DNA of 50,424 bases from Cryomorphaceae bacterium (lineage in GTDB: Bacteria; Bacteroidota; Bacteroidia; Flavobacteriales; Flavobacteriaceae). This document shows, one piece after another, positions 1 to 50,424 of the stretch (position 1 is its first letter; each line of letters opens with the position of its first letter). The DNA is taken from the NCBI GenBank assembly GCA_003331875.1, contig QOQA01000009.1, positions 1 through 50,424 of the forward strand, written 5' to 3'. The position numbers were made by a program, and so were the translations under genes. A model generated the notes under the pieces. That model searched no databases and had not been told where the DNA came from. It worked only from the letters and a program-made list of their open reading frames with translations.

Positions 1-288
1 TTTTAAATTAAACAATCTTCTTTTATTCCATAAGTCTTTCCTAGTAACTACTACAACAAATTGACTAGCTGTTCGAGCAGCAGGTTGATCAAAGCAAGCT
101 GAGGAAATTTTTGTCATTAATTTTTTTGAAGTTACATGATAAAACTCCCATAACTGCAAATTACTACTGTTTGGGGCTAATGAAGCATGTAATATAGAGT
201 TCTTAACCTTATCATCACTTATGTCAATATTTTTGAACTTTCTTACAGATCTTCTAGTTCTGACAATTTTATCAAATTCTTTTTTCAT
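1..288 (-). CDS. Nitroreductase family protein, N-terminal part (cut by window edge)
   Basis: An open frame runs from an ATG at 288 (minus) to the window edge, giving 96 residues without a stop. The N-terminus has RTRRSVRKF, followed by APNSSNLQLWEF around residues 38-49. This is the pattern of FMN-binding nitroreductases, where the Arg-rich start and the PS/SSxNxQPW-like segment contact FMN. By family knowledge these enzymes reduce nitro compounds or quinones with NAD(P)H; the substrate cannot be told here. The start ATG overlaps the stop of the upstream aldehyde dehydrogenase by one base (TAATG), so the two are probably translated together. The C-terminal half lies outside the window. Confidence 0.82.
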   Translation of the reverse strand, partial: MKKEFDKIVRTRRSVRKFKNIDISDDKVKNSILHASLAPNSSNLQLWEFYHVTSKKLMTKISSACFDQPAARTASQFVVVVTRKDLWNKRRLFNLK

Positions 289-1688
289 TAAACAGAAATA
301 TATTTAATTAGTTTTTTAGTCAATTTAAAAATAACTGAATCCTTACTCAGCTTATATTTAAAATTTAAATCAAAAATATTAGACTTTATTATATAAGGTT
401 TGTAATGACTAAAAGTTTTGAAAGATTCGTGTCCATGATATTTTCCCATTCCTGAGTTACCAATTCCACCAAATGGAAGGTTTTTATTTACAATTTGCCC
501 AATTGTGTCGTTAATTGCACCACCTCCAAATGAATAGCTATTGATTAATTTTTTTGCATACTTTATGTTGTTTGTAAATACATAAAATGCCAGGGGGTTT
601 TTACAACCTTCTAATATTTTATTTAGCTCATTATCAGAATTATATGTTATTATGGGAAGAATGGGTCCGAATATTTCATTCTCTAAAATTTTATCTTTGG
701 GCGAGGAGATCTCAACAATAGTTGGTTCAAAATATTTTACCTTTTTTTCGAACCTACCACCATAAATAATATTGCTATTTTCAAGGAGTTTGGAAAGTCT
801 TATTACATGATTCTCATTAATAATAGCTGAGTAGAAAGGACTATTTTTTGGATTATTGCTGTAAATTGATTTGATATTTTTTATAATTGAATTCACGAAT
901 GATTCTTTGACCTCCTTGTGAATAGCTAAGAAATTTGGAGCAATACATGTTTGACCACAGTTTAAAAATTTCCCAAAAACTATCCTTTTTGATGCTGTTT
1001 CTATTGAAACATTTTTATCAATAATACATGGATTTTTCCCACCTAGTTCAAGGGTTGTAGGTGTTAATGTTTTTGCTGCCTCTTTTGCAACTGTTTTTCC
1101 AATACTGGTGCTTCCTGTAAAGAAAATATAATCCCATTTCAGACTCAATAAATATTTTCCAATTTCAGGTCCTCCACTAATAACATCCACATGCCCTCGT
1201 TCAAATGACTCGTTTATTATTTTTTCTAAAACCTTTGATGTGTTAAAGGAATGTTCTGAAGGCTTTAAAACCACAGTATTTCCAGCAGACACAGCACCAA
1301 TAATTGGTGAAATCGAAAGTTGAAATGGATAGTTCCAAGGTGAAATATTTAAAGTAACGCCATAGGGACTAGGTATAATGTAGTCAGTTGAAAAAAAGTT
1401 TAGTAATGAAGATGATACTCGTTTTCTATTTGTCCATTTTTTTGTGTGTTTAATAAAAAAATTTAATTCATTATAGATAATTGCAATTTCAGACATGTAA
1501 GCTTCTGCATAACTTTTACCTAAATCCATTTTTAGAGCATTAATTATTTCATCTTCACATTTAAAAATAATTTTTTTTAATTTTTTTAGAGATTCAATTC
1601 TTATTCTTGGATTGATTGTTTTTTTTGAATCAAAAAATTCTTTTTGATTTTTCAAAATATTTTGACAAAACTTAATTTTAGTCATCAT
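288..1688 (-). CDS. Aldehyde dehydrogenase, class 3-like (ALDH3 family)
   Basis: A 466-residue protein with the ALDH fold throughout. It has SPWNYPFQL near residue 115, the NAD-site FTGSTSIGK near 190, the catalytic Glu in LELGGKNP and the catalytic Cys in NCGQTCIAP. The C-terminal GHESFKTFSHYKP is typical of the short class 3 (ALDH3) group, as is the length, and a hydrophobic C-terminal extension is modest. By family it oxidises medium or long-chain aldehydes with NAD(P)+. Two ATGs stand in tandem (1688 and 1685) and either could be the start. It heads a two-gene unit with the nitroreductase, which it overlaps by one base. It is divergent from ilvD. Confidence 0.88.
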   Translation of the reverse strand: MMTKIKFCQNILKNQKEFFDSKKTINPRIRIESLKKLKKIIFKCEDEIINALKMDLGKSYAEAYMSEIAIIYNELNFFIKHTKKWTNRKRVSSSLLNFFSTDYIIPSPYGVTLNISPWNYPFQLSISPIIGAVSAGNTVVLKPSEHSFNTSKVLEKIINESFERGHVDVISGGPEIGKYLLSLKWDYIFFTGSTSIGKTVAKEAAKTLTPTTLELGGKNPCIIDKNVSIETASKRIVFGKFLNCGQTCIAPNFLAIHKEVKESFVNSIIKNIKSIYSNNPKNSPFYSAIINENHVIRLSKLLENSNIIYGGRFEKKVKYFEPTIVEISSPKDKILENEIFGPILPIITYNSDNELNKILEGCKNPLAFYVFTNNIKYAKKLINSYSFGGGAINDTIGQIVNKNLPFGGIGNSGMGKYHGHESFKTFSHYKPYIIKSNIFDLNFKYKLSKDSVIFKLTKKLIKYISV

Positions 1689-1744
1689 TTAAAATTAATT
1701 AATCAATATAATAAGATAATTTCTACTTTTAATATGATAAATAC

Positions 1745-1752
1745 TATATTTA
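1745..1752 (+). promoter_or_regulatory. Possible -7 element for the ilv operon (one mismatch)
   Basis: TATATTTA differs from the Bacteroidetes -7 consensus TAnnTTTG only in the last base. It lies in the 100-bp divergent gap between the aldehyde dehydrogenase gene and ilvD, and would give an untranslated leader of about 30 nt. I see no clear -33 TTTG. No leader peptide or attenuator hairpin is evident between it and ilvD. Confidence 0.3.
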
Positions 1753-1788
1753 CTAGATACTCCATTTATATGGGGTTTTTTTTTAAAA

Positions 1789-3459
1789 ATGGAACTAAAT
1801 AAGTACAGTAAAGTAATCACAAAAAAAGGTACTCAACCTGCCGCACAAGCTATGCTTCATGCTATCGGATTAACAAAAGAAGATTTTGAGAAACCATTCA
1901 TAGGTATTGCCAGTACAGGGTATGAAGGAAATCCGTGTAATATGCATCTAAATGAACTATCTCTTCAAATAAAAAATGAAATAGACAAAGAAAAGGCTGT
2001 ACCACTAATCTTTAATACAATTGGAATTAGTGACGGTATTTCTATGGGCACGAAAGGAATGAAGTATTCGCTTCCCTCGAGAGAAGTAATTGCAGATTCG
2101 ATTGAATCTGTTGTTAATGGTATGTCGTATGATTCTTTAATTACAGTTGTGGGATGTGATAAAAATATGCCAGGTGCCTTAATGGCTATGATTAGATTAA
2201 ATAGACCATCAATTTTAGTATATGGTGGAACAATATCCCCAGGATGTTATAAGGGAAAAAAACTAGATGTAGTATCAGCTTTTGAAGCTTGGGGTGAAAA
2301 AGTATCAGGAAAAATTTCTGATATTGATTATGAAAATATAATAAGGAACGCTTGTCCAGGTCCTGGTGCCTGTGGAGGTATGTACACTGCAAACACAATG
2401 TCTTCTGCCATTGAGGCAATGGGAATGTCACTACCTTATAATTCATCCAATCCAGCTGTAAGTGACCATAAATTAAATGAAAAGAAGAAAATTGCCAGTT
2501 CAATTTTAAATTTAATCCGAAATGATATAAAACCTAGTGATATAATTACTAGAAAGTCCATAGAAAATGCAGTAAGGTTAATTACTATATTGGGAGGTTC
2601 TACAAATGCTGTATTACATATACTGGCTATTTGCAAAACAGCTAATATTGATTTCAACATAGATGATTTTCAGAAAATATCAAATGAAACTCCATTTCTT
2701 GGAAACTTAAAACCAAGTGGAAAATATCTGATGGAAGATTTACATAATATTGGTGGTGTCCCCAGTGTTTTAAAGTTCATGATGGACGAGGGTATGTTAA
2801 ATACTGATTGTTTAACTGTAACGGGAAAAACAATTGGTCAAAATCTAGAGAAGATACCAAAATTGGATTCCAATCAAGATATCATAATGCCATTAAATAA
2901 GCCGATTAAAAAATCAGGTCATATTAGGATTCTTTATGGAAATATTGCTTCTGCAGGATCAGTCGCAAAAATTACTGGAAAAGAAGGTTTGGTTTTTAAA
3001 GGAGTTGCCAGGGTTTTTGATTGTGAATATGATGCAAATGAAGCAATTTCGGATGGAAAAATTCAGAAAGGGGACGTTATTGTTATAAGATTTGAGGGAC
3101 CAAAAGGTGGACCCGGAATGCCCGAAATGTTAAAGCCAACATCTGCAATCATGGGTGCTGGTCTTGGAAACGATGTTGCATTAATTACAGATGGAAGATT
3201 TTCTGGTGGTACTCATGGATTTGTTGTTGGACATATTTCACCAGAGGCTGCTGACGGAGGTTTGATTGCATTAATCAAAAATGGTGACACTATTATTATT
3301 GATTCAGAAAAAAATGAAATTAATGTGAAATTGGATCAACAAGAGATTCAGTTAAGAAAAAAAGCGTGGATGAAACCTGGTCTAAAATATAAATCAGGTA
3401 TTTTGTACAAATATTCTAAACTTGTATCAAGTGCGTCAAAAGGGTGTATAACAGATTAA
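1789..3459 (+). CDS. ilvD: Dihydroxy-acid dehydratase IlvD
   Basis: A 556-residue protein of the IlvD/Edd family. [11 protein letters not shown] and [14 protein letters not shown] carry the cysteines that bind the Fe-S cluster, and the C-terminal [16 protein letters not shown] segment is the usual family signature. It dehydrates 2,3-dihydroxy-isovalerate and -methylvalerate to the 2-oxoacid precursors of valine, leucine and isoleucine. It is the first gene of an ilvD-ilvB-ilvN-ilvC cluster, with one base to ilvB, the usual order in Bacteroidetes. The start ATG begins MELNKYSKV, consistent with family N-termini. Dihydroxy-acid rather than sugar-acid dehydratase is chosen from the operon context and the length. 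Confidence 0.97.
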
Positions 3460-3460
3460 T

Positions 3461-5152
3461 ATGAAAAAAATATCAGGAGCAGAAGCTATTATAAGATGTT
3501 TAATTTCTGAGGGAGTAGACGTTTTATTTGGTTACCCAGGTGGTGCAATAATGCCTGTATATGACGAGCTTTATAAATTTCAGAAAGAACTTAATCATGT
3601 TCTTGTTAGGCATGAACAGGGTGCAACTCATGCTGCGCAGGGATATGCGAGATCTTCTGGAAAAGTTGGTGTTGCCATTGCAACATCAGGTCCTGGTGCA
3701 ACAAATCTGGTTACTGGTATTGCTGATGCTCAAATTGATTCAACACCTCTGGTGTGTATAACTGGACAAGTAGCATCTTATTTACTTGGCTCTGATGCAT
3801 TTCAAGAAACTGACATTGTTGGCATATCTACACCTGTTACAAAATGGAATTATCAAATCACAAAAGCATCAGAAATAAGTGAGATTATATCTAAAGCTTT
3901 CTACATAGCCAAATCTGGAAGACCTGGGCCTGTTCTAATAGATATTACTAAAGATGCACAATTTGATATGATTGATGATTTTGAGTATAAAAAATGTATA
4001 AACATTCGAAGTTATACGCCTACACCTACGTTTGATAAATCTGTAATTCAGGATGCTGTAAAATTGATAAACAAATCAAAAAAGCCTCTCATAGTTTGGG
4101 GACAAGGTGTTATTTTAGGTAATGCAGAGCCTGAATTCAAAGATTTTGTTGAAAAATCTGGAATCCCCTCGGCCTGGACCATTTTAGGTGTTTCAGCAAT
4201 TTCAACCAATCACGAACTCAATGTTGGTATGGTTGGTATGCATGGTAATTATGGACCAAATGTACTTACTAACCAATGTGATTTGTTGATTGCAATTGGG
4301 ATGAGATTTGATGACAGAGTCACTGGGGATCTAAAATCATATGCAAAACAAGCTAAAATTATTCATTTCGAAATTGATCCAGCAGAAGTTGATAAAAATG
4401 TTAAAGTTGAATTAGCTGTCATTGGTGATGTAAAGGAGACCCTAAAAAAAATACTTCCCCTTATAAAGAAAAGAAACCATCATTCTTGGGTGTGTAAGTT
4501 TAGAGAATTAAATAAAATTGAGTTTGATAAAGTTATAGATAAAGAATATAATAAAGAACATGGAGGATTGAGTATGGCCGAAGTAATCAAGTCCATAAAC
4601 GAAAATACCGATGGTAATTCTATTCTTGTTACCGATGTTGGTCAGCACCAAATGGTTGCATGCAGATACATGAATTTTAATAAATCTAAATCCAATATAA
4701 CCTCTGGTGGACTTGGTACTATGGGTTTTGCACTTCCTGCAGCACTTGGGGCAAAAATTGGAGATCCAAAAAGAGAGGTTATCGCTGTTATTGGTGATGG
4801 AGGCTTTCAAATGACCATTCAAGAATTAGGTACCATTTTTCAAACCTCATCTGCAGTAAAAATTGTAATATTAAACAATGAATTTTTGGGGATGGTAAGG
4901 CAATGGCAACAATTATTTTTTGATAAAAGGTATGCATCCACTGAAATGACTAACCCAGATTTTGTTACAATATCAAAAGGTTATTTTATTGAATCAAAGC
5001 GTGTATCCAAAAGAAAAGATCTTAATTCATCAGTTAAACAAATGTTATCACATGATGGGGCTTTTCTGTTGGAGGTCTGTGTTGAGAAAGAGGACAATGT
5101 CTTTCCAATGATACCTTCTGGATCTTCAGTTTCTGATATAAGACTCGAGTAA
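3461..5152 (+). CDS. ilvB: Acetolactate synthase, large (catalytic) subunit
   Basis: A 563-residue thiamine-diphosphate enzyme. The N-terminal half has VLFGYPGGAIMPVYD and the catalytic-Glu region VRHEQGATHAAQGYA. The C-terminal half has the TPP/Mg motif starting at GDGGFQMTIQEL and ending in ILNNEFLGMVRQWQ. It condenses pyruvate with pyruvate or 2-oxobutyrate, the first common step of branched-chain amino-acid synthesis. It begins one base after the ilvD stop and its own stop abuts ilvN, which encodes the regulatory subunit. The GMVRQWQ segment is characteristic of acetolactate synthases rather than other TPP enzymes. Confidence 0.97.
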   Translation: MKKISGAEAIIRCLISEGVDVLFGYPGGAIMPVYDELYKFQKELNHVLVRHEQGATHAAQGYARSSGKVGVAIATSGPGATNLVTGIADAQIDSTPLVCITGQVASYLLGSDAFQETDIVGISTPVTKWNYQITKASEISEIISKAFYIAKSGRPGPVLIDITKDAQFDMIDDFEYKKCINIRSYTPTPTFDKSVIQDAVKLINKSKKPLIVWGQGVILGNAEPEFKDFVEKSGIPSAWTILGVSAISTNHELNVGMVGMHGNYGPNVLTNQCDLLIAIGMRFDDRVTGDLKSYAKQAKIIHFEIDPAEVDKNVKVELAVIGDVKETLKKILPLIKKRNHHSWVCKFRELNKIEFDKVIDKEYNKEHGGLSMAEVIKSINENTDGNSILVTDVGQHQMVACRYMNFNKSKSNITSGGLGTMGFALPAALGAKIGDPKREVIAVIGDGGFQMTIQELGTIFQTSSAVKIVILNNEFLGMVRQWQQLFFDKRYASTEMTNPDFVTISKGYFIESKRVSKRKDLNSSVKQMLSHDGAFLLEVCVEKEDNVFPMIPSGSSVSDIRLE

Positions 5153-5671
5153 ATGAAAAAAATGACCTATACAATCTCTATATATACAGAGAACAACGTT
5201 GGATTACTTAATAGAGTTTCCCAAATATTTTTAAAAAGACATATTAATATTGCTAGTATTACATCATCTGAGTCTGAAATCCCTGATATTTTTAGGTTTG
5301 TAATTATAGTTAATGTTAGTAAAGAGCAAGTTATAAAAGTCGTTAAGCAAATTGAAAAACAAATTGAGGTTATTTCAGTTTTCTTCCATACTGATAAGCA
5401 AACTATATTTTTAGAGACTGCACTATACAAAGTTAAGTCCAGTTCACTGTTTGAAGAGAGGCAAATTCAAAATATCATTAAAGAAAGTAGATCAAATATT
5501 GTAACCGTAAAATCAGACTTTTTTGTAATTGAAAAAACAGGGTGGAGGTCTGAAACTGAAGATTTGTATAAAAAATTAAAACCCTATGGTTTGTTACAAT
5601 TTGTAAGATCTGGAAGAATTTCAGTCACAAAGAAATCTATGGAAATTAGTAAAATTTTAAATGGTAAATAA
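5153..5671 (+). CDS. ilvN: Acetolactate synthase, small (regulatory) subunit
   Basis: A 172-residue protein with an N-terminal ACT domain, beginning [22 protein letters not shown] and followed by a hinge and the C-terminal ALS small-subunit domain ([15 protein letters not shown], then [15 protein letters not shown]). The ACT domain normally binds valine and gives feedback inhibition of the IlvB subunit. The gene starts directly after the ilvB stop codon with no spacer, so production is probably coupled. The length matches the family. Conservation of the N-terminal Gly-Leu-Leu-Asn-Arg segment suggests that effector binding is kept, but this is inference. Confidence 0.95.
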
Positions 5672-5673
5672 GA

Positions 5674-7137
5674 ATGAGTAATTATTATAATAATTTAACT
5701 GAGTTAGAAAAAAAAGAACAATTAGCAAAATGTAGATTTATGAAAGAGTCAGAATTCTCTGATGGCATAAACGCTTTGTTATATAAAAAAATTGTCATAA
5801 TTGGTTGTGGTGCACAAGGTTTAAATCAAGGTCTAAATATGAGAGATTCTGGATTAGATATCTCTTATGCCTTAAGAAAATCATCAATTGAAAATCAATC
5901 ACAATCATTTAAGAATGCAATTAAAAATAATTTTATTGTTGATACTTATGAAAAATTAATTCCTGATGCTGACGTTGTAATAAATTTGACACCAGACAAA
6001 AATCATTCAGAAGTAGTCAAAAAAGCAATGCCTTTAATGAAACTGAATTCGGTTCTTTCATATTCACATGGATTTAATATTGTTGAAGAGGGTATTTCAG
6101 TTAGAGAAGATATAACTGTAATAATGGTTGCTCCAAAATGTCCAGGCACAGAGGTCAGAGAAGAGTTTTTGAGAGGCTTTGGGGTTCCAACTTTGATTGC
6201 TGTTCATCCCGAAAATGATTCATTAGGACTGGGCTTAGATATTGCTAAAGCATATGCAGTTGCTACTGGTGGTCACAAAGCAGGTGTTTTAGAATCTTCA
6301 TTTGTTGCTGAAGTTAAGTCTGATTTGATGGGAGAGCAAACAATTTTATGTGGTGTACTACAATCAGGATCACTTTTGATTTATAAGAAAATGATTGAGC
6401 TTGGATATGAAACAGATTTCAGTATAAAATTAATTCAAAACGGATGGGAAACGATAACTGAGGAACTTAAACATAAGGGCATTGGAGGAATGATGGATAG
6501 ATTAGATAATCCATCTAGGTATGTTGCTCACAAACTTTCTAATCAATTAAAGAAAATAATGACACCATTATTTGATAAACATATGTCTGATATTTTAGAT
6601 GGAACATTTTCAAAAGATATGATGCAAGATTGGTTAAATAATGACCACAAGCTGTTGAATTGGAGGGAGGAGACAGGTAAAAAAAAATTTGAATTAAATA
6701 GTGCAGGATCAATGAAAATCGATAATCAGCAATACTTTGATAAAGGAATTCTAATGGTTTCTTTTGTAAAATCCGGTGTTGAGCTTGCTTTTGAAACTAT
6801 GGTGAACAATGGGATTATCGATGAGTCAGCTTATTATGAATCACTTCACGAATTACCATTAATTGCTAATTTAGTTTCTAGAAAAAAGCTCTACGAGATG
6901 AATAGAATTATTTCTGATACTGCAGAGTATGGTTGTTATTTATTTAATAATTCTTGTATTCCGTTGCTAGAAAATTTTATGTATAATATTGAAAAATATC
7001 AAATTGGATCAACTTGCTCAATTGAATTTGATAAAAATGAATTAGAATCTTATGATAAAAAAACTAACACTCATCCAATTGAAAAAATTGGTGAAGTGCT
7101 TAGAAATAATATGAAAAATATGAAAAAGCTTATTTAA
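5674..7137 (+). CDS. ilvC: Ketol-acid reductoisomerase, class II (long form)
   Basis: A 487-residue protein. The Rossmann motif is [19 protein letters not shown] near residue 44, and [13 protein letters not shown] and the [11 protein letters not shown] metal/substrate region follow. The length of about 490 residues with two C-terminal knotted domains marks the class II (enterobacterial-type) enzyme rather than the 330-residue class I. It uses NADPH to isomerise and reduce acetolactate or acetohydroxybutyrate to the substrate of IlvD. It lies two bases after ilvN and closes the core operon; no terminator is visible in the 61 bp before gapN. Confidence 0.96.
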
Positions 7138-7198
7138 TGCTCATTAATTATTTCTTATGACTGGCATTATTCTTGATCCAAAAATATAAACAACTAAA

Positions 7199-8782
7199 AT
7201 GTTACATTCAGTTCCACCTGAGTTCGATATAAAAGAACCAATTAATCATAAAACATACCTTATTGACGGTAAAATAGGTAAATGGGATGGCGAATATAGT
7301 GAAGTAAAATCAACCATATTGTCATCGAAAAAAAATATTCCTTATAAACTTATTGGACATTCACCCAAAATGGATGAAAAACACGCTTTAAAAGCATTGG
7401 ATGCGGCTGATAAAGCTTACAAAAATGGAACAGGTAAATGGCCTACAATGAAAGTGTATGAAAGAATTAATTGTATGCAGAAATTTGTTGACCTAATGAA
7501 AATGAAAAGAGAAGAAGTTGTAAAGCTTTTGATGTGGGAAATTGGTAAAAACTTAAACGATTCAAGAAAAGAGTTTGATAGAACAGTAGACTACATTAAT
7601 GAAACAATTAATGAGTATAAGAAAATAGACCGTGATGGTGCTACTTTTCAAAACAACTCTGGAGTTAGAGCATTGATAAGAAGGGGGCCATTGGGTGTTG
7701 TACTTTGTCTTGGTCCATACAATTACCCGTTGAATGAAACATTTGCATTATTAATTCCTGCAATTATCATGGGAAATACCGCCATATTTAAACCCGCAAA
7801 ACATGGTGTTTTATTAATTGCACCACTGTTGGATGCATTTAAGAACTCATTTCCGCCTGGTGTTGTTAATATAATTTTTGGTAGAGGAAGAGAAATGGCA
7901 TCACCAATTATGAAAACTGGGAAAGTAAATGTGCTTGCTCTTATTGGGCATAGTAGTTCTGCAATTTCCTTACAAGATTTACATCCACAAAAAAATAGAT
8001 TAAGACTAGTCCTAGGCTTAGAAGCAAAAAATCCTGCTATTATTTTAGATGATGCTGACCTAGATTTAGCTGTCAATGAATGTATTAATGGCTCATTATC
8101 ATTTAATGGACAGAGATGTACCGCCTTAAAGATTATTTATGTTCATGAAAAAATTAAAGAGAAATTTCTTAAACAATTCTGTGAAAAAATAGATGATTTA
8201 AAATTAGGTCTTCCATGGGAAAACACACTTTTAACCCCCTTGCCAGAACCTCATAAACCAAAATATATTAATGATTTAATTGAAGATGCTAAAGAAAAAG
8301 GGGCAAGAGTTTTGAACAAAAAAGGAGGAGAAATAAGTAATAACTATGTGTTCCCTGCAGTTTTATATCCTGCAAATGAAGAAATGAAAGTTTATAAAGA
8401 AGAGCAATTTGGTCCTGTTGTTCCTGTTATTCCCTTTAATGACATAGATATTCCTATTTCATTTATGGCAGAGTCAAATTATGGTCAACAAGTAAGTTTG
8501 TTTGGAAAATCTGAAAAAAAATTAGGCCCATTAATCGATTCATTAGTCAATTTAGTTTGTAGAGTTAATCTTAATACTTCCTGTCAACGAGGTCCTGATG
8601 TTTTTCCCTTTACAGGGAGAAAGGACTCAGCTGTCGCAACCTTAAGCGTGCACGATGCACTAAGATCATTTTCAATCAGAACTTTTGTGGCTTCTAGGGA
8701 TAATGAAACCAATAAAGAAATCCTCAGAAAATTAATTGACAATAAAGAATCAAATTTTATTAGAACAGATTATTATTTGTAG
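7199..8782 (+). CDS. gapN: NADP-dependent glyceraldehyde-3-phosphate dehydrogenase (non-phosphorylating), GapN type
   Basis: A 527-residue ALDH-superfamily protein. [29 protein letters not shown] (Glu) and [11 protein letters not shown] (catalytic Cys) are all present. The C-terminal [17 protein letters not shown] is typical of GapN-type enzymes, which oxidise glyceraldehyde-3-phosphate directly to 3-phosphoglycerate and make NADPH without ATP. It differs clearly from the class-3 ALDH at the start of the window. It lies 61 bp after ilvC on the same strand, so it could be the last gene of the ilv operon (supplying NADPH for IlvC) or have its own weak promoter: TATTCTTG at 7168-7175 has one mismatch to TAnnTTTG. 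Its 3' end faces dnaN with one base between. Confidence 0.85.
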
Positions 8783-8783
8783 T

Positions 8784-9899
8784 TTAATTTAGCATTATTG
8801 GCATCACTAACATGATTATACTTTCACTATCATTATCAACAATACTAGGTGAAATTATTCCTGCTCTGCTTGGGGATGAAAGTTCTAATTTTATTAGTTC
8901 TGAATCAAGGTTTGATAACATCTCTACAATAAACTTAGAATTGAAACCTATGGAAATATCAGATCCATTATAATTACAGTCTAATACCTCCTCAGATTTA
9001 TTATTAAAATCTACATCCTCAGCTTTTATTACAAGTTTATTGCCTTTAATTTCGAGTTTGACTTGATTTGTAGATTTACTTGAAAAAATAGATGATCTTT
9101 TTGCTGCTTGTAAAAATTGTAATCTGTCAATTTCAAGAATATTTGGATTTTCTTTTGGAATAACAGCATCATAGTTTGGGTATTTACCATCAACTAATCT
9201 ACAAACCAATTTAAAATTTGAAAAATTAAAAATTGCATTAGTTTTATTATATAACACATTGGTGTCGGAATCATGATCTTGAAGAATATTTTTTAAAATA
9301 TTTAACGGCTTATTGGGGACAATAAATTCTATTGCTGTATCCGATATAACATCTTTTCTTTCATACTTTACTAATTTGTGTGCATCAGTTGCTACAAAAC
9401 AAGATGAGTCAGAACTAATTTGAAAAAATACACCTGACATAACAGGTCTTAAATCATCATTGCCAGCAGCAAATATTGTTGAATTTATAATTTTTAACAA
9501 AATTGATGATTGAAAATTTATTGCAGATGCTTCTTCAACTGCTAATGGCTTAGGAAAATCAGAACCATCGTAGTACGATAAGGAATAATGACCGTTATTT
9601 GAATTGATTTCAAGAATGTTATTTTCCAGAACCGAAAAGGTGAGTGGTTGATCTGGGAGTGACCTAACTATATCAATTAAAAGTTTTGCAGGGATGGCAA
9701 TATTTGATTGAATTGATGAGTCTATTGAAATGCTTGACGTTAAAGACGTTTCCATATCAGATGCTGTTATGTACAAGTCATTGTTGATAATTTCAAATAA
9801 GAAACAATCAAGTATAGGTAGGGTATTATTATTATTTAATATTGATCCTAAAACTTGTAAATTTTTTAGTAAACTTTCAGAAGAAATTATAAATTTCAT
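8784..9899 (-). CDS. dnaN: DNA polymerase III beta subunit (sliding clamp)
   Basis: A 371-residue protein with the three-domain clamp organisation: MKFIISSESLLKNLQVLGSI at the N-terminus, FAAGNDDLRPVMSGV in the middle, and a C-terminus ending MLVMPIMLN, close to the family's conserved MP-M-L ending. It forms a dimeric ring that tethers polymerase to DNA. It lies 58 bp downstream of the SAM hydrolase/halogenase-like gene on the same strand and is not next to dnaA or an origin here. A box with one mismatch (TTATTTTG) ends 4 nt before its ATG. Confidence 0.96.
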   Translation of the reverse strand: MKFIISSESLLKNLQVLGSILNNNNTLPILDCFLFEIINNDLYITASDMETSLTSSISIDSSIQSNIAIPAKLLIDIVRSLPDQPLTFSVLENNILEINSNNGHYSLSYYDGSDFPKPLAVEEASAINFQSSILLKIINSTIFAAGNDDLRPVMSGVFFQISSDSSCFVATDAHKLVKYERKDVISDTAIEFIVPNKPLNILKNILQDHDSDTNVLYNKTNAIFNFSNFKLVCRLVDGKYPNYDAVIPKENPNILEIDRLQFLQAAKRSSIFSSKSTNQVKLEIKGNKLVIKAEDVDFNNKSEEVLDCNYNGSDISIGFNSKFIVEMLSNLDSELIKLELSSPSRAGIISPSIVDNDSESIIMLVMPIMLN

Positions 9900-9957
9900 A
9901 TACCAAAATAAATATATTGTAAAAGCTACTTATAATGAAATTAATTTTAATAAAATT

Positions 9958-10785
9958 CTAGGAACTTATAAACTTTATTGATATGCTATCTCCATAAGAT
10001 AATCCAAACAAACTTCCCGCTCCACCACTAACTTTAGGATTGCTTTTATAAATACATAGAGTTAAATTTCCAGATGAATTGAATAATGCAATTTTTTTGC
10101 CGTCCTCTTCCCGGTATTCTTTTTTAATATTGTAATTAATTGCATGGTTGAATGAATCATAAACCTTATTAAATTTTACATTTCTTGCATTTATTTCGTA
10201 TGATCTATCATTAGAAAATTTGTTAAAGAGATCTTTAGTAATATTTGAAACAACATTTCCGTAATTATCAACATAAATGACATGCCCAATTATTTTATCA
10301 TCAGATTGGGTTTTAACGTTCAAATGTGTAAAGGTTTTTAGGTTTACTATTTCATTTCCAAGTAAATTAATATTACCACCACGAATTAAATGTGCAGCAG
10401 CCTTGATAAATGTTCTTATTGACGATGAATTTTTATATTTACCAATTGTAATTTCGATGTTTTTTTCTGGTTTTATATGATCTGAAAGTAATGAAATAAA
10501 ACCATTATCAGCAGTTATAAAGTAGTGATTATCATAATAAGAAATAATTAAAAATTTTTCAGGATTATATTGAGCATCCACATCAATGATGTGTATAGTG
10601 CCACGTGGATAATTTATATATGATCTTTTTGTTATGTATGCTGCCTCAACAATATTAAAAGGTGAAATTTCGTGACTGACATCAACTAAGTTTATTGTGG
10701 AAATTTCACTTAGGAGTAATGCTTTTGCTTTTGAAACTTTAGAACCCTTATTTCCATAGTCCGATAAAAGAGTAATTATAGACAT
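9958..10785 (-). CDS. SAM hydroxide adenosyltransferase (DUF62 / SAM hydrolase) family protein
   Basis: A 275-residue protein beginning SIITLLSDYGNKGSKVSKAKA. It has an HIIDVDAQYNP segment and a YVDNYGNVVSNIT segment, which place it in the duf62 family of SAM hydrolases and SAM-dependent halogenases. Enzymes of this family lacking halogenase-specific features hydrolyse S-adenosylmethionine to adenosine and methionine; that is the likely activity here, by family inference. It has a usual length for the family. It is divergent from phoH and sits upstream of dnaN. Confidence 0.85.
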   Translation of the reverse strand: MSIITLLSDYGNKGSKVSKAKALLLSEISTINLVDVSHEISPFNIVEAAYITKRSYINYPRGTIHIIDVDAQYNPEKFLIISYYDNHYFITADNGFISLLSDHIKPEKNIEITIGKYKNSSSIRTFIKAAAHLIRGGNINLLGNEIVNLKTFTHLNVKTQSDDKIIGHVIYVDNYGNVVSNITKDLFNKFSNDRSYEINARNVKFNKVYDSFNHAINYNIKKEYREEDGKKIALFNSSGNLTLCIYKSNPKVSGGAGSLFGLSYGDSISIKFISS

Positions 10786-10847
10786 TATAATATTAAGATA
10801 ATATTCTTTTTTATAAATTTACTCAATAAGAATTTATTAAAGATCTT

Positions 10848-11786
10848 TTGGAAAAATTTGAATACTATATTAAGGATATTCACCCTTCAGATTTTTTTAA
10901 TTCTGAGATTGATATCCTTAAATCATTAAAAAAGGTTTATAAAAAGATAAAGATTACGCCGAGAGGAGATAAACTTTTGCTTGAGGGTGAAAATAATGAT
11001 ATACTTAAACTTTGTGTTAATCTAGATTCGTTAATTTATTTCTTAAAACAAAATGAGGATCTTAACCAATCAAATTTAAATCAAATTATTTTAGGAAAAG
11101 GGGATAGACTTTTGAAGCCTCAGTCAGGCAGAGTTATTTTGTATGGGACCAATAAAAAGAAAATAAAGGCTCACACACTTAACCAAATAAAAATCCTTGA
11201 AGCTTTTGAAAACAATGACATGGTTTTTGCTATTGGACCTGCAGGTACCGGGAAAACTTACACTGGAGTAGCTTTAGCTGTTAAGGCTCTTAAGAATAAA
11301 GATGTAAAGAGAATTATCCTCACAAGACCTGCGGTTGAAGCAGGTGAAAATTTAGGATTTCTTCCTGGTGATTTAAAAGATAAACTTGATCCATATATGC
11401 AACCGCTTTACGATGCATTGAAAGATATGATTCAAATAGAAAAGCTTGATGATTATATAAAGAGAGGTATTATAGAAATAGCTCCTCTAGCTTACATGAG
11501 AGGTAGAACCTTAGACAATGCATTTGTAATTCTTGATGAAGCTCAAAATACAACCGAAAATCAAATGAAAATGTTTTTGACAAGAATGGGAAAAAAAGCA
11601 AAATTTATGATAACTGGAGACCCAGGCCAAATTGACTTACCTAAGAAATCGATGTCTGGCTTAAAGCAGGCAAATATTTTGCTTCAAAAAATTCCTGGTA
11701 TTGAGATAGTGTACCTGGACGGGAGCGATGTAATACGTCACAAATTAGTTAGAAATATAATTGATGCTTATAATTTGAGGAAATAA
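10848..11786 (+). CDS. phoH: PhoH-family ATPase
   Basis: A 312-residue P-loop ATPase with Walker A GPAGTGKTYTGVALA and Walker B VILDEAQNTT. PhoH-typical stretches RPAVEAGENLGFLPG and ITGDPGQIDLP are also present. The family is linked to RNA metabolism and often sits near ybeY, but its biochemical role is not settled. The only plausible start is the TTG at 10848, because an in-frame stop lies at 10827 and no ATG or GTG is available between. TAAATTTA at 10813-10820, a one-mismatch -7 box, is suitably placed. The stop codon is directly followed by the purC ATG. Confidence 0.92.
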   Translation: MEKFEYYIKDIHPSDFFNSEIDILKSLKKVYKKIKITPRGDKLLLEGENNDILKLCVNLDSLIYFLKQNEDLNQSNLNQIILGKGDRLLKPQSGRVILYGTNKKKIKAHTLNQIKILEAFENNDMVFAIGPAGTGKTYTGVALAVKALKNKDVKRIILTRPAVEAGENLGFLPGDLKDKLDPYMQPLYDALKDMIQIEKLDDYIKRGIIEIAPLAYMRGRTLDNAFVILDEAQNTTENQMKMFLTRMGKKAKFMITGDPGQIDLPKKSMSGLKQANILLQKIPGIEIVYLDGSDVIRHKLVRNIIDAYNLRK

Positions 11787-12731
11787 ATGAAATCAGTAAT
11801 TACCAAAACAAATTTTAATTTCAGAGATATAAAATCAAAATACGAGGGTAAAGTAAGGGATGTATATACTTTAAGCAACAATAATATAATCGTAATAGCA
11901 ACAGATAGGATTTCAGCTTTTGATGTAATAATGCCCAAAGGAATAACCTATAAAGGTCAAATATTAAATCAGATTTCTACAGAAATGCTTAACAAAACAA
12001 ATGATATAGTCGACAATTGGTTGATTTCCTCACCTGACCCAAATATTTCTTATGGTAAAAAATGTAAGCCTTTTAAAATTGAAATGGTTGTTAGAGGATA
12101 TTTGTCTGGTCATTCATATAGGCTTTATAAATCAGGTTTGAGAAATATTTGTGGAAATATCATCCCAGAAAAAATGAATGAAAACGATCAATTTAAAGAA
12201 CCAATTGTAACTCCAACAACAAAAGCTGAAATAGGGAGTCATGATCAAGATATTAGTCCTGATGAGATTATTTCGAATAAAATACTAGATAAAAAAATGT
12301 ATGATAAATTACATTTTATTTCACTAGAACTATTTAATAGAGGAACGGAAATTGCTAAAAAATCTGGTTTAATATTAGTTGATACTAAATATGAGTTTGG
12401 TCTTGACTTAGAAAATAATATCGTTTTGATTGATGAAATTCACACGCCTGACTCATCAAGGTATTTTTATTTAGATTCTTACAATCATCTCCAAATTAAT
12501 AAACTAAAGCAAAAGCAATTATCTAAAGAATTTTTTCGTGAATGGTTGATGGAGAATGATTTTCAAGGTAAAGAAGGACAGAAAATACCATATATTTCAA
12601 AAGAAACTATTGATTTAATATCAAGTAGGTACATTGAGCTTTATGAAAAATTGATGAATAAAAAGTTTTTAAAAGACCATAATCTGGATATTAATGAAAG
12701 AATCAAACTAAATATGTCTAATTTTTTATAA
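11787..12731 (+). CDS. purC: Phosphoribosylaminoimidazole-succinocarboxamide synthase (SAICAR synthase)
   Basis: A 314-residue protein with YEGKVRDVYTL near the N-terminus, then VIATDRISAFDVIMP, EMVVRGYLSGHSYR and the late ILVDTKYEFGLD/LIDEIHTPDSSRYF motifs, which form the ATP and substrate sites of SAICAR synthase. It joins aspartate to CAIR in purine synthesis. The length of just over 300 fits the longer form of the family rather than the 240-residue E. coli form. Translation starts at the ATG immediately after the phoH stop. The 3' end overlaps that of miaA on the other strand by 6 bp. Confidence 0.96.
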   Translation: MKSVITKTNFNFRDIKSKYEGKVRDVYTLSNNNIIVIATDRISAFDVIMPKGITYKGQILNQISTEMLNKTNDIVDNWLISSPDPNISYGKKCKPFKIEMVVRGYLSGHSYRLYKSGLRNICGNIIPEKMNENDQFKEPIVTPTTKAEIGSHDQDISPDEIISNKILDKKMYDKLHFISLELFNRGTEIAKKSGLILVDTKYEFGLDLENNIVLIDEIHTPDSSRYFYLDSYNHLQINKLKQKQLSKEFFREWLMENDFQGKEGQKIPYISKETIDLISSRYIELYEKLMNKKFLKDHNLDINERIKLNMSNFL

Positions 12732-13610
12732 AAATTTAACAATTTCATCAATTTTAATTTTTGGATTAAACCAAAAGTGTTTGCCATTATTATTAAGCCA
12801 TGTAATTTGTTTTTTAGCAAACCTTCTTGTATTTCTTTTAATTTGCTCAATTGATTCTTCTTTACTTGACTTACCATCAAAATAATTGAAAAGCTCTTTA
12901 TAACCAACCGTATTTAAAGGATTTAAATTTGAGTGTTTGTGTAAACTTTGTGCCTCTTCAAGTAGCCCATTTTTTATCATTAGATCAACCCTATTATTGA
13001 TCACATCGTGTACTATCTTTCTTTCATCATTTAGTGCTATTGAAATGTGATTGTATTTGGAAGTGTTTTTTTTTCCGAGAAAAGAAGAGTAAGGTTTTTG
13101 AGATTGAATTGAGACCTCTAAAGCTCTAATTATTCTTCTGTGATTATTTTTATCAACCATTTTAAGATATTTAGGGTCTATTTTTTTTAACATTAGAAGA
13201 ATGTATTCTTTTCCTTTTTTTTCAAAATCTTGATTTAGTTTATCTCTTAAGTCTTTTGAAATTTTTGGCATTTCGTCCAATTCATTGAATATCGAGTTTA
13301 AAAACAAAAATGATCCTCCAACTAAAATTATATTATCATATTTTTTAAATAAAATATTAATTAGATTTTTAGCATCTCTAGAATAATCATAAACCGTGTA
13401 ATTATCAAATATTGACTTATTTTGAATAAAATGATGTTTTACAGTTGAAAGTTCAGTTTTTGAGGGTGGGGCAGTCCCTATCTTCATTTCCTTGTAGAAC
13501 TGTCTAGAATCAAAAGAAACAATTTCAGTATTTAAAAAAATTGCTAATTCAATAGCTTTTTTAGTTTTACCTATTGCTGTTGGTCCTGAAATACTAATTA
13601 ATCTTTTCAA
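12726..13610 (-). CDS. miaA: tRNA dimethylallyltransferase
   Basis: A protein of about 294 residues with P-loop SGPTAIGKTKKAIELA, then FDSRQFYKEMKIGTAPPS and ILVGGSFLFLNSI. It has HRRIIRALEV and the C-terminal RNTRRFAKKQITWL motif, the standard set for MiaA, which isopentenylates A37 of tRNAs reading UNN codons. I place the start at the TTG at 13610 because family members begin two or three residues before the first strand leading to the P-loop. The longer reading from an ATG at 13685 would overlap the exonuclease gene by about 90 bp. With the TTG start the overlap is 17 bp. It is last in the Gfo/Idh-YggS-exonuclease-miaA run. Confidence 0.88.
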   Translation of the reverse strand: MKRLISISGPTAIGKTKKAIELAIFLNTEIVSFDSRQFYKEMKIGTAPPSKTELSTVKHHFIQNKSIFDNYTVYDYSRDAKNLINILFKKYDNIILVGGSFLFLNSIFNELDEMPKISKDLRDKLNQDFEKKGKEYILLMLKKIDPKYLKMVDKNNHRRIIRALEVSIQSQKPYSSFLGKKNTSKYNHISIALNDERKIVHDVINNRVDLMIKNGLLEEAQSLHKHSNLNPLNTVGYKELFNYFDGKSSKEESIEQIKRNTRRFAKKQITWLNNNGKHFWFNPKIKIDEIVKFL

Positions 13611-14097
13611 ATTCTCTGTTAATTTTAAATAACTCAAGTGTTGCTTTGGCATCATCAAATGCTCTATGGTGATTATTGAGTTCAATTTTAAAGTGATTAC
13701 ATATCTTTTTTAATTTATAGGATTCGAGATCAGGAAAGTTTTTTTTTGATAATTCAATTGTACATAATGTGTCAGCTTCGAAGTACATTCCAATTTTTTT
13801 AAATTCATTTCTAAGTACTCGATAATCATAACTTACATTATGACCAACAATTATCTTATTATTTAATAATTTTATTAATTCTGAAGAATAATCACCAAAA
13901 CTTTTACAATTCTTTAAATCTTTATCTCTTATTCCTGTAAGTCTTTGAACAAAATAATCAACTTTTTTTTTAGGATTGATCAGGGATTGGAAAGTTTTAA
14001 TTATGTCATTACCATCAAAAATCAAAATACCTATTTCAATGATTCTTTCTTCATTAAATTTACCGCCAGATGTTTCTGTATCAATTATTGCAAACAT
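13594..14097 (-). CDS. DnaQ-like 3'-5' exonuclease (DEDDh family)
   Basis: A 167-residue single-domain protein with exonuclease motif I DTETSG near residue 6, motif II VGHNVSYDYRVL, and motif III HRAFDDAKAT. The His before the last Asp marks the DEDDh subgroup of Pol III epsilon-like proofreading nucleases. It lacks the extra domains of epsilon subunits or UvrC-like fusions, so it could be either the Pol III proofreading subunit of this lineage or a separate nuclease. It starts at the ATG directly after the YggS stop (TAAATG) and its end overlaps miaA. Confidence 0.85.
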   Translation of the reverse strand: MFAIIDTETSGGKFNEERIIEIGILIFDGNDIIKTFQSLINPKKKVDYFVQRLTGIRDKDLKNCKSFGDYSSELIKLLNNKIIVGHNVSYDYRVLRNEFKKIGMYFEADTLCTIELSKKNFPDLESYKLKKICNHFKIELNNHHRAFDDAKATLELFKINREFEKIN

Positions 14098-14745
14098 TTA
14101 ATTAAATATTGCCGAACCTACTCTTATCATGTTTGAATTGTATTTTAAAGCTAACAGGTAATCACCACTCATTCCCATTGATAAATACTTTAATGGGGTG
14201 ATTTTTGAGTACTTTTTATATAGGTTTGATAATAATGAAAATTCCGACTCTACTATACTAGTATCGTTTGAAAAGGTAGCCATACCCATTAATCCTAATA
14301 TCTTAATATTTTTATATTTTTTTGACAAATAATTATTAAAAATAAGCTCAAGCTCGTTTGGTAAAAATCCATATTTGCTATCATCGTCTGAAATTTTAAC
14401 TTGAATTAAAATATTTGTAAAAAGATTTTTATTAATTGATAATTTATTGATTTGTTCAATAAGTCTAAATGAATCTACAGAGTGAATTAAATGTATAAAT
14501 TCAATTATATCTTTAACCTTATTTCTTTGAAGATGACCGATCATGTGCCAACGAATATCTTTTGGAAGTATGTTGTATTTTGTAACAAGATCTTTAACTC
14601 TATTCTCTCCAAAATTTATATGATTTTTATTATAAACTTTCATTATTTCATCACTTGTGCTTCTTTTTGAAACCGCAACCGTTTCAACATCATGTCCATT
14701 TTTATTTTTTAAATTTTTAAAATTATGAATCATTTTCAATTTCAT
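14098..14745 (-). CDS. YggS-family pyridoxal-phosphate homeostasis protein
   Basis: A protein of about 211-215 residues of the YggS/PLPBP family. TVAVSKRSTSDEI carries the PLP-binding lysine. It is followed by NFGENRVKDLVTKY, WHMIGHLQRNKVK, IHSVDSFRLIEQI and the late SMGMSGDYLLALK and MIRVGSAIF segments. These proteins bind PLP without a known catalytic reaction and affect vitamin B6 and amino-acid balance. Two ATGs are possible, at 14745 and 14733; both overlap the end of the Gfo/Idh gene, by 23 or 11 bp. The N-terminal region before the first strand is shorter than in E. coli. Confidence 0.9.
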   Translation of the reverse strand: MKLKMIHNFKNLKNKNGHDVETVAVSKRSTSDEIMKVYNKNHINFGENRVKDLVTKYNILPKDIRWHMIGHLQRNKVKDIIEFIHLIHSVDSFRLIEQINKLSINKNLFTNILIQVKISDDDSKYGFLPNELELIFNNYLSKKYKNIKILGLMGMATFSNDTSIVESEFSLLSNLYKKYSKITPLKYLSMGMSGDYLLALKYNSNMIRVGSAIFN

Positions 14746-15688
14746 TTAAAATTAGAAAAGCAACCTGTAAGGCTTTAAACCCTTCTTCAAAACTGACTTG
14801 AGGTTTATTATTGTCAATTATTGATTTGTAAAAATTATTATGCTCCTCCTCAATAGCATTAATATTTTTATTTTTATAATTTATGATTTTGATTTCTTTT
14901 TCTTTTCCATCAAAGTTTTTTAAAGTAAGAGCGTACTGATTTGAATTGTCATGATCTATTATTTTTACTTGTTCAGACTTACCTAAATCAAAATCCATAG
15001 AAATATATGAATCTGGTTGAAAAAGTCTCATCTTCCTCATTTTTTTTAATGATATTCTACTTGCTGTGAGATTTGCAACACATCCATTTTGAAATTCAAT
15101 TCTAGCATTAACTATATCTGGATTATTACTAATTACTTTAGTTCCATTTGCATTAATACTTTTTATTTTAGAATCTACAATTGATAATATAATATCAATA
15201 TCATGTATCATAAGATCTAAAACGACTGAAACATCAGTTCCTCGTTCTGGATAGTGTGATAACCTATGCGCCTCAATAAACATTGGTTTTAATAGATTTT
15301 TTACATTAAGGTATGCTGAATTAAACCTTTCAACGTGACCAACCTGACCAATCAATCCAAATTTTTTTACTAATAAAACGAGTTCTTCAGCTTCTTCGGT
15401 TGTGGAGGCTATAGGTTTTTCTATAAACACATGTTTTTTTTGTTCAATAAAAAATTTAGCTAGGTTAAAATGAAATGCGGTTGGTGTTGCAATTATGACA
15501 GCATCAATTTTATTGCTAAAATTATCTAAATCATAAAATCTTTTCAATTCATATTTTTTTTCTATCTCTTGAGACTTATTATCATCATTATCCATAAATC
15601 CATTGAGATCAAAATTATTTGACTTCTTAAGAAGTTTAATATGAATTTCACCAAGGTGGCCACAACCGACAACTCCTATCTTTATCAT
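14723..15688 (-). CDS. Gfo/Idh/MocA-family NAD(P)-dependent oxidoreductase
   Basis: A 321-residue protein with Rossmann motif IGVVGCGHLGEIHIKLL at the start. The VIATPTAFHF segment and FIEKPIASTTEEAEEL (the conserved EKP) follow, along with FNSAYLNVKNL and HDIDIILSIV in the second domain. The substrate, probably a sugar or related polyol, cannot be named. I choose the second of two tandem ATGs (15688; the other is 15691), because family proteins start at MIKIG and an upstream in-frame extension has no family resemblance. An exact TAnnTTTG box lies 5 nt before this ATG. It leads a four-gene overlapping run ending in miaA and is divergent from pcm. Confidence 0.88.
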   Translation of the reverse strand: MIKIGVVGCGHLGEIHIKLLKKSNNFDLNGFMDNDDNKSQEIEKKYELKRFYDLDNFSNKIDAVIIATPTAFHFNLAKFFIEQKKHVFIEKPIASTTEEAEELVLLVKKFGLIGQVGHVERFNSAYLNVKNLLKPMFIEAHRLSHYPERGTDVSVVLDLMIHDIDIILSIVDSKIKSINANGTKVISNNPDIVNARIEFQNGCVANLTASRISLKKMRKMRLFQPDSYISMDFDLGKSEQVKIIDHDNSNQYALTLKNFDGKEKEIKIINYKNKNINAIEEEHNNFYKSIIDNNKPQVSFEEGFKALQVAFLILNEIENDS

Positions 15689-15693
15689 CATTT

Positions 15694-15701
15694 CAAATTT
15701 A
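15694..15701 (-). promoter_or_regulatory. -7 promoter element (TAAATTTG) for the Gfo/Idh-YggS-exonuclease-miaA run
   Basis: On the minus strand the bases read TAAATTTG, an exact match to the Bacteroidetes TAnnTTTG -7 box. It ends 5 nt before the ATG at 15688 and 2 nt before the one at 15691, so transcription would begin at the start codon. I do not see a strong -33 TTTG. Confidence 0.6.
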
Positions 15702-15711
15702 CAATCTATAT

Positions 15712-15719
15712 TAACTTTG
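15712..15719 (+). promoter_or_regulatory. -7 promoter element (TAACTTTG) for pcm
   Basis: TAACTTTG matches TAnnTTTG exactly and ends 24 nt before the pcm ATG, predicting a leader of roughly 19 nt. It lies back to back with the minus-strand box at 15694-15701 in the same 55-bp gap. Confidence 0.5.
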
Positions 15720-15743
15720 TATATAAATTGATCGATTAATTTT

Positions 15744-16388
15744 ATGAAAGATTCTAACAAACACAAAGGATTAAGGAAAAAATTAGTATTAGAATTATTA
15801 AACAAAGGGATTCGTGATGAAAAAGTTTTAAACGTTATTAATCTAATTCCTAGGCATTTTTTTTTAGACAAGGACTTTGAAAATTTTGCATACATAGATA
15901 AACCATTCCCAATAGGGGAGGATCAAACAATATCACAACCTTACACAGTAGCTTTTCAAACCGAAAAACTTAAAATTAATACAGGAGATAAAATTCTTGA
16001 AATTGGTAGTGGTTCTGGTTATCAAACATCTATTTTAGTTTCACTCAAAGCAGATGTTTATTCAATTGAAAGAATATATAATCTTTATAAAAGTTCCAAA
16101 AAAATTCTCTCATCAATAAATTTAATGCCAAAGAAAATTGTATGGGGTGATGGCTATCTTGGTTTACTTGATGTGGCACCATTCGATAAAATTTTAATAG
16201 CGGCTGCATGCAACGAAATACCAACAAAATTATTAAAACAACTTAAAATTGGAGGAAAAATGATTTTACCAATTGGTAATAAAAAAAATCAAATTATGAA
16301 CTTAATAACAAGAATCTCCGAAAATAAAATAAAAAAAATTGAACTTGGTAATTTTCTTTTTGTTCCAATGTTAAAAAACAAAATTTAA
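15744..16388 (+). CDS. pcm: Protein-L-isoaspartate O-methyltransferase
   Basis: A 214-residue SAM-dependent methyltransferase. It has PRHFFLDKDFENFAYIDKP, then EDQTISQPYTVAFQTE (the substrate-side motif diagnostic of PIMT), then SAM motif I ILEIGSGSGYQTSIL and the late KIGGKMILPIGN. It repairs damaged isoaspartyl residues in aged proteins. The length and start fit the family. It has its own predicted promoter and is divergent from the Gfo/Idh gene. Its 3' end overlaps that of smpB by 4 bp on the opposite strand. Confidence 0.94.
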   Translation: MKDSNKHKGLRKKLVLELLNKGIRDEKVLNVINLIPRHFFLDKDFENFAYIDKPFPIGEDQTISQPYTVAFQTEKLKINTGDKILEIGSGSGYQTSILVSLKADVYSIERIYNLYKSSKKILSSINLMPKKIVWGDGYLGLLDVAPFDKILIAAACNEIPTKLLKQLKIGGKMILPIGNKKNQIMNLITRISENKIKKIELGNFLFVPMLKNKI

Positions 16389-16822
16389 GACTTTAATCTC
16401 CTTTTTAAATTGATTTTACTTTCTCTATCCTTTATTGTATTTCTCTTATCATAGAGCTTTTTGCCTTTAGCTATTGACACTTCAATTTTTGCTATTCCCT
16501 TATCGTTTGAAAAGATTTTAGAGGGAATCAAGGTTGAACCTAGTACATTGGTCTCGGAGCGAATTTTTTTTAACTCAAATTTGTTCAGTAATAATTTTAT
16601 TTTAGATGATGATTTTTTTTCGGTTGGAGTGTTACCAAAAATAATATTGAAGACAAACAACTCATCATCAATGAAATTACAATACGAATTTTCAATTATT
16701 ACTTTTTTTGCTCTTATAGTTTTAATTTGCAGTCCTGTCAAAACAAGTCCTGCAACATACTTTTTTTTTAAAAAATATTTAAAATTTGCTTTTTTATTTA
16801 CTATGTTAATTTTCTCTTGCAC
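16385..16822 (-). CDS. smpB: SsrA-binding protein SmpB
   Basis: A 145-residue protein beginning with NIVNKKANFKYFLKKKYVAG and ending KGKKLYDKRNTIKDRE, the SmpB signature. It binds tmRNA (SsrA) and helps rescue stalled ribosomes. The start is a GTG at 16822, which begins in the normal SmpB position; no ATG is available nearby. An exact -7 box lies 4 nt upstream. Two family-conserved positions look changed: the usual GTE (in GTEVKSLR) reads GLQ here, and the usual RxRKLLL reads KIKLLL. tmRNA itself is not in this window. Confidence 0.9.
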   Translation of the reverse strand: MQEKINIVNKKANFKYFLKKKYVAGLVLTGLQIKTIRAKKVIIENSYCNFIDDELFVFNIIFGNTPTEKKSSSKIKLLLNKFELKKIRSETNVLGSTLIPSKIFSNDKGIAKIEVSIAKGKKLYDKRNTIKDRESKINLKRRLKS

Positions 16823-16826
16823 TAGG

Positions 16827-16834
16827 CAAAGTTA
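16827..16834 (-). promoter_or_regulatory. -7 promoter element (TAACTTTG) for smpB
   Basis: The minus strand reads TAACTTTG, an exact TAnnTTTG match ending 4 nt before the smpB GTG. A TTTT lies 21 bp upstream and could act as a weak -33. The predicted start of transcription coincides with the start codon. It sits 5 bp from the plus-strand glyA box, so the two RNA polymerase sites overlap. Confidence 0.6.
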
Positions 16835-16839
16835 ATAAG

Positions 16840-16847
16840 TATCTTTA
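16840..16847 (+). promoter_or_regulatory. -7 promoter element (TATCTTTA) for glyA
   Basis: TATCTTTA has one mismatch to TAnnTTTG. A TTG at 16817-16819 lies 20 bp upstream, the usual -33 to -7 spacing. It would start the glyA mRNA about 12 nt before its ATG. Confidence 0.45.
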
Positions 16848-16864
16848 AATCTAATAAAACATTT

Positions 16865-18139
16865 ATGGTTAAGGATAATCAAATCTTTGATTTAATTAAT
16901 AAAGAACAACATAGGCAAACCATAGGTATTGAACTTATAGCCTCAGAAAACTTCGTTAGTAAAAGTGTTATGGATGCTTGTGGATCAGTTTTAACAAATA
17001 AATATGCTGAGGGATATCCCGAAAAGAGATATTATGGTGGTTGCGAAGTTGTTGATGAAATTGAAACATTAGCTATCGAAAGGGCAAAAATGCTTTTTGG
17101 GGCTGAATACGCTAACGTACAACCACATTCAGGTAGTCAAGCCAATGCATCTGTATTTCATGCTTTTCTTAATCCAGGGGATAAGTTACTTGGATTCGAT
17201 TTATCTCACGGTGGTCATTTGACTCATGGATCAAATGTTAACTTTTCAGGTAAGATTTATAAATCATCATTTTATGGAGTTGAAAGAGATACTGGACTAC
17301 TTAACTACGATAATATATTAAAAATTGCAAAAAAAGAAAAACCTAATATGATTATTGCTGGAGCATCAGCATATTCAAGGGATATTGATTTTAAAAAATT
17401 TCGTGAAATTGCTGATGAAGTAGGCGCATACCTTCTTGCAGACATATCACATCCCTCTGGTTTAATTGCTAAAAAATTTCTTAATGACCCAATTCCTTAT
17501 TGCCATGTTGTAACTACAACGACTCATAAAACCTTGAGAGGTGCAAGAGGAGGTTTAATACTAATTGGAAAGGATTATGAAAACCCTTTTGGACTAAAAT
17601 TTAAAAATGGAAATTTAAAAATGATGTCAAAATTAGTTGACCTGGCAGTATTTCCTGGTAATCAAGGAGGTCCTCTTGAGCATGTTATTGCTGCGAAAGC
17701 AGTTGGTTTTGGTGAAGCACTAGATAAAAGTTTTTACAATTATATTGAAAGAGTAAAAAATAATGCTCTAACTATGTGTAACGAGTTTGTTTCAAGAGGA
17801 TATGATGTTGTCTCAAATGGTACGGATAACCATCTTATGTTAATAGATTTAAGAAATAAAAATATTACCGGAAAAGATGCTGAAAGTGCTCTTGTTAAGG
17901 CTGATATTACAGCAAACAAGAATATGGTTCCATTCGATGATAAATCACCTTTTGTTACATCTGGTATTAGATTTGGCACAGCTGCAATAACAACAAGAGG
18001 ATTAAATAATTTTGATATAATTAATGTTGTTGACATGATTGATAAAGTCATAACAAATTATAGCAATAATAAAATATTAAATGAAGTAAAAAAAGATGTA
18101 AATAAAATGATGAAGGATAGACCCCTGTTTATTCCTTAA
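16865..18139 (+). CDS. glyA: Serine hydroxymethyltransferase
   Basis: A 424-residue PLP enzyme. Motifs are [11 protein letters not shown] near the start, [13 protein letters not shown], and [24 protein letters not shown] carries the PLP lysine, and [17 protein letters not shown] follows. It interconverts serine and glycine and loads tetrahydrofolate with a one-carbon unit, feeding purine synthesis (purC is nearby but not in the same operon). The length is normal. It stands alone on the plus strand; its last 11 bp overlap the end of the glutamine-cyclotransferase-like gene. Confidence 0.97.
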
Positions 18140-19151
18140 ATATTTTAACCTCAAATATTTTATCCCACTTCTTACCTGTAACAAAAAAACTATTTCTTTT
18201 TTTATTAAATGCAATTCCATTTAGTACGTCTAATTCAGGGTGTTTTTTTACTTTGTCTCGAAGACCATCAAAATTAATTAAGCCTAAAACTTTTCCACTA
18301 TTCTTTTCAATCATTAATACTACGTCTTTGTTTGATTGGTATGTGTTTGCATAGATTATGTTGTCAACAACCTCTAATTCATTAATATTTTTAATTTTTT
18401 TTGTGTTAGTAACAATTTCAATAGAGTCGATTTCAAGAAAAGTTTTAGGATCAATAATTCTAATTTTAGATGAACCATCTGATAGATAAAGAAATTTACT
18501 ATCATTAGCCAAACCCCATCCCTCAGTATTTTTATCATAATTAAATGAATCAATAAGATCAAGACTATTTGGATCATAAATAAAACCAATTTTATTTTTC
18601 CATGTTAATTGAAGAACATGATCATTAATAATAGTTAAGCCTTCACCAAAATATTTATCGTCTAAATATTTTTCAACAACAACTTTACCATTAAAAAGGT
18701 CTATTTTTTTTATAGCTGAATATCCGTTCAAGCCTGTACTTTCATACAAAAAATCATTAAAGAATTCCAAACCTTGAGTATATGAAGATATATCATGGGA
18801 ATATTCATTAAGGATTTTATATTTAAAAATTACAGGATTAGTATCACTATATATATCAATATTTTTTTTTGATGTTAATATAAAATCATCAACTTTTAAT
18901 TGAGCTTTGATAGTGTTAGTTCCAAGTTTTGAATTTGATAATAAAATATTTTCCTTTATTTCCTTATCATTTAAATAGTACTTAATATTAATATTATCAA
19001 TATTAACCTCATTAAATTCACATGAAAGGGATAGCTGAGAATTTTGAGTGTAGATTACGTCACTCGAATTAATATTTATTGTTAGGATATCTTTAGGTTT
19101 TTGATTACATGAAAAAATAAAAACCAATATGAATAAAAGATGTTTCATCAT
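18129..19151 (-). CDS. Glutamine cyclotransferase-like lipoprotein
   Basis: A 340-residue protein with a short hydrophobic N-terminus ending in a cysteine ([10 protein letters not shown]), which looks like a lipoprotein signal. The rest shows the glutaminyl-peptide cyclotransferase beta-propeller pattern: [68 protein letters not shown]. By family it would convert N-terminal glutamine to pyroglutamate, here on a membrane-anchored protein facing the periplasm. An extra N-terminal domain of about 90 residues precedes the propeller. The start could be either of two tandem ATGs (19151 or 19148). Its 3' end overlaps glyA. Confidence 0.85.
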
Positions 19152-19197
19152 TTAATCATTAAAATTAAATATTATTAAACATTTATTAAAACATACT

Positions 19198-19205
19198 TAT
19201 ATTTG
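19198..19205 (+). promoter_or_regulatory. -7 promoter element (TATATTTG) for SRP RNA
   Basis: TATATTTG is an exact TAnnTTTG match that ends 4 nt before the first base of the SRP RNA stem (19210). Because the RNA's 5' end is fixed by base pairing with its 3' end, this gives an internal measure of the box-to-start distance in this genome. Confidence 0.75.
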
Positions 19206-19209
19206 TTTT

Positions 19210-19305
19210 GGGCAGGCCTTATGCAACCAGCTCCTATTTAATCCCCCAGGGTGGGAACACAGCAAGGGTAGATGGTCGTAGCGGTGTGATATAAGTTACT
19301 TGCCC
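19210..19305 (+). ncRNA. ffs: Signal recognition particle RNA, small bacterial (4.5S) type
   Basis: A segment of about 96 nt carries the SRP core: CAGGGTGGGAACACAGCAAG holds the GGAA apical loop and the adjacent ACAGCA internal-loop bases that bind Ffh. The ends pair (GGGCA with TGCCC, and CTTAT with ATAAG). It is the short form without an Alu domain. The RNA guides membrane and secreted proteins to the membrane with Ffh and FtsY. A run of six T follows the closing TGCCC, and the SDR start codon is 7 nt further on. A covariance search against RF00169 would confirm the ends. Confidence 0.92.
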
Positions 19306-19311
19306 TTTTTT
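19306..19311 (+). terminator. T-run after the SRP RNA terminal stem
   Basis: The last stem of the SRP RNA (TGCCC) is followed at once by six T residues, resembling an intrinsic terminator whose stem is the RNA itself. It is probably leaky or a processing point, because the next gene's ATG lies at 19313 and no other promoter is seen for it. Confidence 0.4.
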
Positions 19312-19312
19312 A

Positions 19313-20119
19313 ATGAACAAAGTAATCATCATTACAGGGGCTTCCTCGGGAATAGGAAAATCAATAGGAAACTATTTAACAGAAAAAGGATATATTGTTT
19401 ATGGTACTAGCAGGAAACCAGAAAAATACCCTAAGTCAGAATTTACACTAGTTAAATCAGATATCAATAAAAAAAGTGATACTCAAAACTTAATAAATCA
19501 TGTTATATCTATTGAAGGAAAAATAGATGTTCTAATTAATAATGCTGGTATAGGATATACAGGACCTATTGAAGAGTCTAGAATTGAGGATATAGAATCA
19601 CTCTTCAGCACAAATTTTTTTGGACCAATTGAAATGATAAAAAACACACTACCATTAATGAGAAAAAATAATAGTGGATTAATTATCAATATAACATCAA
19701 TTGCTGGTTACATAGGTTTGCCATTTAGGGGCGTATTTTGCGCATCCAAAAGTGCCTTAGAAATATTAACTGAATCATTGAGGGCAGAAATAAAAGATTA
19801 TGGAATAAAGGTTGTGAATGTCGCCCCTGGGGATGTTAAAACAGATGTAATTTCAAGAAGGATAGACTCTTTTAATGATAAAAATTCTATTTATTTTAAA
19901 AAATACTACAAAACATGGAAGTCTATGAACAAAGATGTCGAGGAAGGAGGGATAGATCCATTGAAAATCTCTAGATTAATTTTTAAAATTATTAATAAAA
20001 ATAATCCCAAAATTCATTATGTAATTGGTAAACCACTTCAAAAATTTTCAATAGTTTTGAAAAAAATATTACCTGATTTAGTATTTGAGAGAATCCTAAA
20101 TAGGTTTAATAGTTTATAA
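19313..20119 (+). CDS. Short-chain dehydrogenase/reductase (SDR) with Phe at the catalytic Tyr position
   Basis: A 268-residue classical SDR with cofactor motif TGASSGIGKSIG at residues 8-19, NNAG near residue 83, and catalytic Ser129 (in NITSIAG). The active-site YxxxK motif reads FCASK at residues 142-146, so the general acid/base Tyr is Phe (codon TTT at 19736). The lysine is kept. The C-terminal half (NVAPGDVKTDV, then KIHYVIGKPLQKFSIVLKKILP) is typical of Bacteroidetes SDRs of unknown substrate. Either catalysis is changed or lost, or the protein has a binding role. It begins 7 nt after the SRP RNA T-run and its stop abuts the next gene. Confidence 0.9.
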   Translation: MNKVIIITGASSGIGKSIGNYLTEKGYIVYGTSRKPEKYPKSEFTLVKSDINKKSDTQNLINHVISIEGKIDVLINNAGIGYTGPIEESRIEDIESLFSTNFFGPIEMIKNTLPLMRKNNSGLIINITSIAGYIGLPFRGVFCASKSALEILTESLRAEIKDYGIKVVNVAPGDVKTDVISRRIDSFNDKNSIYFKKYYKTWKSMNKDVEEGGIDPLKISRLIFKIINKNNPKIHYVIGKPLQKFSIVLKKILPDLVFERILNRFNSL

Positions 20120-20779
20120 ATGAAGTTTTTTATTGATACTGCAAATATTGAAGAAATAAAAGAAGCTCAAAGCTTTGGTGTCTTAGATGGTGTGACTACA
20201 AATCCTTCTTTGATGTCAAGAGAAAATATTAAAGGTGAAAAAAATATTATTGAACACTACAGAAAAATTTGCTTGGAAGTAGATGGCGATGTATCAGCTG
20301 AAGTTATATCAACTGATCTAGATGGCATAATAAATGAAGGTGAACTATTAAGTAAATTAGATAACAAAATAGTTGTCAAAGTGCCAATGATAAAAAATGG
20401 TATAAAAGCTATAAAACACTTTTCATCAAAAAATATCAAAACCAATTGTACTCTGATTTTTTCAAGTGGTCAGGCTTTAATTGCCGCAAAAGCAGGTGCA
20501 ACATATGTCTCACCATTTATTGGAAGATTGGATGATATTTCAATAGACGGGTTAAATATTATTTCTGAGATTCGAAAAATTTATGATAATTATAATATAA
20601 ATACCCAAATTTTAGCAGCATCAATAAGATCTCCTATGCATATAATTAATTGTGCTAAAATTGGATCGGATGTTATTACATCCCCATTAACCTCAATCGT
20701 AAAATTATTTCATCATCCACTCACAGATATTGGGTTAAAAAAGTTTTTAGATGATCATTATTCTGTAAATAAAAAATAA
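20120..20779 (+). CDS. Transaldolase / fructose-6-phosphate aldolase family protein (MipB/TalC type)
   Basis: A 219-residue protein starting MKFFIDTANIEEIKEAQ with DGVTTNPSLM. KIVVKVPMIKNGIKAI carries the Schiff-base lysine, and NCTLIFSSGQALIAAKAGATYVSPFIGRLDD follows in overlapping segments. This is the short transaldolase-like family, acting either as transaldolase in the pentose phosphate route or as fructose-6-phosphate aldolase; sequence alone does not decide. It starts directly after the SDR stop and is followed 3 bp later by the ABC-F gene. Confidence 0.9.
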   Translation: MKFFIDTANIEEIKEAQSFGVLDGVTTNPSLMSRENIKGEKNIIEHYRKICLEVDGDVSAEVISTDLDGIINEGELLSKLDNKIVVKVPMIKNGIKAIKHFSSKNIKTNCTLIFSSGQALIAAKAGATYVSPFIGRLDDISIDGLNIISEIRKIYDNYNINTQILAASIRSPMHIINCAKIGSDVITSPLTSIVKLFHHPLTDIGLKKFLDDHYSVNKK

Positions 20780-20782
20780 TAC

Positions 20783-22375
20783 ATGATCAGTACTAATAAT
20801 TTATCAATCCAATATGGAAAAAGAATTCTTTTTGATGAGGTAAATATTACATTTAAAAAAGGAAATTGTTATGGTGTCATTGGAGCAAATGGGGCTGGAA
20901 AATCTACTTTTTTAAAAGTTCTTTCTGGTGAAATTCAACCAAATAGCGGTTCTGTAATAATTGAACCAGGCAATCGATTATCGATACTTGAACAAAACCA
21001 AAATGCTTATGATAAATATACTGTTATTGATAGTACAATTATGGGCAATAAGGATCTTTATCAAATAAAAAAAGAAATGGATTTTTTATATTCAAAAGAA
21101 GATTTTTCTGATGATGATGGTATAAAGGTTGGGGAACTTCAGAATAAATATGAAGAGATGGATGGTTGGAATGCTGAAAGTGAAGCGGCTTCATTACTCT
21201 CACAGTTAGGGGTTGAGGAGAGTCTTCACAATCAAAAATTAATTGACATAGATTTAAAACTTAAGGTCAGAGTTTTGCTTGCTCAGTCATTATTTGGAAA
21301 TCCGGATATTCTAATTATGGATGAACCAACTAATAATTTAGATTTTGAGACAATTAAATGGCTTCAAAATTTCCTATCAAATTATGAAAATACAGTTATA
21401 GTGGTTTCTCATGACAGATATTTTTTAGACTCAGTCTGTACCCATATTTCTGATATTGATTACGGAAAAATATCCCATTACTCTGGTAATTATACATTTT
21501 GGTATGAATCAAGTCAGTTAGCTCTTAAACAACGGGCTCAACAAAATAAAAAGGCAGAGGAAAAAAAGAAAGAATTGGAGGAGTTTATATCTAGATTTAG
21601 TGCTAATGTAGCTAAATCAAAACAAGCGACATCAAGAAAAAAGATGATTGAGAAGTTAAATATAGAGGATATAAAGCCTTCCTCTAGAAGATATCCGGGA
21701 ATAATATTTGAAATTGAAAGGAATTTAGGGGATCAAATCCTAAATATTGAATCTATGGAAACATCATTGTTTAATAATTTTAATACAATCATAAACAATG
21801 GTGACAAGGTTATTCTTTACTCTAGAAGCCCTAAAATTATTGACAATTTCTATCATAAAATTCTTTTGAATAATGATAGTATTAAGTGGGGAACAACTGT
21901 CTCAAAATCTTACATCCCTGAAAATTATGATACTTTTTTTGAAAAAAATCTAAGTTTGGTAGATTGGTTAAGACAATGGTCAAGGAATGATGAAGAAAGA
22001 GAAGAAGTATATATTCGAGGTTTTTTAGGTAAGATGCTTTTTAGTGGTGAGGAAGCATTAAAATCATGTAGAGTTCTTTCTGGAGGTGAAAAGGTAAGGT
22101 GTATGCTATCTAAAATGATGATGGAAAAATCAAATTTTTTAATATTAAATGAACCAACAAATCATTTAGATCTTGAAAGTATCACAGCCTTAAACAATTC
22201 ACTTATTAATTTCAAAGGAAATATCTTCCTAACTACTCAAGATTTTCAGTTTGCCAATTCAGTAGGAAACAGAGTTATTGAATTAGGAACTAAGGGTTTT
22301 ATTGATAAACTTATGAGCTTTAGCGAATACTTAAATGACCCTAAGGTCAAGGAGCAAAGAGAGATAATTTATTAA
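20783..22375 (+). CDS. ABC-F family ATPase (YbiT-like) with a degenerate second ATP site
   Basis: A 530-residue protein with two ABC domains joined by a charged linker, no membrane segments. Domain 1 has Walker A GANGAGKST (residues 34-42), Walker B ILIMDEPTNNLD and VSHDRYF, but no LSGGE (the place reads IDIDLKLKVRVLLAQ). Domain 2 lacks a Walker A: the place reads KVILYSRSPKIIDN. It keeps VLSGGEKVR, has Asn for Asp in Walker B (LILNEPTNHLD) and TTQD for the usual SHD. So only the site formed by Walker A/B of domain 1 and the signature of domain 2 looks complete. ABC-F proteins act on the ribosome. The gene ends an SDR-aldolase-ABC-F run and overlaps pheT by 4 bp at the 3' end. Confidence 0.9.
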   Translation: MISTNNLSIQYGKRILFDEVNITFKKGNCYGVIGANGAGKSTFLKVLSGEIQPNSGSVIIEPGNRLSILEQNQNAYDKYTVIDSTIMGNKDLYQIKKEMDFLYSKEDFSDDDGIKVGELQNKYEEMDGWNAESEAASLLSQLGVEESLHNQKLIDIDLKLKVRVLLAQSLFGNPDILIMDEPTNNLDFETIKWLQNFLSNYENTVIVVSHDRYFLDSVCTHISDIDYGKISHYSGNYTFWYESSQLALKQRAQQNKKAEEKKKELEEFISRFSANVAKSKQATSRKKMIEKLNIEDIKPSSRRYPGIIFEIERNLGDQILNIESMETSLFNNFNTIINNGDKVILYSRSPKIIDNFYHKILLNNDSIKWGTTVSKSYIPENYDTFFEKNLSLVDWLRQWSRNDEEREEVYIRGFLGKMLFSGEEALKSCRVLSGGEKVRCMLSKMMMEKSNFLILNEPTNHLDLESITALNNSLINFKGNIFLTTQDFQFANSVGNRVIELGTKGFIDKLMSFSEYLNDPKVKEQREIIY

Positions 22376-24765
22376 TCTCTTAGTGTTGCTTCAAATTTCT
22401 TTTTAAGAACACCAATTATTTTATCCGAAACAATTTCTATAGTCTTTTCATTTAAAGTTTTTTTGTCTGAATTTAAAATAACTGATATGGATATTGATTT
22501 CTTTGATTTTTCAATCTTATCATCCTTAAAAATATCAAATAATTTAATTTCTTTAATCAAATCATTATTGAGTGAGTTTATACTTGCTTTAATATCATTA
22601 TAACTCACCTCTTTGTTTAGAACAAATGAAAAATCTCTTTTAACATTAGGATATTTTGAAATTTTAGTTACATTAAAAAAACTATTATTCACAAATTTGA
22701 AAAGTAAACTCATATTAATTGTAGCACAGAAAACATTGTGAGGAATAGAGTATTTTTTTAATAAATTATCGTTTAAATTAATTACTGAACCAATTTTCTT
22801 GTTTTTTACATTAAAATTAATCCCATTCTCATTGATTTCTTCTTCATGACTGATATTAAATTTTTCAAAAACATTAACTAAGATATTTTTTAAGTAAAAA
22901 AAATTAGATTTAACATCATTGTTTAACCAATTATTATCAATTAAATTTCCAGACATAACAATCGACAACTTTTTATTCTCTATGTAATTTCCCTCATTTT
23001 TAGCATATGTAGAACCAAATTCAAAAAAATTATTATTTATAGATTTCCTATTTATATTATACTCTATTGTTTTTAAAAGTCCATCAATCAAATCAGTTCT
23101 CATTACAGAAATATCTGCACTAATTGAATTAATGAGATTTACCAATTTTTTACCATTAGTGTTATTTTCTTTTACTAAAGAGTTATTCATGATTTCATTA
23201 AAGCCTAGATTACATAAAAAACTAGCAATTAGGTTATTATAATCTTCTTCGTTTCTCCTGTTTTTTAATACAGATACACTGAGCTTTTTGGAGGAATATA
23301 CATTGTTGTAACCGTAAATTCTTAGGACTTCTTCAATAACATCACATTCTCTTGTAACATCATGCCGATAATTTGGTATAGTAATACCAACATTTGTTTC
23401 ATTAATTGAGTTTATTTTAAAATCAAGCAGATTTAAAATAGATTTAACTTCAATCCTGTCAATTTCAACTCCTATAATCCTGTTAAAATTTTCAAAATTT
23501 ATTGAAATATTTTTTTCTTCAATTTTATTGGGATAATCATCAATAACATTTGAAAGTATCTCTACATTATAATACTCCTTTAACAATGAAGCTGCTCTTT
23601 TAAGAGCAAATTCTGTCATATTAATATCAACACCTCTCTCAAATCTATAAGATGAATCAGATGAAATTCCAGCCGTTTTTGATGATTTTCTTATACTAAT
23701 TGGATCAAAATAAGCAGATTCTAAAACAATTGAATTGGTATTAGTTGACACTGAATGATCAAACCCACCCATAATTCCTGCTAAACACATTGGTTCGTCT
23801 GAATCGCATATAAATAAGTCGTCTTTTTCATATTTCCTTATTTTTTTATCAAGTGTTTTGAATTCAATTTTACTATTTAATTTCTTTATATCAATTTTTG
23901 ATGTCTTTATTTTATCTAAATCATAGGCATGTAGGGGTTGTCCTAATTCATGCATAACATAGTTAGTCACATCTACAACATTGTTGATAGGGTTAATTCC
24001 AATTGCCATAAGTTTATTGGAAATATTAGTATGTGATTTTGTAATTTTTATATTTTTTATTACCAGTGCACAAAATCTTTTACAATAAGTCGGATCAACA
24101 ATATTCACATTTAAACCTGTATTTATACCAAGGGATGTGAAATTTGCAATAGAAGGCGTTATTAAATCAATTTTAGTTTTTTTTCGATGAGAAATAGCTG
24201 CTCTTAAATCTCTTGCTACACCAAAGTGACTTAATGCATCAGATCTGTTTGGAGTAATTCCAATTTCAAAAACTTGATCTACGTATGTTTTAATTTTTTT
24301 TGAATAATCACTACCACTTTTTGGATTACCTTTTAAAACTATAATACCATCATGATTGTTACTTAAACCAATTTCTGACTCAGAAACAATCATTCCTTCA
24401 CTTTCAATGCCTCTTATCTTTGCTTTTTTGATTTTAATTTTTTCATTTTGATATGTGAATAAAATTGATCCAACGGGTGCAACAACAACATTTTGATTTA
24501 TATCTACGTTTGGTGCACCACAAATTATCTTTAATTTATTTCTGCCAATATCTATTGTGGTTAACTTTAATTTATCAGCATTGGGATGTTTTTCACACTT
24601 GATAACTTTTCCAATTACAAGTTGTGTTAAATCTGTTTTTGGCTGTGAATTATATTCATGAATTTTTTCTACTTCAAGACCTATGTCTGTCAATAAATCT
24701 GATATTTCATCGATGGATAGATTTTGATTTAGAAGTTCTTTTATCCAGTTAAATGAAATTTTCAT
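22372..24765 (-). CDS. pheT: Phenylalanine-tRNA ligase beta subunit
   Basis: A protein of 797 residues beginning MKISFNWIKELLNQNLSIDEI. It has the N-terminal tRNA-binding (EMAP-like) domain VIGKVIKCEKHPNADKLKL, then the B3/B4 editing region (ELGQPLHAYDLDKI, GIMGGFDHSVS), the B5 domain, and the C-terminal FDX-ACB domain starting at KYPNVKRDFSFVL. It charges tRNA-Phe together with PheS, which is not in this window. I take ATG 24765 as start rather than the preceding TTG at 24768. An exact TATATTTG box ends 4 nt upstream, so it probably has its own promoter though recG lies only 31 bp before it. Confidence 0.96.
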   Translation of the reverse strand: MKISFNWIKELLNQNLSIDEISDLLTDIGLEVEKIHEYNSQPKTDLTQLVIGKVIKCEKHPNADKLKLTTIDIGRNKLKIICGAPNVDINQNVVVAPVGSILFTYQNEKIKIKKAKIRGIESEGMIVSESEIGLSNNHDGIIVLKGNPKSGSDYSKKIKTYVDQVFEIGITPNRSDALSHFGVARDLRAAISHRKKTKIDLITPSIANFTSLGINTGLNVNIVDPTYCKRFCALVIKNIKITKSHTNISNKLMAIGINPINNVVDVTNYVMHELGQPLHAYDLDKIKTSKIDIKKLNSKIEFKTLDKKIRKYEKDDLFICDSDEPMCLAGIMGGFDHSVSTNTNSIVLESAYFDPISIRKSSKTAGISSDSSYRFERGVDINMTEFALKRAASLLKEYYNVEILSNVIDDYPNKIEEKNISINFENFNRIIGVEIDRIEVKSILNLLDFKINSINETNVGITIPNYRHDVTRECDVIEEVLRIYGYNNVYSSKKLSVSVLKNRRNEEDYNNLIASFLCNLGFNEIMNNSLVKENNTNGKKLVNLINSISADISVMRTDLIDGLLKTIEYNINRKSINNNFFEFGSTYAKNEGNYIENKKLSIVMSGNLIDNNWLNNDVKSNFFYLKNILVNVFEKFNISHEEEINENGINFNVKNKKIGSVINLNDNLLKKYSIPHNVFCATINMSLLFKFVNNSFFNVTKISKYPNVKRDFSFVLNKEVSYNDIKASINSLNNDLIKEIKLFDIFKDDKIEKSKKSISISVILNSDKKTLNEKTIEIVSDKIIGVLKKKFEATLRD

Positions 24766-24769
24766 CAAT

Positions 24770-24777
24770 CAAATATA
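24770..24777 (-). promoter_or_regulatory. -7 promoter element (TATATTTG) for pheT
   Basis: The minus strand reads TATATTTG, an exact TAnnTTTG match ending 4 nt before the pheT ATG, inside the 31-bp gap after recG. A TTGG lies 23 nt further upstream, slightly beyond the usual -33 spacing. The predicted mRNA begins at or next to the ATG. Confidence 0.6.
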
Positions 24778-24796
24778 CAATTAACAAGTAAATTTA

Positions 24797-26896
24797 TTAT
24801 CCAATACTACTCCAAGATTTATTATTATAAAATTCAACCAACTCTTGTCTTATTGTTTTGTTATTTGAATGATTTAGCTTTTGGTCGCTATTAATTAGTT
24901 TTTCAACTTCTTTTTTAGCTAAATCAAAAATCTTCAAATCATTTGTTAAATCTGCTATTTTAAAATCAACGACACCACTTTGTTTTGTTCCAAGTATATC
25001 TCCAGGTCCTCTTAATTTTAAATCAATTTCTGAAATCCTAAAGCCATCATTTGTTGATACCATTGCATTTATTCTAGTTTCAGCATCAGGACTCATTTTA
25101 TCTTTTGTCATTAAAATACAATGACTATCATACTCTCCTCTTCCAACTCTTCCTCTGAGCTGATGAAGTTGAGATAGGCCAAATCTTTCAGCATTTTCTA
25201 TAACCATAACCGATGCATTGGGAACATTAACACCAACTTCAATTACGGTTGTGGAAACTAAAATATTTGTTTCACCTTTAACAAATCTATTCATTTCAAA
25301 ATCTTTATTTTCAGATTTCATTTTACCATGAAGTACACCAATTGAATAATTTTCATTATTAAAATATCTACAAATACTTTCAAATCCATCTTCAAGGTTT
25401 TTCAAATCCATCTTTTTAGACTCTTCGATTAGCGGGTAAACAATGTAAACTTGTCGTCCTGCATTTATCTGATCTTTTATAAACTTAAAAACTCTGAGTC
25501 TTTTAGAATCTTTCAGGTGAAGAGTTTTTATTTTTTTTCTACCTGGTGGAAGTTCATTAATAATAGATATATCGAGATCACCATATATGCTCATAGTCAG
25601 AGTTCTTGGAATTGGTGTTGCTGTCATTATTAAAATGTGAGGTGATGGGTTGTTTTTTTTCCAAATCTCAGCCCTTTGTTTTACACCAAAACGATGTTGC
25701 TCATCAATAACTGCAAAACCTAAATTTTTAAATATTACGTTTTTCTCAAAAATGGCATGAGTTCCTATTAAAATATTTAAAACTCCTTTTTTTAAATCAT
25801 CAAAAAGAATTACTCTTTTTGATCTTTTTGTGGATCCTGTAAGTAGCTCAATATTCAAATTAAGACCATTTAAATACTGATTAAAGCTATCGAAATGTTG
25901 ATTTGCTAAAATTTCTGTTGGAGCAACTAAACAACATTGATATCCGTTATCAATAGCGATTAACATAGCCATTAAAGAAACAATAGTTTTTCCTGAGCCA
26001 ACATCACCCTGAAGTAGCCTTGTCATTTGCTTTCCATTTCTAAAATCATTCCTTATTTCTTTTAAAACATTTTTTTGAGAGGATGTTAATTCGAAATTTA
26101 AATTGTTTCTGTAAAAAGAATTAAATTTTAAATCAATTTTTGGAAAGCAAAAACTTCTTTTAGATTTAATTTTATTTTTTTTTAAATGAAAAATTAATTG
26201 GTTAAAAAAAATTTCTTCAAATTTTAATCTAAATATTGCTCTTTTTTGAAGATTAAAATCTGATGGAAAATGAACATTTAAATAACTTGAATACTTTGAC
26301 ATCAAATTATTCCTCTTATTGATATCTTCATTCAAACTCTCTCTAATATTTGATTCTAAATCTTTTAAAATTCTCTCAATTAATTTGATAAAGAAATTAT
26401 TTGACATTCCAGAGTTTGTTGTTTTTTCAGAACTTTTATAAATAGGCTTTATTCTAATTCGTTTTTTTTCATTTGATTGGTTTAATTGTTCAATTTCAGG
26501 GTGAATCATTGACGGGGAATTTTTAAACCAGTTAACTTTTCCAAACAATACAACTTTTTGTTTATTATTTATTGACTTTTCGACCCATTTCAGACCCTTG
26601 AACCATAAGACTTTAATATCTTTTTCACCATCAAAAAATAAACCCTCTAAACGGAACTTCTTATTACTTTCAACATATTTTAAAGATTTAAAAAAGCCAA
26701 TAATTTGTACATATGAGCTGTTTTCAACCAAATCGCGAACCTTATAAAATTTTGTTTTATCAATATATCGGAATGGAAAAAAATTAATAATATCATAACA
26801 GTTCCTCAACCCAAATTCATCACTTAAAATTTTTGCACGATTTTTACCAATACCTTTAATAAATTGCAAGGATGTATGAATGTTAATTTCTTTCAC
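24797..26896 (-). CDS. recG: ATP-dependent DNA helicase RecG
   Basis: A 699-residue helicase. The N-terminal part holds a wedge/OB domain (SLQFIKGIGKNRAKILSDEFG, then the RYIDKTKFYKVRDL region). The superfamily 2 core follows with GDVGSGKTIVSLMAM, IDEQHRFGVKQR, MTATPIPRTL, and the C-terminal LRGRVGRGEYDSHC and RGPGDILGTKQSG motifs. It remodels branched DNA and stalled forks. The start is a GTG at 26896; no ATG lies close by and the upstream frame is not coding. An exact TAAATTTG box ends 4 nt upstream. It is back to back with uvrD. Confidence 0.95.
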   Translation of the reverse strand: MKEINIHTSLQFIKGIGKNRAKILSDEFGLRNCYDIINFFPFRYIDKTKFYKVRDLVENSSYVQIIGFFKSLKYVESNKKFRLEGLFFDGEKDIKVLWFKGLKWVEKSINNKQKVVLFGKVNWFKNSPSMIHPEIEQLNQSNEKKRIRIKPIYKSSEKTTNSGMSNNFFIKLIERILKDLESNIRESLNEDINKRNNLMSKYSSYLNVHFPSDFNLQKRAIFRLKFEEIFFNQLIFHLKKNKIKSKRSFCFPKIDLKFNSFYRNNLNFELTSSQKNVLKEIRNDFRNGKQMTRLLQGDVGSGKTIVSLMAMLIAIDNGYQCCLVAPTEILANQHFDSFNQYLNGLNLNIELLTGSTKRSKRVILFDDLKKGVLNILIGTHAIFEKNVIFKNLGFAVIDEQHRFGVKQRAEIWKKNNPSPHILIMTATPIPRTLTMSIYGDLDISIINELPPGRKKIKTLHLKDSKRLRVFKFIKDQINAGRQVYIVYPLIEESKKMDLKNLEDGFESICRYFNNENYSIGVLHGKMKSENKDFEMNRFVKGETNILVSTTVIEVGVNVPNASVMVIENAERFGLSQLHQLRGRVGRGEYDSHCILMTKDKMSPDAETRINAMVSTNDGFRISEIDLKLRGPGDILGTKQSGVVDFKIADLTNDLKIFDLAKKEVEKLINSDQKLNHSNNKTIRQELVEFYNNKSWSSIG

Positions 26897-26900
26897 ACCT

Positions 26901-26908
26901 CAAATTTA
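26901..26908 (-). promoter_or_regulatory. -7 promoter element (TAAATTTG) for recG
   Basis: The minus strand reads TAAATTTG, an exact TAnnTTTG match that ends 4 nt before the recG GTG. The four bases between read AGGT, which might be mistaken for a Shine-Dalgarno but lie too close to the start. No -33 is evident. Confidence 0.6.
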
Positions 26909-26926
26909 ATTTATTAACTTTAATAC

Positions 26927-26934
26927 TATATTTC
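26927..26934 (+). promoter_or_regulatory. Possible -7 element (TATATTTC) for uvrD
   Basis: TATATTTC has one mismatch to TAnnTTTG and ends 14 nt before the uvrD TTG. It is back to back with the recG box in a 52-bp gap. Confidence 0.35.
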
Positions 26935-26948
26935 TTGATTATAAATAT

Positions 26949-29189
26949 TTGGATAATTACTTAGAAAAGCTCAACGAAGAACAACGAAAACCAGTAATCC
27001 ACACTAACGGTCCGTTGATGGTTATTGCCGGTGCTGGTTCAGGAAAGACTAGAGTATTAACTTACAAAATTGTTCATTTATTAAATTTAGGAATAAGTCC
27101 TTTCAATATTCTTGCTTTAACATTTACCAATAAAGCAGCGAAAGAAATGAAGGAAAGAATTTCAAAAATAACATCGGAAACACAGGGCAAATCAATTTGG
27201 ATGGGAACATTTCATTCAATATTTGCAAGAATTCTTAGATCAGAATCAGAATTAATTGGTTTTCCATCAAACTTTACAATTTATGATACTTATGACTCTG
27301 AAAAGTTAATTTCAAACATCATAAAAGAAATGAATCTGAATAAAGATTTTTATAAAACAAAAAGTATAAAAAACAGAATTTCATCTTTAAAAAACAGTTT
27401 TATTACTCCAAAAAATTATTTCAATCAACCTGAACTTATAGAATCTGATAAACTCGCAAATAGAGTTCAGTTTGGTGAAATTTATAGAAATTATGTTAGT
27501 AGATGCTTTAAGTCAGCAGTTATGGATTTTGACGACTTATTATTAAAAACTAATGAGCTTTTGAACTCTAGTCCTGAAACTCTTATCAAATATCAAAAAA
27601 TATTTAAATATATCTTGGTTGATGAATACCAGGACACTAATTATTCTCAATATCTAATAATTAAGTCATTAGCAGACAGATATCAAAACCTATGTGTTGT
27701 TGGGGATGATTCTCAAAGTATTTATAGCTTCCGAGGAGCTAATATTGATAACATCCTGAATTTTAAAAAGAACTATCCTGATTGCACAACTTATAAACTT
27801 GAGCAAAATTATAGATCATCAAAAAATATTGTTGAGGCTGCAAATTCTTTAATAAAAAAAAATAAATATAAAATTGATAAAAATATATGGACATTAAATG
27901 AGTATGGTTCTAAAATTATTTTAAATAAATCACAAAATGATTCAGATGAGGGTAGATTTGTAGCTTCAAATATATTTGAAGAAAAAAACAATAACCAACT
28001 AGATAACGGCTCATTTGCAATTTTATACAGGACAAATGCACAGTCTAGATCGATTGAAGATGCATTAAGAAAATCAAATATTGATTATCAAGTTTTTGGT
28101 GGTTTATCTTTTTATCAAAGAAAAGAAATTAAAGATGTTACTGCTTACTTAAGACTAGTTGTTAATAATAATGATGAGGAGAGTTTTAGAAGAGTTATCA
28201 ATTTTCCACCAAGAGGAATAGGATTAAAAACTGTTGAGAAATTACTGCTTATCTCAGAAAAAGAAAAAGTGAGTATGTACGCTGTTACTGCATTGATCAG
28301 CAAATATCCTAAGCTTTTTAATAAAGGCTTAATAGACAGAATTAATGATTTCAGAAACTTGATTGAAAGTTTAAAAATTGAATCACAAAAAAAAGATGCT
28401 GATTATATTTTGACAAATACTATAAATAGAAGTGGAATTATTGAGTTTTACAGAAATGAGGGTTCAGTTGAATCCATAAATAGAATTGAAAATATTGAAG
28501 AGCTAAGAAGTGGAATTAATGACTTTATTTTAGAACAAAAAGAATTGGCAGATGGAGACACTTCCATTTCAAGATACTTGCAAGATATTTCACTCTACTC
28601 AGAAACTGATAAAGGTATCAATTCAGACAGGGTATCACTAATGACAATTCATATGGCTAAAGGTCTTGAATTTAAAGTCGTTTATGTTGTCGGAATCGAA
28701 GAAAATTTATTTCCATCAATATTAAGTTTGAATACCAATGAGGATCTTGAAGAGGAAAGACGATTATTCTACGTTGCAATGACTCGAGCTAAGCACAAGC
28801 TAGTTTTAAGTTATTGTGATTTCAGATTTAAGTGGGGAAATATAGTTGAATGTGAACAAAGTCGTTTTCTTGATGAGATTAACTTAAAATACGTAGAAAA
28901 AAATAATTTCAAGGAGGATTTTAAGCCAACAATTGATAACAATATTTCAAGAATTAAAAAACTTAGAAAAAAAGGATATATAAATATTAATAAAATTAAT
29001 AACATAAATACAACGGTAATTAATTTATTAACTAATGATATTGTTGAACATCAAAGATTTGGAGTGGGAAAAGTTGAAAAAGTAGAGGGTGATGAACAAA
29101 ATAAAAAGGCAACCATAAATTTTAAAGTAGGAGGCAGGAAAACAATATTATTAAAATTTGCAAAGCTCAAAATAAAAAAGGGGATCTAA
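26949..29189 (+). CDS. uvrD: UvrD/PcrA-type superfamily 1 DNA helicase
   Basis: A 746-residue 3'-5' helicase. Motifs in order are the Q-motif LNEEQRKPV, Walker A AGAGSGKTRV, ALTFTNKAAKEMKERI, DEYQDTNYSQY, GDDSQSIYSFRGA, QNYRSS, and LMTIHMAKGLEFKVVYVVG. VAMTRAKHKL follows, and the C-terminal Tudor-like tail has DIVEHQRFGVGKVEKVEG. It unwinds DNA in nucleotide excision and mismatch repair and clears stalled polymerases. The start is a TTG at 26949 (MDNYLEKLN), matching where PcrA/UvrD proteins begin. The last codons and stop lie inside a terminator hairpin shared with ompA. Confidence 0.96.
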   Translation: MDNYLEKLNEEQRKPVIHTNGPLMVIAGAGSGKTRVLTYKIVHLLNLGISPFNILALTFTNKAAKEMKERISKITSETQGKSIWMGTFHSIFARILRSESELIGFPSNFTIYDTYDSEKLISNIIKEMNLNKDFYKTKSIKNRISSLKNSFITPKNYFNQPELIESDKLANRVQFGEIYRNYVSRCFKSAVMDFDDLLLKTNELLNSSPETLIKYQKIFKYILVDEYQDTNYSQYLIIKSLADRYQNLCVVGDDSQSIYSFRGANIDNILNFKKNYPDCTTYKLEQNYRSSKNIVEAANSLIKKNKYKIDKNIWTLNEYGSKIILNKSQNDSDEGRFVASNIFEEKNNNQLDNGSFAILYRTNAQSRSIEDALRKSNIDYQVFGGLSFYQRKEIKDVTAYLRLVVNNNDEESFRRVINFPPRGIGLKTVEKLLLISEKEKVSMYAVTALISKYPKLFNKGLIDRINDFRNLIESLKIESQKKDADYILTNTINRSGIIEFYRNEGSVESINRIENIEELRSGINDFILEQKELADGDTSISRYLQDISLYSETDKGINSDRVSLMTIHMAKGLEFKVVYVVGIEENLFPSILSLNTNEDLEEERRLFYVAMTRAKHKLVLSYCDFRFKWGNIVECEQSRFLDEINLKYVEKNNFKEDFKPTIDNNISRIKKLRKKGYININKINNINTTVINLLTNDIVEHQRFGVGKVEKVEGDEQNKKATINFKVGGRKTILLKFAKLKIKKGI

Positions 29190-29202
29190 TAAAATCCCCT
29201 TT
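29177..29202. terminator. Bidirectional intrinsic terminator between uvrD and the OmpA-like gene
   Basis: A 9-bp stem AAAGGGGAT / ATCCCCTTT (29177-29185 with 29194-29202) encloses an 8-base loop, CTAATAAA. It lies between the converging uvrD and OmpA-like genes and has A/T flanks on both sides, so it can act in both directions. The stem's left arm encodes the last residues of UvrD and the loop contains its stop codon. It is the clearest classical terminator I find in the window apart from the SRP RNA end. Confidence 0.8.
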
Positions 29203-29223
29203 ACACATAATTATTAGCTCTAT

Positions 29224-30078
29224 TTAATTAGAAGCAGCTTTCATGCCTTGCTCAATTAAATCATAAAACTGGTCTAGTTTTGGCAACACTACAATCCTCG
29301 TTCTTCTGTTTTTTGCACGTCCTTCACTGGTTTCGTTATCTGCAATAGGCACATAAAAACTTCTTCCTGCAGCTGTCATTCTTCCAGGCGGAACTCCAAA
29401 ATCGTTTTGTAATATTCTGACAATTGATGTTGCTCTTTTAACACTCAAATCCCAATTATCTAATAATACCTCATTTTGGATTGGAACATCATCAGTATGT
29501 CCTTCAACCATAAATTCAATTTCTGGTTTGTCTAAAACAACTTGAGCGACTTTTTCTAACACATCACGTGCTCGATCAGAAACAAAAGTACTTCCACTGT
29601 TAAAAAGGAGTTTATCTGAAATTGAAATAAACACGACACCTTTCTCTACGTTGACTTCAATATCACTATCATTGATATCAATGAATGCACCTTTTAGGCT
29701 AGTAACCAGAGCCAATGTCACAGAATCTCTTCTTGTAACTGCATCTTGCATTGTTCTTATAACTAAATCTTTTTCTTGAAGACTTTCTAAAGATTTTTCT
29801 AAATTTTCAGCACCTTTTTGAGATAGGGTTGTTAAATTACCCATATTATTAATTAAATCTTGATTGTTTGCTTTTAGAAAAACAACCTGTTCTAGTAAAG
29901 CTTTTTCATTTGCTTCTGCAGTTGCTTTTTCATCTAAACATGTATTTAATTTAACACTTGCAGCATTTAGTAGGTTTAGATTGTTTTGATTTTTCGACTC
30001 TAACTCTGCATATTTCTTTTGAGACACGCATGAAGATAAGAGAACAAAAATGATAAGGATAAAATATTTATAATACAT
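29224..30078 (-). CDS. OmpA-family lipoprotein, peptidoglycan-associated
   Basis: A 284-residue protein with a lipoprotein signal ending LLSSC near residue 17. A long helical, probably coiled-coil, region (residues 20-115) follows, then a C-terminal OmpA/MotB domain from about residue 135 with LFNSGSTFVSDRARDVL, EFMVEGHTDDVP and NWDLSVKRATSIV. It probably sits in the outer membrane and binds peptidoglycan through the OmpA domain. The wording near KNRRTRIVV is the usual end of the domain. A -7-like sequence with one mismatch lies 27 nt upstream, with the A/G-rich AAAAGAAG before the ATG. Confidence 0.9.
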   Translation of the reverse strand: MYYKYFILIIFVLLSSCVSQKKYAELESKNQNNLNLLNAASVKLNTCLDEKATAEANEKALLEQVVFLKANNQDLINNMGNLTTLSQKGAENLEKSLESLQEKDLVIRTMQDAVTRRDSVTLALVTSLKGAFIDINDSDIEVNVEKGVVFISISDKLLFNSGSTFVSDRARDVLEKVAQVVLDKPEIEFMVEGHTDDVPIQNEVLLDNWDLSVKRATSIVRILQNDFGVPPGRMTAAGRSFYVPIADNETSEGRAKNRRTRIVVLPKLDQFYDLIEQGMKAASN

Positions 30079-30142
30079 AACTTCTTTTATTAATTAAATT
30101 AACAAAAATTATTCCATGATTTAGCTACTATGATTTAAATAA

Positions 30143-31144
30143 TTATTTAAATGAAGAAAAGCTTTTCAAGTTTCTTAAATAATAATTTATTAATAATGAA
30201 AAACAATAGTGATAATTATCGATTTTTTTTGACTTAGATCTCTTTTTGATGACAGAAAATAAATTGAACAATAAATAGGAATAGGCTTTTAGAATAGAGA
30301 TGGAGAGTCTAGGTTTGAATTTTAAAAATAAAATTATGGAAATACCAAAGTCAAAGAATATTCTTGAAATCATAACAAATACTAAGTATTTTGATGGTAC
30401 ATTTTTAATTAGCATAAAAAGTGAATTTCTAAAATTCAAATAATATTTTTTAGAGGAATTGTAGTTTAAAGTACCAGCTCCTACGTGATAAACTGTTGAT
30501 TTACCAACACTAATTATTTTATCATTATCATTTTTATTCTTTAATCTCCAACAAAAATCTATTTCTTCCATATGAGAAAAGAAATCAGAATCAAAACCAT
30601 TCAATTCTCTAAATACTTTATTTCTTACAACAAAACAACAGCCAGATGCCCAAAATACTTCTCTAGTAGTATTATAAGTATCACTATTTTCTATATTTTC
30701 TACAATTCTTCCACGGCAAAATGGATAACCAAAAAAATCAATAAACCCCCCAGATGCACCAGCATATTCGTATTTCTTTTTATTATTAAAATCTATGATA
30801 CTGGGTTGAGCAACACTAATTTTTTTATTCTTTTTAAAGACTTCAATTATATCAAGAAATGATTTATTATCTAAAAAAACTGCATCATTATTAAGGAAAA
30901 AAATTAAATCTTCATTGATATCCTTGATCGATTCATTGTATCCGCCAGCATATCCAAAGTTTTTCTTTAATTGAATAATTTTAACATCAGGAAATTTTGT
31001 TTTTACATACTTAACAGAATCATCACTCGAGTTATTATCTATAAGATATATTTTAGCATTGGGAGTATTTTTGATGTTATCTTTTAGGAAAAGTTTTATC
31101 AAATTTAGTCCGTTATAATTTAAAATGGCTACAGCACTAGTCAT
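30143..31144 (-). CDS. Glycosyltransferase family 2
   Basis: A 333-residue GT-A fold protein beginning SAVAILNYNGLNLIKLFL, with YLIDNNSSDDSV and KNFGYAGGYNESI. FFLNNDAVF holds the DxD-like metal site, and SGCCFVVRNKVF, ELNGFDSDFFSHMEEIDFCWRLK and YHVGAGT complete the family 2 pattern. A C-terminal hydrophobic stretch near residue 250 may anchor it to the inner membrane. Such proteins add sugars to lipopolysaccharide, capsule or other glycans; the acceptor is unknown. Its ATG overlaps the stop of the HsdR-N-like gene (ATGA type), so the two are probably coupled. Confidence 0.9.
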   Translation of the reverse strand: MTSAVAILNYNGLNLIKLFLKDNIKNTPNAKIYLIDNNSSDDSVKYVKTKFPDVKIIQLKKNFGYAGGYNESIKDINEDLIFFLNNDAVFLDNKSFLDIIEVFKKNKKISVAQPSIIDFNNKKKYEYAGASGGFIDFFGYPFCRGRIVENIENSDTYNTTREVFWASGCCFVVRNKVFRELNGFDSDFFSHMEEIDFCWRLKNKNDNDKIISVGKSTVYHVGAGTLNYNSSKKYYLNFRNSLFMLIKNVPSKYLVFVMISRIFFDFGISIILFLKFKPRLSISILKAYSYLLFNLFSVIKKRSKSKKIDNYHYCFSLLINYYLRNLKSFSSFK

Positions 31145-31578
31145 AATGACAAATATTTAGGCAAATTATTTATTTGTTCTATGTTTTGAAGGCCGCAATT
31201 GAATGCTATTGTTTTGACACCATTTGTAACCATCAAGTATTTAGCTTTTAGTTTTTTATTATATATTAAAATCTGATCAATCACTTTAGTATTAATTTTA
31301 ATTTTTGATGATTTACATTCAACAAGAATAGCAATATTTCCACGCTTGTTAAACACAATTATATCAAATCTTTTTTTTAGTCCTCTTTCAATTTTAAATT
31401 CTTTTTCACTAGATATATGAGATATTGGTATTTCTAGTTTATCAATTAAAAATTTAATAGTTAATTGCCTAACCTTTTCTTCATCTGTTAATAGAATATA
31501 TTTTTTTCTTATTATATCATAAATATATTTTTTATCTTTTTTTGTAATTATTTTAAAATTAAATTTATTACAATCCAT
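31141..31578 (-). CDS. Small HsdR-N-like (PD-(D/E)xK-type) protein
   Basis: A protein of about 145 residues that resembles the isolated N-terminal nuclease domain of type I restriction R subunits (HSDR_N_2 type). It has LTDEEKVRQLTIKFLIDKL, then RFDIIVFNKRGN, AILVECKSSKIKI (Asp and Glu-x-Lys of the PD-(D/E)xK site), and a C-terminal VTNGVKTIAF. No helicase, methylase or specificity subunit is near, so it is not a restriction system. Its position between holA and a glycosyltransferase recurs, as I recall, in related genomes, suggesting a housekeeping role, but that is memory and not shown here. I use the ATG at 31578 rather than the TTG just before it. Confidence 0.8.
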   Translation of the reverse strand: MDCNKFNFKIITKKDKKYIYDIIRKKYILLTDEEKVRQLTIKFLIDKLEIPISHISSEKEFKIERGLKKRFDIIVFNKRGNIAILVECKSSKIKINTKVIDQILIYNKKLKAKYLMVTNGVKTIAFNCGLQNIEQINNLPKYLSL

Positions 31579-31580
31579 CA

Positions 31581-32582
31581 ATGATTAAAAGTACAAAGGA
31601 TTTTATTCAAGTTTTAAAAAATATTGACAAGAATAATTTAAAACCACTGTATATAGTTAACAGTGAACAATCATATATCATTGACCAATTTGTGGAAAAA
31701 TTTAAGTCAATGATCCCTGATGATCTAAAATCATTTAACCAATTTATTTTTTATGATCATGACTCAATAGCTGAGGATATTATATCAGTCGCTAATAATT
31801 ATCCTCTTGCTGGCGATTTGAAAATAATAATTGTAAAAACAGCTGATAAAATGATTAATAAATTTGAATTATTTCAAAAATTTATAGATAAATCTTCCAA
31901 TCATTGTACAATTTTATTGTGTCTCAATGGTAAAAAAATTGATAAGAGAAAAAAAAAAATTATTGGTTCAGCAATATTAATTGAAGTACAAAAGATTTAC
32001 AACAATCAACTTTCAGATTGGATTATTTATATTGGAAAAATAAATAATTTAAATTTTAACTATGAAATTGTAGAGATTATCAAAGAACGAACAGGTGTTA
32101 ATCTTAGTAAAATTTCTAATGAAATAAAAAAAATTTCTCTCATGAATCATGATGAATTTTCTGAGAAAGAACTTATTTATAGATTCTTTGGAATTAATAA
32201 TGAATACAATATTTTTGAGCTCCAAAAAGAGTTAGGTAATAAAAACTATGATAAGGTATTTAGAATTTCTAAATATTTTTCAGAAAACAGTAAAAAATAT
32301 CCACCACAATTAATTTTTGCATCTCTTCATAATTATTTCTTAAATCTATTTCAAATTAAGTCAAATATAAACCTTAATTACACTGAAATATCTAATCTAA
32401 CTGGTATATATCAACACTTTATTTTAGATGATTTCAAAAAGATTTCAAATAATTTTTCACTTAGGGAAATTGTTAATATTCTAGGTGTTATAAAAACTTA
32501 TGACGCAAAGTCAAAGGGTCTAAAAAAAGATAAATATTATGACTCTGAACTTTTACAATTTATATCGGAAATTAAGAATTAA
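31581..32582 (+). CDS. holA: DNA polymerase III delta subunit
   Basis: A 333-residue protein with the HolA layout: FIQVLKNIDKNNLKPLYIVN, IDQFVEKFKSMIP, ANNYPLAGDLKIIIVKTADK in domain 1, and NEYNIFELQKELGNKNYDKVF in domain 3. The Walker A residues are degenerate, as is normal for delta, since it acts as the wrench that opens the clamp and not as an ATPase. The ATG sits 2 bp from the start of the divergent HsdR-N-like gene. The 3' end overlaps the E1 dehydrogenase gene by 11 bp. Confidence 0.9.
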   Translation: MIKSTKDFIQVLKNIDKNNLKPLYIVNSEQSYIIDQFVEKFKSMIPDDLKSFNQFIFYDHDSIAEDIISVANNYPLAGDLKIIIVKTADKMINKFELFQKFIDKSSNHCTILLCLNGKKIDKRKKKIIGSAILIEVQKIYNNQLSDWIIYIGKINNLNFNYEIVEIIKERTGVNLSKISNEIKKISLMNHDEFSEKELIYRFFGINNEYNIFELQKELGNKNYDKVFRISKYFSENSKKYPPQLIFASLHNYFLNLFQIKSNINLNYTEISNLTGIYQHFILDDFKKISNNFSLREIVNILGVIKTYDAKSKGLKKDKYYDSELLQFISEIKN

Positions 32583-34974
32583 AATTTAGTGGATATTTAT
32601 TAGGATCATATTCGTTCATAACATTATAAATCCCCTCAAAAATATCATCCAATGATGGTTTAGAAAAATAATCACCGTCAGTTCCGTAGGGTGGACGATG
32701 ATCTTTTGCTGTTATTGTTATTGGTTTTGAATCTAAGAATTCGTATCCATTTCGGTCTTCAATAATTTTCTTTAGAATGAATGCAGAAGCTCCTCCACCA
32801 AAGTCTTCGTCGATAACAATAAGTTTATTTGTTTTTTTTAAGCTTAATATAATTTGATTATCAATATCAAAGGGAATTAGTGTTTGTACATCAATTAAAT
32901 CAATTGAAATTCCATGATTTTTCAATTCGTGACAAGCTTTTTCTACAATTTTTAATGTAGATCCATATGAGACAACAGTGATATCATCACCATTTTGAAT
33001 ATAATTAATTATTCCAAGTGGAACCTTAAATTCACCAATATTACTAGGCATTTTTTCTTTTAGTCTATAAGAGTTTAAAGGTTCAATAATTAAACTTGGT
33101 TCATTACATTCAAGTAGCGTGTTGTACATACCTGCAGCCTGTGTCATATTTCTCGGAACTAATATTCGAACACCTTTTATTGAATTTAATAACATTCCCA
33201 TTGGTGAACCAGAGTGCCAAATACCCTCTAGTCTATGACCTCTAGTTCTAATGATTAGTGGGGAGATCTGTCTTCCAAGTGTTCTGTAGGTCATAGTAGC
33301 TAAGTCGTCAGATATTATTTGAAGTGCAAAAATCAAATAGTCTAAATATTGTATTTCTGCGATTGGACGGAAACCTCTCATTGCCAATCCAATTCCCTCT
33401 CCTATAATAGAAGCTTCTCTAATTCCTCTGTCATCAACTCTGTTTTTACTCCATTTTTTTTGCAATCCCTCTAGCCCTTGATTTACGTCTCCAATTTTAC
33501 CTGAATCTTCTCCAAAAAAGATTAAATTAGGGTTTTTAGAGAGTAAATAGTCAAAGTTATTTCTTAGTATTAATCTCCCATCTACAAGTTTAGAATCACT
33601 ATCATATTCAGCTGCCACTTCAGAAACACTTTTATAATTATTTTCATGCTGATTATAAAGATGTGAGCTGTACAATGGTTGGCTATTTTTTTTATAATCG
33701 GAAACCCAATTATTAATTTTTTTAAAAAAATCAGTACTTTTTTCTATTCTAAGAGCTTTTCTAGCTGAACTCATAATATCTTTTCTTCCCAAATCTTTTA
33801 CTCTTAGTAGTGAATTAGCAATTTCTGCTAATCCCTGAGACTTATGATCTTTTAGTACCGACTTTAATAGCCTAATAAAAGAATCTCTTTCTACAAGAAT
33901 ATCCTTCTGAAAATCATCCCATGCTATTCTTTTTTCGGATTTTACAAATTCAAAAGATTCTTTTTCAATTTTTTCAATATTTTTTAAATCTGTAAGATTA
34001 TTGTCAAGAATCCATTCCCTCATTTTTCTGTTACAATCATTTTCAAACTCCCACTTTAACCTTGATTTATTTTTATATCTTTCATGGGATCCAGAGGTAG
34101 AGTGACCAATTGGTTGGGTTAGGTTTTTAACATGTATAAGGATTGGGATGTGGTTTTTTCTACACAAATTACTACAATGCTCATAAATTTGAATCAGAGA
34201 TTGATAATCCCATCCATCTACTGTGAAAATTTCAAAACCTTTATTGATTTTATCCCTTTTAAATCCCTGTAAAGCTTTAGAAATACTAGATTTTGTTGTT
34301 TGATAGGAATTGTCAACTGAAATTCCATATTCATCATCCCAAACACTTATAATCATGGGAACTTGATGAACTCCAGCTGCATTAAAAACTTCAAAAAATG
34401 GGCCTTCACTTGTGCTTGCGTTACCAATAGTTCCCCAAGCAACTTCATTTCCATCATTTGAAAAGTTTTTAGAAACAAAACTTCCCTCACGATATAATTT
34501 AGATGCCATGGATAAACCAAGCAATCTTGGCATTTGTCCGGAAGTAGGAGAGATGTCCGCTGAAGAATTATATTTGTTTGTTGTATCAATAAAGTTGCCT
34601 TTTTCATCAAGATAGTTTGTCATAAAATGAGACCCCATTTGTCTTCCTCCTGACATAGGCTCTTTATTTAGATTAGTATTTCCATAGAGTGCAGAAAATA
34701 TTTGTTGAACTGTAATTTCATTTAAAGCCAACATAAATGTTTGGTCTCTGTAATATCCAGATCTATGATCACCCTTTTTAAAAGCCTTAGCCATTGCAAT
34801 CTGAGGTAACTCTTTGCCATCTCCAAATATTCCAAATTTAGCTTTCCCACCTAACACTTCTTTTCTTCCTAGAAGACTGGTGTCCCTACTTATTACAATT
34901 GTCTTGTAATCATTTAAAATTTCTTTTTTAAAATCATTATAAGTAATTGATTTTGTCAGGGATTTATGTTTCAT
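32572..34974 (-). CDS. 2-oxoacid dehydrogenase E1, fused alpha and beta subunits
   Basis: An 800-residue protein in which an E1 alpha-like N-terminal half (FKKGDHRSGYYRDQTFML, GGRQMGSHF, TIGNASTSEG, SVWDDEYGIS) joins an E1 beta-like C-terminal half. The latter has FFGEDSGKIGDVNQGLEGLQ, REASIIGEGIGLAMRGFRP, VSYGSTL, IDLIDVQTLIPFD, and AKDHRPPYGTDGDYFSKPS. It is the E1 of a branched-chain or related 2-oxoacid dehydrogenase complex and uses TPP. Bacteroidetes commonly carry such a fused E1. Its exact substrate, branched-chain oxoacid or 2-oxoglutarate/pyruvate, is not decided, although the ilv operon makes branched-chain substrates plausible. It is 28 bp after the peptidase-like gene; no terminator is seen between them. 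Confidence 0.9.
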   Translation of the reverse strand: MKHKSLTKSITYNDFKKEILNDYKTIVISRDTSLLGRKEVLGGKAKFGIFGDGKELPQIAMAKAFKKGDHRSGYYRDQTFMLALNEITVQQIFSALYGNTNLNKEPMSGGRQMGSHFMTNYLDEKGNFIDTTNKYNSSADISPTSGQMPRLLGLSMASKLYREGSFVSKNFSNDGNEVAWGTIGNASTSEGPFFEVFNAAGVHQVPMIISVWDDEYGISVDNSYQTTKSSISKALQGFKRDKINKGFEIFTVDGWDYQSLIQIYEHCSNLCRKNHIPILIHVKNLTQPIGHSTSGSHERYKNKSRLKWEFENDCNRKMREWILDNNLTDLKNIEKIEKESFEFVKSEKRIAWDDFQKDILVERDSFIRLLKSVLKDHKSQGLAEIANSLLRVKDLGRKDIMSSARKALRIEKSTDFFKKINNWVSDYKKNSQPLYSSHLYNQHENNYKSVSEVAAEYDSDSKLVDGRLILRNNFDYLLSKNPNLIFFGEDSGKIGDVNQGLEGLQKKWSKNRVDDRGIREASIIGEGIGLAMRGFRPIAEIQYLDYLIFALQIISDDLATMTYRTLGRQISPLIIRTRGHRLEGIWHSGSPMGMLLNSIKGVRILVPRNMTQAAGMYNTLLECNEPSLIIEPLNSYRLKEKMPSNIGEFKVPLGIINYIQNGDDITVVSYGSTLKIVEKACHELKNHGISIDLIDVQTLIPFDIDNQIILSLKKTNKLIVIDEDFGGGASAFILKKIIEDRNGYEFLDSKPITITAKDHRPPYGTDGDYFSKPSLDDIFEGIYNVMNEYDPNKYPLNFNS

Positions 34975-35002
34975 ATTTTAACTCGTCTAAATTAGTGATT
35001 TT

Positions 35003-37759
35003 TTAAAACCATCTGCGAGTAAATAATTTAGATAAATTTTGGCTATCAAAAGTCAGAACAAACCTTATATTATTTAAGTAATTTGATTGAGTAGGATGGA
35101 AGCCATTTGATGATTGTATTGGAAAATAGAGTTCTAAATAATCCTCTACAAAATTTAAACGAATTCCCAGATCATATCCATTTAGTATGTTCATGTTTTT
35201 ATTTTTAAAAAGACCGAAATCCCCATAAAACTCAACCCATTTCCAAATTGTTAAACCAGTATTAAAAACAATAATAAAGTCATCAGCGTAATCAGGATTA
35301 ATTCTTGATTTAAATGCACCTTCTTGACGTATATATTGCTGTGATAAAAAACCATCAGTTTCAGATCTACCTAAAAGAGAGTTATTTAAAAGAAAATCCG
35401 TTGAATTGTGTATGCTAAAATTAATTTGATTATTTCTAGTTTTATTTTTTATGAACTTTCCTCCAAAAAACCTTATACTAAACTGTCTGTAATCAGAAAA
35501 ATAATTTCTGTAATAAAGTGTAATAGAGTTTTTGATAAAATCTCTATTGAGCTGAAAGTTAAAATTTAAAAATTTTGTTTTTTTTCCTCCGGGATTTGCT
35601 TTTGTAAAACTCAAACTGTAGATATTATTTATTTTTTCATTTTGATTAGTGTCAGGTCTATCAATGAAATAATATTTAAATCTGAGGCTAGTGTATTTAT
35701 TTGATTTTAGATCAGGATCTTTTTTGATATAAGAAATAGAGGGGGTTAGTTTTTTGTACATATAATTTTCATTGTAGTGAAAGCTAGATGCTGATAAGTA
35801 ATAGTTAATTATAATATTTTTTTTTATGAAAGCCCTGTAATTAAAACTTAATGCACCAGCTAATTTATTTTTTTTTAAACCATAGTATGGTGAGATTATA
35901 TAAGTGAAAGGTTTAGATACAGGAGATCTATTGGTTAATGTAAAACCTGGTAATAAACCATCATAAAAATTATATCCAAATTGTGGCCTGTAGTATATAT
36001 GATTTTCCGTTCTTGATTCAATGTCAGTGAAAAAACGAGGCTTTAATTTTTTTCTAGACGAATTGAAGTTTAAATGATTGTTCTTTAAATTTATATCAAC
36101 AAATATATTTTCAGGATCAACAGTTATTTTCTTAAGATTATTTAGATAATTATGTTCACTTATATAAGTGTCCTTTAAATGAACAATTTCTGTCGTTATG
36201 TTATTATTGATGAATTCTTTTCTTATTGGTATCGGGACATTTATTTCATTTTTTGATTTTTCAGATACTAATATTTTTTTTTGTTTTAGAGTAATTTTAT
36301 AATCTAGAGGTTCTGTCATATTTATATAGTCGTTAAAAAACCAATTTAAATCCTTCTTTGAAGCTGATTTAAATATATTTTTTAAATCTTCAACATCATC
36401 AAATATTATTTTATCATTAATTAAAGTCTTAAATGTTTGATCTACTAAATTTTCATCATATAGTTCTAGTAATTTAAATGCATTTAATGATTTTGATGGA
36501 TTTACTAATCTGTAATTAATTCGCGTTAAATTTTGAGCTTCTTCTGATATTCTTTGATCAAGCCTTAATCTTTTAACATAAAGTTGAGAGATATTGAAAA
36601 TATCATTAATTTTTTGTTTTGATATTTCATGATTTCTGACAAAAAAATTATTTGATAAAGCCCCAAATATTTTAAGGTTTAAATTATAATCCAAAATATA
36701 TTTCTCTAGGTAATAGAACTCCATCCCAGATCTTACCCAAAAATATTTTCTGTCACTAAAACCTATAGATGATCTTATAAAATCCCTTAATACTATCTTA
36801 AACAGATTAATTTCATTTATGGAATTTTGATCAAAAACCTTTAAATAGGTTGGTAAATCCGAAAATGGATAAAGTGAATATTCTTTAAAATACTTTTTAG
36901 TTAATAATAACTTAGATTTTGAATAATTATTGAAATTATTGGAAAGGAAAGTATGAATTCTTTCTAAACTTTCGCTTTTAATAGACAAAATTTTCTTTTC
37001 ATTTGTAATAATATCCAAAAATTCATTATCAATTTCTTCAAATTCATTGTTCATAAAAATAAAAAAAGTGAGGTTTTTTATTTTATTTGTTTCAAAGCTT
37101 ATCTTTTTTAGTTTATTAATTTCACTTTCAGAATGATTAACATTACAATGGAAAGTATAATTTGAGGGTATTTCAATATTCATTGATATATGATCTTCTG
37201 TATTAAATTGATCATCAAGATTTAAGTTGGATTCTGCTACACTTATATTCTTTATAATTGGAGTAACCCTAAGTAAAAAATTTTTAATTGTATAGCTACC
37301 ATTATTTACATACCCATAATCAAACACTTTAGATCTTGGAAAAACTAAAGTGTAGCTAACATTAATTTCAATTTTTTGATTTGATTTTAATTCCTCAGAA
37401 AAAAAAATTTTTATCAAATCGGGTGAGCCTTGAATTCTATTCCAATTTAATTCATTAGAACCTGAACTTATTTTATTGACTTTTGTTAAGCCTCTTTTTT
37501 TCTTTTCTGATTTCACTAATGACAAGTTATATTCATCATAAAGTTTTTTTGATAAAGGTGTATCACTTTGAGAATATGAATTATTCCAATCGTAAACAAT
37601 CAAATGAGTAATTCCTTGTTTAGATTTATTATGGAATATGATTTTTTGATCAATATCCATAAAGTTTTCCTCAGGGTTAAAAGAAGATTGAATTTTATAT
37701 ATACTTTGCGTAAAAACGTTGTTTGAATAAAGTATAAGCAGTAAGAATAAAAAACGCAA
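35003..37759 (-). CDS. Gluzincin (M1)-peptidase-like protein with C-terminal outer-membrane barrel
   Basis: A 918-residue protein with an N-terminal signal peptide (RFLFLLLILYSNNVFT). An immunoglobulin-like/M1-type N-terminal region (to about residue 250) and a helical peptidase-like domain (about 260-490) follow. From about residue 590 to the end it is rich in alternating aromatic and polar strands, ending RRWF, as outer-membrane barrels do. The place of the HExxH zinc motif reads RDFIR (residues 325-329) and the downstream acid ligand is also missing (WVRSGMEFY), so it is probably not an active zinc peptidase. The start is a TTG at 37759; an in-frame stop precedes it by one codon. It follows the LOG gene by 3 bp. 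Confidence 0.75.
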   Translation of the reverse strand: MRFLFLLLILYSNNVFTQSIYKIQSSFNPEENFMDIDQKIIFHNKSKQGITHLIVYDWNNSYSQSDTPLSKKLYDEYNLSLVKSEKKKRGLTKVNKISSGSNELNWNRIQGSPDLIKIFFSEELKSNQKIEINVSYTLVFPRSKVFDYGYVNNGSYTIKNFLLRVTPIIKNISVAESNLNLDDQFNTEDHISMNIEIPSNYTFHCNVNHSESEINKLKKISFETNKIKNLTFFIFMNNEFEEIDNEFLDIITNEKKILSIKSESLERIHTFLSNNFNNYSKSKLLLTKKYFKEYSLYPFSDLPTYLKVFDQNSINEINLFKIVLRDFIRSSIGFSDRKYFWVRSGMEFYYLEKYILDYNLNLKIFGALSNNFFVRNHEISKQKINDIFNISQLYVKRLRLDQRISEEAQNLTRINYRLVNPSKSLNAFKLLELYDENLVDQTFKTLINDKIIFDDVEDLKNIFKSASKKDLNWFFNDYINMTEPLDYKITLKQKKILVSEKSKNEINVPIPIRKEFINNNITTEIVHLKDTYISEHNYLNNLKKITVDPENIFVDINLKNNHLNFNSSRKKLKPRFFTDIESRTENHIYYRPQFGYNFYDGLLPGFTLTNRSPVSKPFTYIISPYYGLKKNKLAGALSFNYRAFIKKNIIINYYLSASSFHYNENYMYKKLTPSISYIKKDPDLKSNKYTSLRFKYYFIDRPDTNQNEKINNIYSLSFTKANPGGKKTKFLNFNFQLNRDFIKNSITLYYRNYFSDYRQFSIRFFGGKFIKNKTRNNQINFSIHNSTDFLLNNSLLGRSETDGFLSQQYIRQEGAFKSRINPDYADDFIIVFNTGLTIWKWVEFYGDFGLFKNKNMNILNGYDLGIRLNFVEDYLELYFPIQSSNGFHPTQSNYLNNIRFVLTFDSQNLSKLFTRRWF

Positions 37760-37762
37760 ACC

Positions 37763-38437
37763 TTAAAAATTTGGAGAGAAACTTTTTTTACTATAAAACT
37801 TATTCAAAATATCTGTAATTTCATCTTCTGAATCAACTAATTCAAATAAAAACATTTCATCGGAGGAAATATTTTTAAAATCATTACATACTTTATTTTT
37901 TAACCAGTCTATACATCCAGCCCAAAAATCAGTACCAACTAAAATAACAGGGAATTTTTGAATTTTTTTTGTTTGAATAAGTGTTATTGCTTCAAATAGT
38001 TCATCAAGAGTTCCAAATCCACCTGGCATTACGATAAATGCTTGAGCATATCTGACAAACATAACCTTTCTAACAAAAAAATAATCAAAATCAATGAGCT
38101 TGTCTGAATCGATAAAATCATTATGTGTTTGCTCAAAGGGTAAGTCAATGTTTAATCCAACCGAAATGCCTCCTGCTAACTGAGCTCCTTTGTTTGCTGC
38201 TTCCATAATTCCGGGACCACCTCCAGTTATCACACCTAACCCCATATTAACAATTTTCTTTGCAATTTTTACTGTTTTTTTATAGTATATATCATTTTTT
38301 TTAGTTCTTGCTGATCCAAATATAGAAACACAAGGACCTAGCTCAGATAATTTTTCATAACCCTCAACGAGTTCACCCATAATTTTAAATACAGACCATG
38401 AGTCATTTGATTTTTCTATCCAATTATCTTTATTCAT
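37763..38437 (-). CDS. LOG-family protein (TIGR00730; cytokinin riboside monophosphate phosphoribohydrolase-like)
   Basis: A 224-residue Rossmann-like protein with VSIFGSARTKKND, ITGGGPGIMEAANKGA and the diagnostic VMPGGFGTLDELFEAITLIQ. By family it hydrolyses nucleoside 5'-monophosphates to base and ribose-5-phosphate; the bacterial role is probably nucleotide salvage. It starts on the last base of the uvrA stop codon (TAATG) and is followed 3 bp later by the peptidase-barrel gene, so it probably belongs to the uvrA transcript. Confidence 0.9.
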   Translation of the reverse strand: MNKDNWIEKSNDSWSVFKIMGELVEGYEKLSELGPCVSIFGSARTKKNDIYYKKTVKIAKKIVNMGLGVITGGGPGIMEAANKGAQLAGGISVGLNIDLPFEQTHNDFIDSDKLIDFDYFFVRKVMFVRYAQAFIVMPGGFGTLDELFEAITLIQTKKIQKFPVILVGTDFWAGCIDWLKNKVCNDFKNISSDEMFLFELVDSEDEITDILNKFYSKKSFSPNF

Positions 38438-41262
38438 TAAGTTAAATTTAACTCCTTTTTGAATATGTTTGATGTTGGTGTGTCTCCATTTTTCAACATT
38501 TCAGTTAAATTCCCTTGAAAAATTATCTCACCACCATTTTTACCACCACCAGGTCCAAGCTCAATAAAATGATCTACAATTTTTAATACATCTGTATTAT
38601 GTTCAATTATAATAATAGTATTGCCTTTTTCTGATAATTTTATAATAATCTTCATTAACTGATCAATATCAGCAAAATGTAAGCCTGTTGTAGGCTCATC
38701 AAATATATATAAGGTTTTACCAGTGTCTCTTTTCGACAGTTCAGTTGCTAACTTAATTCTTTGAGCTTCTCCACCTGAAAGTGTAGTAGATTGCTGACCT
38801 AGCCTAATGTATCCAAGCCCAACTTCGATTAGAACTTTGAGTTTTGATAATATTTTGGGATAATTTTTAAAAACAACTGCAGAATCGGATATTGTCATAC
38901 TCAAAATATCTGAAATAGAATAGTTGTTTAGCTTTACTGATAAGGTTTCTTTGTTAAATCTTTTTCCATTACAAACCTCGCATTCTACGTATATATCAGG
39001 TAAAAAATTCATTTCTATTTTTTTCATTCCAGCGCCCTGACATTCTTCGCATCTACCACCCTTAACATTAAAGCTAAATCTACCGGCTTTATATCCTCTT
39101 ATCTTGGATTCAGGTAACTTTGCAAACATTTCCCTAATAAGTCCGTACAAACCAGTATAAGTTGCAGGATTGCTTCTTGGCGTCCTACCAATTGGAGATT
39201 GATTAATTTGTATTACTTTATCGATATTTTTTATTCCACTAATATCTGAAAATGGTAAGTTATCAATTGTTGAATTATAAAAAACGCTACTTAATATTGG
39301 ATATAATGTTTTATTAATTAATGATGATTTACCACTTCCTGATAAGCCACATACACCTACAATTGTTCCTAAAGGAATGGATAGATCGATATTTTTAAGA
39401 TTATTCCCTGAACAACCTGACAGAACTAGTTTTTTAGCAGTTTTATTTTTATTAAAATTAGACCTTAATATTTCCTCTTTCTCAAATAGGTAATCTGATG
39501 TAATTGATTTTATATTTTTTATATCATTTGTTTTTCCATTAAATACAACCTCGCCACCTTTTTCACCTGCACCTGGACCTAAGTCAATTAAGTGATCTGA
39601 TTGTAACATTATTTCTCTGTCATGCTCAACTACAATTACTGTATTTCCAAGATCTCTTAATTTTTTTAATGATTTGATTAGTTTTAGATTATCTATTTGG
39701 TGTAAACCTATTGAAGGTTCATCTAAAATATACAAAACATCTTGTAACTGAGAACCAATTTGTGTTGCGAGCCTGATTCTTTGAGACTCTCCTCCAGAAA
39801 GTGATCTGGTTTCTCTACCAATTGAAAGGTAATTTAAACCCACATCCCTAATAAATTCAACTCTTTTTAAAATTTCACTGATAATTTGTTTTGAAATTTT
39901 ATATTTTTTTTTGGATAATTTCATATTTAAACTTTTAATCCAATCATACAACTCATCAAAATCCATTTGACTTATTTTACTAATATCTTTATTATCAATT
40001 TTAAAGTGTTTTATATCTGTTTTTAATCGTGTACCATTGCATTTATCACAAACAATAGTTTTCATAAATTTTTTTGACCAAGTTTTAATTTTTTTACTGT
40101 ACGCATTTGAGTGTTGATTTAAAATAAAATTAATTATACCCTCAAAATCAATTTCATAGTTTCTTGTTAAACCCAATGACTTTGATACTATCTTAAATTT
40201 TTCTTTTCCTCCATTTAAGATTATATCCATAGCCTCTTTAGGAATCTCTTTTATTGGATCTTTTAAGTCAAAATCATATTTATTCGCAATATTTTCTAAC
40301 TGTTTAAATATCCAAGTGCTTTGAAATGAACCTAGCGCTGTAATTCCCCCGCTAAAGATTGATTTAGTTTTATCAGGAATTAATAAATCCATATCAACAA
40401 CATTTTTAACTCCAAGACCAGAGCATGCTTTACACATCCCTTTTGGGGAATTAAAAGAAAAAGAATTAGGTTCAGGTGTTTCAAATGAAACCCCAGTATC
40501 TGCACAAACTAAGTTTTTACTATAATAATAATTGCTATTGCTTTCATCAACAACAAGTATAGAGTTATCTCCTTGAGATAAAGCTAATGAAACAGATTCC
40601 TCAAGTCGTTTTAAACAATTTTCATTGTTATTTATTGAAAGCTTATCAATCATTATTTCAATATCATGAATCTTGTACCTGTCTAATTCCATCCCCTCGA
40701 TGATATTTTGGGTTACATTATCTACTCGAACTTTGGAAAAACCCTGTTTTCTAATATTTAAAAACATATCTCTGTAGTGTCCTTTTCTAGATTTTACAAC
40801 AGGGGAAAAGATAGATATTTTTTGATTTTTAAATTTTGAAAAAATTAATTCAATCATTTGTTCAGTCGAAAAATTAATCATTTTTTTTCCTGTTTTTGGA
40901 CTGTATGCATCCGAAACCCTTGAATACAATAATCTCAAAAAATCATAAATTTCAGTTGTTGTTCCAACAGTGGATCTTGGATTCCTGGTTGTTGTTTTTT
41001 GTTCAATCGCTATTACAGGCGATAGACCATCAATTTTATCAACATCTGGTTTCTTCAAACCACCAATATATTGTCTGGCATATGCAGAGAATGTTTCTAT
41101 ATATCTTCTTTGTGCTTCTGAATATATTGTGTCAAATGCAAGGGATGACTTTCCACTTCCTGAAACGCCAGTAACTACTATGAGCTTATTCCGTGGAATT
41201 TTTAAATCAATATTCTTTAAATTATGAACTCTGCAACCTGTAATTGAAATATATTCTTGCAT
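38437..41262 (-). CDS. uvrA: Excinuclease ABC subunit A
   Basis: A 941-residue protein with two ABC-type ATPase halves. The first has VVTGVSGSGKSSLAFDT and LSGGESQRIRLATQIGS, the second VCGLSGSGKSSLI and LSGGEAQRIKLATELSKR. Four CxxC zinc-finger pairs are visible, for example CKACSGLG, CDKCNGTR, CEECQGAG and CEVCNGKR. It finds damage in nucleotide excision repair and loads UvrB. The ATG at 41262 (MQEYISITGCRVHNLKNIDL) is the standard family start. The 91-bp gap to the divergent mutase gene holds the promoters. It heads a run of four minus genes. Confidence 0.97.
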   Translation of the reverse strand: MQEYISITGCRVHNLKNIDLKIPRNKLIVVTGVSGSGKSSLAFDTIYSEAQRRYIETFSAYARQYIGGLKKPDVDKIDGLSPVIAIEQKTTTRNPRSTVGTTTEIYDFLRLLYSRVSDAYSPKTGKKMINFSTEQMIELIFSKFKNQKISIFSPVVKSRKGHYRDMFLNIRKQGFSKVRVDNVTQNIIEGMELDRYKIHDIEIMIDKLSINNNENCLKRLEESVSLALSQGDNSILVVDESNSNYYYSKNLVCADTGVSFETPEPNSFSFNSPKGMCKACSGLGVKNVVDMDLLIPDKTKSIFSGGITALGSFQSTWIFKQLENIANKYDFDLKDPIKEIPKEAMDIILNGGKEKFKIVSKSLGLTRNYEIDFEGIINFILNQHSNAYSKKIKTWSKKFMKTIVCDKCNGTRLKTDIKHFKIDNKDISKISQMDFDELYDWIKSLNMKLSKKKYKISKQIISEILKRVEFIRDVGLNYLSIGRETRSLSGGESQRIRLATQIGSQLQDVLYILDEPSIGLHQIDNLKLIKSLKKLRDLGNTVIVVEHDREIMLQSDHLIDLGPGAGEKGGEVVFNGKTNDIKNIKSITSDYLFEKEEILRSNFNKNKTAKKLVLSGCSGNNLKNIDLSIPLGTIVGVCGLSGSGKSSLINKTLYPILSSVFYNSTIDNLPFSDISGIKNIDKVIQINQSPIGRTPRSNPATYTGLYGLIREMFAKLPESKIRGYKAGRFSFNVKGGRCEECQGAGMKKIEMNFLPDIYVECEVCNGKRFNKETLSVKLNNYSISDILSMTISDSAVVFKNYPKILSKLKVLIEVGLGYIRLGQQSTTLSGGEAQRIKLATELSKRDTGKTLYIFDEPTTGLHFADIDQLMKIIIKLSEKGNTIIIIEHNTDVLKIVDHFIELGPGGGKNGGEIIFQGNLTEMLKNGDTPTSNIFKKELNLT

Positions 41263-41339
41263 AAAAATAATCTTTCAATATAACGATAAAAAAAGCTTTT
41301 ATAGTTTAAAAAACTGTCAAAAGTGAAGTAGTGAATTAG

Positions 41340-41347
41340 TATATTTG
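41340..41347 (+). promoter_or_regulatory. -7 promoter element (TATATTTG) for the mutase gene
   Basis: TATATTTG is an exact TAnnTTTG match that ends 6 nt before the ATG at 41354. Its last three bases, TTG, lie in frame with the gene, so a program may place the start inside the promoter at 41345. Confidence 0.6.
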
Positions 41348-41353
41348 AAATTG

Positions 41354-42724
41354 ATGGTACTTATCAAATCAATCTCAGGAATCAGAGGGACACTAGGCGA
41401 TGATGAAAACAGTCTAAATCCGACGAATTTATCAAAATTTGTTTGTGCATTTTCACTTTTTTTAACTCAAAAGTATGCTGGTAAAAATATAACTATTGCA
41501 GTTGGCAGAGATGGAAGAGAATCTGGTGAGATGTTCATTAAAATTGTAATCAGCACTCTTTCCTCTTGTGGAATAAATGTTGTAAACATTGACTTAAATA
41601 CTACACCAACAACTCAGTTAGTAATAATAAAAAAGAAATTACACGGCGGGATTATGCTCACAGCAAGCCACAATCCTAAAAATTGGAATGCATTGAAGTT
41701 CTTTAATGAAAAAGGTGAGTTTTTGAGTCATGATGATGTTAATGAAATTCTTAAAATTGAAAGCAATGAGATTAAATCCAAAATTTATAGAAATAGTCAT
41801 GGTAAAATCAATGATTTTAAAGACTCCTATGATCTTCATATTAGGGAAATTTTAAATTTAAAATATGTAAAGCCTGACATTATTAGAAAAAAAGGTTTCA
41901 AAATAGTAGTTGATGGTATTAATTCTAGTGGAGGAATTATTATTCCAAAACTACTTGAATCTTTAAATGTAGAGGTAATAAAGATAAATTGCATTCCTGA
42001 TGGTAATTTTGCACATGATCCTGAGCCATTGGATAAAAACCTAAATCAATTAAAGGAAGAAGTTTTAAAAAGTAATGCAGATCTTGGGATTGCAGTAGAT
42101 CCCGATGTTGATAGATTGGTTTTTGTTTCTGAAAATGGCGAAACAATTAGTGAAGAAAACACCTTGATTTCATGTGCTGATTATATTTTATCTAAAGAAA
42201 AAGGATCAGCAGTATCAAACCTGTCATCATCCATGGGTTTGAGGGATGTATGCAAAATGCATGGGGTTGAATATTTTTCATCTAAAGTTGGTGAAATTAA
42301 TGTTGTGGAAAAAATGAAATCCGTCAATGCCATAATCGGAGGAGAGGGTAATGGCGGAATAATTTATCCACAAAGTCACTATGGAAGAGATGCGTTAATA
42401 GGAGTTGGATTATTGTTGACATCGTTAGCTTTGAAAGATAAAAAGATATCCAAATTATTTGAAAAGCTTCCGCAGTATCATATGCTCAAAGAAAAAATCA
42501 AAATTGATAATGAACTTGATTTCAATAATATTAAAAATAAATTAAAATCAACTTTTTACAACTTTACATTTAATGAAATTGATGGTTTAAAAATCGAAAA
42601 TAATTCTTCTTGGATTCATGTAAGAAAATCTAACACTGAACCTATCATAAGGATATACATCGAATCAAAAAATAAACAAGATTCAAAAGCTCTGTTTGAG
42701 ACAGTAAAGAGAGCTTTAATTTAA
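41354..42724 (+). CDS. glmM: Phosphoglucosamine/phosphohexose mutase (GlmM type)
   Basis: A 456-residue alpha-D-phosphohexomutase starting MVLIKSISGIRGTLGDD. The phosphoserine loop is GGIMLTASHNPKNWNALK, the metal site DPDVDRLVFVSE, the sugar loop GEGNGGIIYPQ, and the phosphate loop RKSNTEPIIRIYIE. Family members convert glucosamine-6-P to glucosamine-1-P for peptidoglycan, or act on other hexose phosphates; the first is likely by length. I use the ATG at 41354. The in-frame TTGs at 41345 and 41351 lie in or next to the -7 promoter box, and family proteins begin at the ATG. Confidence 0.88.
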   Translation: MVLIKSISGIRGTLGDDENSLNPTNLSKFVCAFSLFLTQKYAGKNITIAVGRDGRESGEMFIKIVISTLSSCGINVVNIDLNTTPTTQLVIIKKKLHGGIMLTASHNPKNWNALKFFNEKGEFLSHDDVNEILKIESNEIKSKIYRNSHGKINDFKDSYDLHIREILNLKYVKPDIIRKKGFKIVVDGINSSGGIIIPKLLESLNVEVIKINCIPDGNFAHDPEPLDKNLNQLKEEVLKSNADLGIAVDPDVDRLVFVSENGETISEENTLISCADYILSKEKGSAVSNLSSSMGLRDVCKMHGVEYFSSKVGEINVVEKMKSVNAIIGGEGNGGIIYPQSHYGRDALIGVGLLLTSLALKDKKISKLFEKLPQYHMLKEKIKIDNELDFNNIKNKLKSTFYNFTFNEIDGLKIENNSSWIHVRKSNTEPIIRIYIESKNKQDSKALFETVKRALI

Positions 42725-43597
42725 ACTAGATTTTTGATGCTTAAATCTTCTGTGAGTCCAAAAATAATATGATGGATTTCTTTTAACTTGATTCTCAACC
42801 ATACCTTTATAAATTTCTGTAATTTCTTTATCAGGGTGATTGATTGGGTCATCAGTTATCAATTTGAATTCCATTTCATATTTACCACGTTTAATTTTTT
42901 TCATTTCTCCAAAAACAACTGGAATTCTTAGTTCCTTTGCCAATCTTTCAGATCCTGTAAAAAATAAAGTTTCTACACCTAAAAAATTAGTCCAATAGTT
43001 GATGGTTCTAATTTGTGGTGATTGATCTGCAGCTAGACCATAAATAAAATTTCCTTTAGACTTTTCAATACTTAATATTTCATTTATTGAACCGGTTCTT
43101 TGAACTAGTTTAATTCCATGTTTTGATCTCGATTTATAAATAATAGTGTTCAAGGTTTTATCTTTTAGTGGCGTATAAATAGCAACAACTTTATGCTTTA
43201 AAAAATAATCTAAAGTTGTACACCACTCGAAACCCCCATAGTGTGAGGCCATTAAAATCACACTCTTTTTTTTTCTAAAATAACCATTGATTAGTTCTGT
43301 ATTTTTCAGAACAAATTTTTCTGAAATCTGTTTTTTGTTCATGTTGTCTAATTTGATCATTTCAAAAAAAACATCAGAAAAATGTGTATAAAACTCATCT
43401 ACGTGAAAGGAAATTTCTTTATCAGAAAGATCTAGGTTGGTTTTTTTTATATTTTCATAAACCACATCAATTCTATAACGAACAATTTTCTTTAAAATAA
43501 AAGCAACAAAATCAGAAATCAAATATAAAATAGGAAAAGGCAGAACCCCTATTAACTTAAATAATGATTTGAAAAAAACATAATTAATGATTTTCAA
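42716..43597 (-). CDS. Lipid A biosynthesis acyltransferase-like (LpxL/HtrB family)
   Basis: A 293-residue protein with an N-terminal hydrophobic segment (LFKLIGVLPFPILYLISDFVA), then MASHYGGFEW, where the His and Glu (HxxxxE) form the family's active site, and PVVFGEMKKIKRGKYEM. It ends near ENQVKRNPSYYFWTHRRFK, matching the LpxL/HtrB family end. By family it transfers an acyl chain to lipid A or a related envelope lipid at the inner membrane. The start codon is a TTG at 43597, four bases after the TlpA-like gene's stop; no ATG suits. Its 3' end overlaps the mutase gene by 9 bp. Confidence 0.87.
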   Translation of the reverse strand: MKIINYVFFKSLFKLIGVLPFPILYLISDFVAFILKKIVRYRIDVVYENIKKTNLDLSDKEISFHVDEFYTHFSDVFFEMIKLDNMNKKQISEKFVLKNTELINGYFRKKKSVILMASHYGGFEWCTTLDYFLKHKVVAIYTPLKDKTLNTIIYKSRSKHGIKLVQRTGSINEILSIEKSKGNFIYGLAADQSPQIRTINYWTNFLGVETLFFTGSERLAKELRIPVVFGEMKKIKRGKYEMEFKLITDDPINHPDKEITEIYKGMVENQVKRNPSYYFWTHRRFKHQKSSLN

Positions 43598-43601
43598 ATC
43601 C

Positions 43602-44723
43602 TTAGTTTAAATTTTTTAATTGCGAGTTAAGAATAAACTCTAGTTCATCACTTTTAATGTCTTTGGCAATAATTCTTCTTTCTTCATTGATCAGAAAATT
43701 ACTAGGAATTCCAACATCCCCTCTGATGTTGTAAAGCTTTACTATTGGTCCATTAAAATATTCTAGGTTTGAAATATGAATCCAAGACTTAATGTCGTCT
43801 ACCTCAATTGCCTTAAGCCATGCATCTCTACTAACATCAAGAGATACGCCCATTATTACAAAATTATCATTACTATATGATTTCATTAAGTTAGTCAAAA
43901 CGGGATTTTCAATACGGCATGGCTCACACCAAGATGCCCAAAAATCAATCAATATATATTTAGATTTAACTTGTTCAAGTGATATAATTTCACCATCAAT
44001 ACCAGGACCAGTAAACTTGGGTGCAAATGAACCTATTGTTGGGGATTCAATATTACTAAGTTTATAATTGTCAATAATATTTGTTACGGAAACAAAAGGG
44101 TTTGTATTTTCTAAGCTTTTGTCAAAAGAATTTAAAATACTATCTGCCTTATCAAAGTCTATTGATCTTTCAAAAATCATTCTCTGTAAAATTAAAGCTG
44201 AGATATAAGAATCTTTTCTGTCGTCCATAAACAAAAATTCATATTTTACTAATTTACCTCTCACCTCTTTAAATTGTTCCTCTAAATCAGAAATCAAAAT
44301 TGAATCTCCAGTGCGGAGTAATTGGTTAATTTCAATTTGAATATTATTAAGTTCAGTAGTATAAATTTGAGTTTCATTTAAATAATCTGTCCAATCTTGA
44401 TTGGATTTTGTACCTGAGATTTTAGAAGTTCTTATTGAATCTTTATATATATCAATTAAAATATTCCCTGGCTCTAAAACAAAGGGTATATTTCCAGAAA
44501 TTTTTTCAAAAAACAAATAATGCATTTCAGGAAAGTAGATAGAATCTGAAAACATAAATTGACCTTTATTGACACTTGTAGAGTCAATTAACAGAGGACG
44601 GTTATCTTTCATTTGAACTAAAAAAACTTTTTCATTATCATCTAGCTCAATATTTCCAATTAATGAATATTTGCTAGGCGAAGAACATGAAACAATAAAA
44701 AATATTATTAATAGGAACCTCAT
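43602..44723 (-). CDS. TlpA-like thioredoxin-fold lipoprotein (DUF4369-type N-terminus)
   Basis: A protein of about 373 residues with a lipoprotein signal (LLIIFFIVSCSS, Cys near residue 13). An N-terminal beta-rich region looks like DUF4369 (FLVQMKDNRPLLIDSTSVNKG). A C-terminal thioredoxin domain from about residue 230 has DFWASWCEPCRIENP (CEPC active site). Such proteins are usually outer- or inner-membrane-anchored periplasmic thiol oxidoreductases. I use ATG 44723, not the TTG 9 bases upstream, which would spoil the signal peptide and sits on the -7 box. The acyltransferase gene follows it. It is divergent from dld. Confidence 0.88.
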   Translation of the reverse strand: MRFLLIIFFIVSCSSPSKYSLIGNIELDDNEKVFLVQMKDNRPLLIDSTSVNKGQFMFSDSIYFPEMHYLFFEKISGNIPFVLEPGNILIDIYKDSIRTSKISGTKSNQDWTDYLNETQIYTTELNNIQIEINQLLRTGDSILISDLEEQFKEVRGKLVKYEFLFMDDRKDSYISALILQRMIFERSIDFDKADSILNSFDKSLENTNPFVSVTNIIDNYKLSNIESPTIGSFAPKFTGPGIDGEIISLEQVKSKYILIDFWASWCEPCRIENPVLTNLMKSYSNDNFVIMGVSLDVSRDAWLKAIEVDDIKSWIHISNLEYFNGPIVKLYNIRGDVGIPSNFLINEERRIIAKDIKSDELEFILNSQLKNLN

Positions 44724-44729
44724 AGATGG

Positions 44730-44737
44730 CAAATTTA
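44730..44737 (-). promoter_or_regulatory. -7 promoter element (TAAATTTG) for the TlpA-like gene
   Basis: The minus strand reads TAAATTTG, an exact TAnnTTTG match, ending 6 nt before the ATG at 44723. The predicted transcript starts at or one base before the ATG. Confidence 0.6.
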
Positions 44738-44786
44738 TAAATATTAATTTAATGTAATAACTTTATAAACTCTAAGAACAGAGAAC

Positions 44787-46472
44787 TTGAACGAAGATTT
44801 AAAAAAACAATTAACAAAAATAATTGGCTCTAAAAACTTAATGATAAGTGATTGGGGAAAAAAACCATACTCAGAGGGCTGGAGGTACGGATCTGGAAAA
44901 GCGCTAGCTGTGGTAAAGCCTGGAAACCTTATTGAGCTTTGGAAAGTTTTAAACTTTTGTGTTGAAAAGGATTTAATTATTATTATGCAAGCTGCTAATA
45001 CAGGTCTTACGGGTGGGTCAACGCCATATGGCAATAATTATGATAGAGATATTTTAATTATTAATACTCTTCGAATTAATAAGATTCATATTTTAAGTAG
45101 GGGAGAAGAAGTACTTGCTTTGTCTGGTAGTACACTCTGTGATCTAGAAAAAAGACTTATTCCGATGAAAAGAGAGCCACATTCTGTTATTGGTTCTACA
45201 TCAATAGGTGCATCAATTGTTGGTGGAATATGCAATAATTCAGGTGGTTCTTTAGTTAAAAGAGGTCCAGCCTACACGGAAATGTCACTTTACGCAAAGA
45301 TTAATAAAAAAGGAGAGCTTGTAATGGTTAATGATTTAGATATTGATCTGGGTAAAAATCCAGAGGAAATTCTTTATAATCTTGAAAATGAGAATTTTGA
45401 GAAAAAGGATTTTACAGAGTCTAAAAAAGTTTCATCGAATGAAAGCTATGAAAAATTAGTCAGAGATATAGAATCAAGTAAACCAGCTCGCTTCAACGCA
45501 GATCCAAATCTTCTGCATGGTGTTTCTGGATCAGCAGGAAAAGTTGCTGTTTTTGCAGTAAGATTAAAGACATATCCCTCCAGTAAAAAAAATCAAGTTT
45601 TTTATGTTGGTTCAAATCAGCCAAATACTTTCTGGAAAATCAGAAGAGATATTTTGAAGAATTTTAAATATCTACCAGTTTCTGGTGATTATATGCATAA
45701 AGATTGTTATGATGCTGCAAAGAAGTATAGTAAAGACACATTTATCGTGCTTGAAAAATTAGGAACTAAATTCTTACCAACATTATTTGAGATCAAGAGA
45801 AAAGTAGACTTATTATCAAAAACCTTTTCTTTCCTCCCATCAAATCTTTCAGACAAAATAATGCAATTTTTAAGTATTTTTTGGCCAAATCATCTACCCA
45901 AAAGAATAGAAGAGTTTAGAAAGAAATTTGATCATCATTGGATTATTGAAATGTCAGATGAAGGTATTGATGAAGCAAGAGAATATTTTAAACAATTTTT
46001 CAATCAGTCTGAGGGTGATTTTTTTGAATGTAGCGATAAAGAAGGTAAAAAAGCAATTTTGCACAGATATACGGCTGCAAGTGCATTTGGAAGATACTCA
46101 AAAATTTATGAGCATAAAATTGGTGGTCAAATGTCAATGGATATTGCTTTTCCTAGAAATGAGAAAAAATGGTTTGAGGAATTACCTCCAGATTTGGATA
46201 AAAAGTTTGATTTAAAATTTTACTATGGACACTTATTCTGTCATGTTCTTCATCAAAACTATATTATTAAAAAAGGTTTTGACCAAAAAGATATTAAGAA
46301 AAAAATGTTTAATATTTATGATAAAAGAGGTGCTGAATACCCCTCTGAACACAATGTTGGTCATGAGTATGTTGCAAAAACAGATTTATTAAATTTTTAT
46401 AAAGAATTAGATCCAACCAACACTTTTAATCCAGGGATTGGTTTAAGCAGCAAAAATAAGTTTTGGAAATAA
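44787..46472 (+). CDS. dld: FAD-dependent D-lactate dehydrogenase (Dld type)
   Basis: A 561-residue flavoprotein. The FAD (PCMH-type) domain has GSGKALAVVKPGNLIELWKV and MQAANTGLTGGSTPYG. It continues with PHSVIGSTSIGASIVGGICNN and GGSLVKRGPAYTE. The C-terminal half has the membrane-contact and substrate domain (KIYEHKIGGQMSMDIAF, then HVLHQNYI). It closely follows E. coli Dld, a peripheral membrane enzyme passing electrons from D-lactate to quinone. The only good start is a TTG at 44787. TAACTTTA at 44758-44765 (one mismatch) may be its -7 box. Confidence 0.92.
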   Translation: MNEDLKKQLTKIIGSKNLMISDWGKKPYSEGWRYGSGKALAVVKPGNLIELWKVLNFCVEKDLIIIMQAANTGLTGGSTPYGNNYDRDILIINTLRINKIHILSRGEEVLALSGSTLCDLEKRLIPMKREPHSVIGSTSIGASIVGGICNNSGGSLVKRGPAYTEMSLYAKINKKGELVMVNDLDIDLGKNPEEILYNLENENFEKKDFTESKKVSSNESYEKLVRDIESSKPARFNADPNLLHGVSGSAGKVAVFAVRLKTYPSSKKNQVFYVGSNQPNTFWKIRRDILKNFKYLPVSGDYMHKDCYDAAKKYSKDTFIVLEKLGTKFLPTLFEIKRKVDLLSKTFSFLPSNLSDKIMQFLSIFWPNHLPKRIEEFRKKFDHHWIIEMSDEGIDEAREYFKQFFNQSEGDFFECSDKEGKKAILHRYTAASAFGRYSKIYEHKIGGQMSMDIAFPRNEKKWFEELPPDLDKKFDLKFYYGHLFCHVLHQNYIIKKGFDQKDIKKKMFNIYDKRGAEYPSEHNVGHEYVAKTDLLNFYKELDPTNTFNPGIGLSSKNKFWK

Positions 46473-46499
46473 AGATTATAATGTCTTAAAATTTAAACT

Positions 46500-46507
46500 T
46501 ATTTTTG
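46500..46507 (+). promoter_or_regulatory. -7 promoter element (TATTTTTG) for aroC
   Basis: TATTTTTG is an exact TAnnTTTG match and ends 7 nt before the aroC ATG. The untranslated leader would be zero to two bases. No -33 TTTG is obvious upstream. Confidence 0.55.
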
Positions 46508-46514
46508 AAGTTTT

Positions 46515-47576
46515 ATGGGCAATTCTTTTGGTAAAATATTTAAACTCACAACTTTTGGTGAGTCTCACGGCCCTTGCATTGGAGGTATTATTGATGGTTC
46601 CCCATCAAATATTGATATTGACATAAGTAAAATTCAATACGATTTAGACAGAAGAAGACCTGGGCAATCTAAAATTGTTACACAGAGAAAAGAGGATGAT
46701 AAAGTTGAGATTTTATCAGGATTATTTGAAGGAAAAACAACTGGTACACCAATTGGTTTCATTATTAAAAATAAGGATCAAAAATCGAAGGACTACGATC
46801 ACATCAAAGATGTTTTTAGACCATCACATGCAGACTATGTTTATGAAAAAAAGTATGGAAATAGAGACTATAGAGGAGGAGGAAGAAGTTCTGCCAGGGA
46901 AACTGCTTGTAGGGTGGTAGCTGGATCTATTGCCAAACAAATTTTAAAAAATATTAAAATAATAGGCTTCGTTAAGTCAGTTGGGAGTATTTCTTTAAAA
47001 AATACATATCAGGATTATAATTTAAGTGATTCTGAAAAAAATATAGTCAGGTGTCCTGATGAAAATACTGCAAAAAAAATGGAAGAGTTAATTATTAAAA
47101 CAAGAAAAAATGGTGATACTGTAGGGGGTGTTGTTTCTTGCGTAGTAAGTGGAGTTCCTATTGGCCTAGGTGAACCTGTTTTTGATAAATTACATGCAGA
47201 ACTAGGTAAAGCTATGCTTTCTATAAATGCAGTCAAAGGTTTTGAATACGGAAGTGGTTTTGATGGTACCAAGATGTTTGGAAGTAAACATAATGACCAA
47301 TTCGATAGTGAAGGAAAGACAATAACAAATTTTTCAGGTGGAATTCAGGGGGGCATTAGCAACGGTATGGATGTGTTTTTTAATGTTGCTTTTAAACCTG
47401 TAGCTACAATTATGAAGTCACAAAAAACCATTAATAAGGATGGAGATTTAAAAGAAATGAAAGGCAAGGGCAGGCACGATCCATGTGTGGTGCCACGAGC
47501 AGTTCCAATTGTAGAATCAATGACCGCACTTGTAATTCTTGACAACATGTTAATTAACAATTCAAATAATATTTAA
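46515..47576 (+). CDS. aroC: Chorismate synthase
   Basis: A 353-residue protein with all family signatures: [17 protein letters not shown] at the start, [49 protein letters not shown] (in overlapping pieces), [12 protein letters not shown], and [14 protein letters not shown]. It makes chorismate from EPSP using reduced FMN, the last step before aromatic amino acids. The start is the ATG at 46515. Its stop shares a base with the symporter start (TAATG). A promoter box lies 7 nt upstream. Confidence 0.97.
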
Positions 47577-48829
47577 TGTCACTTCACTTAAAAATTTTAA
47601 TTGGTATGATTGCAGGTGTTGTATTTGGCTTTATTATGAGTACAATCAACGGGGGAACAATTTTCATAACCAATTGGATTAAGCCTTTTGGAACAATTTT
47701 CATTAATTCACTAAAACTCATTGCTATACCGTTAATTCTTGCATCCTTAATAAAAGGGATTTCTGATTTAAAGGATATTTCTAGACTGTCATCAATGGGA
47801 GCAAAAACAATTACAACATATCTTTTTACTACCATATGTGCAGTTTCTATTGGGTTGTTAGTTGTTAATTTTATAAAACCAGGTGAAAGTGTTAGCGAGA
47901 AAACTAGGACCGAGCTTATAGAAGCATACTCATCTGATGCTGCTGAAAAAAGAAAAATCGCAAGAGATCAAAAATCACAAGGTCCGCTTCAGCCTCTGAT
48001 AGATTTAGTCCCATCAAATATAGTAGGAGCTGCATCAAGTAATAAAAATATGCTTCAAATAATCTTCTTCGCAATTCTATTTGGCATTTCGATGATTTTA
48101 ATTCCTGAAAATAAATCTAAACCATTAAAATTATTTTTTGATTCATTAAATGATGTTGTTTTAAAAATAATTGATTTGATAATGCTTTGTGCGCCTTACG
48201 GAGTGTTTGCTTTATTAGCTACTCTTGTTGCTGAAGCCCCTAACGCCGACCTACTAACCAGTCTGTTACTTTACTCGCTAACACTGATATTAGGTCTTGT
48301 TATTTTATTGGTTTTTTATTTGATAATCGTGAAATTAATGACTGGAAAGTCACCGCAATATTTTCTAAAGGGAATTTTACCCGCACAATTGGTCGCATTT
48401 TCAACAAGCTCAAGTGCAGCAACACTTCCAGTGACAATGGATAGGGTTACTAACCACTTAAAAGTGGAGGAGGAGGTTTCAAGTTTTGTTTTACCTATTG
48501 GAGCAACTATTAATATGGACGGAACAGCAGTGTATCAAGCAGTTGCTGCCGTATTTATAGCCCAAACATTTGGACTAGAGTTATCTATTGTAGATCAACT
48601 CGGTATAATTTCAACAGCAACACTGGCATCAATTGGAGCAGCAGCAGTTCCTAGTGCTGGAATTGTAATGCTTGTTATAGTATTAGCTCAAGCAGGTATT
48701 CCTGAGGCTGGCCTAGCTTTAATATTTGCAGTTGATAGACCACTAGATATGTGCAGGACAGTTGTAAATGTCAGTGGAGATGCAACCGTTTCAATGATTG
48801 TCTCCAAACTTCACTATAATAAAAATTGA
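47576..48829 (+). CDS. Dicarboxylate/amino acid:cation symporter (DAACS, SDF family)
   Basis: A 417-residue membrane protein with about eight hydrophobic segments and two hairpin motifs. It has the Ser-rich FSTSSSAATLPVTMD, INMDGTAVYQAVAAVF, GAAAVPSAGIVML, and DRPLDMCRTVVNVSGDA. These match Glt/DctA-type transporters, which couple uptake of dicarboxylates or acidic and neutral amino acids to sodium or protons. The substrate is not settled. Its ATG overlaps the aroC stop by one base, and its stop overlaps the ung start by four (TTGA). Confidence 0.93.
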   Translation: MSLHLKILIGMIAGVVFGFIMSTINGGTIFITNWIKPFGTIFINSLKLIAIPLILASLIKGISDLKDISRLSSMGAKTITTYLFTTICAVSIGLLVVNFIKPGESVSEKTRTELIEAYSSDAAEKRKIARDQKSQGPLQPLIDLVPSNIVGAASSNKNMLQIIFFAILFGISMILIPENKSKPLKLFFDSLNDVVLKIIDLIMLCAPYGVFALLATLVAEAPNADLLTSLLLYSLTLILGLVILLVFYLIIVKLMTGKSPQYFLKGILPAQLVAFSTSSSAATLPVTMDRVTNHLKVEEEVSSFVLPIGATINMDGTAVYQAVAAVFIAQTFGLELSIVDQLGIISTATLASIGAAAVPSAGIVMLVIVLAQAGIPEAGLALIFAVDRPLDMCRTVVNVSGDATVSMIVSKLHYNKN

Positions 48830-49491
48830 GTATAAGAATTACAGAATCTTGGAAAAAAATTTTACAAAAAGAATTTAATTCTGAATACTTCTTAGATATC
48901 GTTCAAAAAACTAAAAAAGAATACAGTAGTTTTAAATGTTTTCCAGCAGGAAAAAACATTTTCAGATCCTTTGATTTATGTCCATTTGAGAAAATAAAAG
49001 TAATAATTATTGGACAAGACCCATACCACGGGGATCAACAAGCAAATGGTTTGTGTTTTTCAGTTGAAAATGAAATTGATAATCCACCATCTCTAGTAAA
49101 TATCTTTAAAGAGTTGGATAAAGGTTATGGTGAATTAAGATTAAAGAGTGATTTATCTGATTGGGCTAAACAAGGGGTGCTGTTGCTAAATTCTGTATTA
49201 ACGGTAAGGAGAAGATTTCCTGGAAGTCATAAATATATTGGATGGGAAAAATTTACTGATAATGTTATTGATATAATATCTAAAGAGAAAAAAGGGTTGG
49301 TTTTTATGTTGTGGGGGAATTACGCAAAAGGTAAAGAGAAGTATATTAATGAAAATGAGCACCTAATTTTAAAATCAGGACATCCCTCGCCATTGAGTGC
49401 CAACAAAGGTTTTTGGTTTGGCAATAATCATTTTAAAAAATGTAACGAATTTCTAACAAAAAACAATTCTGCCCCTGTAAAGTGGATATAA
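48826..49491 (+). CDS. ung: Uracil-DNA glycosylase
   Basis: A 221-residue protein with IGQDPYHGDQQANGLCFSV (catalytic Asp), VLLLNSVLTVR, FMLWGNYAK and the C-terminal HPSPLSANKGFWFGNNHF, the full family 1 UNG set. It removes uracil from DNA. The start is a TTG at 48826 that overlaps the symporter stop (TTGA). The protein is of normal length, so TTG is likely real. It continues the aroC-symporter-ung run. Confidence 0.96.
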   Translation: MSIRITESWKKILQKEFNSEYFLDIVQKTKKEYSSFKCFPAGKNIFRSFDLCPFEKIKVIIIGQDPYHGDQQANGLCFSVENEIDNPPSLVNIFKELDKGYGELRLKSDLSDWAKQGVLLLNSVLTVRRRFPGSHKYIGWEKFTDNVIDIISKEKKGLVFMLWGNYAKGKEKYINENEHLILKSGHPSPLSANKGFWFGNNHFKKCNEFLTKNNSAPVKWI

Positions 49492-49496
49492 TTTTG
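49489..49496 (+). promoter_or_regulatory. -7 promoter element (TAATTTTG) for the DUF805-like gene
   Basis: TAATTTTG is an exact TAnnTTTG match that overlaps the ung stop codon and ends 17 nt before the next ATG. It would give a short A-rich leader of about 11 nt. Confidence 0.45.
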
Positions 49497-49513
49497 TAAT
49501 TTAAAAATAAAAA

Positions 49514-50041
49514 ATGAAAAAATATTTCCAATTCAGTGGCAGTATTAACGGCACTACGTACCTATTAAGACTTCTGTTTACAATCCTTATGTCAATCCCT
49601 TTACTGATAATTTCAATGATAGGGCTTGGAACATCTGTATTCGGCTATCTTGGATATGATTTGGAAGAAGCAGCGACATTTGGTCCTCAGGAACAACAAG
49701 AAATGGGAGAAAAACTTGGTATGGCAATGGTTGAAAATCCAAACGAAGTAATGACTGGTCTTATTTCAAATTTAAGTTTTGGAATTATCATTGCATTTAT
49801 AGTTTTTTTAATTCCAGTAATATGGTTCTACTGGGCCACATGTTATAAAAGAATTTCTGCTTTATTTCCATCCAGTGCATTTAAAGTTTTTATTGGATTT
49901 ATTATCGTTGAAACTCTTCTAGACATTTTACCAATTGCAATTGGTGGAACATCAATTGGGGTTTTGTCTTTTGTTGTTGGATTTGGAATTTTTGTATACC
50001 TTCTCAGTAAGAACTCATCGATTGGAGAGCATGAAGGTTAA
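49514..50041 (+). CDS. DUF805-like small membrane protein
   Basis: A 175-residue protein starting YFQFSGSINGTTYLLRLLF. Hydrophobic segments lie at about residues 20-45, 90-110, 125-145 and 150-165. The FSG start and the WATCYKRISALFPS segment resemble DUF805 inner-membrane proteins, whose role is unknown. The resemblance is partial. A loop of about 40 residues rich in Glu and Gln lies between segments one and two. It is separated from ung by 22 bp. Confidence 0.6.
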   Translation: MKKYFQFSGSINGTTYLLRLLFTILMSIPLLIISMIGLGTSVFGYLGYDLEEAATFGPQEQQEMGEKLGMAMVENPNEVMTGLISNLSFGIIIAFIVFLIPVIWFYWATCYKRISALFPSSAFKVFIGFIIVETLLDILPIAIGGTSIGVLSFVVGFGIFVYLLSKNSSIGEHEG

Positions 50042-50082
50042 ATAAAAATTTTTAAAACTGTCCTATATATCACTACTAAAAT

Positions 50083-50418
50083 CTAACCACCTACTCTCTT
50101 AACAGTGTGATCTTTTGACTCCAAAATTGAAATAATTTTATCTCTTTTGTCGCCCTGAAAGAAAAGTTCGTTATTTTTAATACTGCCACCTGTACCTAGC
50201 TTTTTTTTAATTGATTTTGCTAGATCTTTAAGTTGTTCTGAGCTTGTATTTTCAAAACCTTTAACTATGATTACGGGAACACCAGCTCTACCCTTAACAG
50301 AATAGTGCACCTCTAGGTTTTGTTTAGCTAAAACATTTTCACTCTTAGATTGTTTTTTTATTTTGAACTCTTTTGATACCAAAGAAGCTAAGTCCTCAAA
50401 TGAATTTAGTTTTTTCAT
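50083..50418 (-). CDS. Translation initiation factor SUI1/YciH-like protein
   Basis: A 111-residue protein whose second half matches the bacterial YciH/eIF1 (SUI1) family: VIIVKGFENTSSEQLKDLAKS, then KKKLGTGGSIKNNELFFQGD, and RDKIISILESKDHTVKRVGG. The N-terminal 40 residues are charged and variable. In bacteria the role is uncertain, possibly in checking initiation codons. The ATG at 50418 lies 6 bases from the window edge, so upstream regulation cannot be judged. Its 3' end faces the DUF805-like gene with 41 bp between and no strong hairpin. Confidence 0.85.
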   Translation of the reverse strand: MKKLNSFEDLASLVSKEFKIKKQSKSENVLAKQNLEVHYSVKGRAGVPVIIVKGFENTSSEQLKDLAKSIKKKLGTGGSIKNNELFFQGDKRDKIISILESKDHTVKRVGG

Positions 50419-50424
50419 TTAAAG

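Follow-up and report, generated by a model that had tools for sequence, protein, structure and literature searches.

Why should an outer-membrane barrel carry a peptidase fold that has lost its zinc site? The question arises from one gene in the window, that is, the whole stretch of 50,424 nucleotides that was analysed. Here the ORF listing gives a single open frame of 918 amino acids with a TTG start, and its parts, all on the minus strand, are these:

35003..37759, minus strand: whole gene, M1-pseudopeptidase plus Omp85-like barrel (ORF listing and AlphaFold2 model)
37703..37759, minus strand: probable Sec signal peptide at roughly residues 1-19 (sequence inspection; pLDDT low at residues 11-15)
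36995..37705, minus strand: M1-fold N-terminal beta domain, residues 19-255 (model secondary structure and M1 structural matches)
36302..36994, minus strand: catalytic-like helical domain with the zinc site erased, residues 256-486 (model and alignment to 30 intact relatives)
36785..36799, minus strand: HExxH position, K321-I-V-L-R325 (aligned without gaps to HExxH...WLDEG of relative L038)
36725..36739, minus strand: WxDEG position (third zinc ligand), W341-V-R-S344-G345 (alignment with intact relatives)
36095..36301, minus strand: M1-fold C-terminal beta domain and linker start, residues 487-555 (model)
35003..36094, minus strand: barrel part, residues 556-918 (full model, barrel-only model, Foldseek, VIA)
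35279..35443, minus strand: strand 11-12 loop, residues 773-827, in the place of Omp85 loop L6 (model and alignment)
35213..35227, minus strand: Y845-G-D847-F-G849 on strand 13, in the place of the Omp85 (F/G)xDxG signature (model and alignment)
35165..35167, minus strand: G865 on strand 14 (Gly in 190/190 full-length relatives)

Residues 1-25 contain no Cys, and the signal peptide thus lacks a lipobox. The M1 fold fills approximately residues 19-547 of the model, and the N-terminal half is predicted to be an M1 aminopeptidase in fold. AlphaFold2 gave the protein a mean pLDDT of 87.7 and a pTM of 0.86, in models that drew on family alignments containing intact M1 relatives. With the full model, Foldseek found IRAP and ERAP1 as best matches (E 2e-18), and VIA against M1 structures reached a top Z of 18.7 over 483 residues, with Z 16.5-18.7 across the best 50 rows. 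Family-level searches with the 918-residue protein returned no match in Pfam (PF01433 included, at its gathering score), NCBIfam or the PDB sequences. Its relatives do score with Pfam Peptidase_M1 (PF01433): 30.1 bits (cut-off 27.7) for one that itself lacks HExxH (L017), and 54-73 bits for four intact ones (L038, L041, L058 and L061).

HExxH is absent from the entire chain, and K321IVLR325 and S344 stand where M1 enzymes have their HExxH-x18-E zinc site. A preliminary description had proposed an M1-like fold without this motif, and structure prediction bears that out. It had also read the motif position as RDFIR; the motif is indeed erased, but its place is K321-R325, and RDFIR (325-329) begins four residues later. 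The third ligand was rightly said to be lost in WVRSGMEFY, where S344 of W341-VRSG takes the position of the WxDEG Glu.

Is this loss peculiar to one genome? Judged from the aligned sequences, it is fixed in the family. The first zinc His is replaced by Lys in 129/129 Flavobacteriaceae copies and kept in none (0/129), which upholds the earlier proposal that an outer-membrane barrel here carries a dead M1 domain. At the Glu-ligand position 105 of 113 Flavobacteriaceae copies have Asp. Intact versions exist elsewhere. In 11 other families of the class, every one of the 20 loci checked has the site, and within the order it occurs in several families (f4, f6, f11 and f14). A tree of 60 rows places the 18 that have an intact zinc site in a single clade. 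The gene is present in 47/60 related genomes and was found in 14/14 other Flavobacteriaceae genera sampled. The barrel was matched in 51 of 296 Bacteroidota genomes and is missing from all those shown of two families (f30 and f53); with so many genomes lacking a match, it is not a universal core factor.

Of interest is where the constraint now lies. Mean pairwise identity in intact copies (n=30) is 61% in the N-terminal beta domain, 58% in the catalytic domain and 36% in the barrel; the dead Flavobacteriaceae copies (n=113) have 47%, 56% and 60%, respectively. This inversion of barrel over peptidase is repeated in three other dead groups (four measured in all). In Flavobacteriaceae the comparison indicates that constraint has moved from the peptidase to the barrel, which is now the most constrained large domain. 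Whole-chain dN/dS values of 0.13-0.23 in nine close pairs show purifying selection on the gene and, with its presence in 47/60 related genomes, speak against a chance finding. That one order contains this architecture both intact and dead amounts to a natural experiment in which constraint moves from enzyme to barrel, and thus the role of a peptidase domain that does not cut can be asked.

What kind of barrel is it? The last third had been described as an outer-membrane barrel ending in Phe, and the predicted model agrees, with 16 strands (586-902), a C-terminal helix (906-914) and the terminal residues FTRRWF. The fold is predicted to be that of Omp85. Full and barrel-only models have the same strand plan, 11 strands, a long loop and five more strands. 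When the barrel was folded alone, the best 50 of 642 Foldseek matches (E <= 10) were all Omp85-superfamily entries, with the names Sam50, BamA, TamA, FhaC, CdiB and TOC among the matches and a Sam50 complex (7vku, E 2.1e-7) at the top. In VIA, 49 of the best 50 rows belong to the superfamily, at Z 15.9 to 13.8; these values discriminate weakly, as a TonB receptor also scores 13.8.

The signature positions point the same way. The strand 11-12 loop carries the conserved residues D788, R798, G803, S806, Q808, G814, F816 and K817, and its Arg is kept in 177 of 190 full-length relatives. On strand 13, 178/190 have [FYW]x[DE]xG; in the source protein this is Y845GDFG849, with Tyr where the Omp85 signature (F/G)xDxG, as defined in PMC4490367, has Phe or Gly. 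The spacing from the Arg to the aromatic residue is 43-54 in the family (mode 47). Both motifs could be located in 22 of 30 references, and 21 of these have a spacing of 40-51. By alignment, most residues of the Omp85 'lid lock' are present.

Sequence profiles say less. The Pfam Omp85 model (PF01103) does not match the 918-residue protein and is not among the seven families matched by 39 barrel rows; the two PF01103 matches of the source genome are other genes, one of them classed as TamL-like from its chain end. A barrel profile search found no PDB sequence. In profile-profile comparison, TamL-like barrels were the top partner for all three barrel profiles (local scores 31.7, 29.8 and 32.5; reversed controls up to 23.1, the negative control FadL 19.6). 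The hhalign probabilities against TamL are 5.6-11.5% local and 1.5-25.9% global, in a comparison where all values are below 30% and the known pair BamA-TamL itself reaches just 28.3%. With profile support this weak, the Omp85 claim stands on the predicted structure and the signature positions. DUF5686 (PF18939) is a possible cousin of the barrel, as it scores 24.8, 24.8 and 31.1 against the three profiles, under TamL but near it with one; it matched 1/39 barrel rows (E 2.6e-4), and matches neither the 918-residue protein nor any gene of the source genome.

The gene is the third of a conserved minus-strand order, uvrA, LOG, the 918-residue gene and an E1 dehydrogenase:

38437..41262, minus strand: uvrA, first in the cluster (Pfam UvrA domains; conserved order)
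37763..38437, minus strand: LOG-family gene, next upstream after a gap of 3 bp (Pfam Lysine_decarbox 1.6e-30; conserved order)
32572..34974, minus strand: E1 dehydrogenase alpha/beta fusion, 28 bp downstream (Pfam E1_dh, Transket_pyr and Transketolase_C; conserved order)

The uvrA-LOG-barrel cluster had been noticed before, and its order is conserved, but the E1 dehydrogenase fusion went unmentioned as its fourth member. Cotranscription with uvrA and LOG, also proposed then, is suggested by spacing and conserved order; scanning for promoters and terminators gave no excess of sites over shuffled sequences.

What, then, might such a protein do? We put a probability of roughly 0.5 on an outer-membrane insertase or translocase of the Omp85 type, with the inactive M1 domain replacing the POTRA domains and binding, in the periplasm, either a substrate or a partner. 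No POTRA domain is present in the model, and the M1 domain occupies their place. The mature N-terminal domain would lie in the periplasm, its old peptide groove holding, uncut, a partner chaperone or an extended polypeptide, perhaps a nascent barrel strand, a lipoprotein bound for the surface or the N terminus of a secreted protein. The chain would pass to the barrel, entering by the lateral seam or the pore, with loop 6 as gate. Where the site is intact, the M1 domain could additionally trim the substrate; in Flavobacteriaceae cutting would have been abandoned, with the zinc site turned to Lys and mostly a facing Asp. A role at the surface or in the periplasm had been suggested: periplasmic assembly is supported by the Omp85 type of the barrel, but surface display is not, as Omp85 topology leads one to expect a domain N-terminal to a 16-strand barrel in the periplasm.

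More tentatively, and with well under even confidence, these proteins may form a new Bacteroidota branch of Omp85, with an aminopeptidase-fold receiver for substrate in the place of POTRAs. Where intact, this receiver would be able to trim the chain; in Flavobacteriaceae and relatives it would have lost catalysis and turned into a pure polypeptide receptor that supplies an insertase or exporter in the outer membrane. Surface lipoproteins are one example of a client; to our knowledge their export route in Bacteroidota is unsolved. A general surface-lipoprotein exporter was considered and lowered in standing, given the absence of the barrel from many genomes.

Could the barrel instead be a mere anchor or narrow pore of Omp85 descent, with the M1 domain serving in the periplasm as a plug or scaffold for a partner such as peptidoglycan or another envelope protein, and no chain inserted or moved at all? 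This is a doubtful but serious competitor. In its favour, the loop-6 tetrad (V/I)RG(Y/F) is absent, the protein reading GRSE there, and in one sub-lineage (f5) 13 of 13 proteins have lost the loop-6 Arg. Moreover, the barrel profiles score 18.4-19.6 against BamA barrels, the level of the controls, so that relatedness to BamA is not shown. In the four dead groups, however, the barrel, its loop-6, strand-13 and strand-14 positions included, is under tighter constraint than the peptidase domains, and a mere anchor would have no need of this.

Secretion of the M1 domain as a passenger through its own barrel to the surface is improbable. PlpD does couple an enzyme domain to a barrel of the Omp85 type and deliver it there (PMC4104836), but it has a POTRA domain too, and our protein has none. 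In the model a short linker (about 548-585) leads to the barrel; it carries N561, nearly invariant in the family alignment, and a dead passenger retained family-wide would be odd. Peptide uptake is about as improbable: an ancestor would have admitted peptides and trimmed them in the periplasm, leaving a binding-only importer as the dead form. An aminopeptidase-type GMEYP motif does lie 20-24 residues before HExxH in intact relatives (F299-SDLP303 in our protein, short of the GxMEN-type exopeptidase motif), but known Omp85 insertase barrels are described in PMC4490367 as closed by loop 6, not open, and no transporter gene occurs among the neighbours scanned. A new zinc-free active site around Lys321 is very improbable, even with that Lys invariant in Flavobacteriaceae and HExxHNWFYG replaced by a newly conserved stretch, for the residues beside the Lys vary, the source genus has Ser (16/16) where most have Asp, and the GMEYP Met and the Tyr 102 residues beyond the first His are gone in 160/160 dead copies.

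How does the proposed insertase or translocase compare with known systems? With the M1 aminopeptidases (gluzincins such as ERAP1, IRAP, LTA4H and tricorn factor F3) it shares the fold; unlike them it has no HExxH, third Glu or GxMEN-type motif, and has an outer-membrane barrel. Among barrels with an enzyme-fold domain at the N terminus are the PlpD-type patatin-Omp85 proteins and the 'Metallo' Omp85 subfamily, labelled Omp85-metalloproteases by Heinz & Lithgow (2014); they have patatin or PF00149 where our protein has M1, and the text available of that paper describes no dead-enzyme lineage; it lists some Omp85 classes with no N-terminal extension ('noNterm', PMC4104836). An M1 fusion to Omp85 or to any outer-membrane barrel was not found described in the open-licence PubMed Central literature. 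The PF00149 domain is presumably a calcineurin-like phosphoesterase, not a peptidase.

The BAM subunits of F. johnsoniae occupy the same cellular place as our protein, but identity with one of them was rejected, as none in the portion available of PMC12611786 is an M1-barrel fusion: BamG is FadL-like, BamH and BamM are surface lipoproteins and BamP is periplasmic. TamL of Bacteroidota, the best-scoring profile partner, is described in PMC12045153 as a lipoprotein with POTRAs, whereas the 918-residue protein has neither a lipoprotein Cys nor a POTRA. The Omp85 insertases and translocases (BamA, TamA/TamL, Sam50, FhaC, CdiB) share with it 16 strands, a long strand 11-12 loop in which an Arg is conserved, the strand-13 motif aromatic-x-D/E-x-G and the strand-14 Gly; it differs in lacking POTRAs, (V/I)RG(Y/F) and a Pfam Omp85 match, and in the extra helix after strand 16. 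If the reading is true, Flavobacteriaceae would have an Omp85-type barrel beyond BamA and TamL, unseen by the Pfam Omp85 model and with a protease fold replacing the POTRAs, and thereby a concrete candidate for the unexplained handling of outer-membrane proteins or surface lipoproteins in Bacteroidota.

The M1-barrel protein, in which an N-terminal half with a predicted M1 aminopeptidase fold precedes a predicted Omp85-like barrel, is encoded by a single open frame in the ORF listing:

35003-37759, minus strand, M1-barrel gene, 918 codons, TTG start

The N-terminus has a hydrophobic signal-like stretch without Cys, and a direct search of the protein against Pfam, NCBIfam and PDB sequences gave no match. 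The TTG comes directly after the LOG gene and is a conserved, unusual start in the window's genus; it is the first or second codon past the preceding stop in 13 of 16 genus proteins (L001-L013; 37757-37762, minus strand, in the window). In one relative (L018, G001:C2; 709 aa) the gene is broken by a stop near residue 705, and a further matched piece picks up at residue 701. The break is either a sequencing error or real, and the locus was excluded from full-length counts. The set of 191 proteins used below does not include 30 loci from a phylum barrel-profile scan (L187-L216), the controls (L118-L186) or six duplicates (L045-L047, L052, L057, L082). Family code f1 is taken to be Flavobacteriaceae, and the order Flavobacteriales, from the names attached to the named relatives.

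The AlphaFold2 model (mean pLDDT 87.7, pTM 0.86), built on an alignment of 39 family members, including four whose zinc site is intact, has IRAP and ERAP1 as top Foldseek matches (E 2e-18); VIA gave Z 18.7 against IRAP over 483 aligned residues. In other families of the order, four relatives (L038, L041, L042, L044) carry HE[IV]GHNWFYG...W[LM]DEG, which aligns without gaps to K321IVLR-DFIRS...W341VRSG of the window protein, and thus the lost HExxH maps to 321-325. The preliminary description was right that HExxH is gone, but its site, RDFIR (325-329), lies four residues too late. All four site residues (H, E, H, E) are present in 30 of the 191 proteins and not all four in 161. Neither the Met of the GMEYP motif nor the Tyr 102 residues past the first His occurs in any of the 160 full-length dead copies, where lone site letters are the second His (38), the Glu ligand (10), the first His (2) and the HExxH Glu (2). 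W341 (156/160), Q402 (157/160) and N415 (158/160) are retained in these copies, and therefore the M1 scaffold is kept. A dead-lineage protein of Flavobacteriaceae (L027, G026, genus g5) reads KEFLH...WETEG, with E, H and the third E at three of four site positions and Lys for the first His; these letters are either chance or a relic.

What replaced the zinc site? Lys stands at the first His in all 16 rows of the window's genus and in 113/113 Flavobacteriaceae rows from outside that genus; at the Glu ligand, 105 of the 113 have Asp and all 16 have Ser. These counts are weighted to close relatives: one scan gave 586 matches, and its top 80 (named Flavobacteriaceae for the most part, with some unplaced bins) supply 80 of the 113 rows. 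A Lys-Asp pair might have taken the place of zinc, an arrangement that, as such, would be impossible in the genus of the window.

The proposal that the last third is an outer-membrane barrel is borne out by the strands of the full AlphaFold2 model, and the barrel appears to be of a more specific, Omp85-like type. Strands span 586-902: eleven, a 55-residue loop and five more (the last short), then a helix. With the barrel modelled alone (363 residues, pLDDT 81.8), the best 50 of 642 Foldseek matches (E <= 10) were all Omp85-superfamily entries, among them Sam50, BamA, TamA, FhaC, CdiB and TOC (chain identity within multi-subunit entries being taken from length); the best had E 2.1e-7 and TM about 0.5. 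In VIA, 49 of 50 listed rows were Omp85-superfamily (Z 15.9 to 13.8), but the remaining one was a TonB receptor, also at Z 13.8, so Z by itself is not decisive. TamL profiles gave local scores of 29.8-32.5 with three barrel profiles, against up to 23.1 for reversed and 19.6 for FadL controls, with hhalign probabilities low throughout.

The Arg of the Omp85 loop-6 (V/I)RG(Y/F) motif forms a salt bridge with the Asp of strand-13 (F/G)xDxG, whose Phe, in TamA and BamA, is bent toward a conserved strand-14 Gly (PMC4490367). Among 190 full-length proteins of the family, the Arg at the R798 position, in the strand 11-12 loop, is found in 177, a strand-13 [FYW]x[DE]xG (Y845GDFG849 in the window) in 178 and the strand-14 Gly (G865) in all. 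The Arg-to-aromatic distance in the 177 is 43-54, with a mode of 47. Thirty Pfam Omp85 proteins from 12 genomes, assigned as BamA-like or TamL-like from chain ends, served as references: both motifs were detected in 22, with a distance of 40-51 in 21 and 74 in one. The aromatic motif lies 67-92 residues from the C-terminus in 29 of the 30 (74 in the window protein) and in this zone in 0/14 FadL controls.

The barrel is called Omp85-like, not a canonical member, because the loop-6 VRGF/Y tetrad is absent, Pfam Omp85 matches neither the window protein nor the family barrel, the BamA profile is not favoured (18.4-19.6), and in family f5 (L036, L037, L093-L100, L102-L104) loop 6 has GES or GQS for the usual GRS in 13/13, with loss of the would-be lid-lock Arg. 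DUF5686 proteins (L148-L167) have profile scores of up to 31.1 against the family barrel and a [FYW]x[DE]xG-like string 45-50 residues from the C-terminus in 7/15; their barrels may be another Omp85-like group. The probability of the M1-barrel architecture is put at about 0.85.

Table. Mean pairwise identity (%) by domain, from up to 1,500 sampled pairs per group; groups are unequal in overall divergence, and domain order is to be compared within a row only.
Group: N-terminal beta; catalytic; C-terminal beta; barrel
Intact (n=30): 61; 58; 37; 36
Dead Flavobacteriaceae (n=113): 47; 56; 51; 60
Window's genus (n=16): 41; 47; 33; 57
f7 (n=10): 24; 33; 47; 52
f5 (n=13): 57; 65; 56; 77

Judged from sequence identity, constraint has shifted from the peptidase domains in intact proteins to the barrel in dead ones. 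Within the window's genus, pairwise dN/dS was obtained for nine close pairs (three extra pairs were tried, two saturated): barrel 0.08-0.23, catalytic-like domain 0.09-0.22, N-terminal domain 0.15-0.30, small C-terminal beta domain 0.11-0.50. In 7/9 pairs the value was lower for the barrel than for the catalytic-like domain. Selection acts on both the peptidase-like half and the barrel half.

Did the loss occur once? In a tree of 60 rows from which the zinc-site block was left out (a quick search, unrooted and without bootstraps, with one very long row, L043, and unusual letter make-up in 26), one change divides intact from dead rows, and all 18 of the intact rows group in a single starred clade; a midpoint root would demand two losses, or one gain. 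The 20 best-scoring loci from outside the order are all intact (1,005-1,043 aa), and the intact L038 (family f4) is followed, some 70 bp downstream, by the same E1 dehydrogenase gene as in the window. The zinc site is therefore read as lost in situ inside the order, with a single loss as the simplest case. DEIVQ...WLIEG of L039 and WMIEG of the f2 proteins look like half-decayed sites. One f7 bin of 260 contigs (G350) has a dead copy together with an intact, more distant one (L113 and L114): a second gene, transfer or contamination.

The M1-barrel gene belongs to the cluster uvrA-LOG-M1-barrel-E1 dehydrogenase, all on the minus strand in the window. Conservation of the uvrA-LOG-barrel order, raised in the preliminary description, was upheld: among 80 named loci, where flank sufficed, LOG is upstream on the same strand in 78/78 (within 400 bp in 61) and uvrA in 70/72, and E1 is downstream in 72/78 (66 within 400 bp). 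Because these neighbours belong to other pathways, their conserved order is better evidence of vertical descent than of function. Relatives occur in 47 of 60 related genomes, including 20/23 of the window's genus, its own genome counted (completeness is 57-68% in the three without a match), and 14/14 other genera of the family. Across the phylum, the barrel profile matched 51 of 296 genomes, 30 of them Flavobacteriaceae, at one place only in 50, and gave no match among the genomes listed for families f30 and f53. The full-length profile, which also catches barrel-less M1 peptidases, matched 238/247 genomes of the class. Elsewhere in the window, adjoining DNA polymerase III delta and glycosyltransferase genes, is:

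31141-31581, minus strand, HSDR_N_2 (type I restriction) single-domain ORF, 146 aa, E 2.1e-28

In the preferred reading, the protein would act as an insertase or translocase of Omp85 type. Its M1 domain, located in the periplasm and formerly a zinc aminopeptidase, would now solely bind a polypeptide or partner and pass the bound chain or partner to the barrel. Such a function is given about even odds. A paper on an M1-Omp85 fusion was not found among open-licence papers, and the word 'peptidase' is absent from the available text of Heinz and Lithgow (PMC4104836), where Omp85 classes carrying patatin or PF00149, the latter termed metalloprotease, are described. The window protein has an M1 fold instead of these domains.
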